From positions 372,001-436,000 of the forward strand of contig NZ_CANMPM010000001.1 of assembly GCF_947499845.1 (NCBI RefSeq): a stretch of DNA of 64,000 nucleotides, read 5' to 3'. This DNA is from an uncultured Pseudokineococcus sp. GTDB taxonomy: Bacteria > Actinomycetota > Actinomycetes > Actinomycetales > Quadrisphaeraceae. The position numbers and the translations under genes are program-made. Positions 1 through 64,000 of the stretch are shown here, piece by piece (the first letter of the stretch is position 1; each line of letters begins with the position of its first letter). The notes beneath the pieces are model-generated. The model made no database searches, was not told the DNA's origin, and saw only the letters and a program-made list of their open reading frames with translations.

Positions 1-129
1 GAGGTGCCGCGCGCCCCCACCGGCCCTCCACCGCCCCCCACCGCCGCCCGTCTGCCGTCTTGACGCGCTGACCTGCGCAGACGTCGACCGCACTGCTCCG
101 GACGGGTGGTCCGACGGGCGCGCGGCGCG

Positions 130-161
130 TTGACGGTGGGGCGAAGTGGAGTACGGTGGGG
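130..161 (+). promoter_or_regulatory. mraZ promoter with three MraZ boxes
   Basis: A -35-like TTGACG at 130-135 and a -10-like TACGGT at 152-157 are 16 bp apart. Three direct repeats, GTGGGG (136-141), GTGGAG (146-151) and GTGGGG (156-161), start exactly 10 bp apart, so they lie on one face of the helix and fill the promoter spacer and -10. MraZ is known to bind TGGRN-type repeats at 10-bp period upstream of its own gene. The inferred role is autorepression of the dcw operon. Transcription would start near 164, leaving a leader of about 80 nt. Confidence 0.82.
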
Positions 162-243
162 GACGTCGGAGCGGGAGAGCGCCGACCGGCCCTCCCGGGC
201 ACCGGGGGAGGGGTGGTCGGGGCTCGCAGGGGAGGAGCGGCCG

Positions 244-675
244 GTGTTCCTCGGCACTCACTCGCCGCGCCTCGACGACAAGGGCCGACTGATCCTCCCG
301 GCGAAGTTCCGGGACCAGCTGGCCGACGGCCTGGTGGTCACGAAGGGGCAGGAGCGCTGCCTCTACGTGTTCCCGGAGCGGGCGTTCGAGGAGCTGCACG
401 AGCAGCTCCGCCAGGCGCCCGTGACGAGCAAGCAGGCCCGGGACTACGCGCGCGTCCTCCTCGCGGGGGCGTTCGACCAGGTCCCGGACCGGCAGGGGCG
501 CATCACGGTGCCGCAGCCCCTGCGCACCTACGCGGGCCTCGAGCGCGACGTCGTCGTCATCGGGGCCGGCACCCGCATCGAGGTGTGGGACGCCGCCGCC
601 TGGGAGGCCTACCTGGCCGAGCAGGAGGAGTCCTTCGCCAGCACCGCCGAGGAGGTCGTGCCCGGCCTCTTCTGA
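244..675 (+). CDS. mraZ: transcriptional regulator MraZ
   Basis: First gene of the division and cell-wall cluster and its likely autoregulator. The 143-residue product has the normal MraZ length, with two SpoVT-AbrB half-domains, each carrying the family motif DxxGR (D11-R15 and D82-R86). The reading frame is open from 106, but the GTG at 244 is chosen because the protein then begins (M)[14 protein letters not shown], the usual MraZ N-terminus, and an SD (GGGGAGGAG) ends about 6 nt before it. Three MraZ boxes upstream support autoregulation. The family can also affect expression of rsmH and ftsL downstream. The gap to rsmH is unusually long for this cluster and holds a repeat array. Confidence 0.95.
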
Positions 676-1005
676 GGGGGGGTCCCGCGCCGGTCCGACC
701 GGCACGGCCCCGGGGCGACGCGCCGCGCGCCTCCCCGGCCCGCGGGCCCCTGACCTGCACGATCGGTCAGCACAGCGTGACGGGCAGCACAGCCGGTCAC
801 ACGGTTCACAGCAGTCACACGAGTCACACGAGTCACACGAGCACCACCCGGCGCCCGGTCCGGCCTCCAGCCGCTCCCGCCGCCCCAGGTCCTGGCGCAC
901 TTCCCCGGCGCCAGGCCCCGGGACCGGCCGGAGCGGATGGGGACCAGTCCCGGCGGCGGGACGCGGCGGACGCGCGGCCCCCGGGCCGCGGGAGAGGGGG
1001 CGGGC
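676..1005. other. mraZ-rsmH intergenic region
   Basis: This 330-nt stretch separates two genes that are usually almost adjacent. A GCCGGT-CCG-ACCGGC hairpin (689-703) lies just after mraZ. A 9-bp direct-repeat array lies at 795-839. The rest is GC-rich without a supported gene, and the SD of rsmH (GGAGAGG) lies at 991-997. A frame across the region is open but has no family resemblance and is taken as chance. A second promoter for rsmH onward would fit here, but no convincing -35/-10 pair is seen. Confidence 0.6.
795..839. repeat. 9-bp direct repeat array
   Basis: Five consecutive 9-bp units: GGTCACACG (795-803), GTTCACAGC (804-812), then three identical AGTCACACG (813-821, 822-830, 831-839). 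Local composition is much less GC-rich than the surroundings. It could be a multi-site protein operator or simple slippage. No known family site is matched. Confidence 0.85.
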
Positions 1006-2061
1006 ATGGGCGAGCAGCCCGACGCGGTCGCGCCCCCGGCGGGAGACCGCCTCCCCGACGAGCCCCCTCGCGGCGCCGCGACCGAGCGCGGCACCGCCGA
1101 CCGCCACGTGCCCGTCCTCCTCGAGCGGTGCGTCGACCTCCTCGCCCCCGGGCTCGCGGCGGAGGGCGCCGTCGTCGTCGACGCGACGCTGGGGATGGGC
1201 GGCCACGCCGAGGCGCTGCTGCGCCGCTGCCCGGGCGCGGTGCTCGTCGGGCTCGACCGGGACCCGCAGGCGCTCGCTCTGGCGGGGGAGCGCCTGGCCC
1301 CCTTCGGCGACCGGGTCCACCTCGTCCGCACGGTCTTCGACGGCCTGCCCCGCGCCCTGGCCGACCTCGGCGTGCGCGAGGTGGGCGGCGTGCTGCTCGA
1401 CCTCGGCGTCTCGTCGCTGCAGCTCGACGAGGTCGACCGGGGCTTCTCCTACGCCCGCGACGCGCCTCTCGACATGCGCATGGACCCCACCGGCGGCCCG
1501 ACGGCGGCGGACGTGCTCGCCACCTACCCGGCCGGCGACCTGGCGCGCGTCCTGCGGGAGTACGGCGAGGAGCGCTTCGCCCGCCGCATCGCCGACCGCG
1601 TCGTCGCGGCGCGCGAGGCCGCGCCGCTGCGGACGACGCGGGAGCTCGCCGACCTCGTGCGCGACGCCGTGCCGGCGGCCACGCGCCGCACGGGCGGCAA
1701 CCCCGCCAAGCGGACCTTCCAGGCGCTGCGCGTGGAGGTCAACGGGGAGCTCGACGCCCTGCGCCGCGCGCTCCCGGCGGCGGTGGACGCGCTCGCCGTC
1801 GGCGGCCGCGTCGTCGTCATGAGCTACCAGTCCCTCGAGGACCGGATCGCCAAGCAGGTGCTGGCCGCCGGTGCGGCCAGCACCTCACCGCCCGACCTCC
1901 CGGTCGAGCTGCCCGAGCACGCGCCGCTGCTGCGCCTGCTCACCCGGGGCGCCGAGACGGCGCCCGAGCCCGAGACCGCCCGCAACCCCCGAGCCGCGTC
2001 GGTGCGGCTGCGCGCCGCCGAGCGCGTCCGCGGGGGCCGCCTCCGAAGGAGCGCCGCATGA
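1006..2061 (+). CDS. rsmH: 16S rRNA (cytosine-1402-N4)-methyltransferase RsmH
   Basis: RsmH (MraW) methylates C1402 of 16S rRNA using S-adenosylmethionine. The 351-residue product shows the SAM-binding loop DATLGMGGH (59-67), then [12 protein letters not shown], and near the C-terminus [15 protein letters not shown] and a SYQSLEDR motif, in the family order. An ATG at 937 is also in frame, but the ATG at 1006 has a proper SD (GGAGAGG, 991-997) and gives the shorter extension, so it is preferred. The first 30 residues are low-complexity before the conserved RHVPVLLE. The stop overlaps the ftsL start (ATGA), indicating translational coupling. Confidence 0.96.
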
Positions 2062-2882
2062 GCGCCGCCAGCGCCGCTCGAGCCGTCAGCGCCACCGGCG
2101 CCGCCCGGCCCGCGCGCCCCCTCGGGCCGCCTCGCAGCCGGTCCGCCCGGGCCGCGTCCCCGCTGGCGCGCAGCGCGGGCGCCCGGCCCGGCTCCCGCCC
2201 CGCGCCCCGCCCCCCGGCCGGCGCGGCCGCCGCCACGGCGCGCGCCGCGGCGCCGGCCCGGCCGCTGCCCGGTCGTCAGGGGGCCGGTCGCGAGGGAGCC
2301 GGTCGTGAGGCCGCCGCGCCGCGCGTGCGCCTCGTCGCACCGCCGGCCTCCTCGCGCCGGCGGCTGCCCTTCGGCGCCCTGTGCGCGGTCGTCGTCCTGG
2401 CGTCCCTGCTCGCCGTGCTCCTGCTCAACATCTCGCTGTCGCACGGGGCCTACGAGCTCCACGACGTGCAGGCCCGCCAGCAGCAGGCGGGGGAGCGCCG
2501 CCAGGCGCTCACCGAGGAGGTCCAGCGCAGCGCGGCCCCCGAGGAGCTCGGCCGTCGCGCCGCCGACCTCGGGATGGTGCCGTCGGGCACCACGGGCTTC
2601 GTGCGGCTCCCCGAGGGCGTCGTCGTCGGCGCGCCCGCGCCCGCCCTCGCGCCGCCCGCCGGTGAGGGGGGCGCGGCGGCGCCCGGGACGGCCGCGGCCT
2701 CGCCCGCCCCGGCGGACGTCGGCGTCGAGGACCTCGCCGCCGACGAGCCGCCGCCCGCCGAGGTGGCGGCCGAGGGCGACCGCACCGCCCGCGACCGGGC
2801 CGAGGACGCGGCCCCCGCCGACGACAGCACCGCCGCCGACAGCACCGCCGACGACAGCACCGCCGAGGAGAGCGCGCCCTGA
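2058..2882 (+). CDS. ftsL: FtsL-like septum protein
   Basis: Position between rsmH and ftsI, together with a single membrane span, marks this as FtsL, a bitopic divisome protein that acts with FtsQ (DivIB) and FtsB-like partners to activate FtsW/FtsI. At 274 residues it is long for FtsL. About 100 Ala/Arg/Pro-rich cytoplasmic residues come first, then the span (about 104-127), a short coiled-coil-like segment rich in Glu, Gln and Arg, and an acidic disordered tail ending in [15 protein letters not shown] repeats. Sequence conservation of FtsL is weak, so the name rests on context and topology. The start is an ATG in ATGA with SD GAAGGAG. The stop and the ftsI start share TGATG. Confidence 0.85.
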
Positions 2883-4696
2883 TGCCCGGCCCCGACCGCA
2901 GCCCGCACCGCACTCCCCACCACCCCGCGAGGCCGCTCGTGCGCCACGAGCGGCGCGCGCGGCTGATCCTGGCGCTCGTGCTGGCGCTCCTCGTCGTCTT
3001 CGCCGGGCGCCTCGTGCAGGTGCAGGCCGTCGACGCCGAGGCGGTCGCCCAGCAGGCGCTCGCCGACCGCATGGGGATGGAGCAGCCGCTGCTGGCCCAG
3101 CGCGGGCGCATCCTCGACGCCAGCGGCCAGGTCCTCGCCGCGAGCGTGGAGCGCCGCGACGTCATCGCCGACCCGCAGATCGCCGCCGAGGGCTACGAGC
3201 GCGAGGACGCCGACGGCGAGGTCGTCTCCGAGGGGCTGGACGGCGCCGTCGCCGACCTCGCCGGGCTCCTCGGGCGCGACCCGGCGGACGTCCGCGCCGC
3301 GCTGACCCGGGGCGGCGGCACCCGCTGGAGCGTGGTCGCCCGCGACATCCCGCCGGAGCTGTGGGCGCGGGTGAAGGCCCTGGGCGTCGCCGGCATCACG
3401 TCCGAGCCGCGCTTCAGCCGCACCTACCCGGGCGGTGACCTGGCCGGCAACGTCCTCGGCTACACGGGCGGGGACGGCGACGCCGGCCTGGGCGGCGTCG
3501 AGGCGGTCATGGACGACGAGCTGGCCGGCACGGACGGCTTCCAGCGCGTCGAGCGCGGCCGCATGGGCCAGGCCATCCCCATGGGGGAGAGCCAGCGCGT
3601 CGAGCCCGTGCCCGGCTCCGACGTCCGCCTGACCATCGACCGCGACCTGCAGTGGACGGCGCAGGAGCGGGCGACCGCGATGCGCGAGCAGGCCGGCGCC
3701 GAGTGGGTCAGCGTCGTCGCGCTCGAGGTGGGCACCGGGCACGTCCTCGCCCTCGCCGAGTCGCCGACGGTCGACCCCAACGACTTCGCCTCGGCCGACC
3801 CCGCCGCGCTGGGCAGCCGCGCCGTCTCGGACGTCTTCGAGCCCGGCTCGACGAGCAAGGTCGTCACGGCGGCCGCGGCCCTCGAGGAGGGCGTCGTCGA
3901 GCCGCTGGACCAGTTCGAGGTGCCCTACACCTGGGAGGCCGCGAACGGCCAGTCCTTCCGCGACTCCCACCACCACGACCTCGAGAGGCTCACCTTCGCC
4001 GGCATCCTCGGGGAGTCCTCCAACACCGGGACCGTCCGCGTGGGCGAGCGCCTCACGCGGGAGCAGCGCCACGACTACATGCGGCGCTTCGGCTTCGGCG
4101 AGCGCACGGGGATCGAGCTGCCGGGCGAGACGCCGGGCATCCTCGCCGCGGCGGACGACTGGGACGGGCGCCAGCAGTACACGGTCCTCTTCGGCCAGGG
4201 CGTCTCCGTCAACGCGCTGCAGGCGGCGGAGGTCTACGCCACCATCGCCAACGACGGCGTCCGGGTCCCCCCGCGCCTCGTCGAGGGCACCGTCGACCCC
4301 GACGGCACGGAGCACCCGGCGGACCGGCCCCCCGGCGTGCGCGTCGTCAGCCCCGGGACGGCGCAGCAGGTCTCGACGATGCTCGAGGGCGTCGTCGCCG
4401 AGGGCACCGGTGACAACGCCGCGATCCCCGGCTACCGCGTGGCCGGGAAGACCGGGACGGCGGAGGCCCCGGACGACCGCGGGGGCTACACCGGCTACAC
4501 GAGCTCCTTCATCGGCTACGCCCCGGCCGACGACCCGCAGGTCGTCGTCGCCGTCATCGTCCAGCGCCCGACCAACGGCTTCTACGGCGGCCAGGTGGCG
4601 GCGCCGGTGTTCAAGGACGTCATGTCCTACGCGCTCACCGCCCGCGGCGACCTGCCGTCCTCGGAGCCGGCGCGCCTCTACCCGCAGACCTGGTGA
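2882..4696 (+). CDS. ftsI: septal transpeptidase FtsI (PBP3, class B PBP)
   Basis: Class B penicillin-binding protein that cross-links septal peptidoglycan as partner of FtsW. The 604-residue protein has an N-terminal cytoplasmic tail, one membrane anchor (about 27-44), the PBP dimerisation domain, and a transpeptidase domain with the three catalytic motifs: S323-T-S-K326 (nucleophile Ser323), S379-S-N381 and K523-T-G525. No C-terminal PASTA repeats are present. Its ATG overlaps the ftsL stop. The 97-nt gap to murE holds a promoter-like -10, so murE may also be transcribed independently. Confidence 0.97.
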   Translation: MPGPDRSPHRTPHHPARPLVRHERRARLILALVLALLVVFAGRLVQVQAVDAEAVAQQALADRMGMEQPLLAQRGRILDASGQVLAASVERRDVIADPQIAAEGYEREDADGEVVSEGLDGAVADLAGLLGRDPADVRAALTRGGGTRWSVVARDIPPELWARVKALGVAGITSEPRFSRTYPGGDLAGNVLGYTGGDGDAGLGGVEAVMDDELAGTDGFQRVERGRMGQAIPMGESQRVEPVPGSDVRLTIDRDLQWTAQERATAMREQAGAEWVSVVALEVGTGHVLALAESPTVDPNDFASADPAALGSRAVSDVFEPGSTSKVVTAAAALEEGVVEPLDQFEVPYTWEAANGQSFRDSHHHDLERLTFAGILGESSNTGTVRVGERLTREQRHDYMRRFGFGERTGIELPGETPGILAAADDWDGRQQYTVLFGQGVSVNALQAAEVYATIANDGVRVPPRLVEGTVDPDGTEHPADRPPGVRVVSPGTAQQVSTMLEGVVAEGTGDNAAIPGYRVAGKTGTAEAPDDRGGYTGYTSSFIGYAPADDPQVVVAVIVQRPTNGFYGGQVAAPVFKDVMSYALTARGDLPSSEPARLYPQTW

Positions 4697-4781
4697 GCCG
4701 CCCGGAGCCGGCGGCGCCGGCCCTCCACCGCCCCGCCCCCGCCCCCTCGGCGGCGCGGCGGGGGGCCCGTCCGCGCGCCGG

Positions 4782-4796
4782 TAGCCTCCCGGGGTG
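4782..4796 (+). promoter_or_regulatory. leaderless-type promoter of murE
   Basis: A TAGCCT hexamer (4782-4787) is followed by exactly 6 nt and then the GTG start of murE (4794). No SD precedes this GTG. This fits transcription starting at the first base of the start codon. No clear -35 is seen. Confidence 0.55.
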
Positions 4797-6554
4797 CCCC
4801 AGCCGACCGACGACGCCGCCCGCGGCGGCGGTCGGCCGGAGGCCCCGGTGAGCCCAGGGCGGCCGGAGGCCGCGTCGAGCCAGGGGCGGCCGGAGGCCGC
4901 GACGAGCGCGCACGCCGTCGAGCAGGGCGGGGGAGCGGTCCCCGGCGTCGACCTGGCCGACCTCGTCGCGGCCCTGCCCGGCGCGCGGGTCGACGGCGAC
5001 GCCGCGGGCGTGCGGGTCCTCGGGGCGACGCTCGACTCCCGCGCGGTGCGCCCCGGCGACCTCTACGCGGCCCTCCCCGGGGCGCGCGCGCACGGCGCCG
5101 ACTTCGCGGCGGCGGCCGTCGCCGCCGGTGCGGCCTGCGTGCTCACCGACCCCGCGGGGGCCGCTCGCGCGGCGGCCGCGGGGGCGCCCGTGCTCGTCGT
5201 CCCCGACCCGCGCGCCGTCCTCGGCGACCTCGCGGCGCGCGTGCACCGCACGGGCGTCCACGCGACCCCGGGGCGCGCCCCGGTGCTCCTCGGCGTCACG
5301 GGCACCAACGGCAAGACGACGACGGCCTACCTCCTCGAGGGGGCCCTGTCCGCGCTCGGCCGCACCACGGGCCTCGTCGGCACGGTGGAGACGCGCGTCG
5401 CGGGCGAGGTCCTGGCCAGCACGCGCACGACGCCGGAGGCGCCCGACCTCCACGCGCTCCTGGGGCGGATGGAGCGCGCCGGCGTCGAGGTGGCCGCCCT
5501 CGAGGTCTCGAGCCACGCGCTCGTGCTCCACCGCGTCGACGGCGTCGTCCTCGACGTCGCGGCCTTCACGAACCTCTCGCAGGACCACCTCGACTTCCAC
5601 GACGGCATGGAGGACTACTTCGCCGCCAAGGCGTCGCTCTTCACCCCCGAGCGCTCCCGCCGGGGCGTCGTCGTCGTCGACGACGCCTGGGGCGAGCGCC
5701 TCGCGCGGGAGGCCGGGGTGCCCGTCACGACGGTGACGACCCGGCCGGGGGCGCGGCCGGGCGAGGACGCCGACTGGGTGGCGCTGGACCCGCAGGTGGA
5801 GAGCACCGGCACGCGCTTCGTCCTGGCGGGGACCGAGGGGCTGCGCCTGCCGCTGCGGGCGCCGCTGCCCGGCGCCTTCAACGTCGCCAACACGGCGCTC
5901 GCCGCCGTCGTGCTGCTCGAGGCGGCGCCGCTCCTGCCGGGCGCGACGACGTCCGACGCCCTGGCGGCCGGCCTCGCGCGCGCCGGCGGGGTGCCCGGGC
6001 GCCTGCAGGTCGTGGCTCCCTCGCGCCCGGCCGGCGGGCCGGGGGGCCCCCGCGTCCCGCGCGTCCTCGTGGACTACGCCCACACCCCGGACGCGGTGGC
6101 GGCGGCGCTGGAGGCGGTGCGCCCCAGCGCGCGCGGGCGGCTCGTCGTCGTCCTCGGCGCCGGCGGCGACCGCGACCGCGGCAAGCGCGGCCCCATGGGC
6201 GCCGCGGCCGCCCGGCACGCCGACGTCGTCGTCGTCACCGACGACAACCCCCGCTCGGAGGACCCGGCGGCCGTGCGGGCCGCCGTCCTGGCCGGGGCCA
6301 CCGCGCCGGAGCCCGACGGCGGCGCCCCCGGGGGCGCGCGGCCGGCCCCGCAGGTCCTGGAGGTCGCCGAACGCGCCGCGGCCATCCGCGCGGCCCTGGA
6401 CGCCGCCGGCGAGGACGGCACCGTCCTCGTGGCCGGCAAGGGCCACGAGCGCGGCCAGGAGGTCGCGGGCGTGGTCCACCCCTTCGACGACCGCGACGAG
6501 GTCCGTGCGGCGCTGGACGCGCTGCTCGGCCCCGACGAGAGCGAGAGCGCATGA
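4794..6554 (+). CDS. murE: UDP-MurNAc-tripeptide synthetase MurE
   Basis: Adds the third residue (meso-diaminopimelate in most actinobacteria) to UDP-MurNAc-L-Ala-D-Glu in the cytoplasm. The 586-residue Mur ligase shows the ATP loop G170-TNGKTTT, a substrate-domain histidine motif (EVSSHAL), and the C-terminal DYAHTPDA and DDNPRSEDP motifs typical of DAP-adding MurE. The first 40 residues are a low-complexity extension with three nine-residue repeats (GRPEA...). The GTG start has no SD but sits 6 nt after a -10-like hexamer. The stop overlaps the murF ATG (ATGA). Confidence 0.96.
   Translation: MPQPTDDAARGGGRPEAPVSPGRPEAASSQGRPEAATSAHAVEQGGGAVPGVDLADLVAALPGARVDGDAAGVRVLGATLDSRAVRPGDLYAALPGARAHGADFAAAAVAAGAACVLTDPAGAARAAAAGAPVLVVPDPRAVLGDLAARVHRTGVHATPGRAPVLLGVTGTNGKTTTAYLLEGALSALGRTTGLVGTVETRVAGEVLASTRTTPEAPDLHALLGRMERAGVEVAALEVSSHALVLHRVDGVVLDVAAFTNLSQDHLDFHDGMEDYFAAKASLFTPERSRRGVVVVDDAWGERLAREAGVPVTTVTTRPGARPGEDADWVALDPQVESTGTRFVLAGTEGLRLPLRAPLPGAFNVANTALAAVVLLEAAPLLPGATTSDALAAGLARAGGVPGRLQVVAPSRPAGGPGGPRVPRVLVDYAHTPDAVAAALEAVRPSARGRLVVVLGAGGDRDRGKRGPMGAAAARHADVVVVTDDNPRSEDPAAVRAAVLAGATAPEPDGGAPGGARPAPQVLEVAERAAAIRAALDAAGEDGTVLVAGKGHERGQEVAGVVHPFDDRDEVRAALDALLGPDESESA
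4827..4903 (+). repeat. 27-bp tandem repeat in murE 5' end
   Basis: Two near-identical 27-bp units (4850-4876 and 4877-4903) follow a related, more diverged 23-nt stretch. They encode three nine-residue repeats beginning GRPEA at residues 13, 22 and 31 of MurE, ahead of the enzyme's first domain. The length is in frame, so copy-number change would not break the gene. Confidence 0.85.
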
Positions 6555-8170
6555 TCCCCCTGTCCCCGCAGCGCCTGGCCGAGGTCGTCGGGGGTGAGCT
6601 GCGGCTGCCCGCCCACGGTCCCGAGGGGGCCGCCGCCGACGGGTGGCCGGACGTCAGCGCGCCCGCGGCGACGGACTCGCGGTCGGTCGAGCCGGGCGGC
6701 CTCTTCGTCGCCCGCTCGGGGGAGAGCGCGGACGGCCACGACTTCGTCGTCGCGGCCGTCGCCGCCGGCGCCGCCGCGAGCCTCGTCGCGCGCCCCGTGA
6801 CGGACCCCGGTGCCGGGCCCGACGGCGACCTGGCGGGCCCCCAGGTCGTCGTGCCCGACGTCCAGGCCGCCTTCGAGGCGCTCGCCCGCCACCACGTCGA
6901 CGCGCTGCGCGCCGAGGGCGCCGTCGTCGTCGGGATCACCGGCAGCGCGGGCAAGACGTCGACGAAGGACCTCCTGGCCGTCCTGCTCGCCGAGCTCGGC
7001 CCGACCACCGCCACGCCGATGTCCTACAACGGCGAGGTCGGCCTCCCGCTGACGGTCCTGGCCGCGCCTCCGGGCACCCGCCACCTCGTCCTCGAGATGG
7101 GGGCGCGGGGCGTCGGCCACGTCGCCGCGCTGTGCCGGGTGGCGCCGCCGGACGTCGCCGTCGTCCTCAACGTCGGCTCCGCGCACGTGGGCGAGTTCGG
7201 CTCGGTGGACGCCATCGAGCGCGCCAAGGGCGAGCTGCCCGAGGCGCTCGGCGAGGGCGGCGCGGCCGTGCTCAACGCCGACGACGAGCGGGTGGCGCGC
7301 ATGGCGGCGCGCACCCGCGGCCGCGTGCTCGCCGTCCGGGCCGCCGGGTCGGGCGAGGGCGCCGCCGTGTGGGCGCAGGACGTCGACCTCGACGCGGGCG
7401 GGCGCGCGGTCTTCCGCCTCCTCTCGCGCCTCGGCCCGGGAGCGGGCGCAGGGGAGGGCACAGGAGCGGGCGCAGGGGCGGGCCCGGGGACGGGAGCAGG
7501 ACCCGGCGACGGCGCCCCTCAGGAGGCGCGCGTCGCGCTGCGCCTCGTCGGCGAGCACCACGTCGCGAACGCCGTCGCCGCGGCGGCGGTGGCCCTGCAC
7601 CTCGGCCTGCCGCTCGAGCGGGTGGCCGCGGTGCTCTCCAGCGCCGTCCCCGCGAGCCGGGCCCGCATGGAGGTCACCGAGCGCGCCGACGGCGTCACCG
7701 TCGTCAACGACGCCTACAACGCCAACCCGGAGTCGGTCCGCGCGGCGCTCAAGGCGCTCGTCGCGATGCGCCGCGGCCCGGACGGGCGCGAGCGCCGCAC
7801 CTGGGCCGTGCTCGGGGAGATGCTCGAGCTGGGCGCCTCGAGCACCGTCGAGCACGACCTCGTCGGCCGGCTCGCCGTGCGCCTCAACGTCTCCCACCTC
7901 GTGGCCGTCGGGCCGGGCGCCCGCGCGGTGCACTCCGGCGCCCAGCACGAGGGCTCGTGGGGCGACGAGGCCGTGCACGTCGCCGACGTCGACGAGGCCC
8001 TCGCCCTGCTGCGCGCGGAGCTGCGCCCGGGCGACGTCGTCCTCGTGAAGTCCTCCAACGCCGCGGGCCTGCGGGCCCTCGGCGAGCAGCTCGTCGCCGA
8101 CGCCCCGCCGTCCGACGCCCCGCCCTCCGACCGGTCCTCCGCGGCCGGGGAGGGGGGCGCCGCGTGCTGA
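6551..8170 (+). CDS. murF: UDP-MurNAc-pentapeptide synthetase MurF
   Basis: Ligates D-Ala-D-Ala to UDP-MurNAc-tripeptide, completing the cytoplasmic pentapeptide precursor. The 539-residue protein has the three Mur ligase domains, the ATP loop G131-SAGKTST, the [14 protein letters not shown] segment typical of MurF, and [11 protein letters not shown]. An Ala/Gly/Pro/Glu low-complexity insert lies at about residues 295-320 (7434-7506), between domain elements, and probably forms a loop. The start ATG overlaps the murE stop. The stop lies 7 nt inside mraY. Confidence 0.96.
7434..7506 (+). repeat. purine-rich low-complexity repeat in murF
   Basis: Irregular repeats of GGAGCGGGCGCA-like hexamers and 12-mers encode an Ala/Gly-rich loop in MurF. 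The coding strand carries many GGG and GGGG runs. It appears to be slippage-derived and in frame. Confidence 0.7.
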
Positions 8171-9255
8171 CCGTCCTCGTCGCCGCCGCCCTCGCGCTCG
8201 TCCTGTCGCTGCTCGGCACGCCCGTCTTCATCCGCTGGCTCGTGCGCAAGGGGTACGGGCAGTTCATCCGCGACGACGGCCCGACGACGCACAAGACCAA
8301 GCGCGGCACGCCGACGATGGGCGGCGTCGTCATCGTCGCCGCGACGGTGCTCGCCTACCTCGGCGCCCACCTCGCCACGCTCGACGCGCCCACCGCCTCG
8401 GGCCTGCTCGTGCTCCTGCTCATGACGGGCCTCGGCGTCGTCGGCTTCCTCGACGACTACATCAAGATCTCCAAGCAGCGCAGCCTGGGGCTGCGGAGCC
8501 TGCCGAAGCTGCTGGGGCAGATCGGCGTCGCGGTCGTCTTCGCCGTCCTCGCGCTGCAGTTCCCCAACGACCGGTTCCGCACGCCGGCGTCGACGAGCAT
8601 CAGCTTCATCCGCGACACGGGCGTCGACCTGGCCTTCGCCGGGGCCCTGCTGGGGACGGTGCTCTTCGTCGTCTGGGCGCTGCTCATGGTCGCCGGGGCC
8701 AGCAACGGCGTGAACCTCACCGACGGCCTCGACGGCCTCGCCACGGGCGCGACGACGGCGGTGGCCGGGTCCTACCTGCTCATCGGGGTGTGGCAGTCCA
8801 ACCAGAGCTGCCAGAGCGTCGCGACGGCGGGGCCCAACTGCTACGAGGTGCGCGACCCGCGCGACCTCGCCGTGGTCGCGGCCGCCCTCATGGGCGCCTG
8901 CTTCGGCTTCCTGTGGTGGAACGCCTCGCCCGCCAAGATCTTCATGGGCGACACGGGGTCGCTGGCCCTCGGCGGCGCGCTCGCCGGCCTCGCGATCCTC
9001 TCGCGCACCGAGCTGCTGCTCGTCCTCCTCGGCGGCCTCTTCGTCATCATCACGCTGTCCGTGGTCATCCAGGTCGGCTCGTACAAGCTCACCGGGAGAC
9101 GGGTGTTCCGCATGGCGCCCCTGCAGCACCACTTCGAGCTCGCCGGGTGGGCCGAGGTGACCATCGTCATCCGCTTCTGGATCGTCGCCGTGCTCTTCGC
9201 GGCGCTCGGCCTCGGCATCTTCTACGCCGAGTGGGTCGTCGGGACGGGCCTGTGA
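8164..9255 (+). CDS. mraY: phospho-MurNAc-pentapeptide transferase MraY
   Basis: Integral membrane enzyme that transfers phospho-MurNAc-pentapeptide to undecaprenyl phosphate, making lipid I. The 363-residue product has about ten hydrophobic spans and the family motifs [39 protein letters not shown] and [11 protein letters not shown], including the catalytic aspartates. The start is a GTG at 8164 that overlaps the murF stop by 7 nt. The end overlaps the murD GTG (GTGA). Length and motifs are normal. Confidence 0.97.
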
Positions 9256-10865
9256 GCCCCCTCGGCCCGGGGGAGCAGCCCGTCACCGCCCGCACCGCGC
9301 CCCTCGTCGACGCCGGCGCGGAGTGGGCGGGCCTGCGCGTCGTCGTCGCCGGCGTCGGCGCGTCGGGGTTCGCCGCCGCCGACGCGCTCGCCCAGCGCGG
9401 TGCCCGGGTCCTCGTCGTCGACGCGCGCGACGGGGCGGAGGAGCGCGAGAAGGTCCGCGTCCTCGACGTCATGGACGTCCGGGCGCTCCTCGGCGACGAC
9501 GCCGCGGCCGCGCTCGGCGGCGACCTGCCGCGCGTCGACGGCGCGGCGCCCGACCTCGTCGTCACCTCGCCCGGGTGGCGGCCCACCGCGCCGCTGCTCG
9601 CGGCCGCGACCGCGGCCGGCGTCCCCGTCTGGGGCGACGTCGAGCTGGCGTGGCGGCTGCAGCCGCCGCCGGGCAGCCCCGGCCGCGCGCCGTGGCTCGC
9701 GATCACGGGGACGAACGGCAAGACGACGACGACGCGGATGCTCGCCGCGATGCTCTCCGCCGCCGGCCTGCGCACCGCGGCGGTCGGCAACGTGGGGACG
9801 CCCGTGCTGCACGCCGTCGTCGACCCGCAGCCGTACGACGTGCTCGCGGTCGAGCTCTCGAGCTACCAGCTGCACTGGAGCTCCTCGGTCGCCGCGCAGT
9901 CCGCGGCCGTGCTCAACCTCGCGCCCGACCACCTGGACTGGCACGGCGGCATGGAGGCGTACGCGGCCGCCAAGGGCCGGGTCTACGAGGGCGTCGAGCG
10001 CGCGTGCGTCTACAACGTCGCCGACCCGGTGACGGAGCGGCTCGTGCGCGAGGCCGACGTCGTCGACGGCGCCCGTGCGGTGGGCGTGACGCTCGGCGTC
10101 CCCTCCGTGGGCATGCTCGGCGTCGTCGAGGACGTCCTCGCCGACCGCGCCTTCGTCGCCGAGCGGTCCAGCTCGGCCGCCGAGCTCGGCACGCTGGAGG
10201 ACCTCCTGGCCGCCTCGGGCGGCACCGGGCCCGCTCCGCACGTCGTCGAGGACGCGCTGGCCGCCGCGGCGCTCGCGCGCTCCCACGGCGTGCCGCCCGC
10301 GGCGGTGCGCGACGCGCTGCGCGGGTACCGCCCCGACGCCCACCGCATCGCGCTCGTCGCCGAGGAGGACGGCGTGCGCTGGGTGGACGACTCCAAGGCC
10401 ACCAACGCCCACGCCGCGTCGGCCTCGCTGACGGCCTTCGACCCGGTGGTGTGGGTCGCCGGGGGCCTCGCCAAGGGCGCCTCCTTCGACGAGCTCGTGG
10501 CCCGCCACGCCCACCGGCTGCGCGGCGTGGTGCTCGTGGGGCTCGACCGCGAGCCGCTGCGGTCGGCCCTGCGACGACACGCCCCCGAGGTCCCCGTCGT
10601 GGAGGTCGAGCAGTCGCAGGATGCGGGGGTGGCTCAGCTCGCGGCATCTCCGACGACGGCCCCGACGGCGGCGCCGACGGGACGCGCGGTCATGGACCGC
10701 GCCGTCGCGCTCGCCGGCGACCTGGCCCGCCCGGGCGACGTCGTCCTGCTCGCCCCGGCGTGCGCATCCATGGACCAGTTCACCGACTACGGCGCGCGCG
10801 GTGACGCCTTCGCCGCGGCGGTCCTCGCCCGCACCGGCGGCGCCGACGGCCCCGGCGGGCGCTGA
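9252..10865 (+). CDS. murD: UDP-MurNAc-L-alanine:D-glutamate ligase MurD
   Basis: Adds D-glutamate to UDP-MurNAc-L-Ala. The 537-residue protein has an N-terminal Rossmann-like domain beginning at [12 protein letters not shown], the ATP loop G153-[27 protein letters not shown] and DSKATNAHA. The GTG start overlapping the mraY stop is chosen because it is the only start codon near the conserved N-terminus. Its SD is weak, so translation is probably coupled. It is longer than most MurD because of an Ala/Thr/Pro loop near residues 458-475. ftsW begins 2 nt after the stop. Confidence 0.95.
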
Positions 10866-10867
10866 CC

Positions 10868-12301
10868 GTGGCCTCGAGGACCTCGCCCGCCCGTCCGCAC
10901 CAGGGCACCGCCCGCCCGCCCGAGCAGCGCGCTCCGCGCCGCCCCGGCCCCGCCGGTGCGGCGCCCCGGGCCGGCGCCCACCCGGCGCCCGACCTCCGCC
11001 GCGGGGCGCCGCGCCGCGCCCTGGAGCGCGCGGGCGACGTGGTGACGTCGTGGGTCGCGCGCGCGGACACGCCCGCGACGAGCTTCTACCTGCTGTCCGC
11101 CACCACGGGGATCCTCGTCGTCCTCGGGCTCGTCATGGTCCTGTCGAGCTCGAGCGTGGAGTCGCTGCAGGCGGGCGACTCGCCGTTCGCGGCCTTCACG
11201 AGCCAGCTGCTCTTCGCCGTGCTCGGGCTGCCGCTGGCCTACGCCGCCTCACGGGTGCCGGTCCGGGTCTGGAAGGCGCTGGCGTGGCCGGCGGTCGGCC
11301 TCGCGGCGGTCCTCCAGCTGCTCGTCTTCAGCCCGCTGGGGGACGAGGTCGGGGGCAACCGCAACTGGATCTACGTCGGCGGCTTCTCGCTGCAGCCCTC
11401 GGAGTTCGCCAAGCTCGCCCTCGCGGTGTGGCTCGGCGCCGTCCTCGTGCGCAAGGCGCCCCTGCTGCGGGACTGGAAGCACGTCGCCGTGCCGGTCGTG
11501 CCGGTGGCCGGCGGCGTGCTGGGGCTCGTGCTGCTCGGCCACGACCTCGGCACGGGCATGGTCGTCATGCTCGTCATCGCGGCCGCGCTGTGGGTCGCGG
11601 GCGTGCCCGCGAAGATCCTCCTGCTCCCGGCGGCGGCGCTCGCGGCGGTCGCCGCCGTCATGGTGCTCACGAGCCCCAACCGGATGACCCGCATCGGCGA
11701 CTTCCTCTCGGGGGAGTGCGACCCGCAGGGCGGCTGCTACCAGTCGGCGCACGGGCTCATGGCGCTCGCCGGCGGCGGGGTCACGGGACTCGGCCTCGGG
11801 TCGAGCCGGGAGAAGTGGTCCTACCTGCCCGAGGCCCACAACGACTTCATCTTCTCCATCATCGGCGAGGAGCTGGGCCTGCTCGGGACGCTGCTCGTGC
11901 TCGTCCTCTTCGGCGCGCTCGCGGTGGGGTGCATGCGCGTCATCAAGCGGCACGAGGACCCCTTCGCCAAGGTCGTCACCGCGGGCGTCATGGCGTGGGT
12001 GGTCGGCCAGGCCCTCGTCAACATGGCCGTCGTCCTGGGCCTCGTCCCCGTCATCGGCGTGCCCCTGCCGCTCGTCAGCGCGGGCGGCTCCGCCCTCGTG
12101 GCGACGCTGCTGGCCCTCGGGGTGGTGCTCTCCTTCGCGCGCACCGAGCCCGGGGCGCCGGCGCTGCTCGCCACCCGCGCCGGCGTCGTCCGGCGCTCGC
12201 TCGTCGTGGCCGCCGCCCCGCTCTCGCGGCGCTCGGCGGGCGGCCCGACCGGCCGCGGGCGCCGAGGCCCCCGGCGAGCCGAGCGCGGGGCCGCCCGGTG
12301 A
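10868..12301 (+). CDS. ftsW: peptidoglycan glycosyltransferase FtsW (SEDS)
   Basis: SEDS-family septal glycan polymerase working with FtsI. The 477-residue protein has a 70-residue Pro/Arg-rich cytoplasmic N-terminus, then about ten hydrophobic spans. Visible SEDS motifs include SSSSVESL after the first span, [51 protein letters not shown] and [14 protein letters not shown]. The GTG at 10868 lies 2 nt after the murD stop. The end overlaps the murG GTG (GTGA). A basic C-terminal tail follows the last span. Confidence 0.95.
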
Positions 12302-13488
12302 CCGCCCCGCGCCCCGCGTCGTCCTCCGCGCCCTCCTCGTCCTCCTCGTCCTCCGCCGCCGCGGAGCGGCAGGGCGAGGACGCCGCCACCCGGCCGCCCT
12401 CGGTGCTGCTCGCGGGCGGCGGCACCGCCGGGCACGTCAACCCGATGCTGGCGCTCGCGGACGCCCTGCGGCGCCGCCACCCCGACGCCGCCCTCCTCGC
12501 CCTCGGCACCGAGGCCGGGCTGGAGTCCCGTCTCGTGCCGGCGCGCGGGTACGAGCTGGCGCTGGTGCCCCGCGTGCCGCTGCCGCGGCGCCCGTCGGCC
12601 GAGCTGCTCTCGCTGCCCGGCCGCCTGCGCGCGGCCGTCGCGGCGGCCGACCGCGCGCTCGCCTCCTGCGGGCCGCACGGCGCGGACGTCGTCGTGGGCA
12701 TGGGCGGCTACGTGGCCGTGCCCGCCTACCTCGCCGCCCGACGGCGCGGCGTGCCCGTCGTCGTCCACGAGCAGAACGCCCGCCCGGGCGTCGCCAACCG
12801 CCTCGGCGCCCGGCTCACCCCCCACGTCGCGACGACCTTCCCGGGGACGCCGCTGCGGGGGGCCGTGCGCGTCGGCCTGCCCATGGCCCCGGCGCTCGCG
12901 CACCTCGACCGCGCCGCCCTCCGGGGGGAGGCCGTGGCGCACTTCGACCTCGACCCCGACCGCCCGACCCTCCTCGTCGTCGGGGGGTCGCTGGGGGCGC
13001 AGCGGCTCAACGAGGCCGTCGCCGCGGCGTGGCCGGACGTCGAGGCGGCGGGCGTCCAGGTCCTCCACCTCACCGGCGCCGGCAAGGCCGTCGTGGCGGC
13101 GCACCGGGCGGGCGGCCCCGTCCACCGGGTCCTCGAGTACACCGACCGCATGGACCTCGCCTACGCCGCCGCCGACGCGGCGCTGTGCCGCTCCGGCGCC
13201 GGGACGGTCTGCGAGGTCAGCGCGGTCGGCCTCCCGGCGGCCTTCGTCCCGCTGCCGATCGGCAACGGCGAGCAGCGGCGCAACGCCGAGCCCGTCGTCG
13301 AGGCCGGCGGGGCCCTGCTCGTGGCCGACGCCGACCTCGACGCGGCGTGGCTGCGCGAGCAGCTCCTCCCGCTCCTCGTCGACCGCCCGCGGCTCGCGGC
13401 GATGGCGGCCGCCGCCTGGGCCAGCGCCGTGCGGGACGCCGACGAGCGCCTCGCCGACCTCGTGCTCGCCGCGGCGGGCCGCTCGTGA
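12298..13488 (+). CDS. murG: lipid II synthase MurG (GlcNAc transferase)
   Basis: Peripheral membrane GT28 enzyme that adds GlcNAc to lipid I. The 396-residue protein has a Ser-rich 35-residue extension, then the family's first loop G40-GGTAGH46-VNP, a second glycine loop ([12 protein letters not shown]), and the UDP-GlcNAc site with [11 protein letters not shown] and [13 protein letters not shown]. The GTG start overlaps the ftsW stop. The stop overlaps the murC GTG. Usual MurG length is about 360, the excess being the N-terminal extension. Confidence 0.96.
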
Positions 13489-15035
13489 GCGCCGCGCCCA
13501 CCGCCGGGGTCCCGTCCTCCGGGGACGTCGCGGCCGCCGACGCCGACCTCCTGTCCGGCGACGTGCCGCTGGCCTTCGACGTCGCCGCCCCCGTCCCGCC
13601 GGCCGCCGAGCTCGGCGGCGTGCACCTCGTCGGCGTCGGGGGGGTGGGCATGTCGGGCATCGCGCGCGTGCTGCTGGCCCGCGGGCTGCCCGTGAGCGGC
13701 AGCGACGCCAAGGACGTGCCCGTCCTGGCGGCGCTGCGCGCCGTCGGCGGTCGCGTCGCCGCCGGCTTCGACGCGGCCCGCCTCGACGGCGCCGGGACCG
13801 TGGTCGCCTCCTCGGCCATCCGCGCCGACAACGTCGAGCTCGTCGCCGCCCGCGAGCGGGGCCTGCGTGTCCTGCACCGCTCGCAGGGCCTGCAGGCCCT
13901 CATGGCCGACCGCCGGGCGGTCGCCGTCGCGGGCACCAACGGCAAGACGACGACGACGTCGATGCTCGTCGTCGCGCTGCAGCACGCGGGCCTCAACCCG
14001 TCCTTCGCCGTCGGCGGCGAGCTGCGCGGCGCCGGGACCAACGCCCACGAGGGCACGGGGGACCTCTTCGTCGCCGAGGCCGACGAGTCCGACGCGTCCT
14101 TCCTCGTCTACGAGCCCGAGCTGTCCGTCGTCACCAACGTCCAGCCCGACCACCTCGACCACTACCGCGAGGCGGCGGCCGTCGAGCGGGCCTTCGGCGC
14201 CTTCGCGGGGCGCGTGCGTCCCGGCGGCGTCCTCGTGGCCTGCGCGGACGACCCGGGCGCGGCCCGGCTCGCCGCGGCTGTCGCGCGGGCGCACGAGCGC
14301 GAGCCCGGCGCCTGGCCCCGGGTGGTCACCTACGGGCAGTCCGCGGCCGCCGACGTGCGCCTGGAGGACCTCGAGCCCGAGGGAGGGCGGACGTCGTTCG
14401 CCCTCGTCGACGCGGGCCGCCGCGAGGGCGAGGTCCACCTGCAGGTGCCCGGGCTGCACAACGCCCTCGACGCCGCGGCCGCCTACACGGCCGCGACGCG
14501 CCTGGGCGTCCCCCCGGCCACCGCCGTGGCCGGCCTGGAGGCCTTCACCGGCACGCGGCGCCGCTTCGAGGACCGCGGCCGCGCCGACGGCGTGCGCGTC
14601 TACGACGACTACGCGCACAACCCGGCCAAGGTCGCGGCGGCCGTCGCCACGGGCCGCCAGGTGGCGGGGGAGGGGCGCCTCGTCGCCGTCTTCCAGCCCC
14701 ACCTCTACAGCCGCACCATGGACTTCGCCGGCGAGTTCGGCGCCGCGCTCGGGGCGGCCGACGAGGTCGTCGTCATGGACGTCTACGCGGCGCGCGAGGA
14801 CCCGGTGCCCGGGGTGACCGGCGGGCTCGTCGCCCGCGCCGTGCCGCTGCCCCCGGAGCGCGTGGCGTACGTGCCCTCGTGGGGCGACGCCGCGCGGGAG
14901 GCCGCGGGGCGCGCCCGGCCCGGTGACCTCGTGCTGACCATCGGAGCCGGTGACGTGACGATGGTCGCGGGCGAGGTGCTGGGGGAGCTCGAGCGCCGCT
15001 CGCCCGCCGCGACGACCGGTGGTGGCGCGGCGTGA
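13485..15035 (+). CDS. murC: UDP-MurNAc:L-alanine ligase MurC
   Basis: Catalyses the first peptide step, ATP-dependent joining of L-alanine to UDP-MurNAc. The 516-residue ligase has a Rossmann-like N-domain with [15 protein letters not shown], the ATP loop G150-[28 protein letters not shown] and the C-terminal [11 protein letters not shown]. About 40 residues precede the conserved start. It overlaps both neighbours by GTGA. As in other actinobacteria it lies after murG rather than at the head of the ligase series. Confidence 0.96.
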
Positions 15036-16207
15036 GCCGGCGACCGCTGGCGCCGCGGGCCCGACCGGCCGCCGAAGCCCCTCCGGAGGGGGAGGCCCCT
15101 CCGGCCGGCCCCGGCCGTGGCCCCGGTCGGGTCGAGGCGCCCGAGCCCCTCGACGACGCCGACGAGCGGACCCGTGCGGCCGCCTCCGCTGACGACGACG
15201 ACGACCTCGACGGCGCCCCCGCGCGCCGGGACGGCCGCCCCCGCCCGCCCCAGGGCGGCCTGCCGCCGCGCCCGCGCGGCGGGTCGTCGCCGGTGTCCCG
15301 CACCTCGTCCTCGCCGGTCGCCCGCAGCTCCTCCTCGCCGGCGTCCCGCGATCCCTCATCGCCGGCGTCCCGGCCGGGGAGCCCCGGGCCGGTGCACCTG
15401 CGCCGCTCGTCGGCGGCCTCGGCCGCGGCGCCCTCCGGCGCCGCCCCCGCCGCCGTGCTCGGGCGCCGCCGGGCCGCGGCGCCGCCCACGGACACGGCAC
15501 GGCGCTTCGCCGAGCGGGCACGGGCGCGCCGACGCCTCGCGCTGCGCCCCCTCCTGGCCGTGCTCGCGGTCCTCGTCGTGGTGGCCGGGCTCGCGTACGT
15601 CCTGCTCTGGTCGCCCCTGCTCGTCGTGCGCGAGGTCGGCGTCGTCGGCCTCGAGCGCCTCGAGCGCCCGGCCGTCGCCGACCTCGTCGAGCCCGCCGTC
15701 GGCACGCCGCTGGCCCGCGTCGACACCGCGGCGCTCGAGGAGGCGGTCGAGCAGGTGCCCCTCGTCGAGACGACGACCGTGGCCCGCGTGTGGCCGTCCG
15801 GCCTCGAGGTGCGCGTCGTCGAGCGGGTGCCCGTGGCGGCCGTCGCCGACCCCGCAGGGGGCTACAGCGTTGTCGACCGCACGGGCCTCACCGTGCTGCA
15901 CGAGGCGGAGGTGCCGACCGACGTCCCGCTCGTGGCGGTGGACCTCGTGAGCGCGCGGCCCGGCACGGTCGAGGCCGTGACCCAGGTCCTCGACGGGCTG
16001 CCGCCCGAGCTGCGCGAGCAGGTGGCCACCGCCGGCGGGACGAGCCCCGACGACGTCGTGCTGCAGCTGCGCTCCGGCGCGCGCGTCGTCTGGGGCGGCG
16101 CCGAGGAGACGCCCGTCAAGGCCGACGTCCTGCTGGCGCTCCTGCAGCGGCCCGCGGGCGTCTACGACGTCAGCTCCCCGGCCGCGCCGGTCACGCGCGA
16201 GGGCTGA
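15032..16207 (+). CDS. ftsQ: cell division protein FtsQ (DivIB)
   Basis: Bitopic divisome scaffold that links early and late division proteins. The 391-residue product has an unusually long, charged and disordered cytoplasmic region (about 170 residues), one membrane span (about 171-193), a POTRA domain starting at LLVVREVGVVGLERLE, and a beta domain typical of FtsQ. The cytoplasmic part contains four copies of SSP(V/A)(S/A)R at an exact eight-residue period (85, 93, 101, 109). The start is a GTG overlapping the murC stop. After it comes a 263-nt leader with its own promoter for ftsZ. Confidence 0.93.
   Translation: MSRRPLAPRARPAAEAPPEGEAPPAGPGRGPGRVEAPEPLDDADERTRAAASADDDDDLDGAPARRDGRPRPPQGGLPPRPRGGSSPVSRTSSSPVARSSSSPASRDPSSPASRPGSPGPVHLRRSSAASAAAPSGAAPAAVLGRRRAAAPPTDTARRFAERARARRRLALRPLLAVLAVLVVVAGLAYVLLWSPLLVVREVGVVGLERLERPAVADLVEPAVGTPLARVDTAALEEAVEQVPLVETTTVARVWPSGLEVRVVERVPVAAVADPAGGYSVVDRTGLTVLHEAEVPTDVPLVAVDLVSARPGTVEAVTQVLDGLPPELREQVATAGGTSPDDVVLQLRSGARVVWGGAEETPVKADVLLALLQRPAGVYDVSSPAAPVTREG
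15284..15373 (+). repeat. 24-bp tandem repeats in ftsQ
   Basis: Four degenerate 24-bp units (the last one partial) encode SSPVSR, SSPVAR, SSPASR and SSPASR at residues 85, 93, 101 and 109 in the cytoplasmic tail of FtsQ. Ser/Arg-rich repeats of this kind could be phosphorylated, which is inference only. Confidence 0.8.
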
Positions 16208-16371
16208 CCCGCCGGGGTCGCCCCGTGCCGCCCTCCTCCTCGGGGACGCGCGTCTCGCGGACGTGCTCCACGGGGCGCGCCTCCTCGGACCGCTCCCGTC
16301 CCCTCCGGCACCGGCGCGTCGCGGCGTGTCCCGGCGCGGCGGTCGACAGCGCAGACCCGGGGGACCTACCG

Positions 16372-16434
16372 TTCAGCCCAGCACGGACCTGACATAACTA
16401 TCACCCTCAACCTGAGGGTGAGGGTCCACCCCGG
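16372..16434 (+). promoter_or_regulatory. ftsZ promoter and leader hairpin
   Basis: TTCAGC (16372-16377) and an AT-rich TAACTA (16395-16400) are 17 bp apart, and this is one of the least GC-rich spots of the window. Immediately after comes a perfect inverted repeat, CACCCTCA-ACC-TGAGGGTG (16402-16420), continued by a second AGGGT copy. The hairpin would lie at or just after the transcription start, about 50 nt before ftsZ. It could be an operator or a 5'-end structure. Confidence 0.6.
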
Positions 16435-16470
16435 CACCGCACCCAGGAACTCCAGCGAAGGGCTCGCCTC

Positions 16471-17754
<1,284 letters not shown>

Positions 17755-17756
17755 GC

Positions 17757-18656
17757 GTGCACGGCACCGCCGGGCGGACGTCGCTCCCGCCCGTGCCGCA
17801 GCCCGCCGCCCCGCCCGCTCCCGGGCGGGGCGGCGGGCTGCTCGCGTGGTCGCGGGCGCTCCCCGGTCGGGGCGGCGGCAGCGGGTCCCCCCCGGGCGTC
17901 GGCGCCGCGCGCGGGGCGGTGCTCGCGCTCACCTCGCGCGCCGGCGCCGGGTGGGCGCCCCCCGGGGCCGGCGGCGTCCCACCGGGGCCCTACGACGGCC
18001 TCGACCTCGCCCTGCACGTCGGGGACGACGAGGCGGCCGTGCGCGCCTCGCGGCGCGCGCTCGCCGACGAGCTCGCGGGCCGCGGCGCCCGCGAGGTGCG
18101 CTACCTCCAGCAGGTCCACGGCGCCGACGTCCTCGTCGTCGACGAGGTGGGCCCGGGCGGTGCCGACGAGGTCCCCGACGCGCCGGCCGTCGACGCCGCC
18201 GTCACGGCCGTCCCCGGGGTGGCGCTCGCCGTCCTCGTCGCCGACTGCGTGCCCGTGGTGATGGCCGACCCCGTCGCCGGGGTGGTGGGCGTGGCCCACG
18301 CCGGGCGCCGCGGCGCGCTGCTCGGCGCGCCCGTGCGCGCGGTGGAGGCGATGCGCGGGCTCGGCGCCCGCGACGTGGTCGCCGTCCTCGGCCCCAGCAT
18401 CTGCGCGCGCTGCTACGAGGTGCCGGCGGACCTGCGCGCGGCGGTGGCGGCCGAGCACCCCGTCGGTGCGAGCACGACGTGGGAGGGCGCCCCGTCGCTC
18501 GACGTCGCGGCCCTCGTGCTCGAGCAGCTCGCCGCCGCGGGCGTCCGCGCGGAGCAGGTGCCCGGGTGCACGGCCGAGCGCGCCGACCTCTGGTCCTACC
18601 GCCGCGACGGCGCGGCGAGCGGCCGCACGGCCGGCCTCGCGTGGGTGCCGGCGTGA
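17757..18656 (+). CDS. pgeF: purine nucleoside phosphorylase / laccase-domain protein (PgeF-like, YfiH family)
   Basis: Member of the YfiH/DUF152 copper-oxidase-like family. Its enterobacterial member PgeF edits mis-made UDP-MurNAc-peptides, and others act as purine nucleoside phosphorylases. The 299-residue product shows QQVHGADVLVVDE, ADCVPVVMADP, GVAHAGRRG and GPSICARCYEVP, the family's metal-site motifs (His, Cys, His). The first 60 residues are Gly/Pro-rich and likely not part of the fold, so the true start may be later. Its place directly after ftsZ is the standard order, which fits a cell-wall role. Confidence 0.88.
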   Translation: MHGTAGRTSLPPVPQPAAPPAPGRGGGLLAWSRALPGRGGGSGSPPGVGAARGAVLALTSRAGAGWAPPGAGGVPPGPYDGLDLALHVGDDEAAVRASRRALADELAGRGAREVRYLQQVHGADVLVVDEVGPGGADEVPDAPAVDAAVTAVPGVALAVLVADCVPVVMADPVAGVVGVAHAGRRGALLGAPVRAVEAMRGLGARDVVAVLGPSICARCYEVPADLRAAVAAEHPVGASTTWEGAPSLDVAALVLEQLAAAGVRAEQVPGCTAERADLWSYRRDGAASGRTAGLAWVPA

Positions 18657-19438
18657 GCGTCGGCCCCCCGGCCCCGGGTGCGGGGGGCCGCGACGCGGTG
18701 GGCGGTCACGAGGGGTCGGGCGGGCCCGGGCGGCGCGCCGACCTCGCCGCGGCGCTGGACGACCTGCGCCGTCGGGTCGGGGGCGCCTGCTCGGCGGCGG
18801 GGCGCGACCCGGCCGCCGTCCGCGTCGTCGTGACGACGAAGACCTTCCCCGCGACCGACGTGCTGCACCTCGCCGCGCTCGGCGTCCGCGACGTCGGGGA
18901 GGCCCGCGAGCAGGAGGCCCGCGCCAAGCGGGAGGAGGTCCTCGCCGCCGGAGGCGGGGAGGAGCTGCGCTGGCACTTCCTCGGGCGGCTGCAGCGCAAC
19001 AAGGCGGGCGCCGTCTCCGCCTGGGCCCACCTCGTGCACTCGGTCGACAGCGCGCGGCTGGCCGACGCCCTGGGCCGGGGGGCCGAGCGCGCCGGGCGCG
19101 AGCTGCCGGTCCTCGTGCAGGTCGACCTGGACGGCGAGGAGGGCGACGCGGCGCGCGGCGGCGCGCCCGCCGGCGCCGTGCCCGCGCTCGCCGACCACGT
19201 CGCCGGCGTCCCCGGCCTGCGCCTGGCGGGCCTCATGGCCGTGGCCCCCCGCGAGGCCGACCCGGCGGCCGCCTTCGCCGCCCTGGCGGCCCTCGCGGCG
19301 CGGGTGCGGGCCGACCACCCCGGCGCCGACGTCCTGTCGGCCGGCATGAGCGAGGACCTCGAGGAGGCCGTCGCGGCGGGCGCCACGCACCTGCGTGTCG
19401 GGCGCGCCATCCTCGGCGGCCGTCCGCCGCTCCGGTAG
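18653..19438 (+). CDS. PLP homeostasis protein, YggS family
   Basis: Alanine-racemase-fold protein (YggS/PLPBP) that binds pyridoxal phosphate and maintains PLP and amino-acid homeostasis; no enzymatic reaction is established. The 261-residue product carries the PLP lysine in VVTTKTFPA, then HFLGRLQRNK, HSVDSARLA, GLMAVAP and the C-terminal SAGMSEDLEEAVAAGATHLRVGRAI, which contacts the phosphate. The GTG start overlaps the pgeF stop. The stop lies within a TAGCGT sequence (19436-19441) that could be the -10 of a sepF promoter. The N-terminal 25 residues are low-complexity. Confidence 0.93.
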   Translation: MSVGPPAPGAGGRDAVGGHEGSGGPGRRADLAAALDDLRRRVGGACSAAGRDPAAVRVVVTTKTFPATDVLHLAALGVRDVGEAREQEARAKREEVLAAGGGEELRWHFLGRLQRNKAGAVSAWAHLVHSVDSARLADALGRGAERAGRELPVLVQVDLDGEEGDAARGGAPAGAVPALADHVAGVPGLRLAGLMAVAPREADPAAAFAALAALAARVRADHPGADVLSAGMSEDLEEAVAAGATHLRVGRAILGGRPPLR

Positions 19439-19537
19439 CGTCTCGCCCCGAGGCGCGGCCCGCAGGGGGCCCGGCGCCGGACGGCGAGGACGGGCGGGAG
19501 CCCGCGGGCACCGCACGGCGGACGGCGAGGGAGTGGC

Positions 19538-20095
19538 ATGGCAGGCGCGCTGCGCAGGACGATGGTCTACCTCGGCCTGGCGGAGGAGGACCCCCGCGAG
19601 GACGAGCTCGACGGCTACGACGGCGAGGAGCGCCGCGACGCCGACGAGCGCCGCGGCGGGGCGCACCGCTCCGCCGAGCGTCCCGCCGACCCCGAGCCCC
19701 GGGGCGAGTCCCGGGCCGAGCAGAGGCCCGAGCACCGGGCCGCCGTCACGCCGATCACCCGGGAGCGCTCCATGTCACGCGTCGTGCCCGAGCCGCTGGG
19801 GGGCGACCTCAGCCGCATCACGACCATCCACCCGCGCAGCTACAACGAGGCCAAGGCCATCGGGGAGAGCTTCCGCGAGTCGGTGCCGGTCATCATGAAC
19901 CTCACCGACATGGACGACGCGGACGCCAAGCGCCTCGTCGACTTCTCCGCCGGGCTCGTCTTCGGGCTGCGGGGCTCCATCGAGCGGGTCACGAGCAAGG
20001 TCTTCCTGCTCTCCCCGGCGCACGTCGAGGTCACCGCCGAGCAGGCGAGCCCGCAGCGGACGGGCACCTCCAGCTCGTTCTTCAACCAGAGCTAG
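19538..20095 (+). CDS. sepF: cell division protein SepF
   Basis: Membrane-associated FtsZ anchor that bundles filaments, essential for septation in many actinobacteria. The 185-residue protein starts with the amphipathic [16 protein letters not shown] segment that binds membrane, then a charged linker (about 20-80), then the conserved DUF552 core from [19 protein letters not shown] to [14 protein letters not shown] start with a GAGGGAG SD. A 99-nt gap separates it from yggS. yggT follows with 7 nt spacing. Confidence 0.96.
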
Positions 20096-20102
20096 GGGCT
20101 CC

Positions 20103-20402
20103 GTGTCCGTCGTCCTCGAGCTGCTCTCCCTCGTCGTCCTCCTCTACATCGTCGTGCTGCTCGGCCGCCTCGTCCTCGACTGGGTCCAGGTGTTCTCGCG
20201 CGACTGGCGCCCCACGGGGCCCGTGCTGGTGCTGGCCGAGGGCGTGTACTCCCTCACCGACCCGCCGCTGCGCGCGCTGCGCCGGGTCATCAAGCCGATC
20301 CGCATCGGCCAGGTGCAGCTCGACCTCGCCTTCATCGTCCTCTTCCTCGGGCTCGGGCTGCTGCGCTCCCTCCTCGGCGGCCTCGCGCTCGCCGCCCGCT
20401 GA
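20103..20402 (+). CDS. YggT family membrane protein
   Basis: Small (99-residue) integral membrane protein of the YggT/YlmG family, almost always next to sepF and divIVA and implicated in division or envelope organisation, with no defined biochemistry. Two hydrophobic segments (about 4-24 and 73-96) flank a loop with DPPLRALRRVIKPIRIGQVQLDL, the family signature. The start is a GTG 7 nt after sepF. The coding sequence ends 98 nt before wag31. Confidence 0.92.
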   Translation: MSVVLELLSLVVLLYIVVLLGRLVLDWVQVFSRDWRPTGPVLVLAEGVYSLTDPPLRALRRVIKPIRIGQVQLDLAFIVLFLGLGLLRSLLGGLALAAR

Positions 20403-20500
20403 CCGCACCGGCCGGCGAGGACCGGGCGGCCCGGTCCGCTACCGTCGTGCCGCTCCCCGGGCGACGGCGGAGCCCGACCCGAGGACGAAGGTGGAGGCTC

Positions 20501-21202
20501 ATGGTTCTGACGCCCGAGGCCGTGACGGAGCGCACGTTCACGCAGACGCAGTTCCGGCACGGCTACGCCGTGGAGGAGGTCGACGACTTCCTCGACGAGG
20601 TCGTCGGCGAGCTCACGCGCCTGCGCAGCGAGAACGACGGGCTGCGCGAGCAGCTCGCCGACGCCGAGCGCCGCGCCGAGGAGGCCGCGTCCGCCCGCGA
20701 CGAGGCCCCGGCGCAGCACGACGCCCCGGCGCAGGAGGCGGTCCCCGCGCCCGCCGTCCCGGCGCAGGCGACGGCGCCCGAGGACGCGATGGCGGACGAG
20801 GGCCTCGCCGGCGGCTCCGCCGCCCCGGGGGCCGCGGGCAGCGCCGCGGGCGTCCTCGCCCTCGCCCAGCGGCTGCACGACGAGCACGTGCGCGCGGGCG
20901 AGGAGCAGCGCGACCGCCTCGTCGGCGACGCGTCGGCCGAGGCCGAGCGCCTCGTCACCGAGGCGCAGGAGCAGCGCCGCACGACCCTGGAGCAGCTCGA
21001 GGAGCAGCGCACGAGCGAGCTCGGCGCCCTCGAGCGCGAGCGCACCCTGCTGGAGCGCAAGATCGACGAGCTGCGCGGCTTCGAGCGCGAGTACCGCAGC
21101 CGCCTGCGCGCCTACCTAGAGGGCCAGCTGCGCGACCTCGACGGCACGGCGGCCGTCGTCCCGGGCTCGGACGGCACCGCGACGACGGGGAGCCCCAGCT
21201 GA
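20501..21202 (+). CDS. wag31: polar growth protein Wag31 (DivIVA)
   Basis: Coiled-coil scaffold that marks cell poles and organises growth in actinobacteria. The 233-residue product has the DivIVA N-terminal membrane-binding domain (VLTPEAVTERTFTQTQFRHGYAVEEVDDFLDEV), a variable Ala/Pro-rich linker (about 70-120) and a long C-terminal coiled coil rich in Glu, Arg and Leu. The ATG at 20501 is preferred over an in-frame start 18 codons upstream because it has SD GGAGG and gives the family N-terminus. A TACCGT at 20440-20445 is a candidate -10. The stop overlaps the probable CTG start of lspA. Confidence 0.95.
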   Translation: MVLTPEAVTERTFTQTQFRHGYAVEEVDDFLDEVVGELTRLRSENDGLREQLADAERRAEEAASARDEAPAQHDAPAQEAVPAPAVPAQATAPEDAMADEGLAGGSAAPGAAGSAAGVLALAQRLHDEHVRAGEEQRDRLVGDASAEAERLVTEAQEQRRTTLEQLEEQRTSELGALERERTLLERKIDELRGFEREYRSRLRAYLEGQLRDLDGTAAVVPGSDGTATTGSPS

Positions 21203-21919
21203 CCGCTGGACCCCCCGGTCCGTCCGGCGCCGACGACGAGCGCCCCGGGCGCCCGGCGGGCGGCGCCCCGCTCGAGGGGCCGGGCGACGCCCCGCTCACG
21301 GGGCCGGACGAGCCCGCCGTCCCGCCCGCCCGGCGGCGTCGGCTGCTCGTGCTGCTGGTCTCCGTCGTCGCGCTCGTGTGGGGCCTGGACCAGCTGACGA
21401 AGGCGCTGGCCGTCGCGCGCCTCACCGAGGGCGAGCCGGTCGAGCTCGTCCCGGGCGTGCTCGACCTGTACCTGCTCTACAACCCCGGCGCGGCGTTCTC
21501 GCTCGCCACGGGGCTCACCTGGGTGCTGACCCTCGTCGCCGTGGGCGTCGTCGTGGCGGTGGCCCTCATGGCGCGCCGCCTGGGCTCGCGGGCCTGGGCG
21601 TACGCCCTCGGGCTGCTGCTCGGCGGCGCGCTCGGCAACCTCACCGACCGGCTGCTACGCGAGCCGGGCTTCGGCACGGGGCACGTCGTCGACTTCCTCC
21701 GCCTGCCGCGCTGGCCGGTCTTCAACCTCGCCGACTCGGCCATCGTCGTGGCCGCCGTCCTCGTCGTCGTCCTCAGCTTCCGCGGCGTGGGGGTCGACGG
21801 TCGGCGGGAGCCCGGTGGACGTGAGCGCGCGGACGCGGCCGCTGACGCCCGCCCGTCCTCCGAGCAGCCGTCGGAGTCGTCCGGGCAGCCGTCCGCGAGT
21901 CCCTCCGAGGAGGACCGCC

Positions 21920-21927
<8 letters not shown>
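21199..21927 (+). CDS. lspA: lipoprotein signal peptidase LspA
   Basis: Aspartic membrane protease that removes signal peptides from prolipoproteins. Four membrane spans and the motifs [23 protein letters not shown] (catalytic Asp150 in this numbering) and FNLADSA (Asp179) are present. No ATG, GTG or TTG precedes the first span. The CTG at 21199 overlaps the wag31 stop (CTGA), has SD GGGGAG 6 nt upstream and supplies the basic residues before span 1, giving 242 residues. The only standard start is a GTG at 21349, inside the first span and without SD, giving 192 residues. The enzyme is certain; the start is not. The C-terminal tail is Ser/Glu-rich. Confidence 0.85.
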
Positions 21928-22843
<916 letters not shown>

Positions 22844-22844
22844 C

Positions 22845-22885
22845 CGCTCGGGGCGGGCTCCCGCCCGGGAGCCCCGCCCCGAGCG
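22845..22885. terminator. bidirectional hairpin terminator
   Basis: Inverted repeat with about 18 paired bases, one bulged C and a 4-nt loop, lying in the 44 nt between the stops of the convergent rluD-type and DASS transporter genes. No T-run follows on either side, as is common in high-GC actinobacteria. It probably ends both transcripts. Confidence 0.75.
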
Positions 22886-22887
22886 CG

Positions 22888-24555
22888 TCAGAAGGACATG
22901 CCGAAGGCGAGCCCGCCCAGGCCGTAGGCGGCGAGCGTGATGAGCACGACGCCGGTGACGTTGAGGACGACCCCGCCGCGCACCATCTCGCCGATCGTCA
23001 CCTTGCCCGTCGCGAAGACGATGGCGTTGGGCGGCGTGCCGACGGGGAGCATGAAGGCGCACGTCGCGGCCAGGGCCGCGGGGATGAGCAGCGTGAGGGA
23101 GTCGACGCCGAGCCCGAGCGCCACCCCGCCGAGGACGGGGATGAAGGTCGCGGCCGTGGCCGTGTTGCTCGTCACCTCGGTCAGCAGCAGGACGAGGAGC
23201 ACGACCGCGGCGACGAGGAGGATGAGCGGCAGGGCGCCGAGGGGCGCCACCTGCTCGCCGATCCAGACGTCGAGGCCGCTCGCGGCCACCGCGCCGGCGA
23301 GGCTGAGGCCGCCGCCGAAGAGGAGCAGCACGCCCCAGGGAAGGCCCTTCTGGGCGTCCTCCCACACGAGCACCATGCGCCCGCCGCGCTCGGCGGGGAT
23401 GAGGAACAGCGCGAGGCCCGCGGCGATGGCGATAGCCGTGTCGTTCAGGCCGCCCAGCCAGGGCGCCGCGTCGCCGACGACCGGGAGCTCGGCGAGCAGG
23501 CCGGGGACGACCCACAGGAAGGCGGCGGACGCGAAGACGAGGGCGACCATCCGCTCGCCGCGGCTCATCGGGCCCATCTCGGCCAGCTGCTCGTCGAGCA
23601 TCTGACGGCCGCCGGGGATCTCGGGCAGGTCGGAGCGGAAGAGCACGCGCGTGATGAGCAGCCACGCGACCGCGACGAAGACGACGACGAGCGGGACGCC
23701 GAGGAGCATCCACTGGAGGAAGCCGACCTCGCCGCCCAGCTCGTCGGCGACGTACCCGGCGACGATGGCGTTGGGCGGGCTGCCGAGCAGGGTGCCGAGG
23801 CCGCCGATGGAGGCCGCCCACGCCACGGACAGCAGCAGGCCGACCCCGAAGGTCTTCACGGCGGGGTCGCTGACGGCGTCGGCGATCGTCGTCGTGGAGT
23901 CGGTGACGGCGTCCTGCTGGGCCGCGCGCTCGGCCTGCGAGCCGGCGCCGACCCGGTCCACGACGAGGGTGAGGACGCTGAGGGCGATGGGCAGCATCAT
24001 CAGCGTCGTGGCGGTGTTGGACACCCACATCGACAGGAAGGCCGTCGAGACCATCATCCCCAGCACGATGCGCCGCGGGCTCGTGCCGACGGCGCGCAGC
24101 GTCCGGAGCGCGATGCGCCGGTGCAGGTCCCACCGCTGCATGGCGATGGCGATGAGGAAGCCGCCGAGGAAGAGGAAGACGATGGGGTTGGCGTAGGGCG
24201 CCGTGGCGCCGGCCACGTCGACGACCCCGAGGACGGGCAGCGCGACGATCGGCACGAGCGCGGTGGCCGACAGCGGCAGCGCCTCGGTCATCCACCACGT
24301 CGCCATGAGGACGGCCACGGCCGCCGTGAACCGGCCCTCCTGCGAGAGGTCCTCGGCGCCGCCGAGGAGCAGGTAGACGAGCAGGGCGAGGACCACGCCC
24401 AGCCCGCGCAGCGCCCACGTGCGTCCGGGGGAGCGGTGGGGACCGCCCTCGGTGTCGTCCCCGGGGCCGTTCGCCCGGTCGGCGGTGCGGCCGGTGCCCC
24501 GAGCGGGCCGGGAGCCCCCGGTCGGGCCGCCACCGGTGCTCGACGTCGTCGTCAT
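22888..24555 (-). CDS. DASS/SLC13 family anion transporter
   Basis: Sodium:dicarboxylate/sulfate-type symporter (DASS, SLC13) of the inner membrane; the substrate is not readable from sequence. The 555-residue protein has about 11-12 spans after a 50-residue Gly/Arg-rich cytoplasmic start and shows the two family SNT motifs, SNTATTLMMLPIALS in the first half and SNTATAATFIPVLGG in the second, plus GTPPNAIVFATG near the end. The ATG at 24555 (minus strand) is used rather than an in-frame GTG 20 codons upstream because it has SD GAGGAGG. It is a single-gene unit facing the cluster, divergent from dnaE. Confidence 0.88.
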   Translation of the reverse strand: MTTTSSTGGGPTGGSRPARGTGRTADRANGPGDDTEGGPHRSPGRTWALRGLGVVLALLVYLLLGGAEDLSQEGRFTAAVAVLMATWWMTEALPLSATALVPIVALPVLGVVDVAGATAPYANPIVFLFLGGFLIAIAMQRWDLHRRIALRTLRAVGTSPRRIVLGMMVSTAFLSMWVSNTATTLMMLPIALSVLTLVVDRVGAGSQAERAAQQDAVTDSTTTIADAVSDPAVKTFGVGLLLSVAWAASIGGLGTLLGSPPNAIVAGYVADELGGEVGFLQWMLLGVPLVVVFVAVAWLLITRVLFRSDLPEIPGGRQMLDEQLAEMGPMSRGERMVALVFASAAFLWVVPGLLAELPVVGDAAPWLGGLNDTAIAIAAGLALFLIPAERGGRMVLVWEDAQKGLPWGVLLLFGGGLSLAGAVAASGLDVWIGEQVAPLGALPLILLVAAVVLLVLLLTEVTSNTATAATFIPVLGGVALGLGVDSLTLLIPAALAATCAFMLPVGTPPNAIVFATGKVTIGEMVRGGVVLNVTGVVLITLAAYGLGGLAFGMSF

Positions 24556-24855
24556 GCGCGCCTCCTCGCGTCGCAGGCCCGCGCCACCTCGCGCGTCCGC
24601 GGCCCCGCGGGCCACCGAACCACAGCGGCGCCCCGGGAGGTGCCGGCGGCGCGTGTGCGGTCGGCCACGTCGCCGCAGGCGGACGGGGCGGGTCGGGGCC
24701 CCGGCGCGGCGTCGCCTGCACCGGGCTGTCGGCGCCCCGACCTACACTCGCCGGGTCCTCCTGCCGCGCCCCCCGCGGGGGTGCGGGAGCACCAGGCGAG
24801 GACGGTCCCAGACACCACCGCGCCGCCCCGGCGGCGCCCCCGGGAGGCCCGCACG
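24556..24855. other. divergent region between DASS transporter and dnaE
   Basis: 300 nt between two diverging genes. It contains the SD sites of both (GAGGAGG on the minus strand; GGAGG at 24843-24847 for dnaE) and a -10-like TACACT at 24743-24748 directed towards dnaE, which would give a leader of about 100 nt. No gene, RNA motif or convincing -35 is visible. Confidence 0.45.
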
Positions 24856-27800
24856 ATGCCCCAGCCCGCGACGACGTCGACGTCCAGCAGGTCGGGGGAG
24901 GACCAGTTCGTCCACCTCCACGTGCACACCGAGTACTCGATGCTCGACGGCGCGGCGCGGGTGGACGACCTCATGGCCGAGGCGGCGCGGCTCGGGATGC
25001 CGGCCATCGCCACGACCGACCACGGGTTCGTCTTCGGCGCCCACGACTTCTGGCGCGCGGGCCAGAAGCACGGCGTCAAGCCGATCATCGGCCTCGAGGC
25101 CTACGTCGCGCCGGGCACCCACCGCGGCGACCGCACGCGGGTGAAGTGGGGCGCCCAGGGCACCTCGAGCCGCGACGACGTCTCCGGCGGCGGCGCCTTC
25201 ACGCACATGACGATGCTCAGCGAGACCACGGAGGGGATGCACAACCTCTTCCGGCTCGCCTCGCGGGCGTCCATGGAGGGGCACTACTTCAAGCCGCGCA
25301 TGGACCGGGAGATCCTCAGCCGGTACGCGAAGGGCCTCATCGCCACCACGGGCTGCCCGTCCTCGGAGGTGCAGACCCGGCTGCGGCTCGGGCAGTACCG
25401 CGAGGCGCTGCAGGCGGCGAGCGACTACCGCGACATCTTCGGCGCGGAGAACTACTACCTCGAGCTCATGGACCACGGCCTCGACATCGAGCGCCGCACG
25501 CGCGACGACCTGCTGCGCCTGGCCAAGGACCTGCAGCTGCCGATGGTCGCCACCAACGACCTGCACTACACCCGCGCGGAGGACGCGACGGCGCACGCGG
25601 CGCTGCTGTGCGTGCAGTCCGGCTCGACCCTGGCCGACCCGCACCGCTTCAAGTTCGACGCGGACGACTTCTACCTCAAGAGCGCCGCGGAGATGCGGCG
25701 CACGTGGCGCGAGCTGCCCGAGGCGTGCGACAACACCCTGCTCATCGCCGAGCGCTGCGACGTGTCCTTCACCGAGGGCAACGGCACCTACATGCCGCGC
25801 TTCCCCGTGCCGGAGGGGCACACGGAGGAGTCGTGGTTCGTCGAGGAGGTGCAGCGGGGCCTCGAGCGCCGCTACCCCGGCGGCATCCCCGAGGCGTCCC
25901 AGGCGCAGGCCGACTTCGAGTGCCAGGTCATCGCCCAGATGGGCTTCCCGGGCTACTTCCTCGTCGTCGCCGACTTCATCACGTGGTCCAAGGAGAACGG
26001 CATCCGCGTCGGCCCGGGCCGCGGCTCCGGCGCCGGGTCGATGGCCGCCTACGCCATGCGGATCACCGACCTCGACCCCCTCGAGCACGGCCTCATCTTC
26101 GAGCGCTTCCTCAACCCGGAGCGCGTGTCGATGCCCGACTTCGACGTCGACTTCGACGAGCGCCGGCGCGGCGAGGTCATCCGCTACGTCACGGAGAAGT
26201 ACGGCGACGACCGCGTCGCGATGATCGTCACCTACGGCACCATCAAGGCCAAGCAGGCGCTCAAGGACTCCTCGCGCGTGCTCGGCTACCCCTTCGCCAT
26301 GGGCGAGCGGCTCACGAAGGCCATGCCGCCCGCCGTCATGGGCAAGGACATCCCGCTGTCGGGGATCTTCGACCCCGAGCACAAGCGGTACGCCGAGGCG
26401 GAGGAGTTCCGCCAGCTGCACGCCCAGGACGCCGACGCCCAGAAGGTCGTGGGCACCGCGCGCGGCCTGGAGGGGCTCAAGCGCCAGTGGGGCGTGCACG
26501 CGGCCGGGATCATCATGTCGAGCGAGCCGCTCATCGACATCATCCCGATCATGCGCCGCGAGCAGGACGGCGCCATCATCACGCAGTTCGACTACCCGAC
26601 CTGCGAGGGCCTCGGCCTCATCAAGATGGATTTCCTGGGGCTGCGCAACCTCACGGTCCTCGACGACGCCCTCAAGAACATCGTCACCAACGGCGGCGAG
26701 CCCGTCGACCTCGACGTGCTCACGCTGGACGACCCGAAGACGTTCGAGCTGCTGCAGCGCGGCGACACCCTCGGCGTCTTCCAGCTCGACGGCGGGCCCA
26801 TGCGCTCGCTGCTGCGGCTCATGAAGCCCGACGTCTTCGCCGACATCTCCGCCGTCGGCGCCCTCTACCGCCCCGGCCCGATGGGTGCGGGGTCGCACAC
26901 CAACTACGCGCTGCGCAAGAACGGCCAGCAGGAGATCACGCCGATCCACCCCGAGCTGGCGGAGCCGCTGGCCGACGTCCTGGGCGAGACCTACGGGCTC
27001 ATCGTGTACCAGGAGCAGGTCATGGCGATCGCGCAGAAGCTCGCCGGGTACTCGCTCGGCAAGGCGGACCTGCTGCGCCGCGCCATGGGCAAGAAGAAGC
27101 GCGAGGTGCTCGACGCCGAGTACATCGGCTTCCGCGACGGCATGGCGGCGAACGGGTACTCCGAGGCCGCGGTCAAGACGCTGTGGGACATCCTCCTGCC
27201 GTTCTCCGACTACGCCTTCAACAAGGCGCACTCGGCGGCGTACGGCGTCGTCTCGTACTGGACGGCGTACCTCAAGGCCAACCACCCGGCCGAGTACATG
27301 GCGGCGCTGCTCACGAGCGTGCGCGACGACAAGGACAAGTCGGCGCTCTACCTCGGCGAGTGCCGGCGCATGCGCATCACGGTGCTGCCGCCCGACGTCA
27401 ACTCCTCGATCGGCACGTACGCCGCCGTCGGGCAGGACATCCGCTTCGGGCTCGCCGCCATCCGCAACGTCGGGCAGAACGTCGTCGACGCGATCGTGGC
27501 GGCGCGCGAGGAGAAGGGCGCCTTCACGTCCTTCGAGGACTTCCTGCGCAAGGTCCCCGCGGTCGTGTGCAACAAGCGGACCATCGAGTCGCTCATCAAG
27601 GCCGGCGCCTTCGACTCCCTCGGACACACCCGCCGGGGCCTGGCCGCGGTCCACGAGGTCTACGTCGACGCCGTCGTCGTCGAGAAGCGGGCCGAGGCCA
27701 TCGGCCAGGACTCGCTGTTCGGCGGGCTCGGGGACGAGTCCGCCGTCCAGCTCGCGGCCCTGCCGCCGGTGGGCGACGGGGAGTGGGACAAGCGCGAGCT

Positions 27801-28422
27801 GCTCGCGAGCGAGCGGGCCATGCTCGGGCTGTACGTCTCCGACCACCCGCTCTTCGGCCTCGAGCACGTGCTGGCCTCGGCGGCGGACTGCTCGATCTCC
27901 GCCTTCGTCGCCGACGAGGGGCGCCAGGACGGCTCGACCATCACCATCGCGGGGATGGTCACGACGGTCACCCGCAAGATGACCAAGCAGGGCAGCGCGT
28001 GGGCCATCGCCACGGTCGAGGACCTCGAGGGCTCGGTCGAGGTGCTCTTCTTCCCCAAGACGTACGCCGAGGTCATGCACGAGCTGCGTGAGGACCTCGT
28101 CTGCGTCGTGCGGGGCCGGGTCAACCGGCGCGACGACGTCCCGACGATCTACGCCTCGGAGATGTCGATCCCCGACACGAGCCAGGCGGCGGGCGGGCCG
28201 CTGGTCATCGAGATGCCGACGAGCCGCTGCACGCCGCCGCGGGTCGAGCGGCTCAAGGACGTGCTGCTCATGCACGCGGGCCCCACCGAGGTGCACCTGC
28301 GGCTGCGGACCTCGCCGGAGCGGGCGACCCTCATGCGCCTCGACTCCGCGCTCGGGGTGACGCCGTCGCCGTCCCTGTACGGGGACCTCAAGGCGCTCCT
28401 CGGGCCCTCGTGCCTCGCGTGA
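24856..28422 (+). CDS. dnaE: DNA polymerase III alpha subunit DnaE
   Basis: Replicative polymerase subunit. The 1188-residue protein has the N-terminal PHP domain (HLHVHTEYSMLDG, TTDHGF), the polymerase core with the catalytic aspartates in PDFDVDFDERRRGEV (Asp428, Asp430), the GPGRGSGAGS loop, helix-hairpin-helix and OB-fold (ITIAGMVTTVTRKMTKQGS) regions, and a clamp-binding motif QDSLFG near residue 950. The length is that of DnaE1-type enzymes. ATG with SD GGAGG 8 nt upstream. Actinobacterial DnaE1 PHP domains often proofread, and the metal-ligand histidines appear present. Confidence 0.97.
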   Translation: MPQPATTSTSSRSGEDQFVHLHVHTEYSMLDGAARVDDLMAEAARLGMPAIATTDHGFVFGAHDFWRAGQKHGVKPIIGLEAYVAPGTHRGDRTRVKWGAQGTSSRDDVSGGGAFTHMTMLSETTEGMHNLFRLASRASMEGHYFKPRMDREILSRYAKGLIATTGCPSSEVQTRLRLGQYREALQAASDYRDIFGAENYYLELMDHGLDIERRTRDDLLRLAKDLQLPMVATNDLHYTRAEDATAHAALLCVQSGSTLADPHRFKFDADDFYLKSAAEMRRTWRELPEACDNTLLIAERCDVSFTEGNGTYMPRFPVPEGHTEESWFVEEVQRGLERRYPGGIPEASQAQADFECQVIAQMGFPGYFLVVADFITWSKENGIRVGPGRGSGAGSMAAYAMRITDLDPLEHGLIFERFLNPERVSMPDFDVDFDERRRGEVIRYVTEKYGDDRVAMIVTYGTIKAKQALKDSSRVLGYPFAMGERLTKAMPPAVMGKDIPLSGIFDPEHKRYAEAEEFRQLHAQDADAQKVVGTARGLEGLKRQWGVHAAGIIMSSEPLIDIIPIMRREQDGAIITQFDYPTCEGLGLIKMDFLGLRNLTVLDDALKNIVTNGGEPVDLDVLTLDDPKTFELLQRGDTLGVFQLDGGPMRSLLRLMKPDVFADISAVGALYRPGPMGAGSHTNYALRKNGQQEITPIHPELAEPLADVLGETYGLIVYQEQVMAIAQKLAGYSLGKADLLRRAMGKKKREVLDAEYIGFRDGMAANGYSEAAVKTLWDILLPFSDYAFNKAHSAAYGVVSYWTAYLKANHPAEYMAALLTSVRDDKDKSALYLGECRRMRITVLPPDVNSSIGTYAAVGQDIRFGLAAIRNVGQNVVDAIVAAREEKGAFTSFEDFLRKVPAVVCNKRTIESLIKAGAFDSLGHTRRGLAAVHEVYVDAVVVEKRAEAIGQDSLFGGLGDESAVQLAALPPVGDGEWDKRELLASERAMLGLYVSDHPLFGLEHVLASAADCSISAFVADEGRQDGSTITIAGMVTTVTRKMTKQGSAWAIATVEDLEGSVEVLFFPKTYAEVMHELREDLVCVVRGRVNRRDDVPTIYASEMSIPDTSQAAGGPLVIEMPTSRCTPPRVERLKDVLLMHAGPTEVHLRLRTSPERATLMRLDSALGVTPSPSLYGDLKALLGPSCLA

Positions 28423-28444
28423 GGCGCCGGCGAGGGCCCTGCAC

Positions 28445-29047
28445 GTGAGGGGCGGGCTGGCAAGGCTCCTGCCGGCCTGGGCGGGTCTCGTCCTGGCGTC
28501 CGCGCTGGCGTGGTGGCTCCTGGCGCCGCAGCCGCAGGTCGTCACCGACGGGACGCAGCGCGTCTCGCCCGGTCTGCCGGAGCTCGCGGCGGCGCAGGAC
28601 GGCGTCTTCGTCCTCGTCACCGCGGTGGCGGGGCTCGTCGCCGGCGCGGCGGTCCTGCGCGCCCGTCGCGGGCCCAGCGGGCCCGCCGCGGTGGTCGCCC
28701 TCGTGGCGGCGGCCGCGGGGGCGCTCGCGACGTCGTGGCTGGGCAGGGCCCTGGGCGGTCTCGTCGCCGGCCCGCGCCGCGGGCCGGCGCTGCCCGAGGA
28801 CGTCGCCTCCCGGCTCGCCGAGGGCGTCCAGGTGGCCCCCGCCGGTCTGCAGCTGCAGGCGACCGTCGCGCTCGCGGTGGCACCGACGGCGGCCGCGCTC
28901 CTCGTGACGGTCGTCCTCATCGCGGGGATGCTGCGCGCCCCGGCGCGGCGGGAGCCGTACCCCGCCGACTCCGGGGACGCCGCTCCCGCGGACGCCGCTC
29001 CGGGGGACGCCGCTCAGCGGGACGACGGCCGGGCGACCTCGGCGTAG
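28445..29047 (+). CDS. predicted four-span membrane protein
   Basis: Function not recognised. The 200-residue product has four hydrophobic segments (about 8-26, 53-71, 80-97, 142-162), an extracytoplasmic-looking segment with QVVTDGTQRV after the first span, and an acidic/Ala tail with GDAAPADAAPGDAA repeats. It resembles the DUF2567 type of actinobacterial membrane proteins in size and layout, but this is tentative. The GTG start is 22 nt after dnaE, so co-transcription is likely. The last 34 nt overlap the convergent YbaK-type gene, and those residues are low-complexity. Confidence 0.75.
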   Translation: MRGGLARLLPAWAGLVLASALAWWLLAPQPQVVTDGTQRVSPGLPELAAAQDGVFVLVTAVAGLVAGAAVLRARRGPSGPAAVVALVAAAAGALATSWLGRALGGLVAGPRRGPALPEDVASRLAEGVQVAPAGLQLQATVALAVAPTAAALLVTVVLIAGMLRAPARREPYPADSGDAAPADAAPGDAAQRDDGRATSA

Positions 29048-29520
29048 GCGCCCCCGCAGAGCCGCAGGAGGTCGGCCGGCGCGAGCTCGACGTCGAGGCC
29101 CCGACGCCCGGCGCTGACGAGGACGGCGTCGTGCGCGGCGGCGCTCGCGTCGACGACGACCGGGAGCGGTCGGCGCAGGCCCAGGGGGCTGATGGCGCCC
29201 ACCACGCCGCCGGTGAGCCGCTCCGCCGCGGCCGGCTCGGCCAGGACGGCGCGGCGGCCGCCCCGCGCGGCCGCCAGGGCCCGCAGGTCGAGGCGGCCCG
29301 TCACCGGGACTACGGCGAGCAGGGGCTGCTCGTCCACGAGGGCGACGAGCGTCTTGAGCACGCGGTGCGGCTCGACGCCGAGCGCGGTGGCGGCCTCGAG
29401 CCCGGAGCCCTCCCCGGCCGCGGCGCGCGGGTCGTGCGCGTAGGGCCGCAGCGCGTGCGGTGCCCCGTCGGCGACGAGGGCCCGCACGGCGGCGGTCGGG
29501 GCGGGGGGCCGGCGGGCCAC
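29014..29520 (-). CDS. YbaK/EbsC-type aminoacyl-tRNA deacylase
   Basis: Small trans-editing protein of the YbaK/ProX family, which hydrolyses mischarged tRNA such as Cys-tRNAPro. The 168-residue product covers the whole fold, with HRVLKTLVALVD (conserved Lys56), VVPVTGRLDLRALAAA, GGVVGAISPLGLRRPLPVVVDASA and a C-terminal LAPADLLRLCGG. GTG start with SD GGAGGAG on the minus strand. Its 3' end overlaps the convergent membrane-protein gene by 34 nt. The LON-domain gene lies just upstream in the same direction (68-nt gap), so the two may form an operon. Confidence 0.9.
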   Translation of the reverse strand: MARRPPAPTAAVRALVADGAPHALRPYAHDPRAAAGEGSGLEAATALGVEPHRVLKTLVALVDEQPLLAVVPVTGRLDLRALAAARGGRRAVLAEPAAAERLTGGVVGAISPLGLRRPLPVVVDASAAAHDAVLVSAGRRGLDVELAPADLLRLCGGAYAEVARPSSR

Positions 29521-29588
29521 GGCGCTCCTCCGTCCTGCGGGTGGCGCGCCCGGCGCCGTGCGGGGCCGGGGCGCGGTGCGGGGCTGGG

Positions 29589-30245
29589 TCAGTTGGGCGT
29601 GGCGAAGGACAGGTCGGGGCCGGTCTGGGGCAGCGCGCCCGTCGCGTCGAGCAGCGCCTCCTCCCGGGCGAGCAGGCGCAGCTGGGAGCGCAGCCGGGCG
29701 ACGGCGTCCGGCTGCTCGAGCAGGGCCTGGCGCTCGGGCAGCGGCAGGACCATCCCGGCGGTGACGAGGTGGGACAGGACGCGCGGCGACGTGACCCCGA
29801 CCGCGTCCTCGGCGCCGCCGAGGCGCGCCCGGTAGGCGGTGAAGGCGGCGGCGACGCGCGCGCCCAGCGCGGCCGCCTCGTCGGGGTCGCCCTCGGGGTC
29901 CTCGAGCGGGGTCACGAGGCCCGTGGCCCAGGGGGTGCCGGCCGTGTCGTCGAGGCCGTGGAGGCGGAAGCGCAGGGCGCCGCTGGTGACCATCTCGAAG
30001 CGGCCGTCGTCGAGCTCGGTGATGTCGCGGACCACCGCGGTGCAGCCGACCTCGTGGACGGCGTCCGCGCCCTGGCGCACGTCCCGGCCTGGGCGCAGGG
30101 CGACGACGCCGAAGACCCGGCGCTCGGGCGGCGTGTCGAGCAGGTGGCGGGCGAGGGCGCGGTAGCGCGGCTCGAAGACGTTGAGCGGCAGCACCAGGCC
30201 GGGCACCAGCACCGACGGGAGGGGGAACAGCGGGAGGGGCTGCAC
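29589..30245 (-). CDS. LON N-terminal substrate-binding domain protein
   Basis: Stand-alone LON/PUA-like domain protein of 218 residues, beginning (M)[28 protein letters not shown], the signature of this family, with [23 protein letters not shown] in the middle and a helical C-terminus. It lacks the AAA and protease domains of Lon. Its function in bacteria is undefined; it is often described as ATP-dependent-protease-like substrate-binding protein. The GTG start is 6 nt downstream of a TACGCT on the minus strand, suggesting a leaderless transcript. It is divergent from hisD. Confidence 0.9.
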
Positions 30246-30257
30246 CGCCCGAGCGTA
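30243..30257 (-). promoter_or_regulatory. leaderless-type promoter of the LON-domain gene
   Basis: On the minus strand TACGCT (30257-30252) is followed by 6 nt and the GTG start (30245). No SD is seen before the start codon. Confidence 0.55.
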
Positions 30258-30393
30258 CGGCGACGCCGCCGGCCGAGCGGGGCGGGCCGCACGCGAGCGG
30301 GGCGCAGGCGGGACGACGCGCCGGGGCGGGTCGGGGGCGCGGGTCGGGTCGGGCCGGGCCGGAGGGGAGCGGGGCCGCGAGCCACCGGGCCCC

Positions 30394-30408
30394 TACCATC
30401 GACCGGTG
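30394..30408 (+). promoter_or_regulatory. leaderless-type promoter of hisD
   Basis: TACCAT (30394-30399), then 6 nt, then GTG (30406). No SD precedes hisD. It lies in the 160-nt divergent region with the LON-domain gene. No clear -35. Confidence 0.58.
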
Positions 30409-31734
30409 ATCCGTCGTCTGGACCTGCGCGGTCGCGCGCTCGACGCGCGCGAGCTGCGCGGCACCCTGCCCCGCGCCGAGCAGGACGTGGAGTCGGCCCT
30501 CGAGGTCGTCCGCCCGATCGTGGAGGACGTGCGCGCCCGTGGCGCCGCGGCGCTGCGCGACCTCGGCGAGCGCTTGGACGGCGTCCGCCCGCCGCACCTG
30601 CGGGTGCCGGCCGACGCCCTCGCCGAGGCCCTCGCGGCCCTGGACCCGGCCGTGCGCGCCGCGCTCGAGGAGTCGGTGCGCCGCGCGCGGCTCGTCCACG
30701 CCGACCAGCGGCGGACCGACACGACGACGCAGGTCGTGCCCGGCGGCACGGTCACCGAGCGGTGGGTGCCGGTGGGGCGCGTGGGCCTGTACGTGCCCGG
30801 CGGCGTGGCCGTGTACCCCAGCAGCGTCGTCATGAACGTCGTGCCGGCGCAGGAGGCCGGGGTCGACTCGCTCGCCGTGGCGAGCCCTCCCCAGCGCGAC
30901 CACGGCGGCCTGCCCCACCCGACGGTCCTGGCGGCGTGCGCGCTGCTCGGCGTGGACGAGGTCTACGCCGTCGGCGGGGCCCAGGCCGTCGCGATGCTCG
31001 CCCTCGGCGCCCGCGAGGACGACGGCTCGCGCCTGTGCGCGCCCGTCGACATCGTCACGGGCCCGGGCAACCGCTACGTCGCCGCCGCCAAGCGCCTCCT
31101 GCGCGGCGTCGTGGGCGTCGACGCCGAGGCCGGCCCCACCGAGGTGATGGTCCTCGCCGACGGCTCCGCCGACCCCGTGCTCGTCGCCGCGGACCTCGTG
31201 AGCCAGGCCGAGCACGACGCGGTGGCCGCCGCGGTCCTCGTCACGACGTCGGAGGACCTCGCCGCGGGCGTCGAGGCCGAGCTCGAGACCCAGGTGCCCG
31301 CGACCAAGCACGCGGAGCGGGTGCGGACGGCGCTCGCCGGCCCCCAGTCCGCCGTCGTGCTCGTGGACGACGAGGCCGGGCTGCTCGCCGTCGCCGACGG
31401 CTACGGCGCCGAGCACCTCGAGGTGCAGACGGCCGACGCCGCCGGGCTCGCGGCGCGGGTGCGCAACGCGGGCGCGATCTTCGTGGGGCCGCACGCCCCC
31501 GTCTCCCTCGGCGACTACTGCGCGGGCTCCAACCACGTCCTGCCGACCGGCGGCTGCGCCTGCTTCTCCGGCGGTCTGTCGGTGCAGACCTTCCTGCGCG
31601 GCATCCACGTCGTCGACTACTCGGCGCAGGCGCTCGCCGACGTCGCCCCGCACGTCGTCGCGCTCGCCGAGGCCGAGGACCTGCCCGCGCACGGCCAGGC
31701 CGTCACGGCGCGCCTGCGCGGGAGCGGAGCGTGA
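30406..31734 (+). CDS. hisD: histidinol dehydrogenase HisD
   Basis: Catalyses the last two steps of histidine synthesis, oxidising L-histidinol to histidine with NAD+. The 442-residue protein shows the family's [96 protein letters not shown] and FLRGIHV segments, including zinc and catalytic histidines. An open frame extends upstream, but the GTG at 30406 gives the normal N-terminus and is preceded by a -10-like site. First gene of the his cluster; GTGA overlap with hisC. Confidence 0.96.
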
Positions 31735-32975
31735 GCGGCGACGCCGGCCCCGCCGGCACGACGACGACCGACCCCGTCGCCGGCGTCGGGACGGCGCGGG
31801 CGGCGGCGGGCGCGGGGGAGGGCGCCGCGGCGCGTGCGGCCGCGCTCGCCGACCTGCCGCTGCGCGACGTCCTGCGCGGCGTCGAGCCCTACGGCGCCCC
31901 GCAGCTCGACGTGCCGGTGCTGCTCAACGTCAACGAGAACCCCGTCCCGCCGTCGGAGCTCGTCGCCCGGGAGATGGGGGAGGCCGTCGCCGCGGCCGCG
32001 CGCGGGCTCAACCGCTACCCCGACCGCGAGTTCCTCGACCTGCGGGCCGACCTCGCGGACTTCCTGGCCCTCGAGTCGGGGGTCCGCCTGCCGGCCGAGC
32101 AGCTGTGGGCCGCCAACGGCTCCAACGAGGTCATGCTCCAGGTGCTGCAGGCCTTCGGCGGTGAGGGCCGCACGGCGGTCTCCTTCGCGCCGACCTACTC
32201 GATGTACCCGGAGTACGCCCGCGACACGGGCACCCGCTGGGTCGTGGGCCGGCGGCGCGACGACTTCACCGTCGACCCGGCGGCGGCGGTGGCGCTCGTC
32301 GAGCAGGAGCAGCCGTCCGTCGTCCTGCTCGCCTCGCCGAACAACCCGACGGGCACCGCGCTGCCGCGCGAGGTCGTCGAGGCCGTGTGCGACGCCGCGC
32401 CGGGCGTGGTCGTCGTCGACGAGGCGTACGCCGAGTTCCGCCGCGAGGGCGTCCCGAGCGCCCTGGAGCTCCTCGAGCGCTACCCGCGCCTGGCCGTCAG
32501 CCGGACGATGAGCAAGGCCTTCAGCCTCGCCGGCGCGCGCGTGGGCTACCTCGCGTCGTCGCGGGCCGTCGTCGACGCGCTGCGCGTCGTCCGCCTGCCG
32601 TACCACCTGTCCGGCGTCACCCAGGCCGTCGCCCGCGTCGCCCTGCGGCACTCCGCCGAGCTGCTCCGCGGCGTCGACGCGCTGCGCGCCGAGCGCGACG
32701 CCCTCGTCGCGTGGCTGCGCGGCCTCGGGCTCGCGGTGGCCGACAGCGACGCCAACTTCGTCCTCTTCGGCCGCCTCGCCGACCGCCACGCCACCTGGCA
32801 GGGCCTGCTCGACCGCGGGGTGCTCGTCCGGGAGACGGGCCCCGAGGGGTGGCTGCGCGTCTCGGTGGGGACGCCGGAGGAGACCGCCGCCTTCGAGGGC
32901 GCGCTCGTCGAGGTCCTCGCCACCCCCGCCGGCGCCCGCGCGTCCGGCCCCGACGCCCCGGAGGGCACCCGATGA
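31731..32975 (+). CDS. hisC: histidinol-phosphate aminotransferase HisC
   Basis: PLP enzyme converting imidazole-acetol phosphate and glutamate to histidinol phosphate. The 414-residue class I/II aminotransferase shows [44 protein letters not shown] and the PLP lysine K262 in [17 protein letters not shown]. The first 38 residues are low-complexity before the conserved [12 protein letters not shown]. The GTG start overlaps the hisD stop. The stop overlaps the hisB ATG (ATGA). Confidence 0.95.
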
Positions 32976-33631
32976 GCGAGACCGCCCCCGTCCAGAGCCC
33001 GGCCCCCCTGGAGGGCCCGGCCCGCCGCGCGCGCGTCGAGCGCCGCACGAGCGAGTCCTCCGTCGTCGTCGAGGTCGACCTCGACGGCACGGGCGAGTCG
33101 CGCATCAGCACGGGCGTGGGCTTCTACGACCACATGCTCACGGCGCTCGCGCGCCACAGCCTCGTCGACCTCGTCGTCGAGGCCGAGGGCGACCTGCACA
33201 TCGACGCCCACCACACCGTCGAGGACGTCGCCATCTGCCTCGGTCAGGCCTTCCGGCAGGCCATGGGCGACAAGCGCGGCCTCGTGCGCTTCGGCGACGC
33301 GACGGTGCCGCTCGACGAGGCGCTCGTCCAGGCCGTCGTCGACGTCTCCGGGCGCCCCTACTGCGTGCACTCCGGCGAGCCGGCCGGCCAGGAGCACGTG
33401 CTCATCGGCGGTGGACCGGGGAACACCCCCTACCTCGGCTCGCTGACCCGGCACGTCCTGGAGTCCTTCGCCTTCCACGCCCACATCGGCCTGCACGTGC
33501 GGGTCCTCGCGGGGCGCGACGCGCACCACGTCGTCGAGACGCAGTTCAAGGCGGTCGCCCGGGCGCTGCGGACGGCCCTCGCGCACGACCCGCGGGTCAC
33601 GGGCGTCCCGAGCACCAAGGGCGCGCTCTGA
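32972..33631 (+). CDS. hisB: imidazoleglycerol-phosphate dehydratase HisB
   Basis: Manganese enzyme that dehydrates IGP to imidazole-acetol phosphate. The 219-residue monofunctional protein (no phosphatase domain) carries the two HHxxED-type metal motifs: [15 protein letters not shown] in the first half and [18 protein letters not shown] in the second, plus GVGFYDHML and VPSTKGAL at the end. ATG start overlaps the hisC stop. Downstream, a CTGA joins it to the next open frame. Confidence 0.96.
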
Positions 33632-33741
33632 CCGGCGGGCCCGACGAGCCCCTCGACGGGCCCGCCGACGGGCCCCTCGACGGGCAGGGCGACGGGGTCG
33701 AGGACGAGCCGGTCGGGGGCCCGGCGGAGCGCGTCGTCGTC

Positions 33742-34395
33742 GTGGCGCCCGTCGCCGACGCCGGCCGCCTCGCCGGTGCGCTCGCGCTCGCGCGGGTGGT
33801 CGCCGTCGTCGCGCCCCTCGACGGGCGCGGGTGCCTCGTCGCGCCGCCGAGCGACGGTGATCCGGACGCCGTCGTGCGCGGCGCCTCGCGCGCGCTCGGG
33901 CCGGTGCCCGTCGTCGTCCTGCGCTCGGACGTCACCGCGGCGACGGGCGGGTCGGTCCGGGCGGAGCAGTGGCGCCGCGGCCGGCGGGAGGAAGGCGCGG
34001 ACGCCGTCCGCTCGCCGGGCCTCGTGCTGGCGGGGCTGCCCGACGCCGCCGAGCGCGTGGTCCACGGCGCCGTGGAGGTCGCCGACCTGCCGGGGGCGAC
34101 GAGCAGCGCCGGGCTGGGGCGCGTGGCCGCCGCCCGGGCTGCGGCCGGCCGCACCGGCGGCGCGCAGGGCGGTCCGGGGGCGCCGCGCCCGCCCTCGCCG
34201 GTCCTGCCCGCGGTGCTCGCCGTCGCGGGCCTGCTCGTCCTCCTCCTCGAGGTGGCCCAGCTGCTCGCCGGGCGCGGGTCCGTGCTCGTGGCAGCCGTCG
34301 CCCTCCTCGGCGTCGTGCTCGGCGCGACCGCCGCTCTGCGCCGTCGCGCCGCCGCCCGGGAGGACCGCGCGGGCTCGTCCGACGCCGACGCCTGA
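33742..34395 (+). CDS. his-operon accessory membrane protein (unknown function)
   Basis: Not recognised as a known enzyme. With the GTG at 33742 the product is 217 residues: a soluble N-terminal part (about 1-145) with alternating strand-like segments, then two membrane spans (about 153-175 and 179-199) and a charged tail. The frame is open back to a CTG (33628) overlapping the hisB stop, which would add 38 residues, including a natural first strand ERVVVV; no other start codon lies between. An unassigned membrane-protein gene between hisB and hisH is known in other actinobacteria. Its job there is not established. Confidence 0.7.
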   Translation: MAPVADAGRLAGALALARVVAVVAPLDGRGCLVAPPSDGDPDAVVRGASRALGPVPVVVLRSDVTAATGGSVRAEQWRRGRREEGADAVRSPGLVLAGLPDAAERVVHGAVEVADLPGATSSAGLGRVAAARAAAGRTGGAQGGPGAPRPPSPVLPAVLAVAGLLVLLLEVAQLLAGRGSVLVAAVALLGVVLGATAALRRRAAAREDRAGSSDADA

Positions 34396-34445
34396 CGCCG
34401 ACGAATGACCCCGACGCCCGGCCCCGACGCCCGGCCCGGCCCGGG

Positions 34446-36872
34446 TCAGCCGCCGAGGTAGGCCGCGAGGTGCTGCCCGGTGAGCGTGGAGCCGTCGGCG
34501 ACGAGCTCGGCGGGCGTGCCCTCGAAGACGACGCGGCCGCCGTCGCGCCCCGCTCCGGGCCCCATGTCGACGACGCGGTCGGCGTGCGCGACGACGGCCT
34601 GGTGGTGCTCGACGACGACGACCGACGTCCCCTCGTCGACGAGCCGGTCCAGCAGGCCGAGGAGGTGCTCGACGTCCGCGGGGTGCAGGCCGGTCGTGGG
34701 CTCGTCGAGGACGAGGACCCCGCCGGGGGACGCCATCGCCGTCGCGAGGCGCAGCCGCTGGCGCTCGCCGCCGGACAGGGTCGTCAGCGGCTGCCCCAGC
34801 CGCAGGTAGCCCAGCCCGACGGCGTCGAGGCGGGCGAGGACGGCGTGGGCGGCCGGCACGCGGGTCTCCCGGTGCTCGGAGGCGGGGCCGAAGAAGGTCA
34901 CGGCCTCGGCGACCGGCATCTCGAGCACCTCACTGATGTCCTTCCCCCCGAGGCGGTGGTCGAGCACCGAGGCGTCGAAGCGGCGGCCCTCGCACGCCTC
35001 GCACGTCGTCGACACCCCGCCGCCGACGGCGAGGTCGACGTAGACGGCGCCCGCGCCGGCGCACACGGGGCACGCCCCGGCCGAGTTGGCGCTGAAGAGG
35101 GCCGGCTTCACGCCGTTCGCCCTCGCGAAGGCCTTGCGGACCGGCTCGAGCAGCCCGGTCCACGTCGCCGGGTTGCTCCGCCGGGAGCCCTTGATGGGCG
35201 TCTGGTCGACCCGCACCACGGGCCGCCCGTCGACCTCCCGGGGCAGCGAGCCGTGGACGAGCGAGCTCTTGCCCGACCCGGCGACGCCCGTGACGACGAG
35301 GAGGACGCCCAGCGGGAGGTCGACGTCGACGTCGCGCAGGTTGTGCCGCGTGGCCCCGCGCACCTCGAGCACGCCCGTCGGCGTGCGCACGCGCTCCTTG
35401 AGCGGCGTCCGGTCCGCGAGGTGGCGGCCCGTGAGCGTGTCGCTCGCCCGCAGCTCGTCGACGGTGCCCTCGAAGCAGACGGTGCCGCCGGCCGAGCCGG
35501 CGCCGGGTCCGAGGTCGACGACGTGGTCGGCCACGGCGACGACCTCGGGCTTGTGCTCGACGACGAGCACGGTGTTGCCCTTGTCGCGCAGGCGCCGCAG
35601 CAGCGCCGTGAGCCGCTGCACGTCGTGCGGGTGCAGGCCGCTGCTCGGCTCGTCGAAGACGTAGGTGACGTCGGTGAGCGAGGAGCCCAGGTGGCGCACC
35701 ATCTTCGTGCGCTGGGACTCCCCGCCCGACAGCGTGCCGGTGGCCCGGTCGAGGGTGAGGTAGCCCAGCCCCACCTCGACGAAGGAGTCGAGCAGCCCCT
35801 GCAGCGCCGCCAGCAGCGGGGCGACGGACGGCTCGTCGAGCCCGCGGAGCCAGGCGGCGACGTCGGTGACCTGCAGCGCGCAGACGTCCGCGATGGAGCG
35901 GCCCGCCACCCGCGAGGAGCGCGCGCCCTCGGAGAGCCGGGTGCCGTGGCACGCGGGGCAGGGCGCGAAGGTGGCGGCGCGCTCGACGAAGGCGCGCACG
36001 TGCGGCTGCAGAGACTCGACGTCCTTGGACAGGAAGGACCTGCGGATCTTGGGGACGAGCCCCTCGTAGGTGAGGTTGACGCCGTCGACGACGACCTTCG
36101 TCGGCTCCTTGTGGAGCAGGTCGTGCAGCTCGGCGTCGGTGAACTCGCCGACGGGCTTGGTCGGGTCGACGAAGCCCGAGCCCCGGAAGATGCGCGCGTA
36201 CCAGCCCTCCGTGCTGTAGCCGGGCACGGTGATGGCGCCCTCGTCCAGCGACAGGGAGGCGTCGTAGAGGGCCGTCAGGTCGATGTCGTCGACGCGGCCG
36301 AGGCCCTCGCACCGCGGGCACATGCCGCCCGTCACGGTGAAGCTCCGGCGCACCGCCTTCGCGTCGCCGACCCTCACGGCTCCGCTGCCGCTCGCCGACG
36401 CCACGTTGAACGAGTAGGCCTGCGGCCCGCCGAGGTGCGGCTCGGCGAGCCGGCTGAAGAGGATGCGCAGCATCGCGTTCGCGTCGGTGGCCGTGCCGAC
36501 GGTCGAGCGGGCGTTCGCGCCCATCCGCTCCTGGTCGACGACGATCGCCGTCGTCAGGCCGTCGAGGACGTCGACGTCGGGGCGCGCCCGGCCGGGCATG
36601 AGGCCCTGGAGGAAGGCGCTGTAGGTCTCGTCGACGAGGCGCTGCGACTCCGCGGCGATGGTGCCGAACACGAGCGAGCTCTTGCCCGACCCCGAGACGC
36701 CCGTGACGACGGTGATCCGGCGCTTGGGCAGCTCGACCGAGACGTCGCGCAGGGTGTTCTCACGGGCGCCGTGCACGCGGATGAGGTCGTGGCCGTCGGC
36801 GGGGTGCACGGGGCCGGCGGCGGCCGGCCCGTCGGTCGGCCCGGCGGTGGGCCCAGCAGGGGCGACGGCCAT
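34446..36872 (-). CDS. UvrA-like ABC ATPase (UvrA2/DrrC type)
   Basis: UvrA paralogue with two ABC ATPase modules, no transmembrane part. The 808-residue protein has Walker A GVSGSGKSS (K64), the zinc modules CPRCEGLG and CPACHGTR, signature LSGGESQRTKMV, a second Walker A GVAGSGKSS, a third CxxC module (CPVCAGAG with CEACEGRR) and signature LSGGERQRLRLA. At about 800 residues it is shorter than true UvrA (about 950), which fits the UvrA2 class linked to resistance to DNA-binding drugs and to damage tolerance. ATG with SD GGAGGA on the minus strand. It lies against the direction of the his genes, splitting hisB from hisH. Confidence 0.9.
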   Translation of the reverse strand: MAVAPAGPTAGPTDGPAAAGPVHPADGHDLIRVHGARENTLRDVSVELPKRRITVVTGVSGSGKSSLVFGTIAAESQRLVDETYSAFLQGLMPGRARPDVDVLDGLTTAIVVDQERMGANARSTVGTATDANAMLRILFSRLAEPHLGGPQAYSFNVASASGSGAVRVGDAKAVRRSFTVTGGMCPRCEGLGRVDDIDLTALYDASLSLDEGAITVPGYSTEGWYARIFRGSGFVDPTKPVGEFTDAELHDLLHKEPTKVVVDGVNLTYEGLVPKIRRSFLSKDVESLQPHVRAFVERAATFAPCPACHGTRLSEGARSSRVAGRSIADVCALQVTDVAAWLRGLDEPSVAPLLAALQGLLDSFVEVGLGYLTLDRATGTLSGGESQRTKMVRHLGSSLTDVTYVFDEPSSGLHPHDVQRLTALLRRLRDKGNTVLVVEHKPEVVAVADHVVDLGPGAGSAGGTVCFEGTVDELRASDTLTGRHLADRTPLKERVRTPTGVLEVRGATRHNLRDVDVDLPLGVLLVVTGVAGSGKSSLVHGSLPREVDGRPVVRVDQTPIKGSRRSNPATWTGLLEPVRKAFARANGVKPALFSANSAGACPVCAGAGAVYVDLAVGGGVSTTCEACEGRRFDASVLDHRLGGKDISEVLEMPVAEAVTFFGPASEHRETRVPAAHAVLARLDAVGLGYLRLGQPLTTLSGGERQRLRLATAMASPGGVLVLDEPTTGLHPADVEHLLGLLDRLVDEGTSVVVVEHHQAVVAHADRVVDMGPGAGRDGGRVVFEGTPAELVADGSTLTGQHLAAYLGG

Positions 36873-36980
36873 GGCGGGGTCCTCCGAGGGGTGCGGACCG
36901 CCCCGGCGGCGGCCCGTCGGCTTCCTACCGCACACCTCCGACGGCGGGAAGGGCGCGCGAGGCCGGACGCCGTCCGCACC

Positions 36981-36995
36981 TACGCTGGTGCGGTG
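36981..36995 (+). promoter_or_regulatory. leaderless-type promoter of hisH
   Basis: TACGCT (36981-36986), 6 nt, then GTG (36993). No SD. This would restart transcription of the his genes after the oppositely oriented UvrA-like gene. Confidence 0.58.
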
Positions 36996-37646
36996 ACCTC
37001 CCCGCGCGTCGTCGTGCTCGACCACGGCTCGGGCAACGTCCGCTCCGCCGTCCGCGCCCTCGAGGCGACGGGCGCCGACGTCGTCCTGACGGGGGACCGT
37101 GCGGCCGCCGTCGCCGCCGACGGCCTCGTCGTCCCCGGCGTCGGCGCCTTCGCGTCCGTGGCCCGGGACCTGCGCGCCGTCGGCGGCCACGAGGTCGTGG
37201 CCGAGCGGCTGGCGGCCGGTCGGCCCGTGCTGGGGATCTGCGTCGGCCTCCAGGTGCTCTTCGGCCGAGGGCTGGAGCACGCCGACGACCCCGCCTCCGC
37301 CGCCGAGGGGCTGGGGCTCTGGCCCGGCGACGTCGCCCGGCTGCCCGCCGCCGTCGTCCCGCACATGGGCTGGAACACCGTCGAGGCGCCGGCCGGGTCC
37401 GTGCTCTTCGGCGAGGACCCCGACCCCGAGGAGCGGTACTACTTCGTGCACTCCTTCGCCGTGCAGGAGTGGCGCGGGCCGTCCACGGCGGGGGTCACCT
37501 GGTCCGAGCACGGCACCCGCTTCGTCGCCGCCGTCGAGGACGGGCCCCTGTCGGCCACGCAGTTCCACCCGGAGAAGTCCGGCGACGCCGGCCAGCGCCT
37601 GCTGCGGCGCTGGGTCGCCGCGCTGGGCGACGGGGGAGCGCGGTGA
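36993..37646 (+). CDS. hisH: imidazole glycerol phosphate synthase glutaminase subunit HisH
   Basis: Class I glutamine amidotransferase that supplies ammonia to HisF for IGP formation. The 217-residue protein has DHGSGNVRSA at the start, the nucleophile Cys83 in LGICVGLQVLFG, and the catalytic pair His192 and Glu194 in QFHPEKSG. hisF is not in the window, so the partner must be encoded elsewhere. GTG start chosen from the family N-terminus and an upstream -10-like hexamer. GTGA overlap with a small membrane-protein gene. Confidence 0.95.
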   Translation: MTSPRVVVLDHGSGNVRSAVRALEATGADVVLTGDRAAAVAADGLVVPGVGAFASVARDLRAVGGHEVVAERLAAGRPVLGICVGLQVLFGRGLEHADDPASAAEGLGLWPGDVARLPAAVVPHMGWNTVEAPAGSVLFGEDPDPEERYYFVHSFAVQEWRGPSTAGVTWSEHGTRFVAAVEDGPLSATQFHPEKSGDAGQRLLRRWVAALGDGGAR

Positions 37647-37819
37647 GCCAGCTCGTCCTCGGGCTGGTCCTCGCCGTCCTCGCCGCCTTCCTGCTCGGCG
37701 GGGCCCTGTCGCTCGGGCGTCAGGGCCTGCGCCGCGGCGCCCTGGTCGCCGGGGTGCTCGCCGTGCTCGCCCTCGTCGCGGCGGGGCTGTACCTCGTGCC
37801 GTACGCGCTCGACCGCTGA
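37643..37819 (+). CDS. small two-span membrane protein
   Basis: 58 residues, almost entirely two hydrophobic helices (about 3-24 and 32-53) joined by a basic loop (GRQGLRRG) and ending VPYALDR. The GTG overlaps the hisH stop, with SD GGGGGAG about 8 nt upstream, so translation is credible. Function unknown. Small membrane-protein genes are seen between hisH and hisA/priA in actinobacterial his operons. An inverted repeat follows the stop. Confidence 0.7.
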   Translation: MSQLVLGLVLAVLAAFLLGGALSLGRQGLRRGALVAGVLAVLALVAAGLYLVPYALDR

Positions 37820-37853
37820 CGGGCGCCAGGGCCTCCTCGCGGCAGGGCGCCCG
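37820..37853. terminator. candidate terminator hairpin
   Basis: CGGGCGCC (37820-37827) and GGCGCCCG (37846-37853) form an 8-bp perfect stem with an 18-nt loop between two convergent genes. The large loop makes it a moderate candidate. Confidence 0.4.
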
Positions 37854-37859
37854 AGCGGG

Positions 37860-38300
37860 TCAGACGACGCAGAACTCGTTGCCCTCCGGGTCCGCCATGA
37901 CGACGTGGTCGAGGCCCTGGGCCGTCCGGTGCTCCGCGAGGACCCGCGCGCCGAGGGCGCTCAGCCGCACGACCTCCGCCCGGACCAGCCGCTCGCGGTC
38001 CTCGGCGCTGCGCGCGCGGCCTCCGCTGACGGGCAGGTCGACGTGCCAGCGGTTCTTCTGCAGCTTCGCCTCCGGGACCCGGAGCAGCGACACGGCCGGC
38101 CGGTCACCAGACGGGTCGACGATCGCGGCGCCGTCGTCCCACTCCGCACGGGGGACGCCCATCGCCGTCAGCCACGCCGGCCAGCTCGCGAAGCCGTCGG
38201 GCGGCGGCGCGTCGACGTAGCCGAGCGCCGCCTTCCAGAAGGTCGCCATGACCCCGGGCTCGGCGCAGTCGACGGTGAGCGTCCACGCCGGCCCCGCCAC
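37860..38300 (-). CDS. VOC (glyoxalase-like) family protein
   Basis: Single vicinal-oxygen-chelate domain protein of 146 residues, with WTLTVDCAEPGVMATFWKAALGY at the start and LDHVVMADPEGNEFCVV at the end, the pattern of the glyoxalase-like domain common in actinobacteria. The usual metal-ligand His/Glu arrangement is only partly visible, so enzymatic activity is uncertain. GTG start lies 6 nt after a minus-strand TAGCAT, suggesting leaderless expression. It shares a 49-nt divergent promoter region with priA, but nothing else ties it to histidine synthesis. Confidence 0.85.
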   Translation of the reverse strand: MAGPAWTLTVDCAEPGVMATFWKAALGYVDAPPPDGFASWPAWLTAMGVPRAEWDDGAAIVDPSGDRPAVSLLRVPEAKLQKNRWHVDLPVSGGRARSAEDRERLVRAEVVRLSALGARVLAEHRTAQGLDHVVMADPEGNEFCVV

Positions 38301-38312
38301 AGCGCGATGCTA
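38298..38312 (-). promoter_or_regulatory. leaderless-type promoter of the VOC gene
   Basis: On the minus strand TAGCAT (38312-38307), 6 nt, then GTG (38300). No SD. The region upstream overlaps that of the priA promoter. Confidence 0.55.
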
Positions 38313-38337
38313 GGGCCGGGGCCCGATCTGCGGCTGC

Positions 38338-38352
38338 CAGGATGAGCGGGTG
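38338..38352 (+). promoter_or_regulatory. leaderless-type promoter of priA
   Basis: CAGGAT (38338-38343), 6 nt (GAGCGG), then GTG (38350). CAGGAT departs from TANNNT only at the first position. No SD precedes the start. Confidence 0.45.
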
Positions 38353-39123
38353 ACCTCCCGCGACGAGAAGCCGAGCGACCCGACCCCCGACGGCGCCGAG
38401 CGCCTGCAGCTGCTGCCCGCCGTCGACGTCGCCGACGGCCAGGCCGTCCGTCTCGTCCAGGGCGAGGCCGGCTCCGAGACCGGCTACGGCGACCCGCTCG
38501 AGGCGGCGCTCGCGTGGCAGGAGGGCGGGGCCGAGTGGATCCACCTCGTCGACCTCGACGCCGCCTTCGGCCGCGGCTCGAACGCGGAGCTGCTCGCCGA
38601 CGTCGTCGGTCGCCTCGACGTCGCCGTCGAGCTGTCGGGCGGCATCCGCGACGACGCCTCCCTGGAGCGGGCGCTCGCCACCGGCTGCCGTCGCGTCAAC
38701 CTCGGCACGGCCGCGCTCGAGGACCCGGAGTGGACCCGCCGCGCCATCGCCGAGCACGGCGACCGCGTCGCCGTGGGCCTCGACGTCCGCGGGACGACCC
38801 TCGCCGCGCGGGGCTGGACGCAGGAGGGCGGCGACCTCTGGGAGGTGCTCGCCCGGCTCGACGCCGACGGGTGCGCCCGCTACGTCGTCACCGACGTCAC
38901 CAAGGACGGCACCCTGCGCGGGCCCAACGCCGCTCTGCTGGAGCAGGTCTGCGCCGCCACCGACCGACCCGTCGTCGCCTCGGGCGGCGTCTCGAGCCTC
39001 GAGGACCTGCGCGTCCTGCGCGCCCTCGTGCCCAGCGGCGTCGAGGGCGCCATCGTCGGCAAGGCGCTCTACGCGCAGGCGTTCACGCTCGGCGAGGCGC
39101 TCGACGTCGCCGGGCGGCCGTGA
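38350..39123 (+). CDS. priA: bifunctional HisA/TrpF isomerase PriA
   Basis: TIM-barrel isomerase for the ProFAR step of histidine synthesis. In actinobacteria without a separate trpF, the same protein also isomerises phosphoribosyl-anthranilate. The 257-residue protein has the first catalytic Asp in [15 protein letters not shown], phosphate loops ELSGGIRDD and [11 protein letters not shown], and the second Asp in [15 protein letters not shown]. Length and Arg-rich loops fit PriA, but dual activity is inferred from the lineage. A 20-residue polar extension precedes the barrel. The stop overlaps the SseB-like gene (GTGA). Confidence 0.9.
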
Positions 39124-39905
39124 CGACGCCCGCCCCCGGCCCGCCCCACGGACACGCCCACGGAGCGCGCGGGGCGGGCGCCGACTCCGGCGGCGTCCCG
39201 TGGGCCGGTCGCACCCTCACCCCCAGCCCCTTCGCGGGCGACGACGGCGCGGCCGACGAGGGCGTGGTCGCCGCCCTCGCGGACCGCGACGCCACGGGTC
39301 CCGCGGCGGTCGTGGCGGCGCTCGCGGGCACGCGCGTCTTCGTGCCGGTGGTGGCCGTCGCGGCGGGGGAGGAGGCCTCGCCCCTCACCGGCGTCACCTC
39401 CGACACCGGCGCCGACATGGCCGTCGTCACCCTGCAGGCCCCGGACGGGCGCCGGGCGATGCCCGTCTTCACCTCCACGGCGGCGCTCAGCGCCTGGGAC
39501 GCCGCGGCTCGGCCCGTGCCCAGCGAGGTCGAGCGCGCCGCGCTGTCCGCCGCTGACGAGGGCTGCGCGCTGCTCGTCGTCGACCCGGCGGCGGAGCGGC
39601 CCTTCGTCGTGCCGCGCCCCGCGCTCGAGGCGCTGGCCCAGCAGCGGGCGTGGCGGCCGTCGTGGGAGCGCGAGGACGTCGCCGCGGTCGTCCGGGCCGC
39701 CGCGGAGGTCGAGCCGGCGGTGACCTCCGCCGTCGTCGAGCGCGGTCGGCGCGCGGAGGCGGCGGTGGTCCTCGCGCTGGCGCCGGGCCTCGACCGCCCC
39801 GCCCTCGACGCCCTGCTGGAGCGCGTGCAGACCCGCCTGGCCGCCTCGCCGCTCGTCGCCGAGGCCGTCGACTCCCTCGAGGTGCGGCTCACCACGGCGT
39901 CCTGA
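39120..39905 (+). CDS. SseB-family protein
   Basis: 261 residues with the SseB N-terminal fold ([50 protein letters not shown]), a family of unclear function found as stand-alone proteins in actinobacteria, commonly just after priA/hisA. The first 35 residues are low-complexity. The GTG overlaps the priA stop. It is the last gene of the histidine stretch; 63 nt later an SDR gene begins. Confidence 0.85.
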
Positions 39906-39968
39906 CCCGCCGCGTCCCCTGGCCGGGCGGGCGGAACAGCCGCCGGGGGACACCGGTTGGCAGGGCCC

Positions 39969-40634
39969 ATGACCACCATCGCCGTCATCGGCGCCGGCCG
40001 CGGCCTGGGCCGCGCCGTCGCCCGCCGCTTCGGCTCCGAGGGCTTCTCCGTGGCCCTCCTGTCGCGCAACCAGTCCCGCGTCGACGCCCTCGCCGACGAG
40101 CTCGGCGCGGAGGGCGTGCACGCCCGCGGCTTCGCCGCCGACGTCCGCGACCCGGCCTCCCTCGCAGCGGCTCTCGAGCGGGCCACCGCCGAGCTGGGTC
40201 CGATCGAGGTGCTGCAGTACAGCCCGCTGCCGCAGAAGGACTTCATGCGGCCCGTCCTCGAGACGACGGCCGAGGACCTGCGCGGCCCGGTCGAGTTCTC
40301 GATCTACGGCCCGGTCGCCGCCGTCCACCAGGTGCTGCCCGGCATGCGGTTCCTCGGCGAGGGCAGGGGGACCCTGCTCTTCGTCAACGGCGGCTCGGCC
40401 GTCACGCCCGGCCGCGCCGTCACCGGCACGAGCGTCGCCTTCGCCGGCCAGGCCGCCTACCTCCAGCTCCTCCACGACGAGCTGCGCGACGAGGGGATCC
40501 ACGTCGCCCAGCTCGTCATCGGCGGCCAGATCGTCGAGGGCGACCCCGAGAAGGACCCGGGCGTGCTCGCCGACCACCTGTGGGACCTCCACACGGGCCG
40601 CGACCGCTTCCGGCTGCAGATCAGCGCCGACTGA
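39969..40634 (+). CDS. SDR-family protein (atypical)
   Basis: Short-chain dehydrogenase/reductase-like Rossmann protein of 221 residues. The cofactor loop G8-AGRGLG14 is present, followed by SRNQSRVD, which suggests NADP preference. The usual catalytic YxxxK is not intact: the corresponding stretch reads AAYLQLLHDEL, with Tyr but no Lys four residues on, and the loop before it is NGGSAVT. It may be a non-catalytic or divergent member. ATG at 39969 chosen because it gives the standard start; a TTG four codons upstream is possible. The SD is weak. It converges on the LLM gene with 3 nt between stops. Confidence 0.82.
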   Translation: MTTIAVIGAGRGLGRAVARRFGSEGFSVALLSRNQSRVDALADELGAEGVHARGFAADVRDPASLAAALERATAELGPIEVLQYSPLPQKDFMRPVLETTAEDLRGPVEFSIYGPVAAVHQVLPGMRFLGEGRGTLLFVNGGSAVTPGRAVTGTSVAFAGQAAYLQLLHDELRDEGIHVAQLVIGGQIVEGDPEKDPGVLADHLWDLHTGRDRFRLQISAD

Positions 40635-40637
40635 CCG

Positions 40638-41699
40638 TCAGGTCCGGCCGGCGGCGGCCCGCTCCCGGGCCGCCGCCACCGCCGGCGCGCTGAGGGAGGC
40701 CAGCATCGCGTCCGAGGCGTCCAGCGCCGCGCGGTCGGTGGTGCTCGACGTCGCCATGACCTCCTCGGCCCCCGTGGCGTCGACGAGGCGCGCCAGCACC
40801 CGCTCCACCTCGTCGGGCGCGCCGGCGACCGTGGTGCGCCCGGCGGTCTCCAGGTGCCGGCGCTCGGAGCCGGTGGGGCGCCGCTGCCGCAGGGCCTCCA
40901 CCGGCTCCAGCGGCGGGAAGGCGCCCCGGGTGCGGGCCTCGGCCATGGCCCACGCCTCGGGGAGCGCCAGGTCGGCCGCCGCGCGCGCGTCGTCGGCGAC
41001 GAGGACGTCCAGCGCCACGACCACGCGGGGTCGTGGCTCGCGCGCGGTGGGGACGAAGTCCCTGCGGTAGCCGGCGAGGGCCTCCAGCGCCGCGGCCGCC
41101 CCGTCCCCGTCCCGCTCGGGGTCGAGGAGCGGCGCCAGCAGCGGCCCGCCGACGACGACGGGCAGCCCGAGCCGCGCCGCCACGCCGAGGCCGGCGCCGG
41201 TGGCGAGGACGAGCAGCGGCACGTCGGCGCCCTGCGGACGCGCGGTGACCTCCGCGCCGCCGTCCAGGTGGGCCCGCAGCTCCTCGAGGTCCCGCGCGAA
41301 GGCGTCGTCGTCCGCCGCGACGCCCTCGCGCCGCAACGCGCGTCGCACCGGGGCGGTGAAGCCGGGGGAGCGCCCCACGCCGAGGTCCACCCGCCCGGGG
41401 TGCAGGGCCGCCAGCGTCGCGAACTGCTCCGCGACGACGAGGGGCGCGTGGTTGGGCAGCATGACGCCGCCCGAGCCCACCCGCAGGTGCGCCGTCGCCG
41501 CCAGCACCGCGCCGGCGAGCACCGCCGGCGCCGAGCCCGCGACGCCCGGGACGGCGTGGTGCTCGGCCACCCAGAAGCGGCGGAGCCCGAGCGCCTCGGC
41601 GCGCCGCGACCGCTCGACGACCCCCGTCAGGGCGAGGGCGTCGGGCTCGCCGGTGCGCGTGCGGGCGCGGTCGAGCAGGGACAGCGGGACGTCGAGCAC
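40638..41699 (-). CDS. LLM-class flavin-dependent oxidoreductase
   Basis: Luciferase-like monooxygenase family protein of 353 residues, single-component type, using FMN or F420. Visible markers are VPLSLLDRA at the N-terminus, WVAEHHAVPGVAGSAPAV, LRVGSGGVMLPNHAPLVVAEQFATL, GRVDLGVGRSPGF and a C-terminal GAPDEVERVLARLVDATGAEEVM. The substrate cannot be read. The GTG at 41699 is the only start codon close to the conserved N-terminus; no good SD is visible, so the start is moderately secure. Divergent from the S4-domain gene. Confidence 0.9.
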   Translation of the reverse strand: MLDVPLSLLDRARTRTGEPDALALTGVVERSRRAEALGLRRFWVAEHHAVPGVAGSAPAVLAGAVLAATAHLRVGSGGVMLPNHAPLVVAEQFATLAALHPGRVDLGVGRSPGFTAPVRRALRREGVAADDDAFARDLEELRAHLDGGAEVTARPQGADVPLLVLATGAGLGVAARLGLPVVVGGPLLAPLLDPERDGDGAAAALEALAGYRRDFVPTAREPRPRVVVALDVLVADDARAAADLALPEAWAMAEARTRGAFPPLEPVEALRQRRPTGSERRHLETAGRTTVAGAPDEVERVLARLVDATGAEEVMATSSTTDRAALDASDAMLASLSAPAVAAARERAAAGRT

Positions 41700-41770
41700 C
41701 TCCGCGGAACGCCACCGCCCCGGTGTCCCTTCCGCCGCGACGCGCGGGCGGACGCCGCCGTCGGGGGCGG

Positions 41771-41786
41771 CAGGATGGCGGCCGTG
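41771..41786 (+). promoter_or_regulatory. leaderless-type promoter of the S4-domain gene
   Basis: CAGGAT (41771-41776) is followed by 7 nt and GTG (41784). The same hexamer precedes priA. An ATG overlaps the hexamer itself (41775) and is the alternative start. Confidence 0.4.
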
Positions 41787-42071
41787 GACGACGCCGACGC
41801 CAGCACGCCCGACGCCAGCACGCCCGACGCCGGCCCCGCAGACGGCGACCCGGCGGGCCCCGAGCCGGCGGTCGTGCCGGTCGAGGGCGGGATCCGGCTG
41901 GGCCAGCTCCTCAAGCTCGCCTCCCTCGTCGACACGGGCGCCGACGCCAAGGAGGCGCTCGCGGCGGGCGTCGTGCGCGTCAACGGCGAGGTCGAGGTGC
42001 GCCGGGGTCGCCAGCTGGCCCCCGGGGACGTCGTCGCCGTCGACGGGGCCGGCGCCGTCCGCGTGGGCTGA
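41784..42071 (+). CDS. small S4 RNA-binding domain protein
   Basis: About 95 residues: an acidic N-terminus with a repeated DASTP unit (15-bp DNA repeat), then a single S4 domain, IRLGQLLKLASLVDTGADAKEALAAGVVRVNGEVEVRRGRQLAPGDVV. It resembles YbcJ/YaaA-type stand-alone S4 proteins that bind structured RNA; the exact target is unknown. The start is either the ATG at 41775 or the GTG at 41784; the latter sits 7 nt after CAGGAT and has no SD. It is a short gene between the LLM and PKS genes. Confidence 0.82.
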   Translation: MDDADASTPDASTPDAGPADGDPAGPEPAVVPVEGGIRLGQLLKLASLVDTGADAKEALAAGVVRVNGEVEVRRGRQLAPGDVVAVDGAGAVRVG

Positions 42072-42196
42072 GCGTCGGCCCGGGGCCGCCCCGCCACGGG
42101 GGCCGTGGAGCGCCCGCCGTCGCGACCCGGCGGGGCGCGGCGCAGGATGGGTGGCGCCGCGCAGCCCAGCGGCGGCGCGCGCCACGAAGGAGCCCC

Positions 42197-43321
42197 ATGA
42201 CCCGCATCGTCTCCGTCGGCACCGCCGTGCCGCCGCGCACGTCGGCCCAGGCGGACATCACCGACGCCTTCAGCCAGGTCATCGCCTCGGGCGGCGAGCT
42301 CGACGGCCCCCGTCGCGCCCTGCTGCACCGCCTGCACGGCAACACCGGGGTCCGCCAGCGGCACCTCGCCCTGCCGCTCGAGGAGTACCCGCAGCTCGAC
42401 GGCTTCCGCTCCGCCAACGACGCCTACGTGCGGGTCGGGCTCGAGCTGGGGGAGCGCGCCGTGCGGCAGGCCCTCGAGCGCGTCGGCCTCACGCCCCAGG
42501 ACGTCGACGTCCTCGTCCTGGCCAGCACCACGGGCGTCGCGGCGCCGTCGCTGGACGCCCGCCTCGTCGAGCCGCTGGGGCTCCGGCCGGACGTCAAGCG
42601 CATGCCGCTCTTCGGCCTCGGCTGCGTGGCCGGCGCGGCGGGCGTCGCCCGCGTGCACGACCACCTCCGCGGCGACCCGGACGCCGTCGCCGTGCTCCTC
42701 GGCGTCGAGCTCTGCTCGCTCACGGTGCAGCGCGACGACACGTCCACCGCCAACCTCGTGGCCTCCGGGCTCTTCGGCGACGGCGCCGCGGCCGTCGTCC
42801 TCCTCGGCGACCGGCGGGCCGCCGAGCTGGGGCTGCCCGGCCCCGAGGTCGTGGGCGCCCGCAGCCGCTTCTACCCCGACACCGCGGGCGTCATGGGCTG
42901 GGACGTCGGCGGCAGCGGGTTCCGCATCGTCCTCACGACGAGCGTCACCGACGTCGTCCGGCAGTACCTGGCCGACGACGTCACCGGCTTCCTCGGCGCC
43001 CACGACCTCGCGACGGGGGACGTCGCCCGCTGGGTCGCCCACCCGGGGGGGCCCAAGGTGCTCGACGCGGTGACCGAGGTCCTCGACCTGCCCGACGACG
43101 CCCTCGCCCGCTCCTGGGAGAACCTCGCCGACAACGGCAACATGTCGTCCGTCTCGGTGCTCCACGTCCTGGCCGCGACGCTCGCCGAGCCGCCCGCCGA
43201 CGGTGACCACGCGCTGATGTTCGCCATGGGGCCCGGCTTCTGCGCCGAGCTGGTCCTCCTCCGGTGGCCCGAGGCCGCGGCGGCGGGCGACGGCCGGGCC
43301 GGCGCCGCGGTGGCGGCGTGA
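42197..43321 (+). CDS. type III polyketide synthase (alkylpyrone/alkylresorcinol type)
   Basis: Chalcone-synthase-fold enzyme that extends a starter acyl-CoA with malonyl-CoA. The 374-residue protein has the complete Cys-His-Asn triad: Cys143 in GLGCVAGAAG, His282 in VAHPGGPKVL and Asn315 in DNGNMSS, plus GFGP-like MGPGFCAELV at the end. Presence of Asn and the GNMSS motif separates it from FabH. Coupling to an ICMT-like methyltransferase matches bpsA-bpsB of Bacillus and srsA-srsB of Streptomyces, which make methylated alkylpyrones or phenolic lipids. The product here is inferred by that parallel. ATG with SD GAAGGAG. Confidence 0.9.
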   Translation: MTRIVSVGTAVPPRTSAQADITDAFSQVIASGGELDGPRRALLHRLHGNTGVRQRHLALPLEEYPQLDGFRSANDAYVRVGLELGERAVRQALERVGLTPQDVDVLVLASTTGVAAPSLDARLVEPLGLRPDVKRMPLFGLGCVAGAAGVARVHDHLRGDPDAVAVLLGVELCSLTVQRDDTSTANLVASGLFGDGAAAVVLLGDRRAAELGLPGPEVVGARSRFYPDTAGVMGWDVGGSGFRIVLTTSVTDVVRQYLADDVTGFLGAHDLATGDVARWVAHPGGPKVLDAVTEVLDLPDDALARSWENLADNGNMSSVSVLHVLAATLAEPPADGDHALMFAMGPGFCAELVLLRWPEAAAAGDGRAGAAVAA

Positions 43322-43842
43322 GCGTCGGGGTCTACGCCGTCGTCGTCCTGCTCGTCGCGGTCGAGCGGCTGGTCGAGCTCGTCGTCTCGCGCCGCAACCT
43401 GGCGTGGGCGCTGCGCCGTGGCGGGTTCGAGGCCGGGCGCGGCCACTTCCCCGTCATGGTCGCCCTCCACACGGGCCTGCTCGTGGCCTGCCTCGTGGAG
43501 GTCGTCGTGGCCGACCGGCCCTTCGTGCCGGCGCTCGGGTGGACGATGCTCGCGCTGCTCGTCCTCACCGAGGGGACGCGCGCATGGGTCATCGCCACGC
43601 TGGGGCGGCAGTGGAACACCCGGGTCGTCGTCGTGCCCGGCCTGCGCCGGGTCACCCGCGGCCCCTACCGCTGGCTGAGCCACCCCAACTACGTCGTCGT
43701 CGCCGTCGAGGGCGTCGCCCTGCCGCTGGTCCACACCGCGTGGGTCACCGCCGTCGTCTTCACGGTGCTCGACGCCGCGCTCCTGCTGCTCGTGCGCATC
43801 CCGGCCGAGGAGCGGGCCCTGGCCCGCCTGCGCACCTCCTGA
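43318..43842 (+). CDS. ICMT-like (isoprenylcysteine carboxyl methyltransferase family) methyltransferase
   Basis: Integral membrane methyltransferase of 174 residues with about four or five spans and the family's C-terminal SAM region, ALGRQWNTRVVVVPGLRRVTRGPYRWLSHPNYVVVAVEG. Bacterial members beside type III PKS genes O-methylate the polyketide (BpsB, SrsB) rather than prenyl-cysteine. The GTG overlaps the PKS stop (GTGA), giving a tight two-gene operon. No flavin hydroxylase gene (SrsC-like) adjoins it. A 21-bp hairpin lies 33 nt after the stop. Confidence 0.9.
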   Translation: MSVGVYAVVVLLVAVERLVELVVSRRNLAWALRRGGFEAGRGHFPVMVALHTGLLVACLVEVVVADRPFVPALGWTMLALLVLTEGTRAWVIATLGRQWNTRVVVVPGLRRVTRGPYRWLSHPNYVVVAVEGVALPLVHTAWVTAVVFTVLDAALLLLVRIPAEERALARLRTS

Positions 43843-43875
43843 GGCGCGGTGAGTGGGCCCGCAGCAGCGGACCGG

Positions 43876-43921
43876 ACGCACGAGGGGCCCGGGAGCAGGT
43901 GCTCCCGGGCCCCTCGTGCGT
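43876..43921. terminator. strong bidirectional terminator
   Basis: Perfect 21-bp inverted repeat (left arm 43876-43896, right arm 43901-43921) with a 4-nt loop AGGT, placed between the stops of the convergent methyltransferase and catalase genes. It is the most stable hairpin noted in the window. No T-run. Confidence 0.88.
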
Positions 43922-43933
43922 GCGGTCGAGCGG

Positions 43934-45457
43934 TCAGCGCTTCTCGGCCTCGTCGCCCGGCGTCGTGGGCGAGGCGCTCGTCGTGGGGGCCGACGACGGC
44001 TTCTGCTCGCGCACGGCCTCCTCGATGCGGTCGCCCGTCTCCTTGTCGATGTTCCGCCAGTAGGCGAAGGCGCGCTCGAGCACCGGCTCGGAGACGCCGT
44101 TGAGCAGGTGGCCCGACACGTTGGTCACGAGGCGGCTGCGCGCGCCGTCGTCCATGACCTCGCGGACGAGCGTGCCGGCCTGGCCCCAGTCGTCGTCCTC
44201 GGCGTGGTCGAGGTAGGCCGTGCGCGCCGTCGGGCCGCCGGCCGTCCACCCGGGCGTCTCGCCGGCGCGCCGGGGGTCGGCCACCGGTCCGCCGACGCTG
44301 CTCGGCTGGTAGACGGGCTGCGTCGGGGGGTTCCAGCGGTACGCCATCGCCCCCTCCTTGGCGTACGTGCCGAGCGGGGCCACGGGCGCGTTGACCGGGA
44401 GCTGGGTGTAGTTGGTGCCGATGCGGTACCGGTGCGCGTCGGCGTAGCTGAACATCCGGCCCATGAGCATCTTGTCGGGGCTCGGCCCGATGCCCGGCAC
44501 CATGTTGTTGACGTCGAAGGCGGCCTGCTCGATCTGCGCGTGGAAGTTCTCGGGGTTCGTGTCCAGCGTCATCCGGCCGACCTCGACCAACGGGTAGTCC
44601 TTCTGCGACACGGTCTTCGTCACGTCGAAGATGTTGTGCCGGTAGGACTCCGCCTCGTCGACGGGGATGACCTGGACGTGCATCGTCCAGCTCGGGAAGT
44701 CGCCCTCGGCGATCTTCGCGAAGAGGTCCTGGCGGTGGTGGTCGGGCGACGCCCCGGCGATGCGGTCGGCCTCGTCCTGCTCGAGGAACTCGTTGCCCTG
44801 GTCGGTCTTGAGGTGGTACTTGACCCAGAAGGCCTCGCCCTCGGCGTTGACCCACTGGAACGTGTGCGAGCCGTAGCCGTTCATGTGGCGCCAGGTGCGC
44901 GGCACGCCGCGGTCACCCATGAGGACGACGACCTGGTGAGCGCTCTCGGGGGAGAGGGTCCAGAAGTCCCACTGCATGTCGTTGTCGCGCAGGCCGGACG
45001 CGGGCAGGCGCTTCTGCGAGCGGATGAAGTCCTGGAACTTCATGGCGTCCTTGACGAAGAACACCGGCGTGTTGTTGCCGACGAGGTCGTAGTTGCCCTC
45101 GCTCGTGTAGAACTTCAGCGCGAAGCCGCGGGGGTCGCGCCAGGTGTCCGGCGTCCCCTGCTCGCCGGCCACCGTCGAGAAGCGCGCCAGCATCCGGGTG
45201 GTCGTGCCGGGCTGGAAGAGGGCGGCGCGGGTGTACCGGCTCACGTCGCCGGTGACCTCGAAGGTGCCGAAGGCGCCGCCGCCCTTGGCGTGGACGACGC
45301 GCTCGGGCACGCGCTCGCGGTTGAACTGCGCCATCTTCTCGACGAGGTAGTGGTCCTGGAGCAGCGTCCCGCCGCCCGGGCCCTGCGTCATCGAGTGCTC
45401 GTCGCTGCCGGCGGGGATGCCGGCGTTGCTGGTGGTCCAGGTCGCCTCGGCGGTCAC
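43934..45457 (-). CDS. katA: monofunctional haem catalase
   Basis: Dismutates hydrogen peroxide in the cytoplasm. The 507-residue protein is a small-subunit catalase, with active-site His56 in [17 protein letters not shown], the distal Asn in [14 protein letters not shown] (128-129), and the proximal haem-ligand Tyr in [14 protein letters not shown]. The GTG at 45457 (minus strand) has SD AGGAGGA and gives the normal N-terminus; a longer open frame upstream is discounted. It lies downstream of a Fur-type regulator in the same direction, as catR-catA in Streptomyces coelicolor, which suggests peroxide-controlled expression. Confidence 0.95.
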
Positions 45458-45584
45458 GGTGGGTCCTCCTGGTGGTCTGCGGGGGGAGGTCGCCGGGACG
45501 ACGACCTGCACGCCACCACCGTGCGCCGCGGGGGACCGGCCCGCATCCCCGGAGGGCGCCTCCCAGCCGGCTCCCCGCCCGCGC

Positions 45585-46061
45585 TCAGCGGGCGGAGCAG
45601 CGCGAGCAGGTGCCCCAGTAGATGACCTCGGCCTCGTCGACGACGAACCCGTCCAGGGCGGCACCGCCGCCGGTGCCCGCGCCGCGGGGGCGCGCGGGCT
45701 CGAGGCACGGCGCGGCCCCGGTGGCGCAGTCGACGTCGCGCACCTCGCCGCAGCCCCGGCACACGAGGTGGTGGTGGTTGTCGTCCACGCGCAGCTCGAA
45801 GCGCGCGGGGGAGCCCGCCGGCTCGATGCGCCGGACGAGCCCGGCGCGGTGCAGGGCGCCGAGGACGTCGTACACCGCCTGCACGGAGACGCTGCCGATG
45901 CGCTCGCGGACGCCGCGGGCGACGTCGTCGGCGTCGGCGTGGGGCTGGTCGGCCAGGACGGCGAGGGCCGCGACGCGCGGCGCGGTCGCCCGCAGGCCGG
46001 CGCCGCGGAGCAGCGCGGTGCCCTGGGCGGGCGCCGTCGGCGGGCCGGCGGGGGTGCTCAC
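45585..46061 (-). CDS. Fur-family peroxide regulator (CatR/PerR-like)
   Basis: Fur-family repressor of 158 residues. The N-terminal winged helix (about 18-90; [26 protein letters not shown]) binds DNA. The C-terminal half carries HHH at 96-98 and two CxxC zinc pairs, C101-C104 and C152-C155. Its position directly upstream of catalase matches the CatR-catA pair, so peroxide sensing is inferred. The GTG start lies 6 nt after TCAGGT with a TTGACG 17 bp further up, a complete leaderless promoter. A 127-nt gap separates it from the catalase gene. Confidence 0.92.
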
Positions 46062-46096
46062 CGGCTCACCTGACCACCCAGTCTGGAACCCGTCAA
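46061..46096 (-). promoter_or_regulatory. promoter of the Fur-family regulator gene
   Basis: On the minus strand TTGACG (46096-46091), 17-bp spacer, TCAGGT (46073-46068), then 6 nt and the GTG start (46061). Autoregulation would place an operator in or near the spacer; no clean palindrome is visible there. Confidence 0.62.
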
Positions 46097-46126
46097 GCGA
46101 AGGGGGCCGCCCGGTGGCGGGGCGGG

Positions 46127-46495
46127 TCAGCGGACGGGCCCGGTGAGGCGCTCGCCGGGGCCCTGCCCCGGCGGGTCGGGCACGACGGAGGCCTCCCGGA
46201 AGGCCAGCTGGAGGGAGCGGAGCCCGTCGCGCAGCGCGCGGGCGTGCTGGTTGCCGATGTCGGGCGCCGCGGCCGTCACGAGGCCGGCGAGGGCGCCGAT
46301 GAGCACGCGCGCCTCGGCCAGGTCGAGGTGCTCGCGCGCCTCGGGCCCCTCGGCGAGGCCGCACTTCACCGCTGCGGCGCTCATGAGGTGCACGGCCGCG
46401 GTCGTGATGACCTCCACGGAGGGCACCTCGGCGATGTCGCGCAGCTCGCGCGCTCCCTCGGCCGCGGGGTCGAGCTCGGGGGTCTGGTCAGCCAT
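46127..46495 (-). CDS. DUF1844 family protein
   Basis: 122-residue protein with the DUF1844 core: VITTAAVHLMSAAAVKCGLAE, then DLAEARVLIGALAGLVTAAAPDIG and LRDGLRSLQLAFREAS. This small helical family is conserved in actinobacteria directly upstream of and divergent from infC, as here. Its function is unknown. ATG start with GGAAGG about 9 nt upstream on the minus strand. Confidence 0.9.
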   Translation of the reverse strand: MADQTPELDPAAEGARELRDIAEVPSVEVITTAAVHLMSAAAVKCGLAEGPEAREHLDLAEARVLIGALAGLVTAAAPDIGNQHARALRDGLRSLQLAFREASVVPDPPGQGPGERLTGPVR

Positions 46496-46801
46496 GCCTG
46501 CTACCCTTCCACGCAGACCGACCGCTCCCGCGCGCCCGCCTCCCGGCGGCACGCGGGAGCGGGACGCCAAGCGGAGGCCGAGCCTCCCACCCGAGAGCGA
46601 CCCCGCCGTCCCGGCGGAGGTGGCCGGGTCCGGTCCGCGGTCGGCCCGTGACGGGCCGGTCCGCGTGCGCCCCCGTGCGCCGCCCGAGAGGCGGTGCGGG
46701 GGTGACCGGCCCCGGGTGGGCGCGCCGACGTCGACGCGTCCGCGGCGCGGGGCCCACCCTCGCTGCGGCGGTGCCGCCCGCACGCGACTAGGGAGCAGCA
46801 C
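46496..46801 (+). other. infC leader / divergent region
   Basis: 306 nt between DUF1844 and infC. A large hairpin (46670-46702) has an 8-bp inner stem including one G-T pair, a 2-nt bulge (G75, T76), a 5-bp outer CCCCC/GGGGG stem and loop CGAGA. A shorter one (CGGCCCGT/ACGGGCCG, near 46642-46658) precedes it. The infC SD GGGAG (46791-46795) closes the region. The structure is compatible with an RNA leader, but no known riboswitch or ribosomal-protein leader could be recognised. Confidence 0.5.
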
Positions 46802-47407
46802 ATCAGCGAACCGCGCATCAACGACCGGATCCGCGTCCCCGAGGTCCGACTCGTCGGTCCCGGCGGGGAGCAGGTCGGGATCGTCCGCGTCGAGGACGCC
46901 CTCCGCCTGGCCCAGGAGGCCGACCTCGACCTGGTCGAGGTCGCCCCGCAGGCGCGACCCCCCGTCTGCAAGCTCATGGACTTCGGCAAGTTCAAGTACG
47001 AGGCCGACATGAAGGCGCGCGAGGCGCGCAAGAACCAGGCCAACACGGTGCTGAAGACCGTGCGCCTGCGCCTGAAGATCGACCCGCACGACTACGCGAC
47101 GAAGAAGGGCCAGGCCGAGAAGTTCCTCTCCGCGGGGGACAAGGTCAAGGTCATGATCATGTTCCGCGGTCGCGAGCAGTCGCGCCCGGAGATGGGCTAC
47201 CGCCTCCTGCAGCGGATGGCGGCCGACGTGGAGGAGCTCGGCTCGGTCGAGAGCGCCCCCACGCAGGACGGCCGCAACATGGTCATGGTCATCGGCCCGC
47301 ACCGGAAGAAGGCCGAGGCGCGCGCCGAGCAGCGCCGTCGCCGCGACACCCCCGCCGCCGAGGCGGCGCCGGCCGAGGCCGCGGCCGCCGAGGGCCAGCA
47401 GGCCTGA
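46802..47407 (+). CDS. infC: translation initiation factor IF-3
   Basis: IF-3 binds the 30S subunit and rejects non-standard start codons. The 201-residue product shows [17 protein letters not shown], the N-domain end [18 protein letters not shown], the linker KFKYE, the C-domain [13 protein letters not shown] and [14 protein letters not shown], then an Ala/Glu-rich tail. No ATG, GTG or TTG exists in frame before residue 59, so translation must begin at ATC (46802-46804). SD GGGAG lies 6 nt upstream and the N-terminus is then that of IF-3. Rare AUU/AUC starts on infC are known and allow IF-3 to repress its own synthesis. Confidence 0.94.
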
Positions 47408-47441
47408 GGCGGCGGGCCCGCCCAGCACCACCCGCACCACC

Positions 47442-47465
47442 GCCCCCGGGGCTCACCCCGGGGGC
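47442..47465 (+). other. hairpin between infC and rpmI
   Basis: Perfect 10-bp inverted repeat GCCCCCGGGG / CCCCGGGGGC with loop CTCA, 34 nt after the infC stop and about 30 nt before rpmI. It could be an attenuator, an RNA-processing site or a binding site for ribosomal protein L20, which controls rpmI-rplT in other bacteria. Confidence 0.65.
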
Positions 47466-47495
47466 CCGCGCACGAGCATGAGGAGACCCGGCGCC

Positions 47496-47690
47496 ATGCC
47501 GAAGAACAAGACTCACAGCGGCGCCAAGAAGCGCCTGCGCCTGACCGGCACGGGCAAGGTCATGCGCGAGCGCGCCGGCCGCCGCCACCTCTTCGAGGGC
47601 AAGTCCTCCCGCGTGACCCGCCGCCTCGCCGGCGACGCCCAGGTCTCCGGCGCCGACGCCAAGACGGCACGCCGGCTCCTCGGGCGCTGA
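47496..47690 (+). CDS. rpmI: 50S ribosomal protein L35
   Basis: 64-residue basic protein beginning [13 protein letters not shown], the L35 signature, and ending ARRLLGR. The ATG at 47496 is used; an in-frame ATG six codons upstream would add residues not seen in L35. SD AGGAGA is upstream. It sits in the standard infC-rpmI-rplT order, with hairpins on both sides. Confidence 0.97.
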
Positions 47691-47696
47691 GCCCCC

Positions 47697-47723
47697 GCCG
47701 GGGCGGGCGTCCGACGCCCCGGC
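47697..47723 (+). other. hairpin between rpmI and rplT
   Basis: Perfect 9-bp inverted repeat GCCGGGGCG / CGCCCCGGC with a 9-nt loop, starting 6 nt after the rpmI stop. The 170-nt rpmI-rplT gap is long for this operon. It may be a processing or regulatory structure. Confidence 0.55.
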
Positions 47724-47860
47724 ACCCCGGCGGTCGCGCGAGCGACCCCACCGCCCCGACCCCGCTCGCGGGTCGGGCACCCCACCGAGCACACGCCCGC
47801 GGCGGCCCCCGGCCGCCCGGGCCCCACGGCCCCCGGGCCGAGACGACGAGGAGCACCCCA

Positions 47861-48238
47861 GTGGCACGCGTCAAGCGGGCGGTCAACGCCCAGAAGAAGC
47901 GCCGGGAGACCCTCGAGCGCGCCAGCGGCTACCGCGGCCAGCGCTCGCGGCTGTACCGCAAGGCGAAGGAGCAGGTCACCCACTCCCTCGTCTACGCCTA
48001 CCGCGACCGCAAGGCGCGCAAGGGCGACTTCCGCCGCCTGTGGATCCAGCGCATCAACGCCGGCGCGCGCGCCAACGGCATGACCTACAACCGCTTCATC
48101 CAGGGCCTCAAGGCCGCGGGTGTCGAGGTCGACCGCCGCATGCTCGCCGAGCTGGCCGTCAACGACGAGGCGGCCTTCGCGGCGCTCGTCGAGCTCTCTC
48201 GCGCCAACGTGCCGGCTCAGGCCGGCGCGGCGGCCTGA
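47861..48238 (+). CDS. rplT: 50S ribosomal protein L20
   Basis: 125-residue ribosomal protein needed early in 50S assembly. It begins (M)[27 protein letters not shown] and contains [23 protein letters not shown], both family signatures. GTG start with SD GAGGAG about 8 nt upstream. In several bacteria L20 represses its own operon by binding leader RNA; the two hairpins upstream are candidate sites. Confidence 0.97.
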
Positions 48239-48267
48239 GCGCAGCGACGCCGGGTCGGGCGGGCGGC

Positions 48268-49176
48268 ATGAGCGCGTCCGCCCCCCAGCACGACCAGCAC
48301 CAGCAGCACCCCCCGGGGCGTCCCGCCACGGCCGTGCTGGCCAACCCCCGCAGCGAGCGGGTGCGGTCGGTCAGCCGGCTGGCGGGGCGCCCCGCGCGCG
48401 TGCGGGCCGGGGCCTTCCTCGCCGAGGGCCCGCAGGCGGTGCGGGAGGCCGTGCCGGCCGGGGCGGTCCGCGACCTCTACGGCACGCCGGAGGCCCTCGA
48501 GCGGCACGGGGCGCTCGTCGAGGAGGCCGCGCGCCGCGGCGCGACCGTGCGACCGTGCACCGACGAGGTCCTCGCGGCGATGGCCGACACGGTCGCGCCG
48601 CAGGGCCTGCTCGCCGTCTGCCGGCCGGTCGACGTCCCGCTCGCGGACGTGCTCGCCCGTCGGCCCCGGCTCGTCGCCGTCCTCGCCGAGGTCCGCGACC
48701 CGGGCAACGCCGGCACGGTGCTTCGGGCCGCCGACGCCGCGGGGGCGGACGCCGTCGTCCTCACCTCCGGCAGCGTCGACCTCTACAACCCCAAGTGCGT
48801 CCGCTCGACGGCGGGCTCCCTCTTCCACCTCGACGTCGTGACGGGCGTCGGGCTGGCCGAGGCGGTGGCGGGCCTGCGCTCGGCGGGCGCGGCCGTGCTG
48901 GCCGCCGACGGCGAGGGGGAGGACGACCTCGACGACCTCGCGGACGCGGCGGCCGACGGCGGGGGCCCCCTGGCGGGGCCGGTCGCCTGGGTCTTCGGCA
49001 CCGAGGCCCACGGCCTGTCGCCGGCCGACCGCGAGCTCGCCGACGCCGTGGTCCGCGTGCCGCTCCACGGCCGCGCCGAGAGCCTCAACCTCGCCACGGC
49101 GGCGGCGGTCTGCCTCTACGCGGCCGCCCGGGCCCACCGGCCCCGGACGTCCTGCGCCGCGGGGGCCCGGGCGTGA
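48268..49176 (+). CDS. TrmH/SpoU-family RNA 2'-O-methyltransferase
   Basis: SPOUT-fold RNA ribose methyltransferase of 302 residues. An N-terminal substrate-binding part (NPRSERVRSVSRLAGRPARVRAGAFLAEG) is followed by the SPOUT motifs AEVRDPGNAGTVLRAADAAGADAV, VAWVFGTEAHGLS and VPLHGRAESLNLATAAAVCLY. It resembles the TsnR/RlmB-like enzyme that actinobacteria carry between rplT and pheS. The rRNA target is not readable. ATG start 29 nt after rplT; the SD is weak. The stop overlaps the kinase gene (GTGA). Confidence 0.93.
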   Translation: MSASAPQHDQHQQHPPGRPATAVLANPRSERVRSVSRLAGRPARVRAGAFLAEGPQAVREAVPAGAVRDLYGTPEALERHGALVEEAARRGATVRPCTDEVLAAMADTVAPQGLLAVCRPVDVPLADVLARRPRLVAVLAEVRDPGNAGTVLRAADAAGADAVVLTSGSVDLYNPKCVRSTAGSLFHLDVVTGVGLAEAVAGLRSAGAAVLAADGEGEDDLDDLADAAADGGGPLAGPVAWVFGTEAHGLSPADRELADAVVRVPLHGRAESLNLATAAAVCLYAAARAHRPRTSCAAGARA

Positions 49177-50279
49177 GCGAGGAGATGCTCCTCGACCCGG
49201 GCGACCTGCCCGACGGGCTCGTCGTCGCCGACGCCGACGCGCGCGTCGTCGTCGTCACCCCGGAGGCCGAGCGCTGCCTGGGGCTGCGCGCCGCGGACCT
49301 GCTGGGGCGCGACGTGCGCGACGCGCTGGCCCTGCAGGACACCTCCGGGCGGCGCTGGTGGGCCTGCACCGACCCGTGGTCGGGGCTCGCCACCCGCCGC
49401 GGGCACCGCGAGCGCCTGCTCGTCCTCCCGGGCGGGCGCGAGGTGCTCGTCACCGCCCGCTACGTGCGCCCGGGCCGCGGCGAGCCGGTGAGCCGGGTGG
49501 TCCTCGCGCTGCGGGGGACGGACGCCCGCCGCCGCGCCGAGGCCGACCACGCCGCGCTCATCGCCACCGTGGCGCACGAGCTGCGCTCGCCCCTGACGAG
49601 CGTCAAGGGCTTCACCTCGACGCTGCTGCGCCGCTGGGAGCGCTTCACCGACGAGCAGAAGCAGCTCATGCTGCGGACCGTCGAGCACGACGCCGACCGC
49701 GTCACCCGCCTCATCACCGAGCTCCTCGACATCTCGCGCATCGACGTGGGCCGCCTCGAGGTGCGCACGCTGCCCGTGGACCTCGGCGCCGTCCTGCGCG
49801 CCCACGCCGAGCGGGCGGTCGCCTCCGGGCTCGACCCGGACCGCGTGCGCGTCGACGCGCCGCCCGCCGAGGCGCTCCCCGAGGTCTGGGCCGACCGGGA
49901 CCGCCTCGACCAGGTGCTCGCCAACCTCGTCGAGAACGCGGTCCGCCACGGGGACGGGCTGGTGCGCCTGTCCCTGGGGACGGGCGCGGTCGCCTCCGAG
50001 GCCCTCGACCCCGTCCCCTCGCGCGACGCGGAAGCCCTCGTCGTCTGCGTGGAGGACGCCGGTCCCGGCATCTCCGAGGCCCACATCCCCCTCGTCTTCA
50101 CCAAGTTCTGGCGCGGCGAGAGCCGCGGGGGCACCGGCCTCGGCCTCTACGTCGTCCGCGGCCTCGTGGAGGCGCACGGCGGCCGCATCGTCGTGCGGCG
50201 CTCCGACCTCGGCGGCGCCCGCTTCGTCTTCACCCTCCCCGCCGGCGACCCCACCGCGGACCTGCACCCCGACGTCTGA
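49173..50279 (+). CDS. soluble PAS-domain sensor histidine kinase
   Basis: 368-residue histidine kinase with an N-terminal PAS-like domain (about 10-110; LPDGLVVADADARVVVVTPEAERCLGL), a HisKA dimerisation domain with the phospho-acceptor His135 in VAHELRSPLT, and an HATPase domain with N box NLVENAVRHG, G1 DAGPGI and G2 GGTGLGLYVV. No membrane span is present, so it should sense a cytoplasmic or small diffusible signal. No response-regulator gene is nearby. The GTG overlaps the methyltransferase stop. A kinase at this position, just before pheS, is also seen in Streptomyces. Confidence 0.92.
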   Translation: MSEEMLLDPGDLPDGLVVADADARVVVVTPEAERCLGLRAADLLGRDVRDALALQDTSGRRWWACTDPWSGLATRRGHRERLLVLPGGREVLVTARYVRPGRGEPVSRVVLALRGTDARRRAEADHAALIATVAHELRSPLTSVKGFTSTLLRRWERFTDEQKQLMLRTVEHDADRVTRLITELLDISRIDVGRLEVRTLPVDLGAVLRAHAERAVASGLDPDRVRVDAPPAEALPEVWADRDRLDQVLANLVENAVRHGDGLVRLSLGTGAVASEALDPVPSRDAEALVVCVEDAGPGISEAHIPLVFTKFWRGESRGGTGLGLYVVRGLVEAHGGRIVVRRSDLGGARFVFTLPAGDPTADLHPDV

Positions 50280-50348
50280 GCTCGGCGGCGGGCCTCGGGG
50301 GCGGACGGCGGACGGCGGACGGCGGGCGGCCCGGCCGCGGGCGGTCCC

Positions 50349-50365
50349 TAGACTCATCCCCCGTG
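50349..50365 (+). promoter_or_regulatory. leaderless-type promoter of pheS
   Basis: TAGACT (50349-50354), 8 nt, then GTG (50363). No SD precedes pheS. The spacing is slightly longer than at the other leaderless candidates. Confidence 0.48.
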
Positions 50366-51552
50366 TCTGCCCCGAACAAGGACTTCGACCCCGTCCAGGT
50401 GACGCCGCTGGACGCCGAGCAGGTCGAGGGCGCCGTGGCCGACGCGCTCGCGGCCGTCGCCGCGGCCGGCGACCTCGAGGAGCTCGCGGCGGCCTCCCGC
50501 GCCCACGGGGGCGACCGGAGCCCGCTGGCGCTGGCCAACCGGGAGATCGGGGCGCTGCCGCCGTCGGCGAAGGCCGACGCCGGCCGCCGGATGGGCCAGG
50601 CGCGGCGGCGGGTCGCCGACGCCGTCGCCGAGCGCCGCGCCGTCCTGGAGGCCGAGCGCGACGCCGCCGTCCTCGTCACCGAGGCGCTCGACCTCACGCA
50701 GCCGACGTCGCGGCGCCCCCGGGGGGCCCGGCACCCGCTGGGGCTGCTCGTCGAGCGCGTGGAGGACTTCTTCACCGGGCTCGGCTGGAGCGTGCTCGAG
50801 GGTCCCGAGGTCGAGGCGGAGTGGTTCAACTTCGACGCCCTCAACTTCGGCCCCGACCACCCCGCGCGGCAGATGCAGGACACCTTCTTCGTCGACCCGC
50901 CGGAGGACGGGCTGGTGCTGCGCACGCACACCTCGCCCGTGCAGGCGCGCGCCCTGCTCGACCACGGCGCACCGCTCTACGTCGCCGTCCCCGGGCGCGT
51001 GTTCCGGACCGACGAGCTCGACGCCACGCACACGCCCGTCTTCACGCAGGTCGAGGGGCTCGCCGTCGACGAGCACCTGACGATGGCGCACCTGCGGGGC
51101 GCCCTGGACGCCCTGGTCGTGGCGATGCTCGGGGAGGGCACGGTGACGCGCCTGCGCCCGGCCTTCTTCCCCTTCACCGAGCCGAGCGCCGAGCTCGACG
51201 TCCGCTGCCCCGTGTGCGCGGGCACCGGCGTCGTCGCCCCCGGCGCGGGCGCCCGCGCGCAGGGGGCGGCGACCGCCGCCGAGGAGGCGGCCTCGACCCG
51301 CGCGGACGACCCCGCGGGCGAGGGCGCCCCCTGCCGCACCTGCGGGGGCACGGGATGGATCGAGTGGGGCGGCTGCGGGATGGTCAACCCGCACGTCCTG
51401 CGGGCCGCCGGCGTCGACCCCGAGCGGTTCTCCGGCTTCGCGTTCGGGATGGGGATCGAGCGGACGCTGATGTTCCGCAACGGCGTGCAGGACATGCGCG
51501 ACATGGTCGATGGCGACGCCCGGTTCAGCCGGCGCTTCGGGGTGGAGGTCTG

Positions 51553-51553
<1 letters not shown>
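50363..51553 (+). CDS. pheS: phenylalanyl-tRNA synthetase alpha subunit
   Basis: Catalytic alpha subunit of the alpha2-beta2 enzyme. The 396-residue protein has the N-terminal coiled coil that contacts tRNA, then class II motifs: HPLGLLVERVEDFFTGLGW, DPARQMQDTFF-type DHPARQMQDTFFV, RTHTSPVQAR (motif 2 region) and FGMGIERTLMFRNGV (motif 3). A four-cysteine module (C282-C285 and C324-C327) interrupts the core near residue 282; related zinc-knuckle insertions occur in other actinobacterial PheS. The GTG start follows a -10-like site. The stop overlaps the pheT ATG (TGATG). Confidence 0.96.
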
Positions 51554-55345
<3,792 letters not shown>

Positions 55346-55412
55346 GCGTCCGCCGCCCCGCCGTCCCCGCCCCCCGTCGACCGTCCGCCGGCACCACCGC
55401 CAGGAGGCCCTC

Positions 55413-56564
55413 GTGAGCACCACCGCCCCCGCGGGCTTCCGCGCCGCCGGCGCGACGGCCGGCCTCAAGCCCAGCGGCCGCCCCGACGTCGCGCTCGTCG
55501 TCAACGACGGGCCCCTCGACGTGCTGGCCGCCGTCTTCACCTCGAACCGCTGCAAGGCGAACCCGGTGCTGTGGTCGGAGGTCGTCGCCCGCACGGAGCG
55601 GGGCCGCGCCGTCGTCCTCAACTCCGGCGGGGCCAACTGCTACACGGGCCCCCAGGGCTTCGCGGCGACCCACCGCACCGCCGAGCGCACGGCCGAGCTC
55701 CTCGGCTGCGGCGCCGGCGAGGTGCTCGTCTGCTCGACCGGCCTCATCGGCGAGCAGCTCGACGCCGACCGGCTCCTCGCGGGCGTGGACGCCGCCGCCG
55801 GCGCGCTGTCGGCCGAGGGCGGGGACGACGCCGCCGTGGCCGTCATGACGACCGACACGGTGCCGAAGACGGCCGTCGTCGAGCGCGACGGCTGGTCGTG
55901 CGGGGGGATGGCCAAGGGCGCGGGCATGCTCGCTCCCGCGCTCGCGACGATGCTCGTCGTCCTGACGACGGACGCCGTCGTCGAGCCGGCCGACGCCGAC
56001 GCCGCCCTGCGCGCCGCGACGGCCGCGACCTTCGACCGCCTCGACTCCGACGGCTGCCAGTCGACCAACGACACCGTCGCCCTGCTGGCGAGCGGGGCCT
56101 CCGGCGTGCGCGTCGGCGCGGAGGAGCTGGCGGCGGCGCTGCGGCCGCTGTGCGCCGACCTGGCCTCCCAGCTGCTGTCGGACGCCGAGGGCAGCGAGCA
56201 CGACGTCGCCATCACCGTCCGCGGCGCCGCCTCCGAGGCCGACGCCCTGGAGGTGGCCCGCTCCGTGGCGCGCAGCAACCTCTTCAAGGCCGCCGTCTTC
56301 GGGCGGGACCCGAACTGGGGCCGCGTCATGGCGGCCGTCGGCACGACGTCCGCCGCCTTCGACCCGGCGGTGCTCGACGTCGCCTTCAACGGCGTCGCCG
56401 TCTGCCGCGACGGCGCGGTCGGCGAGCCCCGCTCCCTCGTCGACCTCTCGGCGCGCGACGTCGAGGTGGTCGTCGACCTCAAGGCCGGCCCCGAGGAGGC
56501 CACGGTGTGGACCAACGACCTCACGCACGCCTACGTGCACGAGAACTCGGCGTACTCGACGTGA
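55413..56564 (+). CDS. argJ: bifunctional ornithine acetyltransferase / NAGS ArgJ
   Basis: Transfers the acetyl group from N-acetylornithine to glutamate, recycling it; many ArgJ also make N-acetylglutamate from acetyl-CoA. The 383-residue precursor self-cleaves before the nucleophile Thr179 in [14 protein letters not shown]. Other motifs are [13 protein letters not shown] and [17 protein letters not shown] start with SD AGGAGG. A 67-nt gap separates it from argC. No separate argA is visible. The stop overlaps argB (GTGA). Confidence 0.95.
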
Positions 56565-57526
56565 GCGCGCCCGCCGCCGACGCGGCCGGAGCCCCGACCT
56601 CCGCGCCGTCCGCCGCCCCGACGTCTGACACCACCTCCGGTCTCGACGCCGGGGCCAAGGCCGCCGTGCTCGTCGAGGCGCTGCCGTGGCTGCAGCGCTT
56701 CGCCGGCGAGGTCGTCGTCGTCAAGTACGGCGGCAACGCCATGGTCGACGACCGCCTGCGCCGCGCCTTCGCCGCGGACATGGTGTTCCTGCGCTCCGTC
56801 GGCGTGCGCCCCGTCGTCGTCCACGGCGGCGGGCCGCAGATCTCGAGCATGCTCGGCCGCCTCGGCATCGAGAGCGAGTTCCGCGGCGGGCTGCGGGTGA
56901 CCACGCCCGAGGCGATGGACGTCGTCCGGATGGTGCTCGTGGGCCAGGTCGGGCGCGAGCTCGTCGGCCTCCTCAACGCGCACGGCCCCCTCGCCGTCGG
57001 CCTGTCCGGGGAGGACGCGGGCCTCCTGCGCGCCGTCCGCCGCGAGGCGCTCGTCGACGGGGAGCCCGTGGACGTCGGCCTCGTGGGGGACGTCGTCGAC
57101 GTCGACCCCACGGCCGTCCTCGACCTCCTCGAGGCGGGCCGCATCCCCGTCGTCGCCACGGTCGCGCCCGAGGCGGACGGCGACGCCGTGGAGGCCGGGG
57201 CCGTCCTCAACGTCAACGCCGACACGGCCGCGGCGGCCATCGCCGCGGCGCTCGGCGCCGCCAAGCTCGTCGTCCTCACCGACGTCGAGGGCCTCTACGC
57301 CGACTGGCCCGACCGCTCCTCGCTCGTCCGCTCGATCACGGCCGACGACCTCGAGGCGCTCCTGCCGGGGCTGGACGCCGGGATGATCCCCAAGATGGAG
57401 GCGTGCCTGCGCGCCGTCCGGGCCGGGGTGCCGCAGGCCACCGTGCTCGACGGCCGGGTCGAGCACGCCGTGCTCCTCGAGGTGTTCACGCCCGAGGGCG
57501 TCGGCACCCAGGTGGTGCTGCCGTGA
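56561..57526 (+). CDS. argB: acetylglutamate kinase ArgB
   Basis: Phosphorylates N-acetylglutamate, usually the feedback-controlled step. The 321-residue amino-acid-kinase fold shows [56 protein letters not shown] and [13 protein letters not shown]. The first 30 residues are Ala/Ser/Thr-rich, before the N-terminal helix found in arginine-sensitive hexameric enzymes ([16 protein letters not shown]). GTGA overlap on both sides. Confidence 0.95.
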
Positions 57527-58782
57527 GCGCCGGAGCGGTCGCGGAGGTCCCGGGCGTCGGCGACGCCGTCGGCGGCGCCGTGGCCGAGCGCTACGCGCGC
57601 GCCCTCATGGGCACCTACGGCGCGCCGCAGAGGGTGCTCGTCCGCGGCGAGGGCGCCTGGGTGTGGGACGCCGACGGCCGGCGCTACCTCGACCTGCTCG
57701 CCGGCATCGCGGTCAACGCCCTCGGCCACGCGCACCCCGTCCTCACCGCCGCGGTGACGGCGCAGATGGCGACCCTCGGCCACGTCTCGAACTTCTTCGC
57801 GACGGGCCCGCAGGTCGCCCTGGCCGAGCGGCTCCTCGAGCTCCTGGGGGCGCCCGAGGGCAGCCGGGTCTTCCTCTGCAGCAGCGGGACCGAGGCCAAC
57901 GAGGGCGCGTTCAAGATGACGCGGCGCACCGGCCGCCCCGAGGTGCTCGCCCTCGAGGGCGCCTTCCACGGGCGGTCCATGGGCGCGCTCGCCCTCACCG
58001 CCAAGCAGGCGATCCGCGAGCCCTTCGAGCCCTTGCCCGGGGGCGTGCGGCACCTGCCCTTCGGCGACCTCGACGCGCTCGCGGCGGCGCTCGACGGCGA
58101 CGCCGGCCGTCGGGTCGGCGCCCTGGTCGTCGAGCCCGTGCAGGGGGAGGCCGGCGTGCGCCCCCTGCCCCCCGGCTACCTCGCCGCCGCGCGCGAGCTC
58201 ACCGCGGCGGCCGGTGCGCTGCTCGTCGTCGACGAGGTGCAGACCGGCGTGGGGCGCACCGGGCGGTGGTTCGCCTCAGCGGGTCCCGACGGCCGCGTCG
58301 ACGCCGACGTCGTCACCCTCGCCAAGGGCCTCGGCGGCGGCCTGCCCGTCGGCGCCGTCGTCGGCCTCGGCGAGGGGCCCGGCGCGCTGCTCGGGGCCGG
58401 CCAGCACGGCACGACGTTCGGGGGCAACCCCGTCTGCGCCGCCGCGGCCCTGGCCGTCCTCCACGTGCTCGAGCGCGACGGGCTCGTCGAGCGCGCGCGC
58501 GACCTGGGCGCCCGCTGGAAGGCCGACCTCGCCGGCGTCGACGACCCCACCGGGCTGCTCGCGGGGGTGCGCGGCGAGGGCCTGCTCCTGGCCCTGGAGC
58601 TCTCGCGCCCGGCCGCGCCGGCCGTCGCGCGGGCCGCCCTCGAGGCGGGCTTCGTCGTCAACGCCGTCGCCCCGTCGGCCGTGCGCCTCGCCCCGCCGCT
58701 CGTCCTCACCGACGAGCAGGCCGGCTCCTTCGTCGCCGCCCTGCCGGGGGTCCTCGCGGCCGCGGCGCAGGAGGAGGCGTGA
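57523..58782 (+). CDS. argD: acetylornithine aminotransferase ArgD
   Basis: PLP-dependent class III aminotransferase making N-acetylornithine. The 419-residue protein shows [57 protein letters not shown] and the PLP lysine K268 in [14 protein letters not shown], then [10 protein letters not shown]. It may also serve in the DAP pathway, as in other bacteria, but this is not shown here. GTG start overlaps the argB stop; GTGA overlap with argR. Confidence 0.95.
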
Positions 58783-59345
58783 GCGCCGGGGCCGCTCCCG
58801 GCGCAGGCACGAGCTCGGGGTCGGGGTCGGGGTCGGGGTCGGGGCGACCCTCGACCCGCGCGGCCCGCCACGCCCGCGTCGTCGCCCTCCTGCGCTCGTG
58901 GCCGGTGCGCTCGCAGACCGAGCTCGCCGAGCTGCTGGCGACCGAGGGGGTCGAGGTCACCCAGGCGACGCTGTCGCGCGACCTCGTCGAGCTCGGCGCC
59001 ACCAAGGTCCGCGACCCCGAGCACGGGCTCGTCTACGCCGTCCCGGGCGAGGGCGGCGACCGCACGCCGGTCGCCGCGCGGGCGGCCGGGACGTCGCTGG
59101 CCCGGCTGTCCCGCCTGGCCGAGGAGCTCCTCGTCACGGCGGAGGCCTCCGGGTCCCTCGTCGTCCTGCGCACGCCGCCCGGCGCGGCGCAGTACCTGGC
59201 CTCCGCCATCGACACCTCGGTCCTGCCCGAGGTGCTCGGCACCATCGCGGGCGACGACACCGTCCTCGTCATCGGGCGCGGCCCAGACGGCGACGCCACG
59301 GCGCGCCGCCTGCTGGACCTGGCCGCCGGGCGCACGGGAGCCTGA
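58779..59345 (+). CDS. argR: arginine repressor ArgR
   Basis: Hexameric arginine-responsive repressor of the arg genes. The 188-residue protein has a 23-residue Ser/Gly extension encoded by a TCGGGG repeat, a winged-helix DNA-binding domain ([48 protein letters not shown]) and the C-terminal arginine-binding domain with [14 protein letters not shown]. It lies inside the operon, between argD and argG, so autoregulation through the argC promoter is expected. GTG start with GAGGAGG upstream, overlapping argD. Confidence 0.95.
58815..58844 (+). repeat. (TCGGGG)5 repeat in argR, G-quadruplex candidate
   Basis: Five consecutive TCGGGG hexamers encode the Ser-Gly run at the start of ArgR. The coding strand, and hence the mRNA, has five GGGG runs with 2-nt loops, a strong G-quadruplex pattern. 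It starts 36 nt after the argR start codon. Confidence 0.85.
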
Positions 59346-59422
59346 GCCCGGCCCCGCACCACCGCACGACCACCGCACCACCACCGCACGCACCACCCCC
59401 GAGAGCACCTGAGGAGCACCCT

Positions 59423-62887
<3,465 letters not shown>

Positions 62888-62897
62888 GAGGTGTGGC

Positions 62898-64000
62898 GTG
62901 AGCGACGTGCTCGAGGACCTGCGCTGGCGCGGGCTGGTGGCCCAGTCCACGGACGAGGAGGCCCTGCGGGCCGCGCTGGCCCGCCCGTGCACCTTCTACG
63001 TCGGCTTCGACCCCACGGCGCCCAGCCTGCACATCGGCAGCCTCGTGCAGATCCTCGTCGCCCGGCGCCTGCAGCGGGCCGGGCACCACCCGCTCCTGCT
63101 CGTCGGCGGGGCCACGGGCCTCATCGGCGACCCGAAGCCCACGGCCGAGCGGCAGCTCAACGACGCCGACGTCGTCGCCGGGTGGGTGGACAGCGTCCGG
63201 CGGCAGATCGAGCCCTTCGTCGACCTCGACGGGCCGAACCCGGCCCGCATGGTCGACAACATGGAGTGGACCTCGCGCCTGTCGGCCGTCGACCTCCTGC
63301 GCGACGTCGGCCGCCACTTCCGCGTGGGGCGGATGCTCGCCAAGGACGCCGTGGCCGCGCGGATGGCGAGCGACGAGGGCATCAGCTTCACCGAGTTCAG
63401 CTACCAGGTGCTGCAGGGCATGGACTACCTCGAGCTCTGGCGGCGCCACGGGTGCACGCTGCAGTTCGGGGGGAGCGACCAGTGGGGCAACATCACCGCC
63501 GGCGTGGACCTCGTGCACCGTGCGGCCCAGGCGCAGGTGCACGCCTTCACGGTGCCGCTGGTGACCAAGGCCGACGGGACGAAGTTCGGCAAGACCGAGA
63601 GCGGGACGGTCTGGCTCGACCCCGCCCTGACGTCGCCGTACGCCTTCCACCAGTTCTGGCTGCGCGCCGAGGACGCCACGGTGGACGGGTACCTGAGGGT
63701 GTTCACCGACCGGAGCCGGGAGGAGCTCGAGCAGCTCGCCACGGCGACGGCGGAGCGCCCCGGCGCCCGGGAGGCGCAGCGCGCCCTGGCCCACGACGTG
63801 ACGGCGCTCGTGCACGGGGAGGCCGCCGTCGCGTCCGCCGAGGCCGCCGCCGCCGCCCTCTTCGGGCGGGGGGACCTCGAGGCCCTCGACGAGCCGGCGC
63901 TGACGGCGGCGCTCGCCGAGCTCCCGCAGACGGCGGTGGGGGAGGGGGCCCGGACCGTCGTCGAGCTGCTGACGGCCAGCGGCCTCAGCCCGAGCCGCTC
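62898..64000 (+). CDS. tyrS: tyrosyl-tRNA synthetase (3' truncated by window)
   Basis: Class I synthetase. 367 complete codons are present and the frame is open at the window end, so the C-terminal S4 domain is partly or wholly missing here. Visible are the HIGH-type motif PSLHIGSLVQ, GGATGLIGDPKP, SYQVLQGMDYLELW, GGSDQWGNITAGVDL and the KMSKS-equivalent KFGKT. GTG at 62898 with SD GAGAGG about 7 nt upstream, starting 11 nt after the glycosylase stop. Confidence 0.95.
   Translation, partial: MSDVLEDLRWRGLVAQSTDEEALRAALARPCTFYVGFDPTAPSLHIGSLVQILVARRLQRAGHHPLLLVGGATGLIGDPKPTAERQLNDADVVAGWVDSVRRQIEPFVDLDGPNPARMVDNMEWTSRLSAVDLLRDVGRHFRVGRMLAKDAVAARMASDEGISFTEFSYQVLQGMDYLELWRRHGCTLQFGGSDQWGNITAGVDLVHRAAQAQVHAFTVPLVTKADGTKFGKTESGTVWLDPALTSPYAFHQFWLRAEDATVDGYLRVFTDRSREELEQLATATAERPGAREAQRALAHDVTALVHGEAAVASAEAAAAALFGRGDLEALDEPALTAALAELPQTAVGEGARTVVELLTASGLSPSR

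Follow-up and report, generated by a model that had tools for sequence, protein, structure and literature searches.

Actinobacterial operons of the srs/pkq type usually comprise three genes, the third of which encodes an FAD hydroxylase (srsC or pkqC), and the sections of the literature drawn on here describe how this type yields alkylresorcinols that are O-methylated and then oxidized to polyketide quinones, which serve as electron carriers and, in mycobacteria and Streptomyces, as alternative ones (PMC9927152; PMC5916927). What, then, does this pathway make in a bacterium in which a type III polyketide synthase (PKS) gene and an ICMT-type methyltransferase gene stand together without the third gene, as they do in the window, that is, the whole 64-kb stretch of DNA analyzed here? 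The answer that we regard as reasonably probable is that the pair is what remains, as a pkqAB/srsAB core, of the pathway by which actinobacteria make phenolic lipids, that the common ancestor of the window's genus lost the hydroxylase and that the lipid is left unoxidized.

The PKS gene (42197..43321, + strand) runs from an ATG start codon at 42197 to a stop codon at 43319-43321 and encodes 374 amino acids; a ribosome-binding site, AAGGAG (42187..42192, + strand), is read in the sequence four bases before the ATG, and AAGGAG or GAGGAG is also found 5' of the gene in the congeners G005, G006 and G004. The protein scores 82 bits with Chal_sti_synt_N and 53.5 bits with Chal_sti_synt_C of Pfam, and its catalytic triad lies at the residues named in the initial annotation, Cys143 (42623..42625), His282 (43040..43042) and Asn315 (43139..43141, all on the + strand), each of which is invariant in 10 of 10 PKSs of the window's family and in 16 of 16 sequences of a wider set. 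Directly downstream, with a GTG start codon at 43318, is the gene for an ICMT-type membrane O-methyltransferase of the SrsB/PkqB kind (43318..43842, + strand; 174 amino acids; Pfam ICMT, 95.7 bits), and reading frames and Pfam matches together confirm the previously proposed SrsA/SrsB-like combination of a type III PKS with an ICMT-type methyltransferase. Each of these two families has a single match in the 3.7-Mb genome. The GTGA overlap of the two genes (43318..43321, + strand), also reported before, can be read in the sequence and joins the PKS stop codon to the methyltransferase start; it is kept in G004, G005 and G006 as well as in G003, a member of another genus of the family in which the methyltransferase and hydroxylase genes are also closely joined, and translational coupling through this overlap is probable. 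The AlphaFold model of the methyltransferase has a mean pLDDT of 87.7 and its nearest fold is Ma-ICMT (4a2n), a match that is only moderate (TM 0.73/0.67, E 1.9e-3) and that weighs somewhat against the reading given above. A study of SrsB reportedly concerns decarboxylative methylation; the substrate of the present enzyme is not readable from its sequence.

The best match of the PKS in the PDB by sequence is Pks11 of Mycobacterium tuberculosis (4jao/4jap; E 3.5e-113), with 52% identity over 348 positions and a score of 382 bits, followed among solved enzymes by the cyanobacterial resorcinol synthase CylI and by THNS (1u0m, 163 bits), which reach less than half of that score. Its AlphaFold model (mean pLDDT 90.2) likewise finds its best fold match in Pks11 (4jap, TM 0.91/0.96). 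Placement was examined in a quick tree of 113 rows with SH-aLRT support only, in which 32 of 110 inner branches are drawn open and from which the short rows L051, L065 and L132, the row L037 (judged to be the same contig as in the genome of L010) and repeat fetches of family loci, including the two-frame gene of G011, had been left out. In this tree the 12 rows of the window's family group together (SH-aLRT 96), as do, inside them, the 4 rows of the window's genus (SH-aLRT 100); Pks11 belongs to the same large group, where its neighbors are mycobacterial, and THNS lies outside all others on a very long branch. The tree, which contains Pks11 and Streptomyces operons of like make-up rather than SrsA by name, agrees with the SrsA/Pks10/Pks11 grouping, and the nearest named relatives in it, BpsA not being among its rows, are nearly all actinobacterial SrsA-type operons. 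The phylogenetic check that had been proposed against naphthalene-type and plant-like synthases thus places the enzyme with neither: an identity as THNS (RppA) is rejected by the 163 versus 382 bits and by the outside position of THNS, and an identity as plant chalcone or stilbene synthase by scores of 129 bits or less. Judged by sequence, this is an ordinary actinobacterial PKS of the SrsA/PkqA/Pks11 group. Its gene is common across the order and not rare, with a match above 400 bits to the family profile in 32 of 99 genomes drawn from the order, and all 13 genomes of the window's family carry it. In one of these, G011, the gene (L031, 8709-9841) reads in two overlapping frames, owing to a frameshift or a sequencing error.

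The type of ring that such an enzyme would close has been linked to a single tryptophan. Sections of the published work report that ArsB makes resorcinols and its W281G mutant pyrones (PMC6274091), and that the equivalent of ArsB Trp281 in MMAR_2474 is Trp230 (PMC5916927). In our alignment the latter maps to Trp235 of the window's PKS (42899..42901, + strand), by which Trp279, three residues before His282 and also considered as the equivalent, is rejected. Trp235, linked in this way to resorcinol-type cyclization, is invariant in all 10 family sequences and all 16 of the wider set, and its position is held by Tyr in 1u0m. A resorcinol is therewith the likely ring as far as sequence can tell, although Trp235 does not settle the matter, because Pks11 shares the equivalent Trp and is described as yielding methyl-branched alkylpyrones in vitro (PMC6274091), and because CylI, a resorcinol former, has Leu at this position in the alignment. 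That the PKS makes alkylpyrones instead of resorcinols, and that the methyltransferase forms their methyl ethers in the manner of bpsAB, a possibility raised in the initial annotation, is an alternative that we consider rather improbable. It draws on Pks11 being the closest solved enzyme and on type III PKSs of Bacillus, for which aliphatic pyrones are described (PMC8086630); it is opposed by the presence of Trp235, by a published tree in which SrsA, PKS10 and PKS11 group separately from the Bacillus enzymes (PMC8086630), and by the retention in sister genera of a hydroxylase that is used on resorcinols.

No srsC-like hydroxylase adjoins the pair, as had been stated in the initial annotation and as was confirmed at the locus. 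Among 80 named loci, PKS, methyltransferase and FAD hydroxylase occur together in 65, PKS and methyltransferase in nine and the PKS alone in six, so that a methyltransferase orthologue stands beside the PKS in 74. The nine two-gene loci are of several kinds: one is cut by a contig end (L091), one has a broken hydroxylase (L064), three have the hydroxylase further downstream (L074, L100 and L103) and four have none next door (L056, L102, L106 and L111). In the genome of L106 a profile built from 12 hydroxylase sequences matched a pkqC on a different contig with a strong score of 487 bits, and the same profile gave only 62-92 bits in the genomes of L056, L102 and L111. One of the six PKS-only loci, L112, is again cut by a contig end.

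Within the window's family, the hydroxylase adjoins the pair in eight of the nine genomes of other genera (G001, G002, G003 and G008-G012); it is missing next door from G007 and from each of the four genomes that represent the window's genus (G000, G004, G005 and G006). Searches of whole genomes gave the same picture. The hydroxylase of G003, which scores 727 bits in its own genome and 404 in G012, gave scores of 31, 28, 31 and 30 bits for the four congeners and of 59 for G007; with the 12-hydroxylase profile, which reaches 496 bits in G003, 457 in G011 and 408 in G002, the congeners scored 67, 69, 69 and 52 bits and G007 scored 89. No pkqC orthologue was thus found in the assembled genomes of the four congeners; 2-3% of the window's genome is unassembled. 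The 67-bit match in this genome is a protein of the geranylgeranyl reductase family (250 bits, cut-off 159), whose gene lies beside a polyprenyl diphosphate synthase gene, and a move of pkqC to another place in the genome is rejected on the basis of these searches. Also rejected is an assembly gap as the cause of the missing gene, since the window's contig is 437 kb long and each of the four congeners has catalase or fur after the pair. Because no hydroxylase orthologue was found in the whole genome, the unoxidized product predicted earlier is now better grounded, even though a non-homologous hydroxylase may be present elsewhere in the genome.

The fewest changes of an adjacent hydroxylase on the tree number six, with nine rows lacking it and 86 having it. 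This count was made on the tree without THNS; it left out the loci whose hydroxylase is more distant (L074, L100 and L103) or broken (L064) and the one with a contig end (L091), together with PKS-only loci and loci of the order with too short flanks, and it scored L106 as absent next door despite its pkqC on another contig. We infer that these six changes are losses. One loss common to the window's genus and G007 is rejected (p-AU 0.0002). A separate observation concerns L064 (7681-8456), where a Streptomyces PKS-methyltransferase pair is accompanied by a hydroxylase gene that has broken up into two frames and may represent this kind of loss while it is still under way.

The pair differs from its relatives in its location as well. 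The gene order in the window's genus is hisH, hisA, an sseB-like gene, SDR, LLM (other strand), S4, PKS, ICMT, catalase and Fur (other strand), infC and rplT, in which hisH, Fur, infC, rplT and the sseB-like gene are what we take these neighbors to be from their sequences; in G004 the block differs only in lacking catalase. In G013, from a neighboring family, a stretch of about 3 kb separates hisA from infC and holds none of the block genes, the three-gene operon is found elsewhere, and the fetched parts of the hisA-infC stretch in G003 and G008 contain no match to PKS, ICMT, LLM, SDR, S4 or catalase. As the block is absent from this place in G013 and from the fetched parts in G003 and G008, the pair has moved as well as lost its partner, and it occupies a new, genus-specific site between hisA and infC. 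Several neighbors deserve mention in their own right. The small S4-domain protein encoded directly before the PKS (41775-42071) has an acidic, repeat-rich N-terminal extension of about 38 residues, and its gene is matched in all three congeners with context. On the other side are catalase and, upstream of it, the Fur-family gene (43934-46271, - strand), both of which run toward the PKS-methyltransferase pair; G005 and G006 have catalase at this place and G004 lacks it. Further away, a long frame at 34446-37568 (- strand) presumably encodes a UvrA-type ABC excinuclease paralogue, comparable to drug-resistance UvrA2.

Among these neighbors, the LLM flavoenzyme (40638-41699, - strand) had been put forward as a remote substitute for the hydroxylase, which would let the pathway still end in a polyketide quinone by way of this or another replacing enzyme. 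The adjacency on which this idea was built stands, for the gene lies one small gene from the PKS in all three congeners in which the stretch is assembled (G000, G004 and G006), and orthologues with at least 57% identity were found only in the window's genus and in G002. Much else speaks against it: G002, from a sister genus, has both the LLM orthologue and pkqC; none of the 80 named loci, those lacking pkqC included, has such a gene in its flanks as fetched; it lies on the strand opposite to the pair and evolves faster than the pair (65% versus 80% identity with G004); and it scores as a member of the MsnO8 family, not as an aromatic hydroxylase. We therefore hold a replaced hydroxylase, by the LLM enzyme or another, to be unlikely. 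A more distant LLM relative (39-43%) is present elsewhere in the same genomes.

GC content at third positions is 99.5% in the PKS and 98.9% in the ICMT gene, and dN/dS, by a simple Nei-Gojobori count in which synonymous counts are rough at such GC content, is 0.09 against G005, 0.16 against G006 and 0.32 against G004 for the PKS and 0.12, 0.20 and 0.26, respectively, for the ICMT gene, with hisA for comparison at 0.07 against G006 and 0.18 against G004. The high third-position GC and the dN/dS of 0.09-0.32 between congeners identify both as real genes which, by these sequence comparisons, are under purifying selection and plainly not decaying. That the pair is a decaying remnant without a product, as the missing third gene, the broken pkqC beside the pair in one Streptomyces (L064) and the two-frame PKS of G011 in the same family might suggest, is very improbable in view of open frames, an intact triad, low dN/dS in all three within-genus comparisons and the retained GTGA overlap.

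Under the reading preferred here, a phenolic-lipid pathway that has lost its hydroxylase, the PKS would load a long-chain acyl starter, extend it with malonyl-CoA and probably also methylmalonyl-CoA, and cyclize the chain; an alkylresorcinol or alkylresorcylic acid is the most likely outcome, with an alkylpyrone as a possible further product. Translated from the same mRNA via the GTGA overlap, the ICMT-type enzyme would then O-methylate this product at the membrane with S-adenosylmethionine, and, without the FAD hydroxylase, the chain would end at a lipid of the methoxy-alkylphenol type and not at a polyketide quinone. What the analysis shows is the identity of the genes, their catalytic residues, the structure of the operon, the placement in the group, the lack of the hydroxylase in 4 of 4 congeners and the purifying selection on the pair; substrates, ring type, methylation site, end product and role are what we infer in this scheme. 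The likely product, as predicted from the genes present, is an alkylresorcinol (or alkylpyrone) that carries an O-methyl group and is not converted to a polyketide quinone. A wider and distinctly more tentative proposal is that the hydroxylase has been lost several times, each time leaving a working PKS-methyltransferase pair, that the unoxidized methoxy-alkyl lipid is a functional end product and that an alternative respiratory quinone pathway has been turned into a membrane or antioxidant lipid pathway. On the tree, loss of the adjacent gene would require at least six changes; in most species of the window's genus, the pair lies beside a Fur-catalase pair. A genus that keeps the first two enzymes under selection without the third offers a natural test of the role of the unoxidized lipid, and it warns against predicting a quinone wherever a PKS-methyltransferase pair occurs.

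The bpsA-bpsB unit of Bacillus subtilis is a two-gene unit of PKS and ICMT-type methyltransferase, and both it and srsA-srsB had been given as parallels of the window's pair. The parallel to srsA-srsB is upheld, with the qualification that the srs/pkq unit normally has three genes and that its two-gene form represents a loss in the window's genus; the parallel to bpsA-bpsB appears less apt. In a published tree, the Bacillus enzymes fall in a separate subclade, sister to SrsA/PKS10/PKS11 (PMC8086630). With srsABC of Streptomyces griseus and pkqABC of Mycobacterium smegmatis and Streptomyces sp. MNU77, as far as these are described in the source (PMC9927152), the pair shares the PKS group, the ICMT-type gene downstream, the triad and the Trp; it differs in that no FAD hydroxylase is adjacent or was found in the genome and in its genus-specific site. 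M. tuberculosis Pks11 is like the window's PKS in sequence, fold and Trp, and the Pks11-like named loci L092, L101, L107, L108 and L110, unlike the window's pair, have no methyltransferase beside the PKS. A report on the planctomycete S. maiorica describes a two-gene methyltransferase-PKS operon that, like the present pair, is without an oxidoreductase that its relatives have; it differs in belonging to another phylum, one in which the methyltransferase precedes the PKS and the operon is likened to the hierridin cluster (PMC10896814). A literature search found no paper on this PKS-ICMT unit in the window's family, and the pair is best described, from its sequence, as a lineage-specific truncated variant of a known pathway.

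Downstream of the pair, between the converging methyltransferase and catalase genes, lies a perfect hairpin of 21 bp with a loop of 4 (43876..43921, on neither strand in particular), which had been called the strongest terminator of the window. It is indeed the strongest hairpin, being the longest of seven perfect ones with a stem of at least 11 in the 64-kb window, and the segment folds at -82.5 kcal/mol (z = -8.4); as for its function, it has no T-run and is not listed by a terminator consensus scan, and it is its position between converging genes that makes a two-way terminator without a T-run probable. G006 has a hairpin that, read by eye, shows matching changes on both arms. A second perfect hairpin, almost as long (20 bp, loop 4), is present in the window at 17798-17841.
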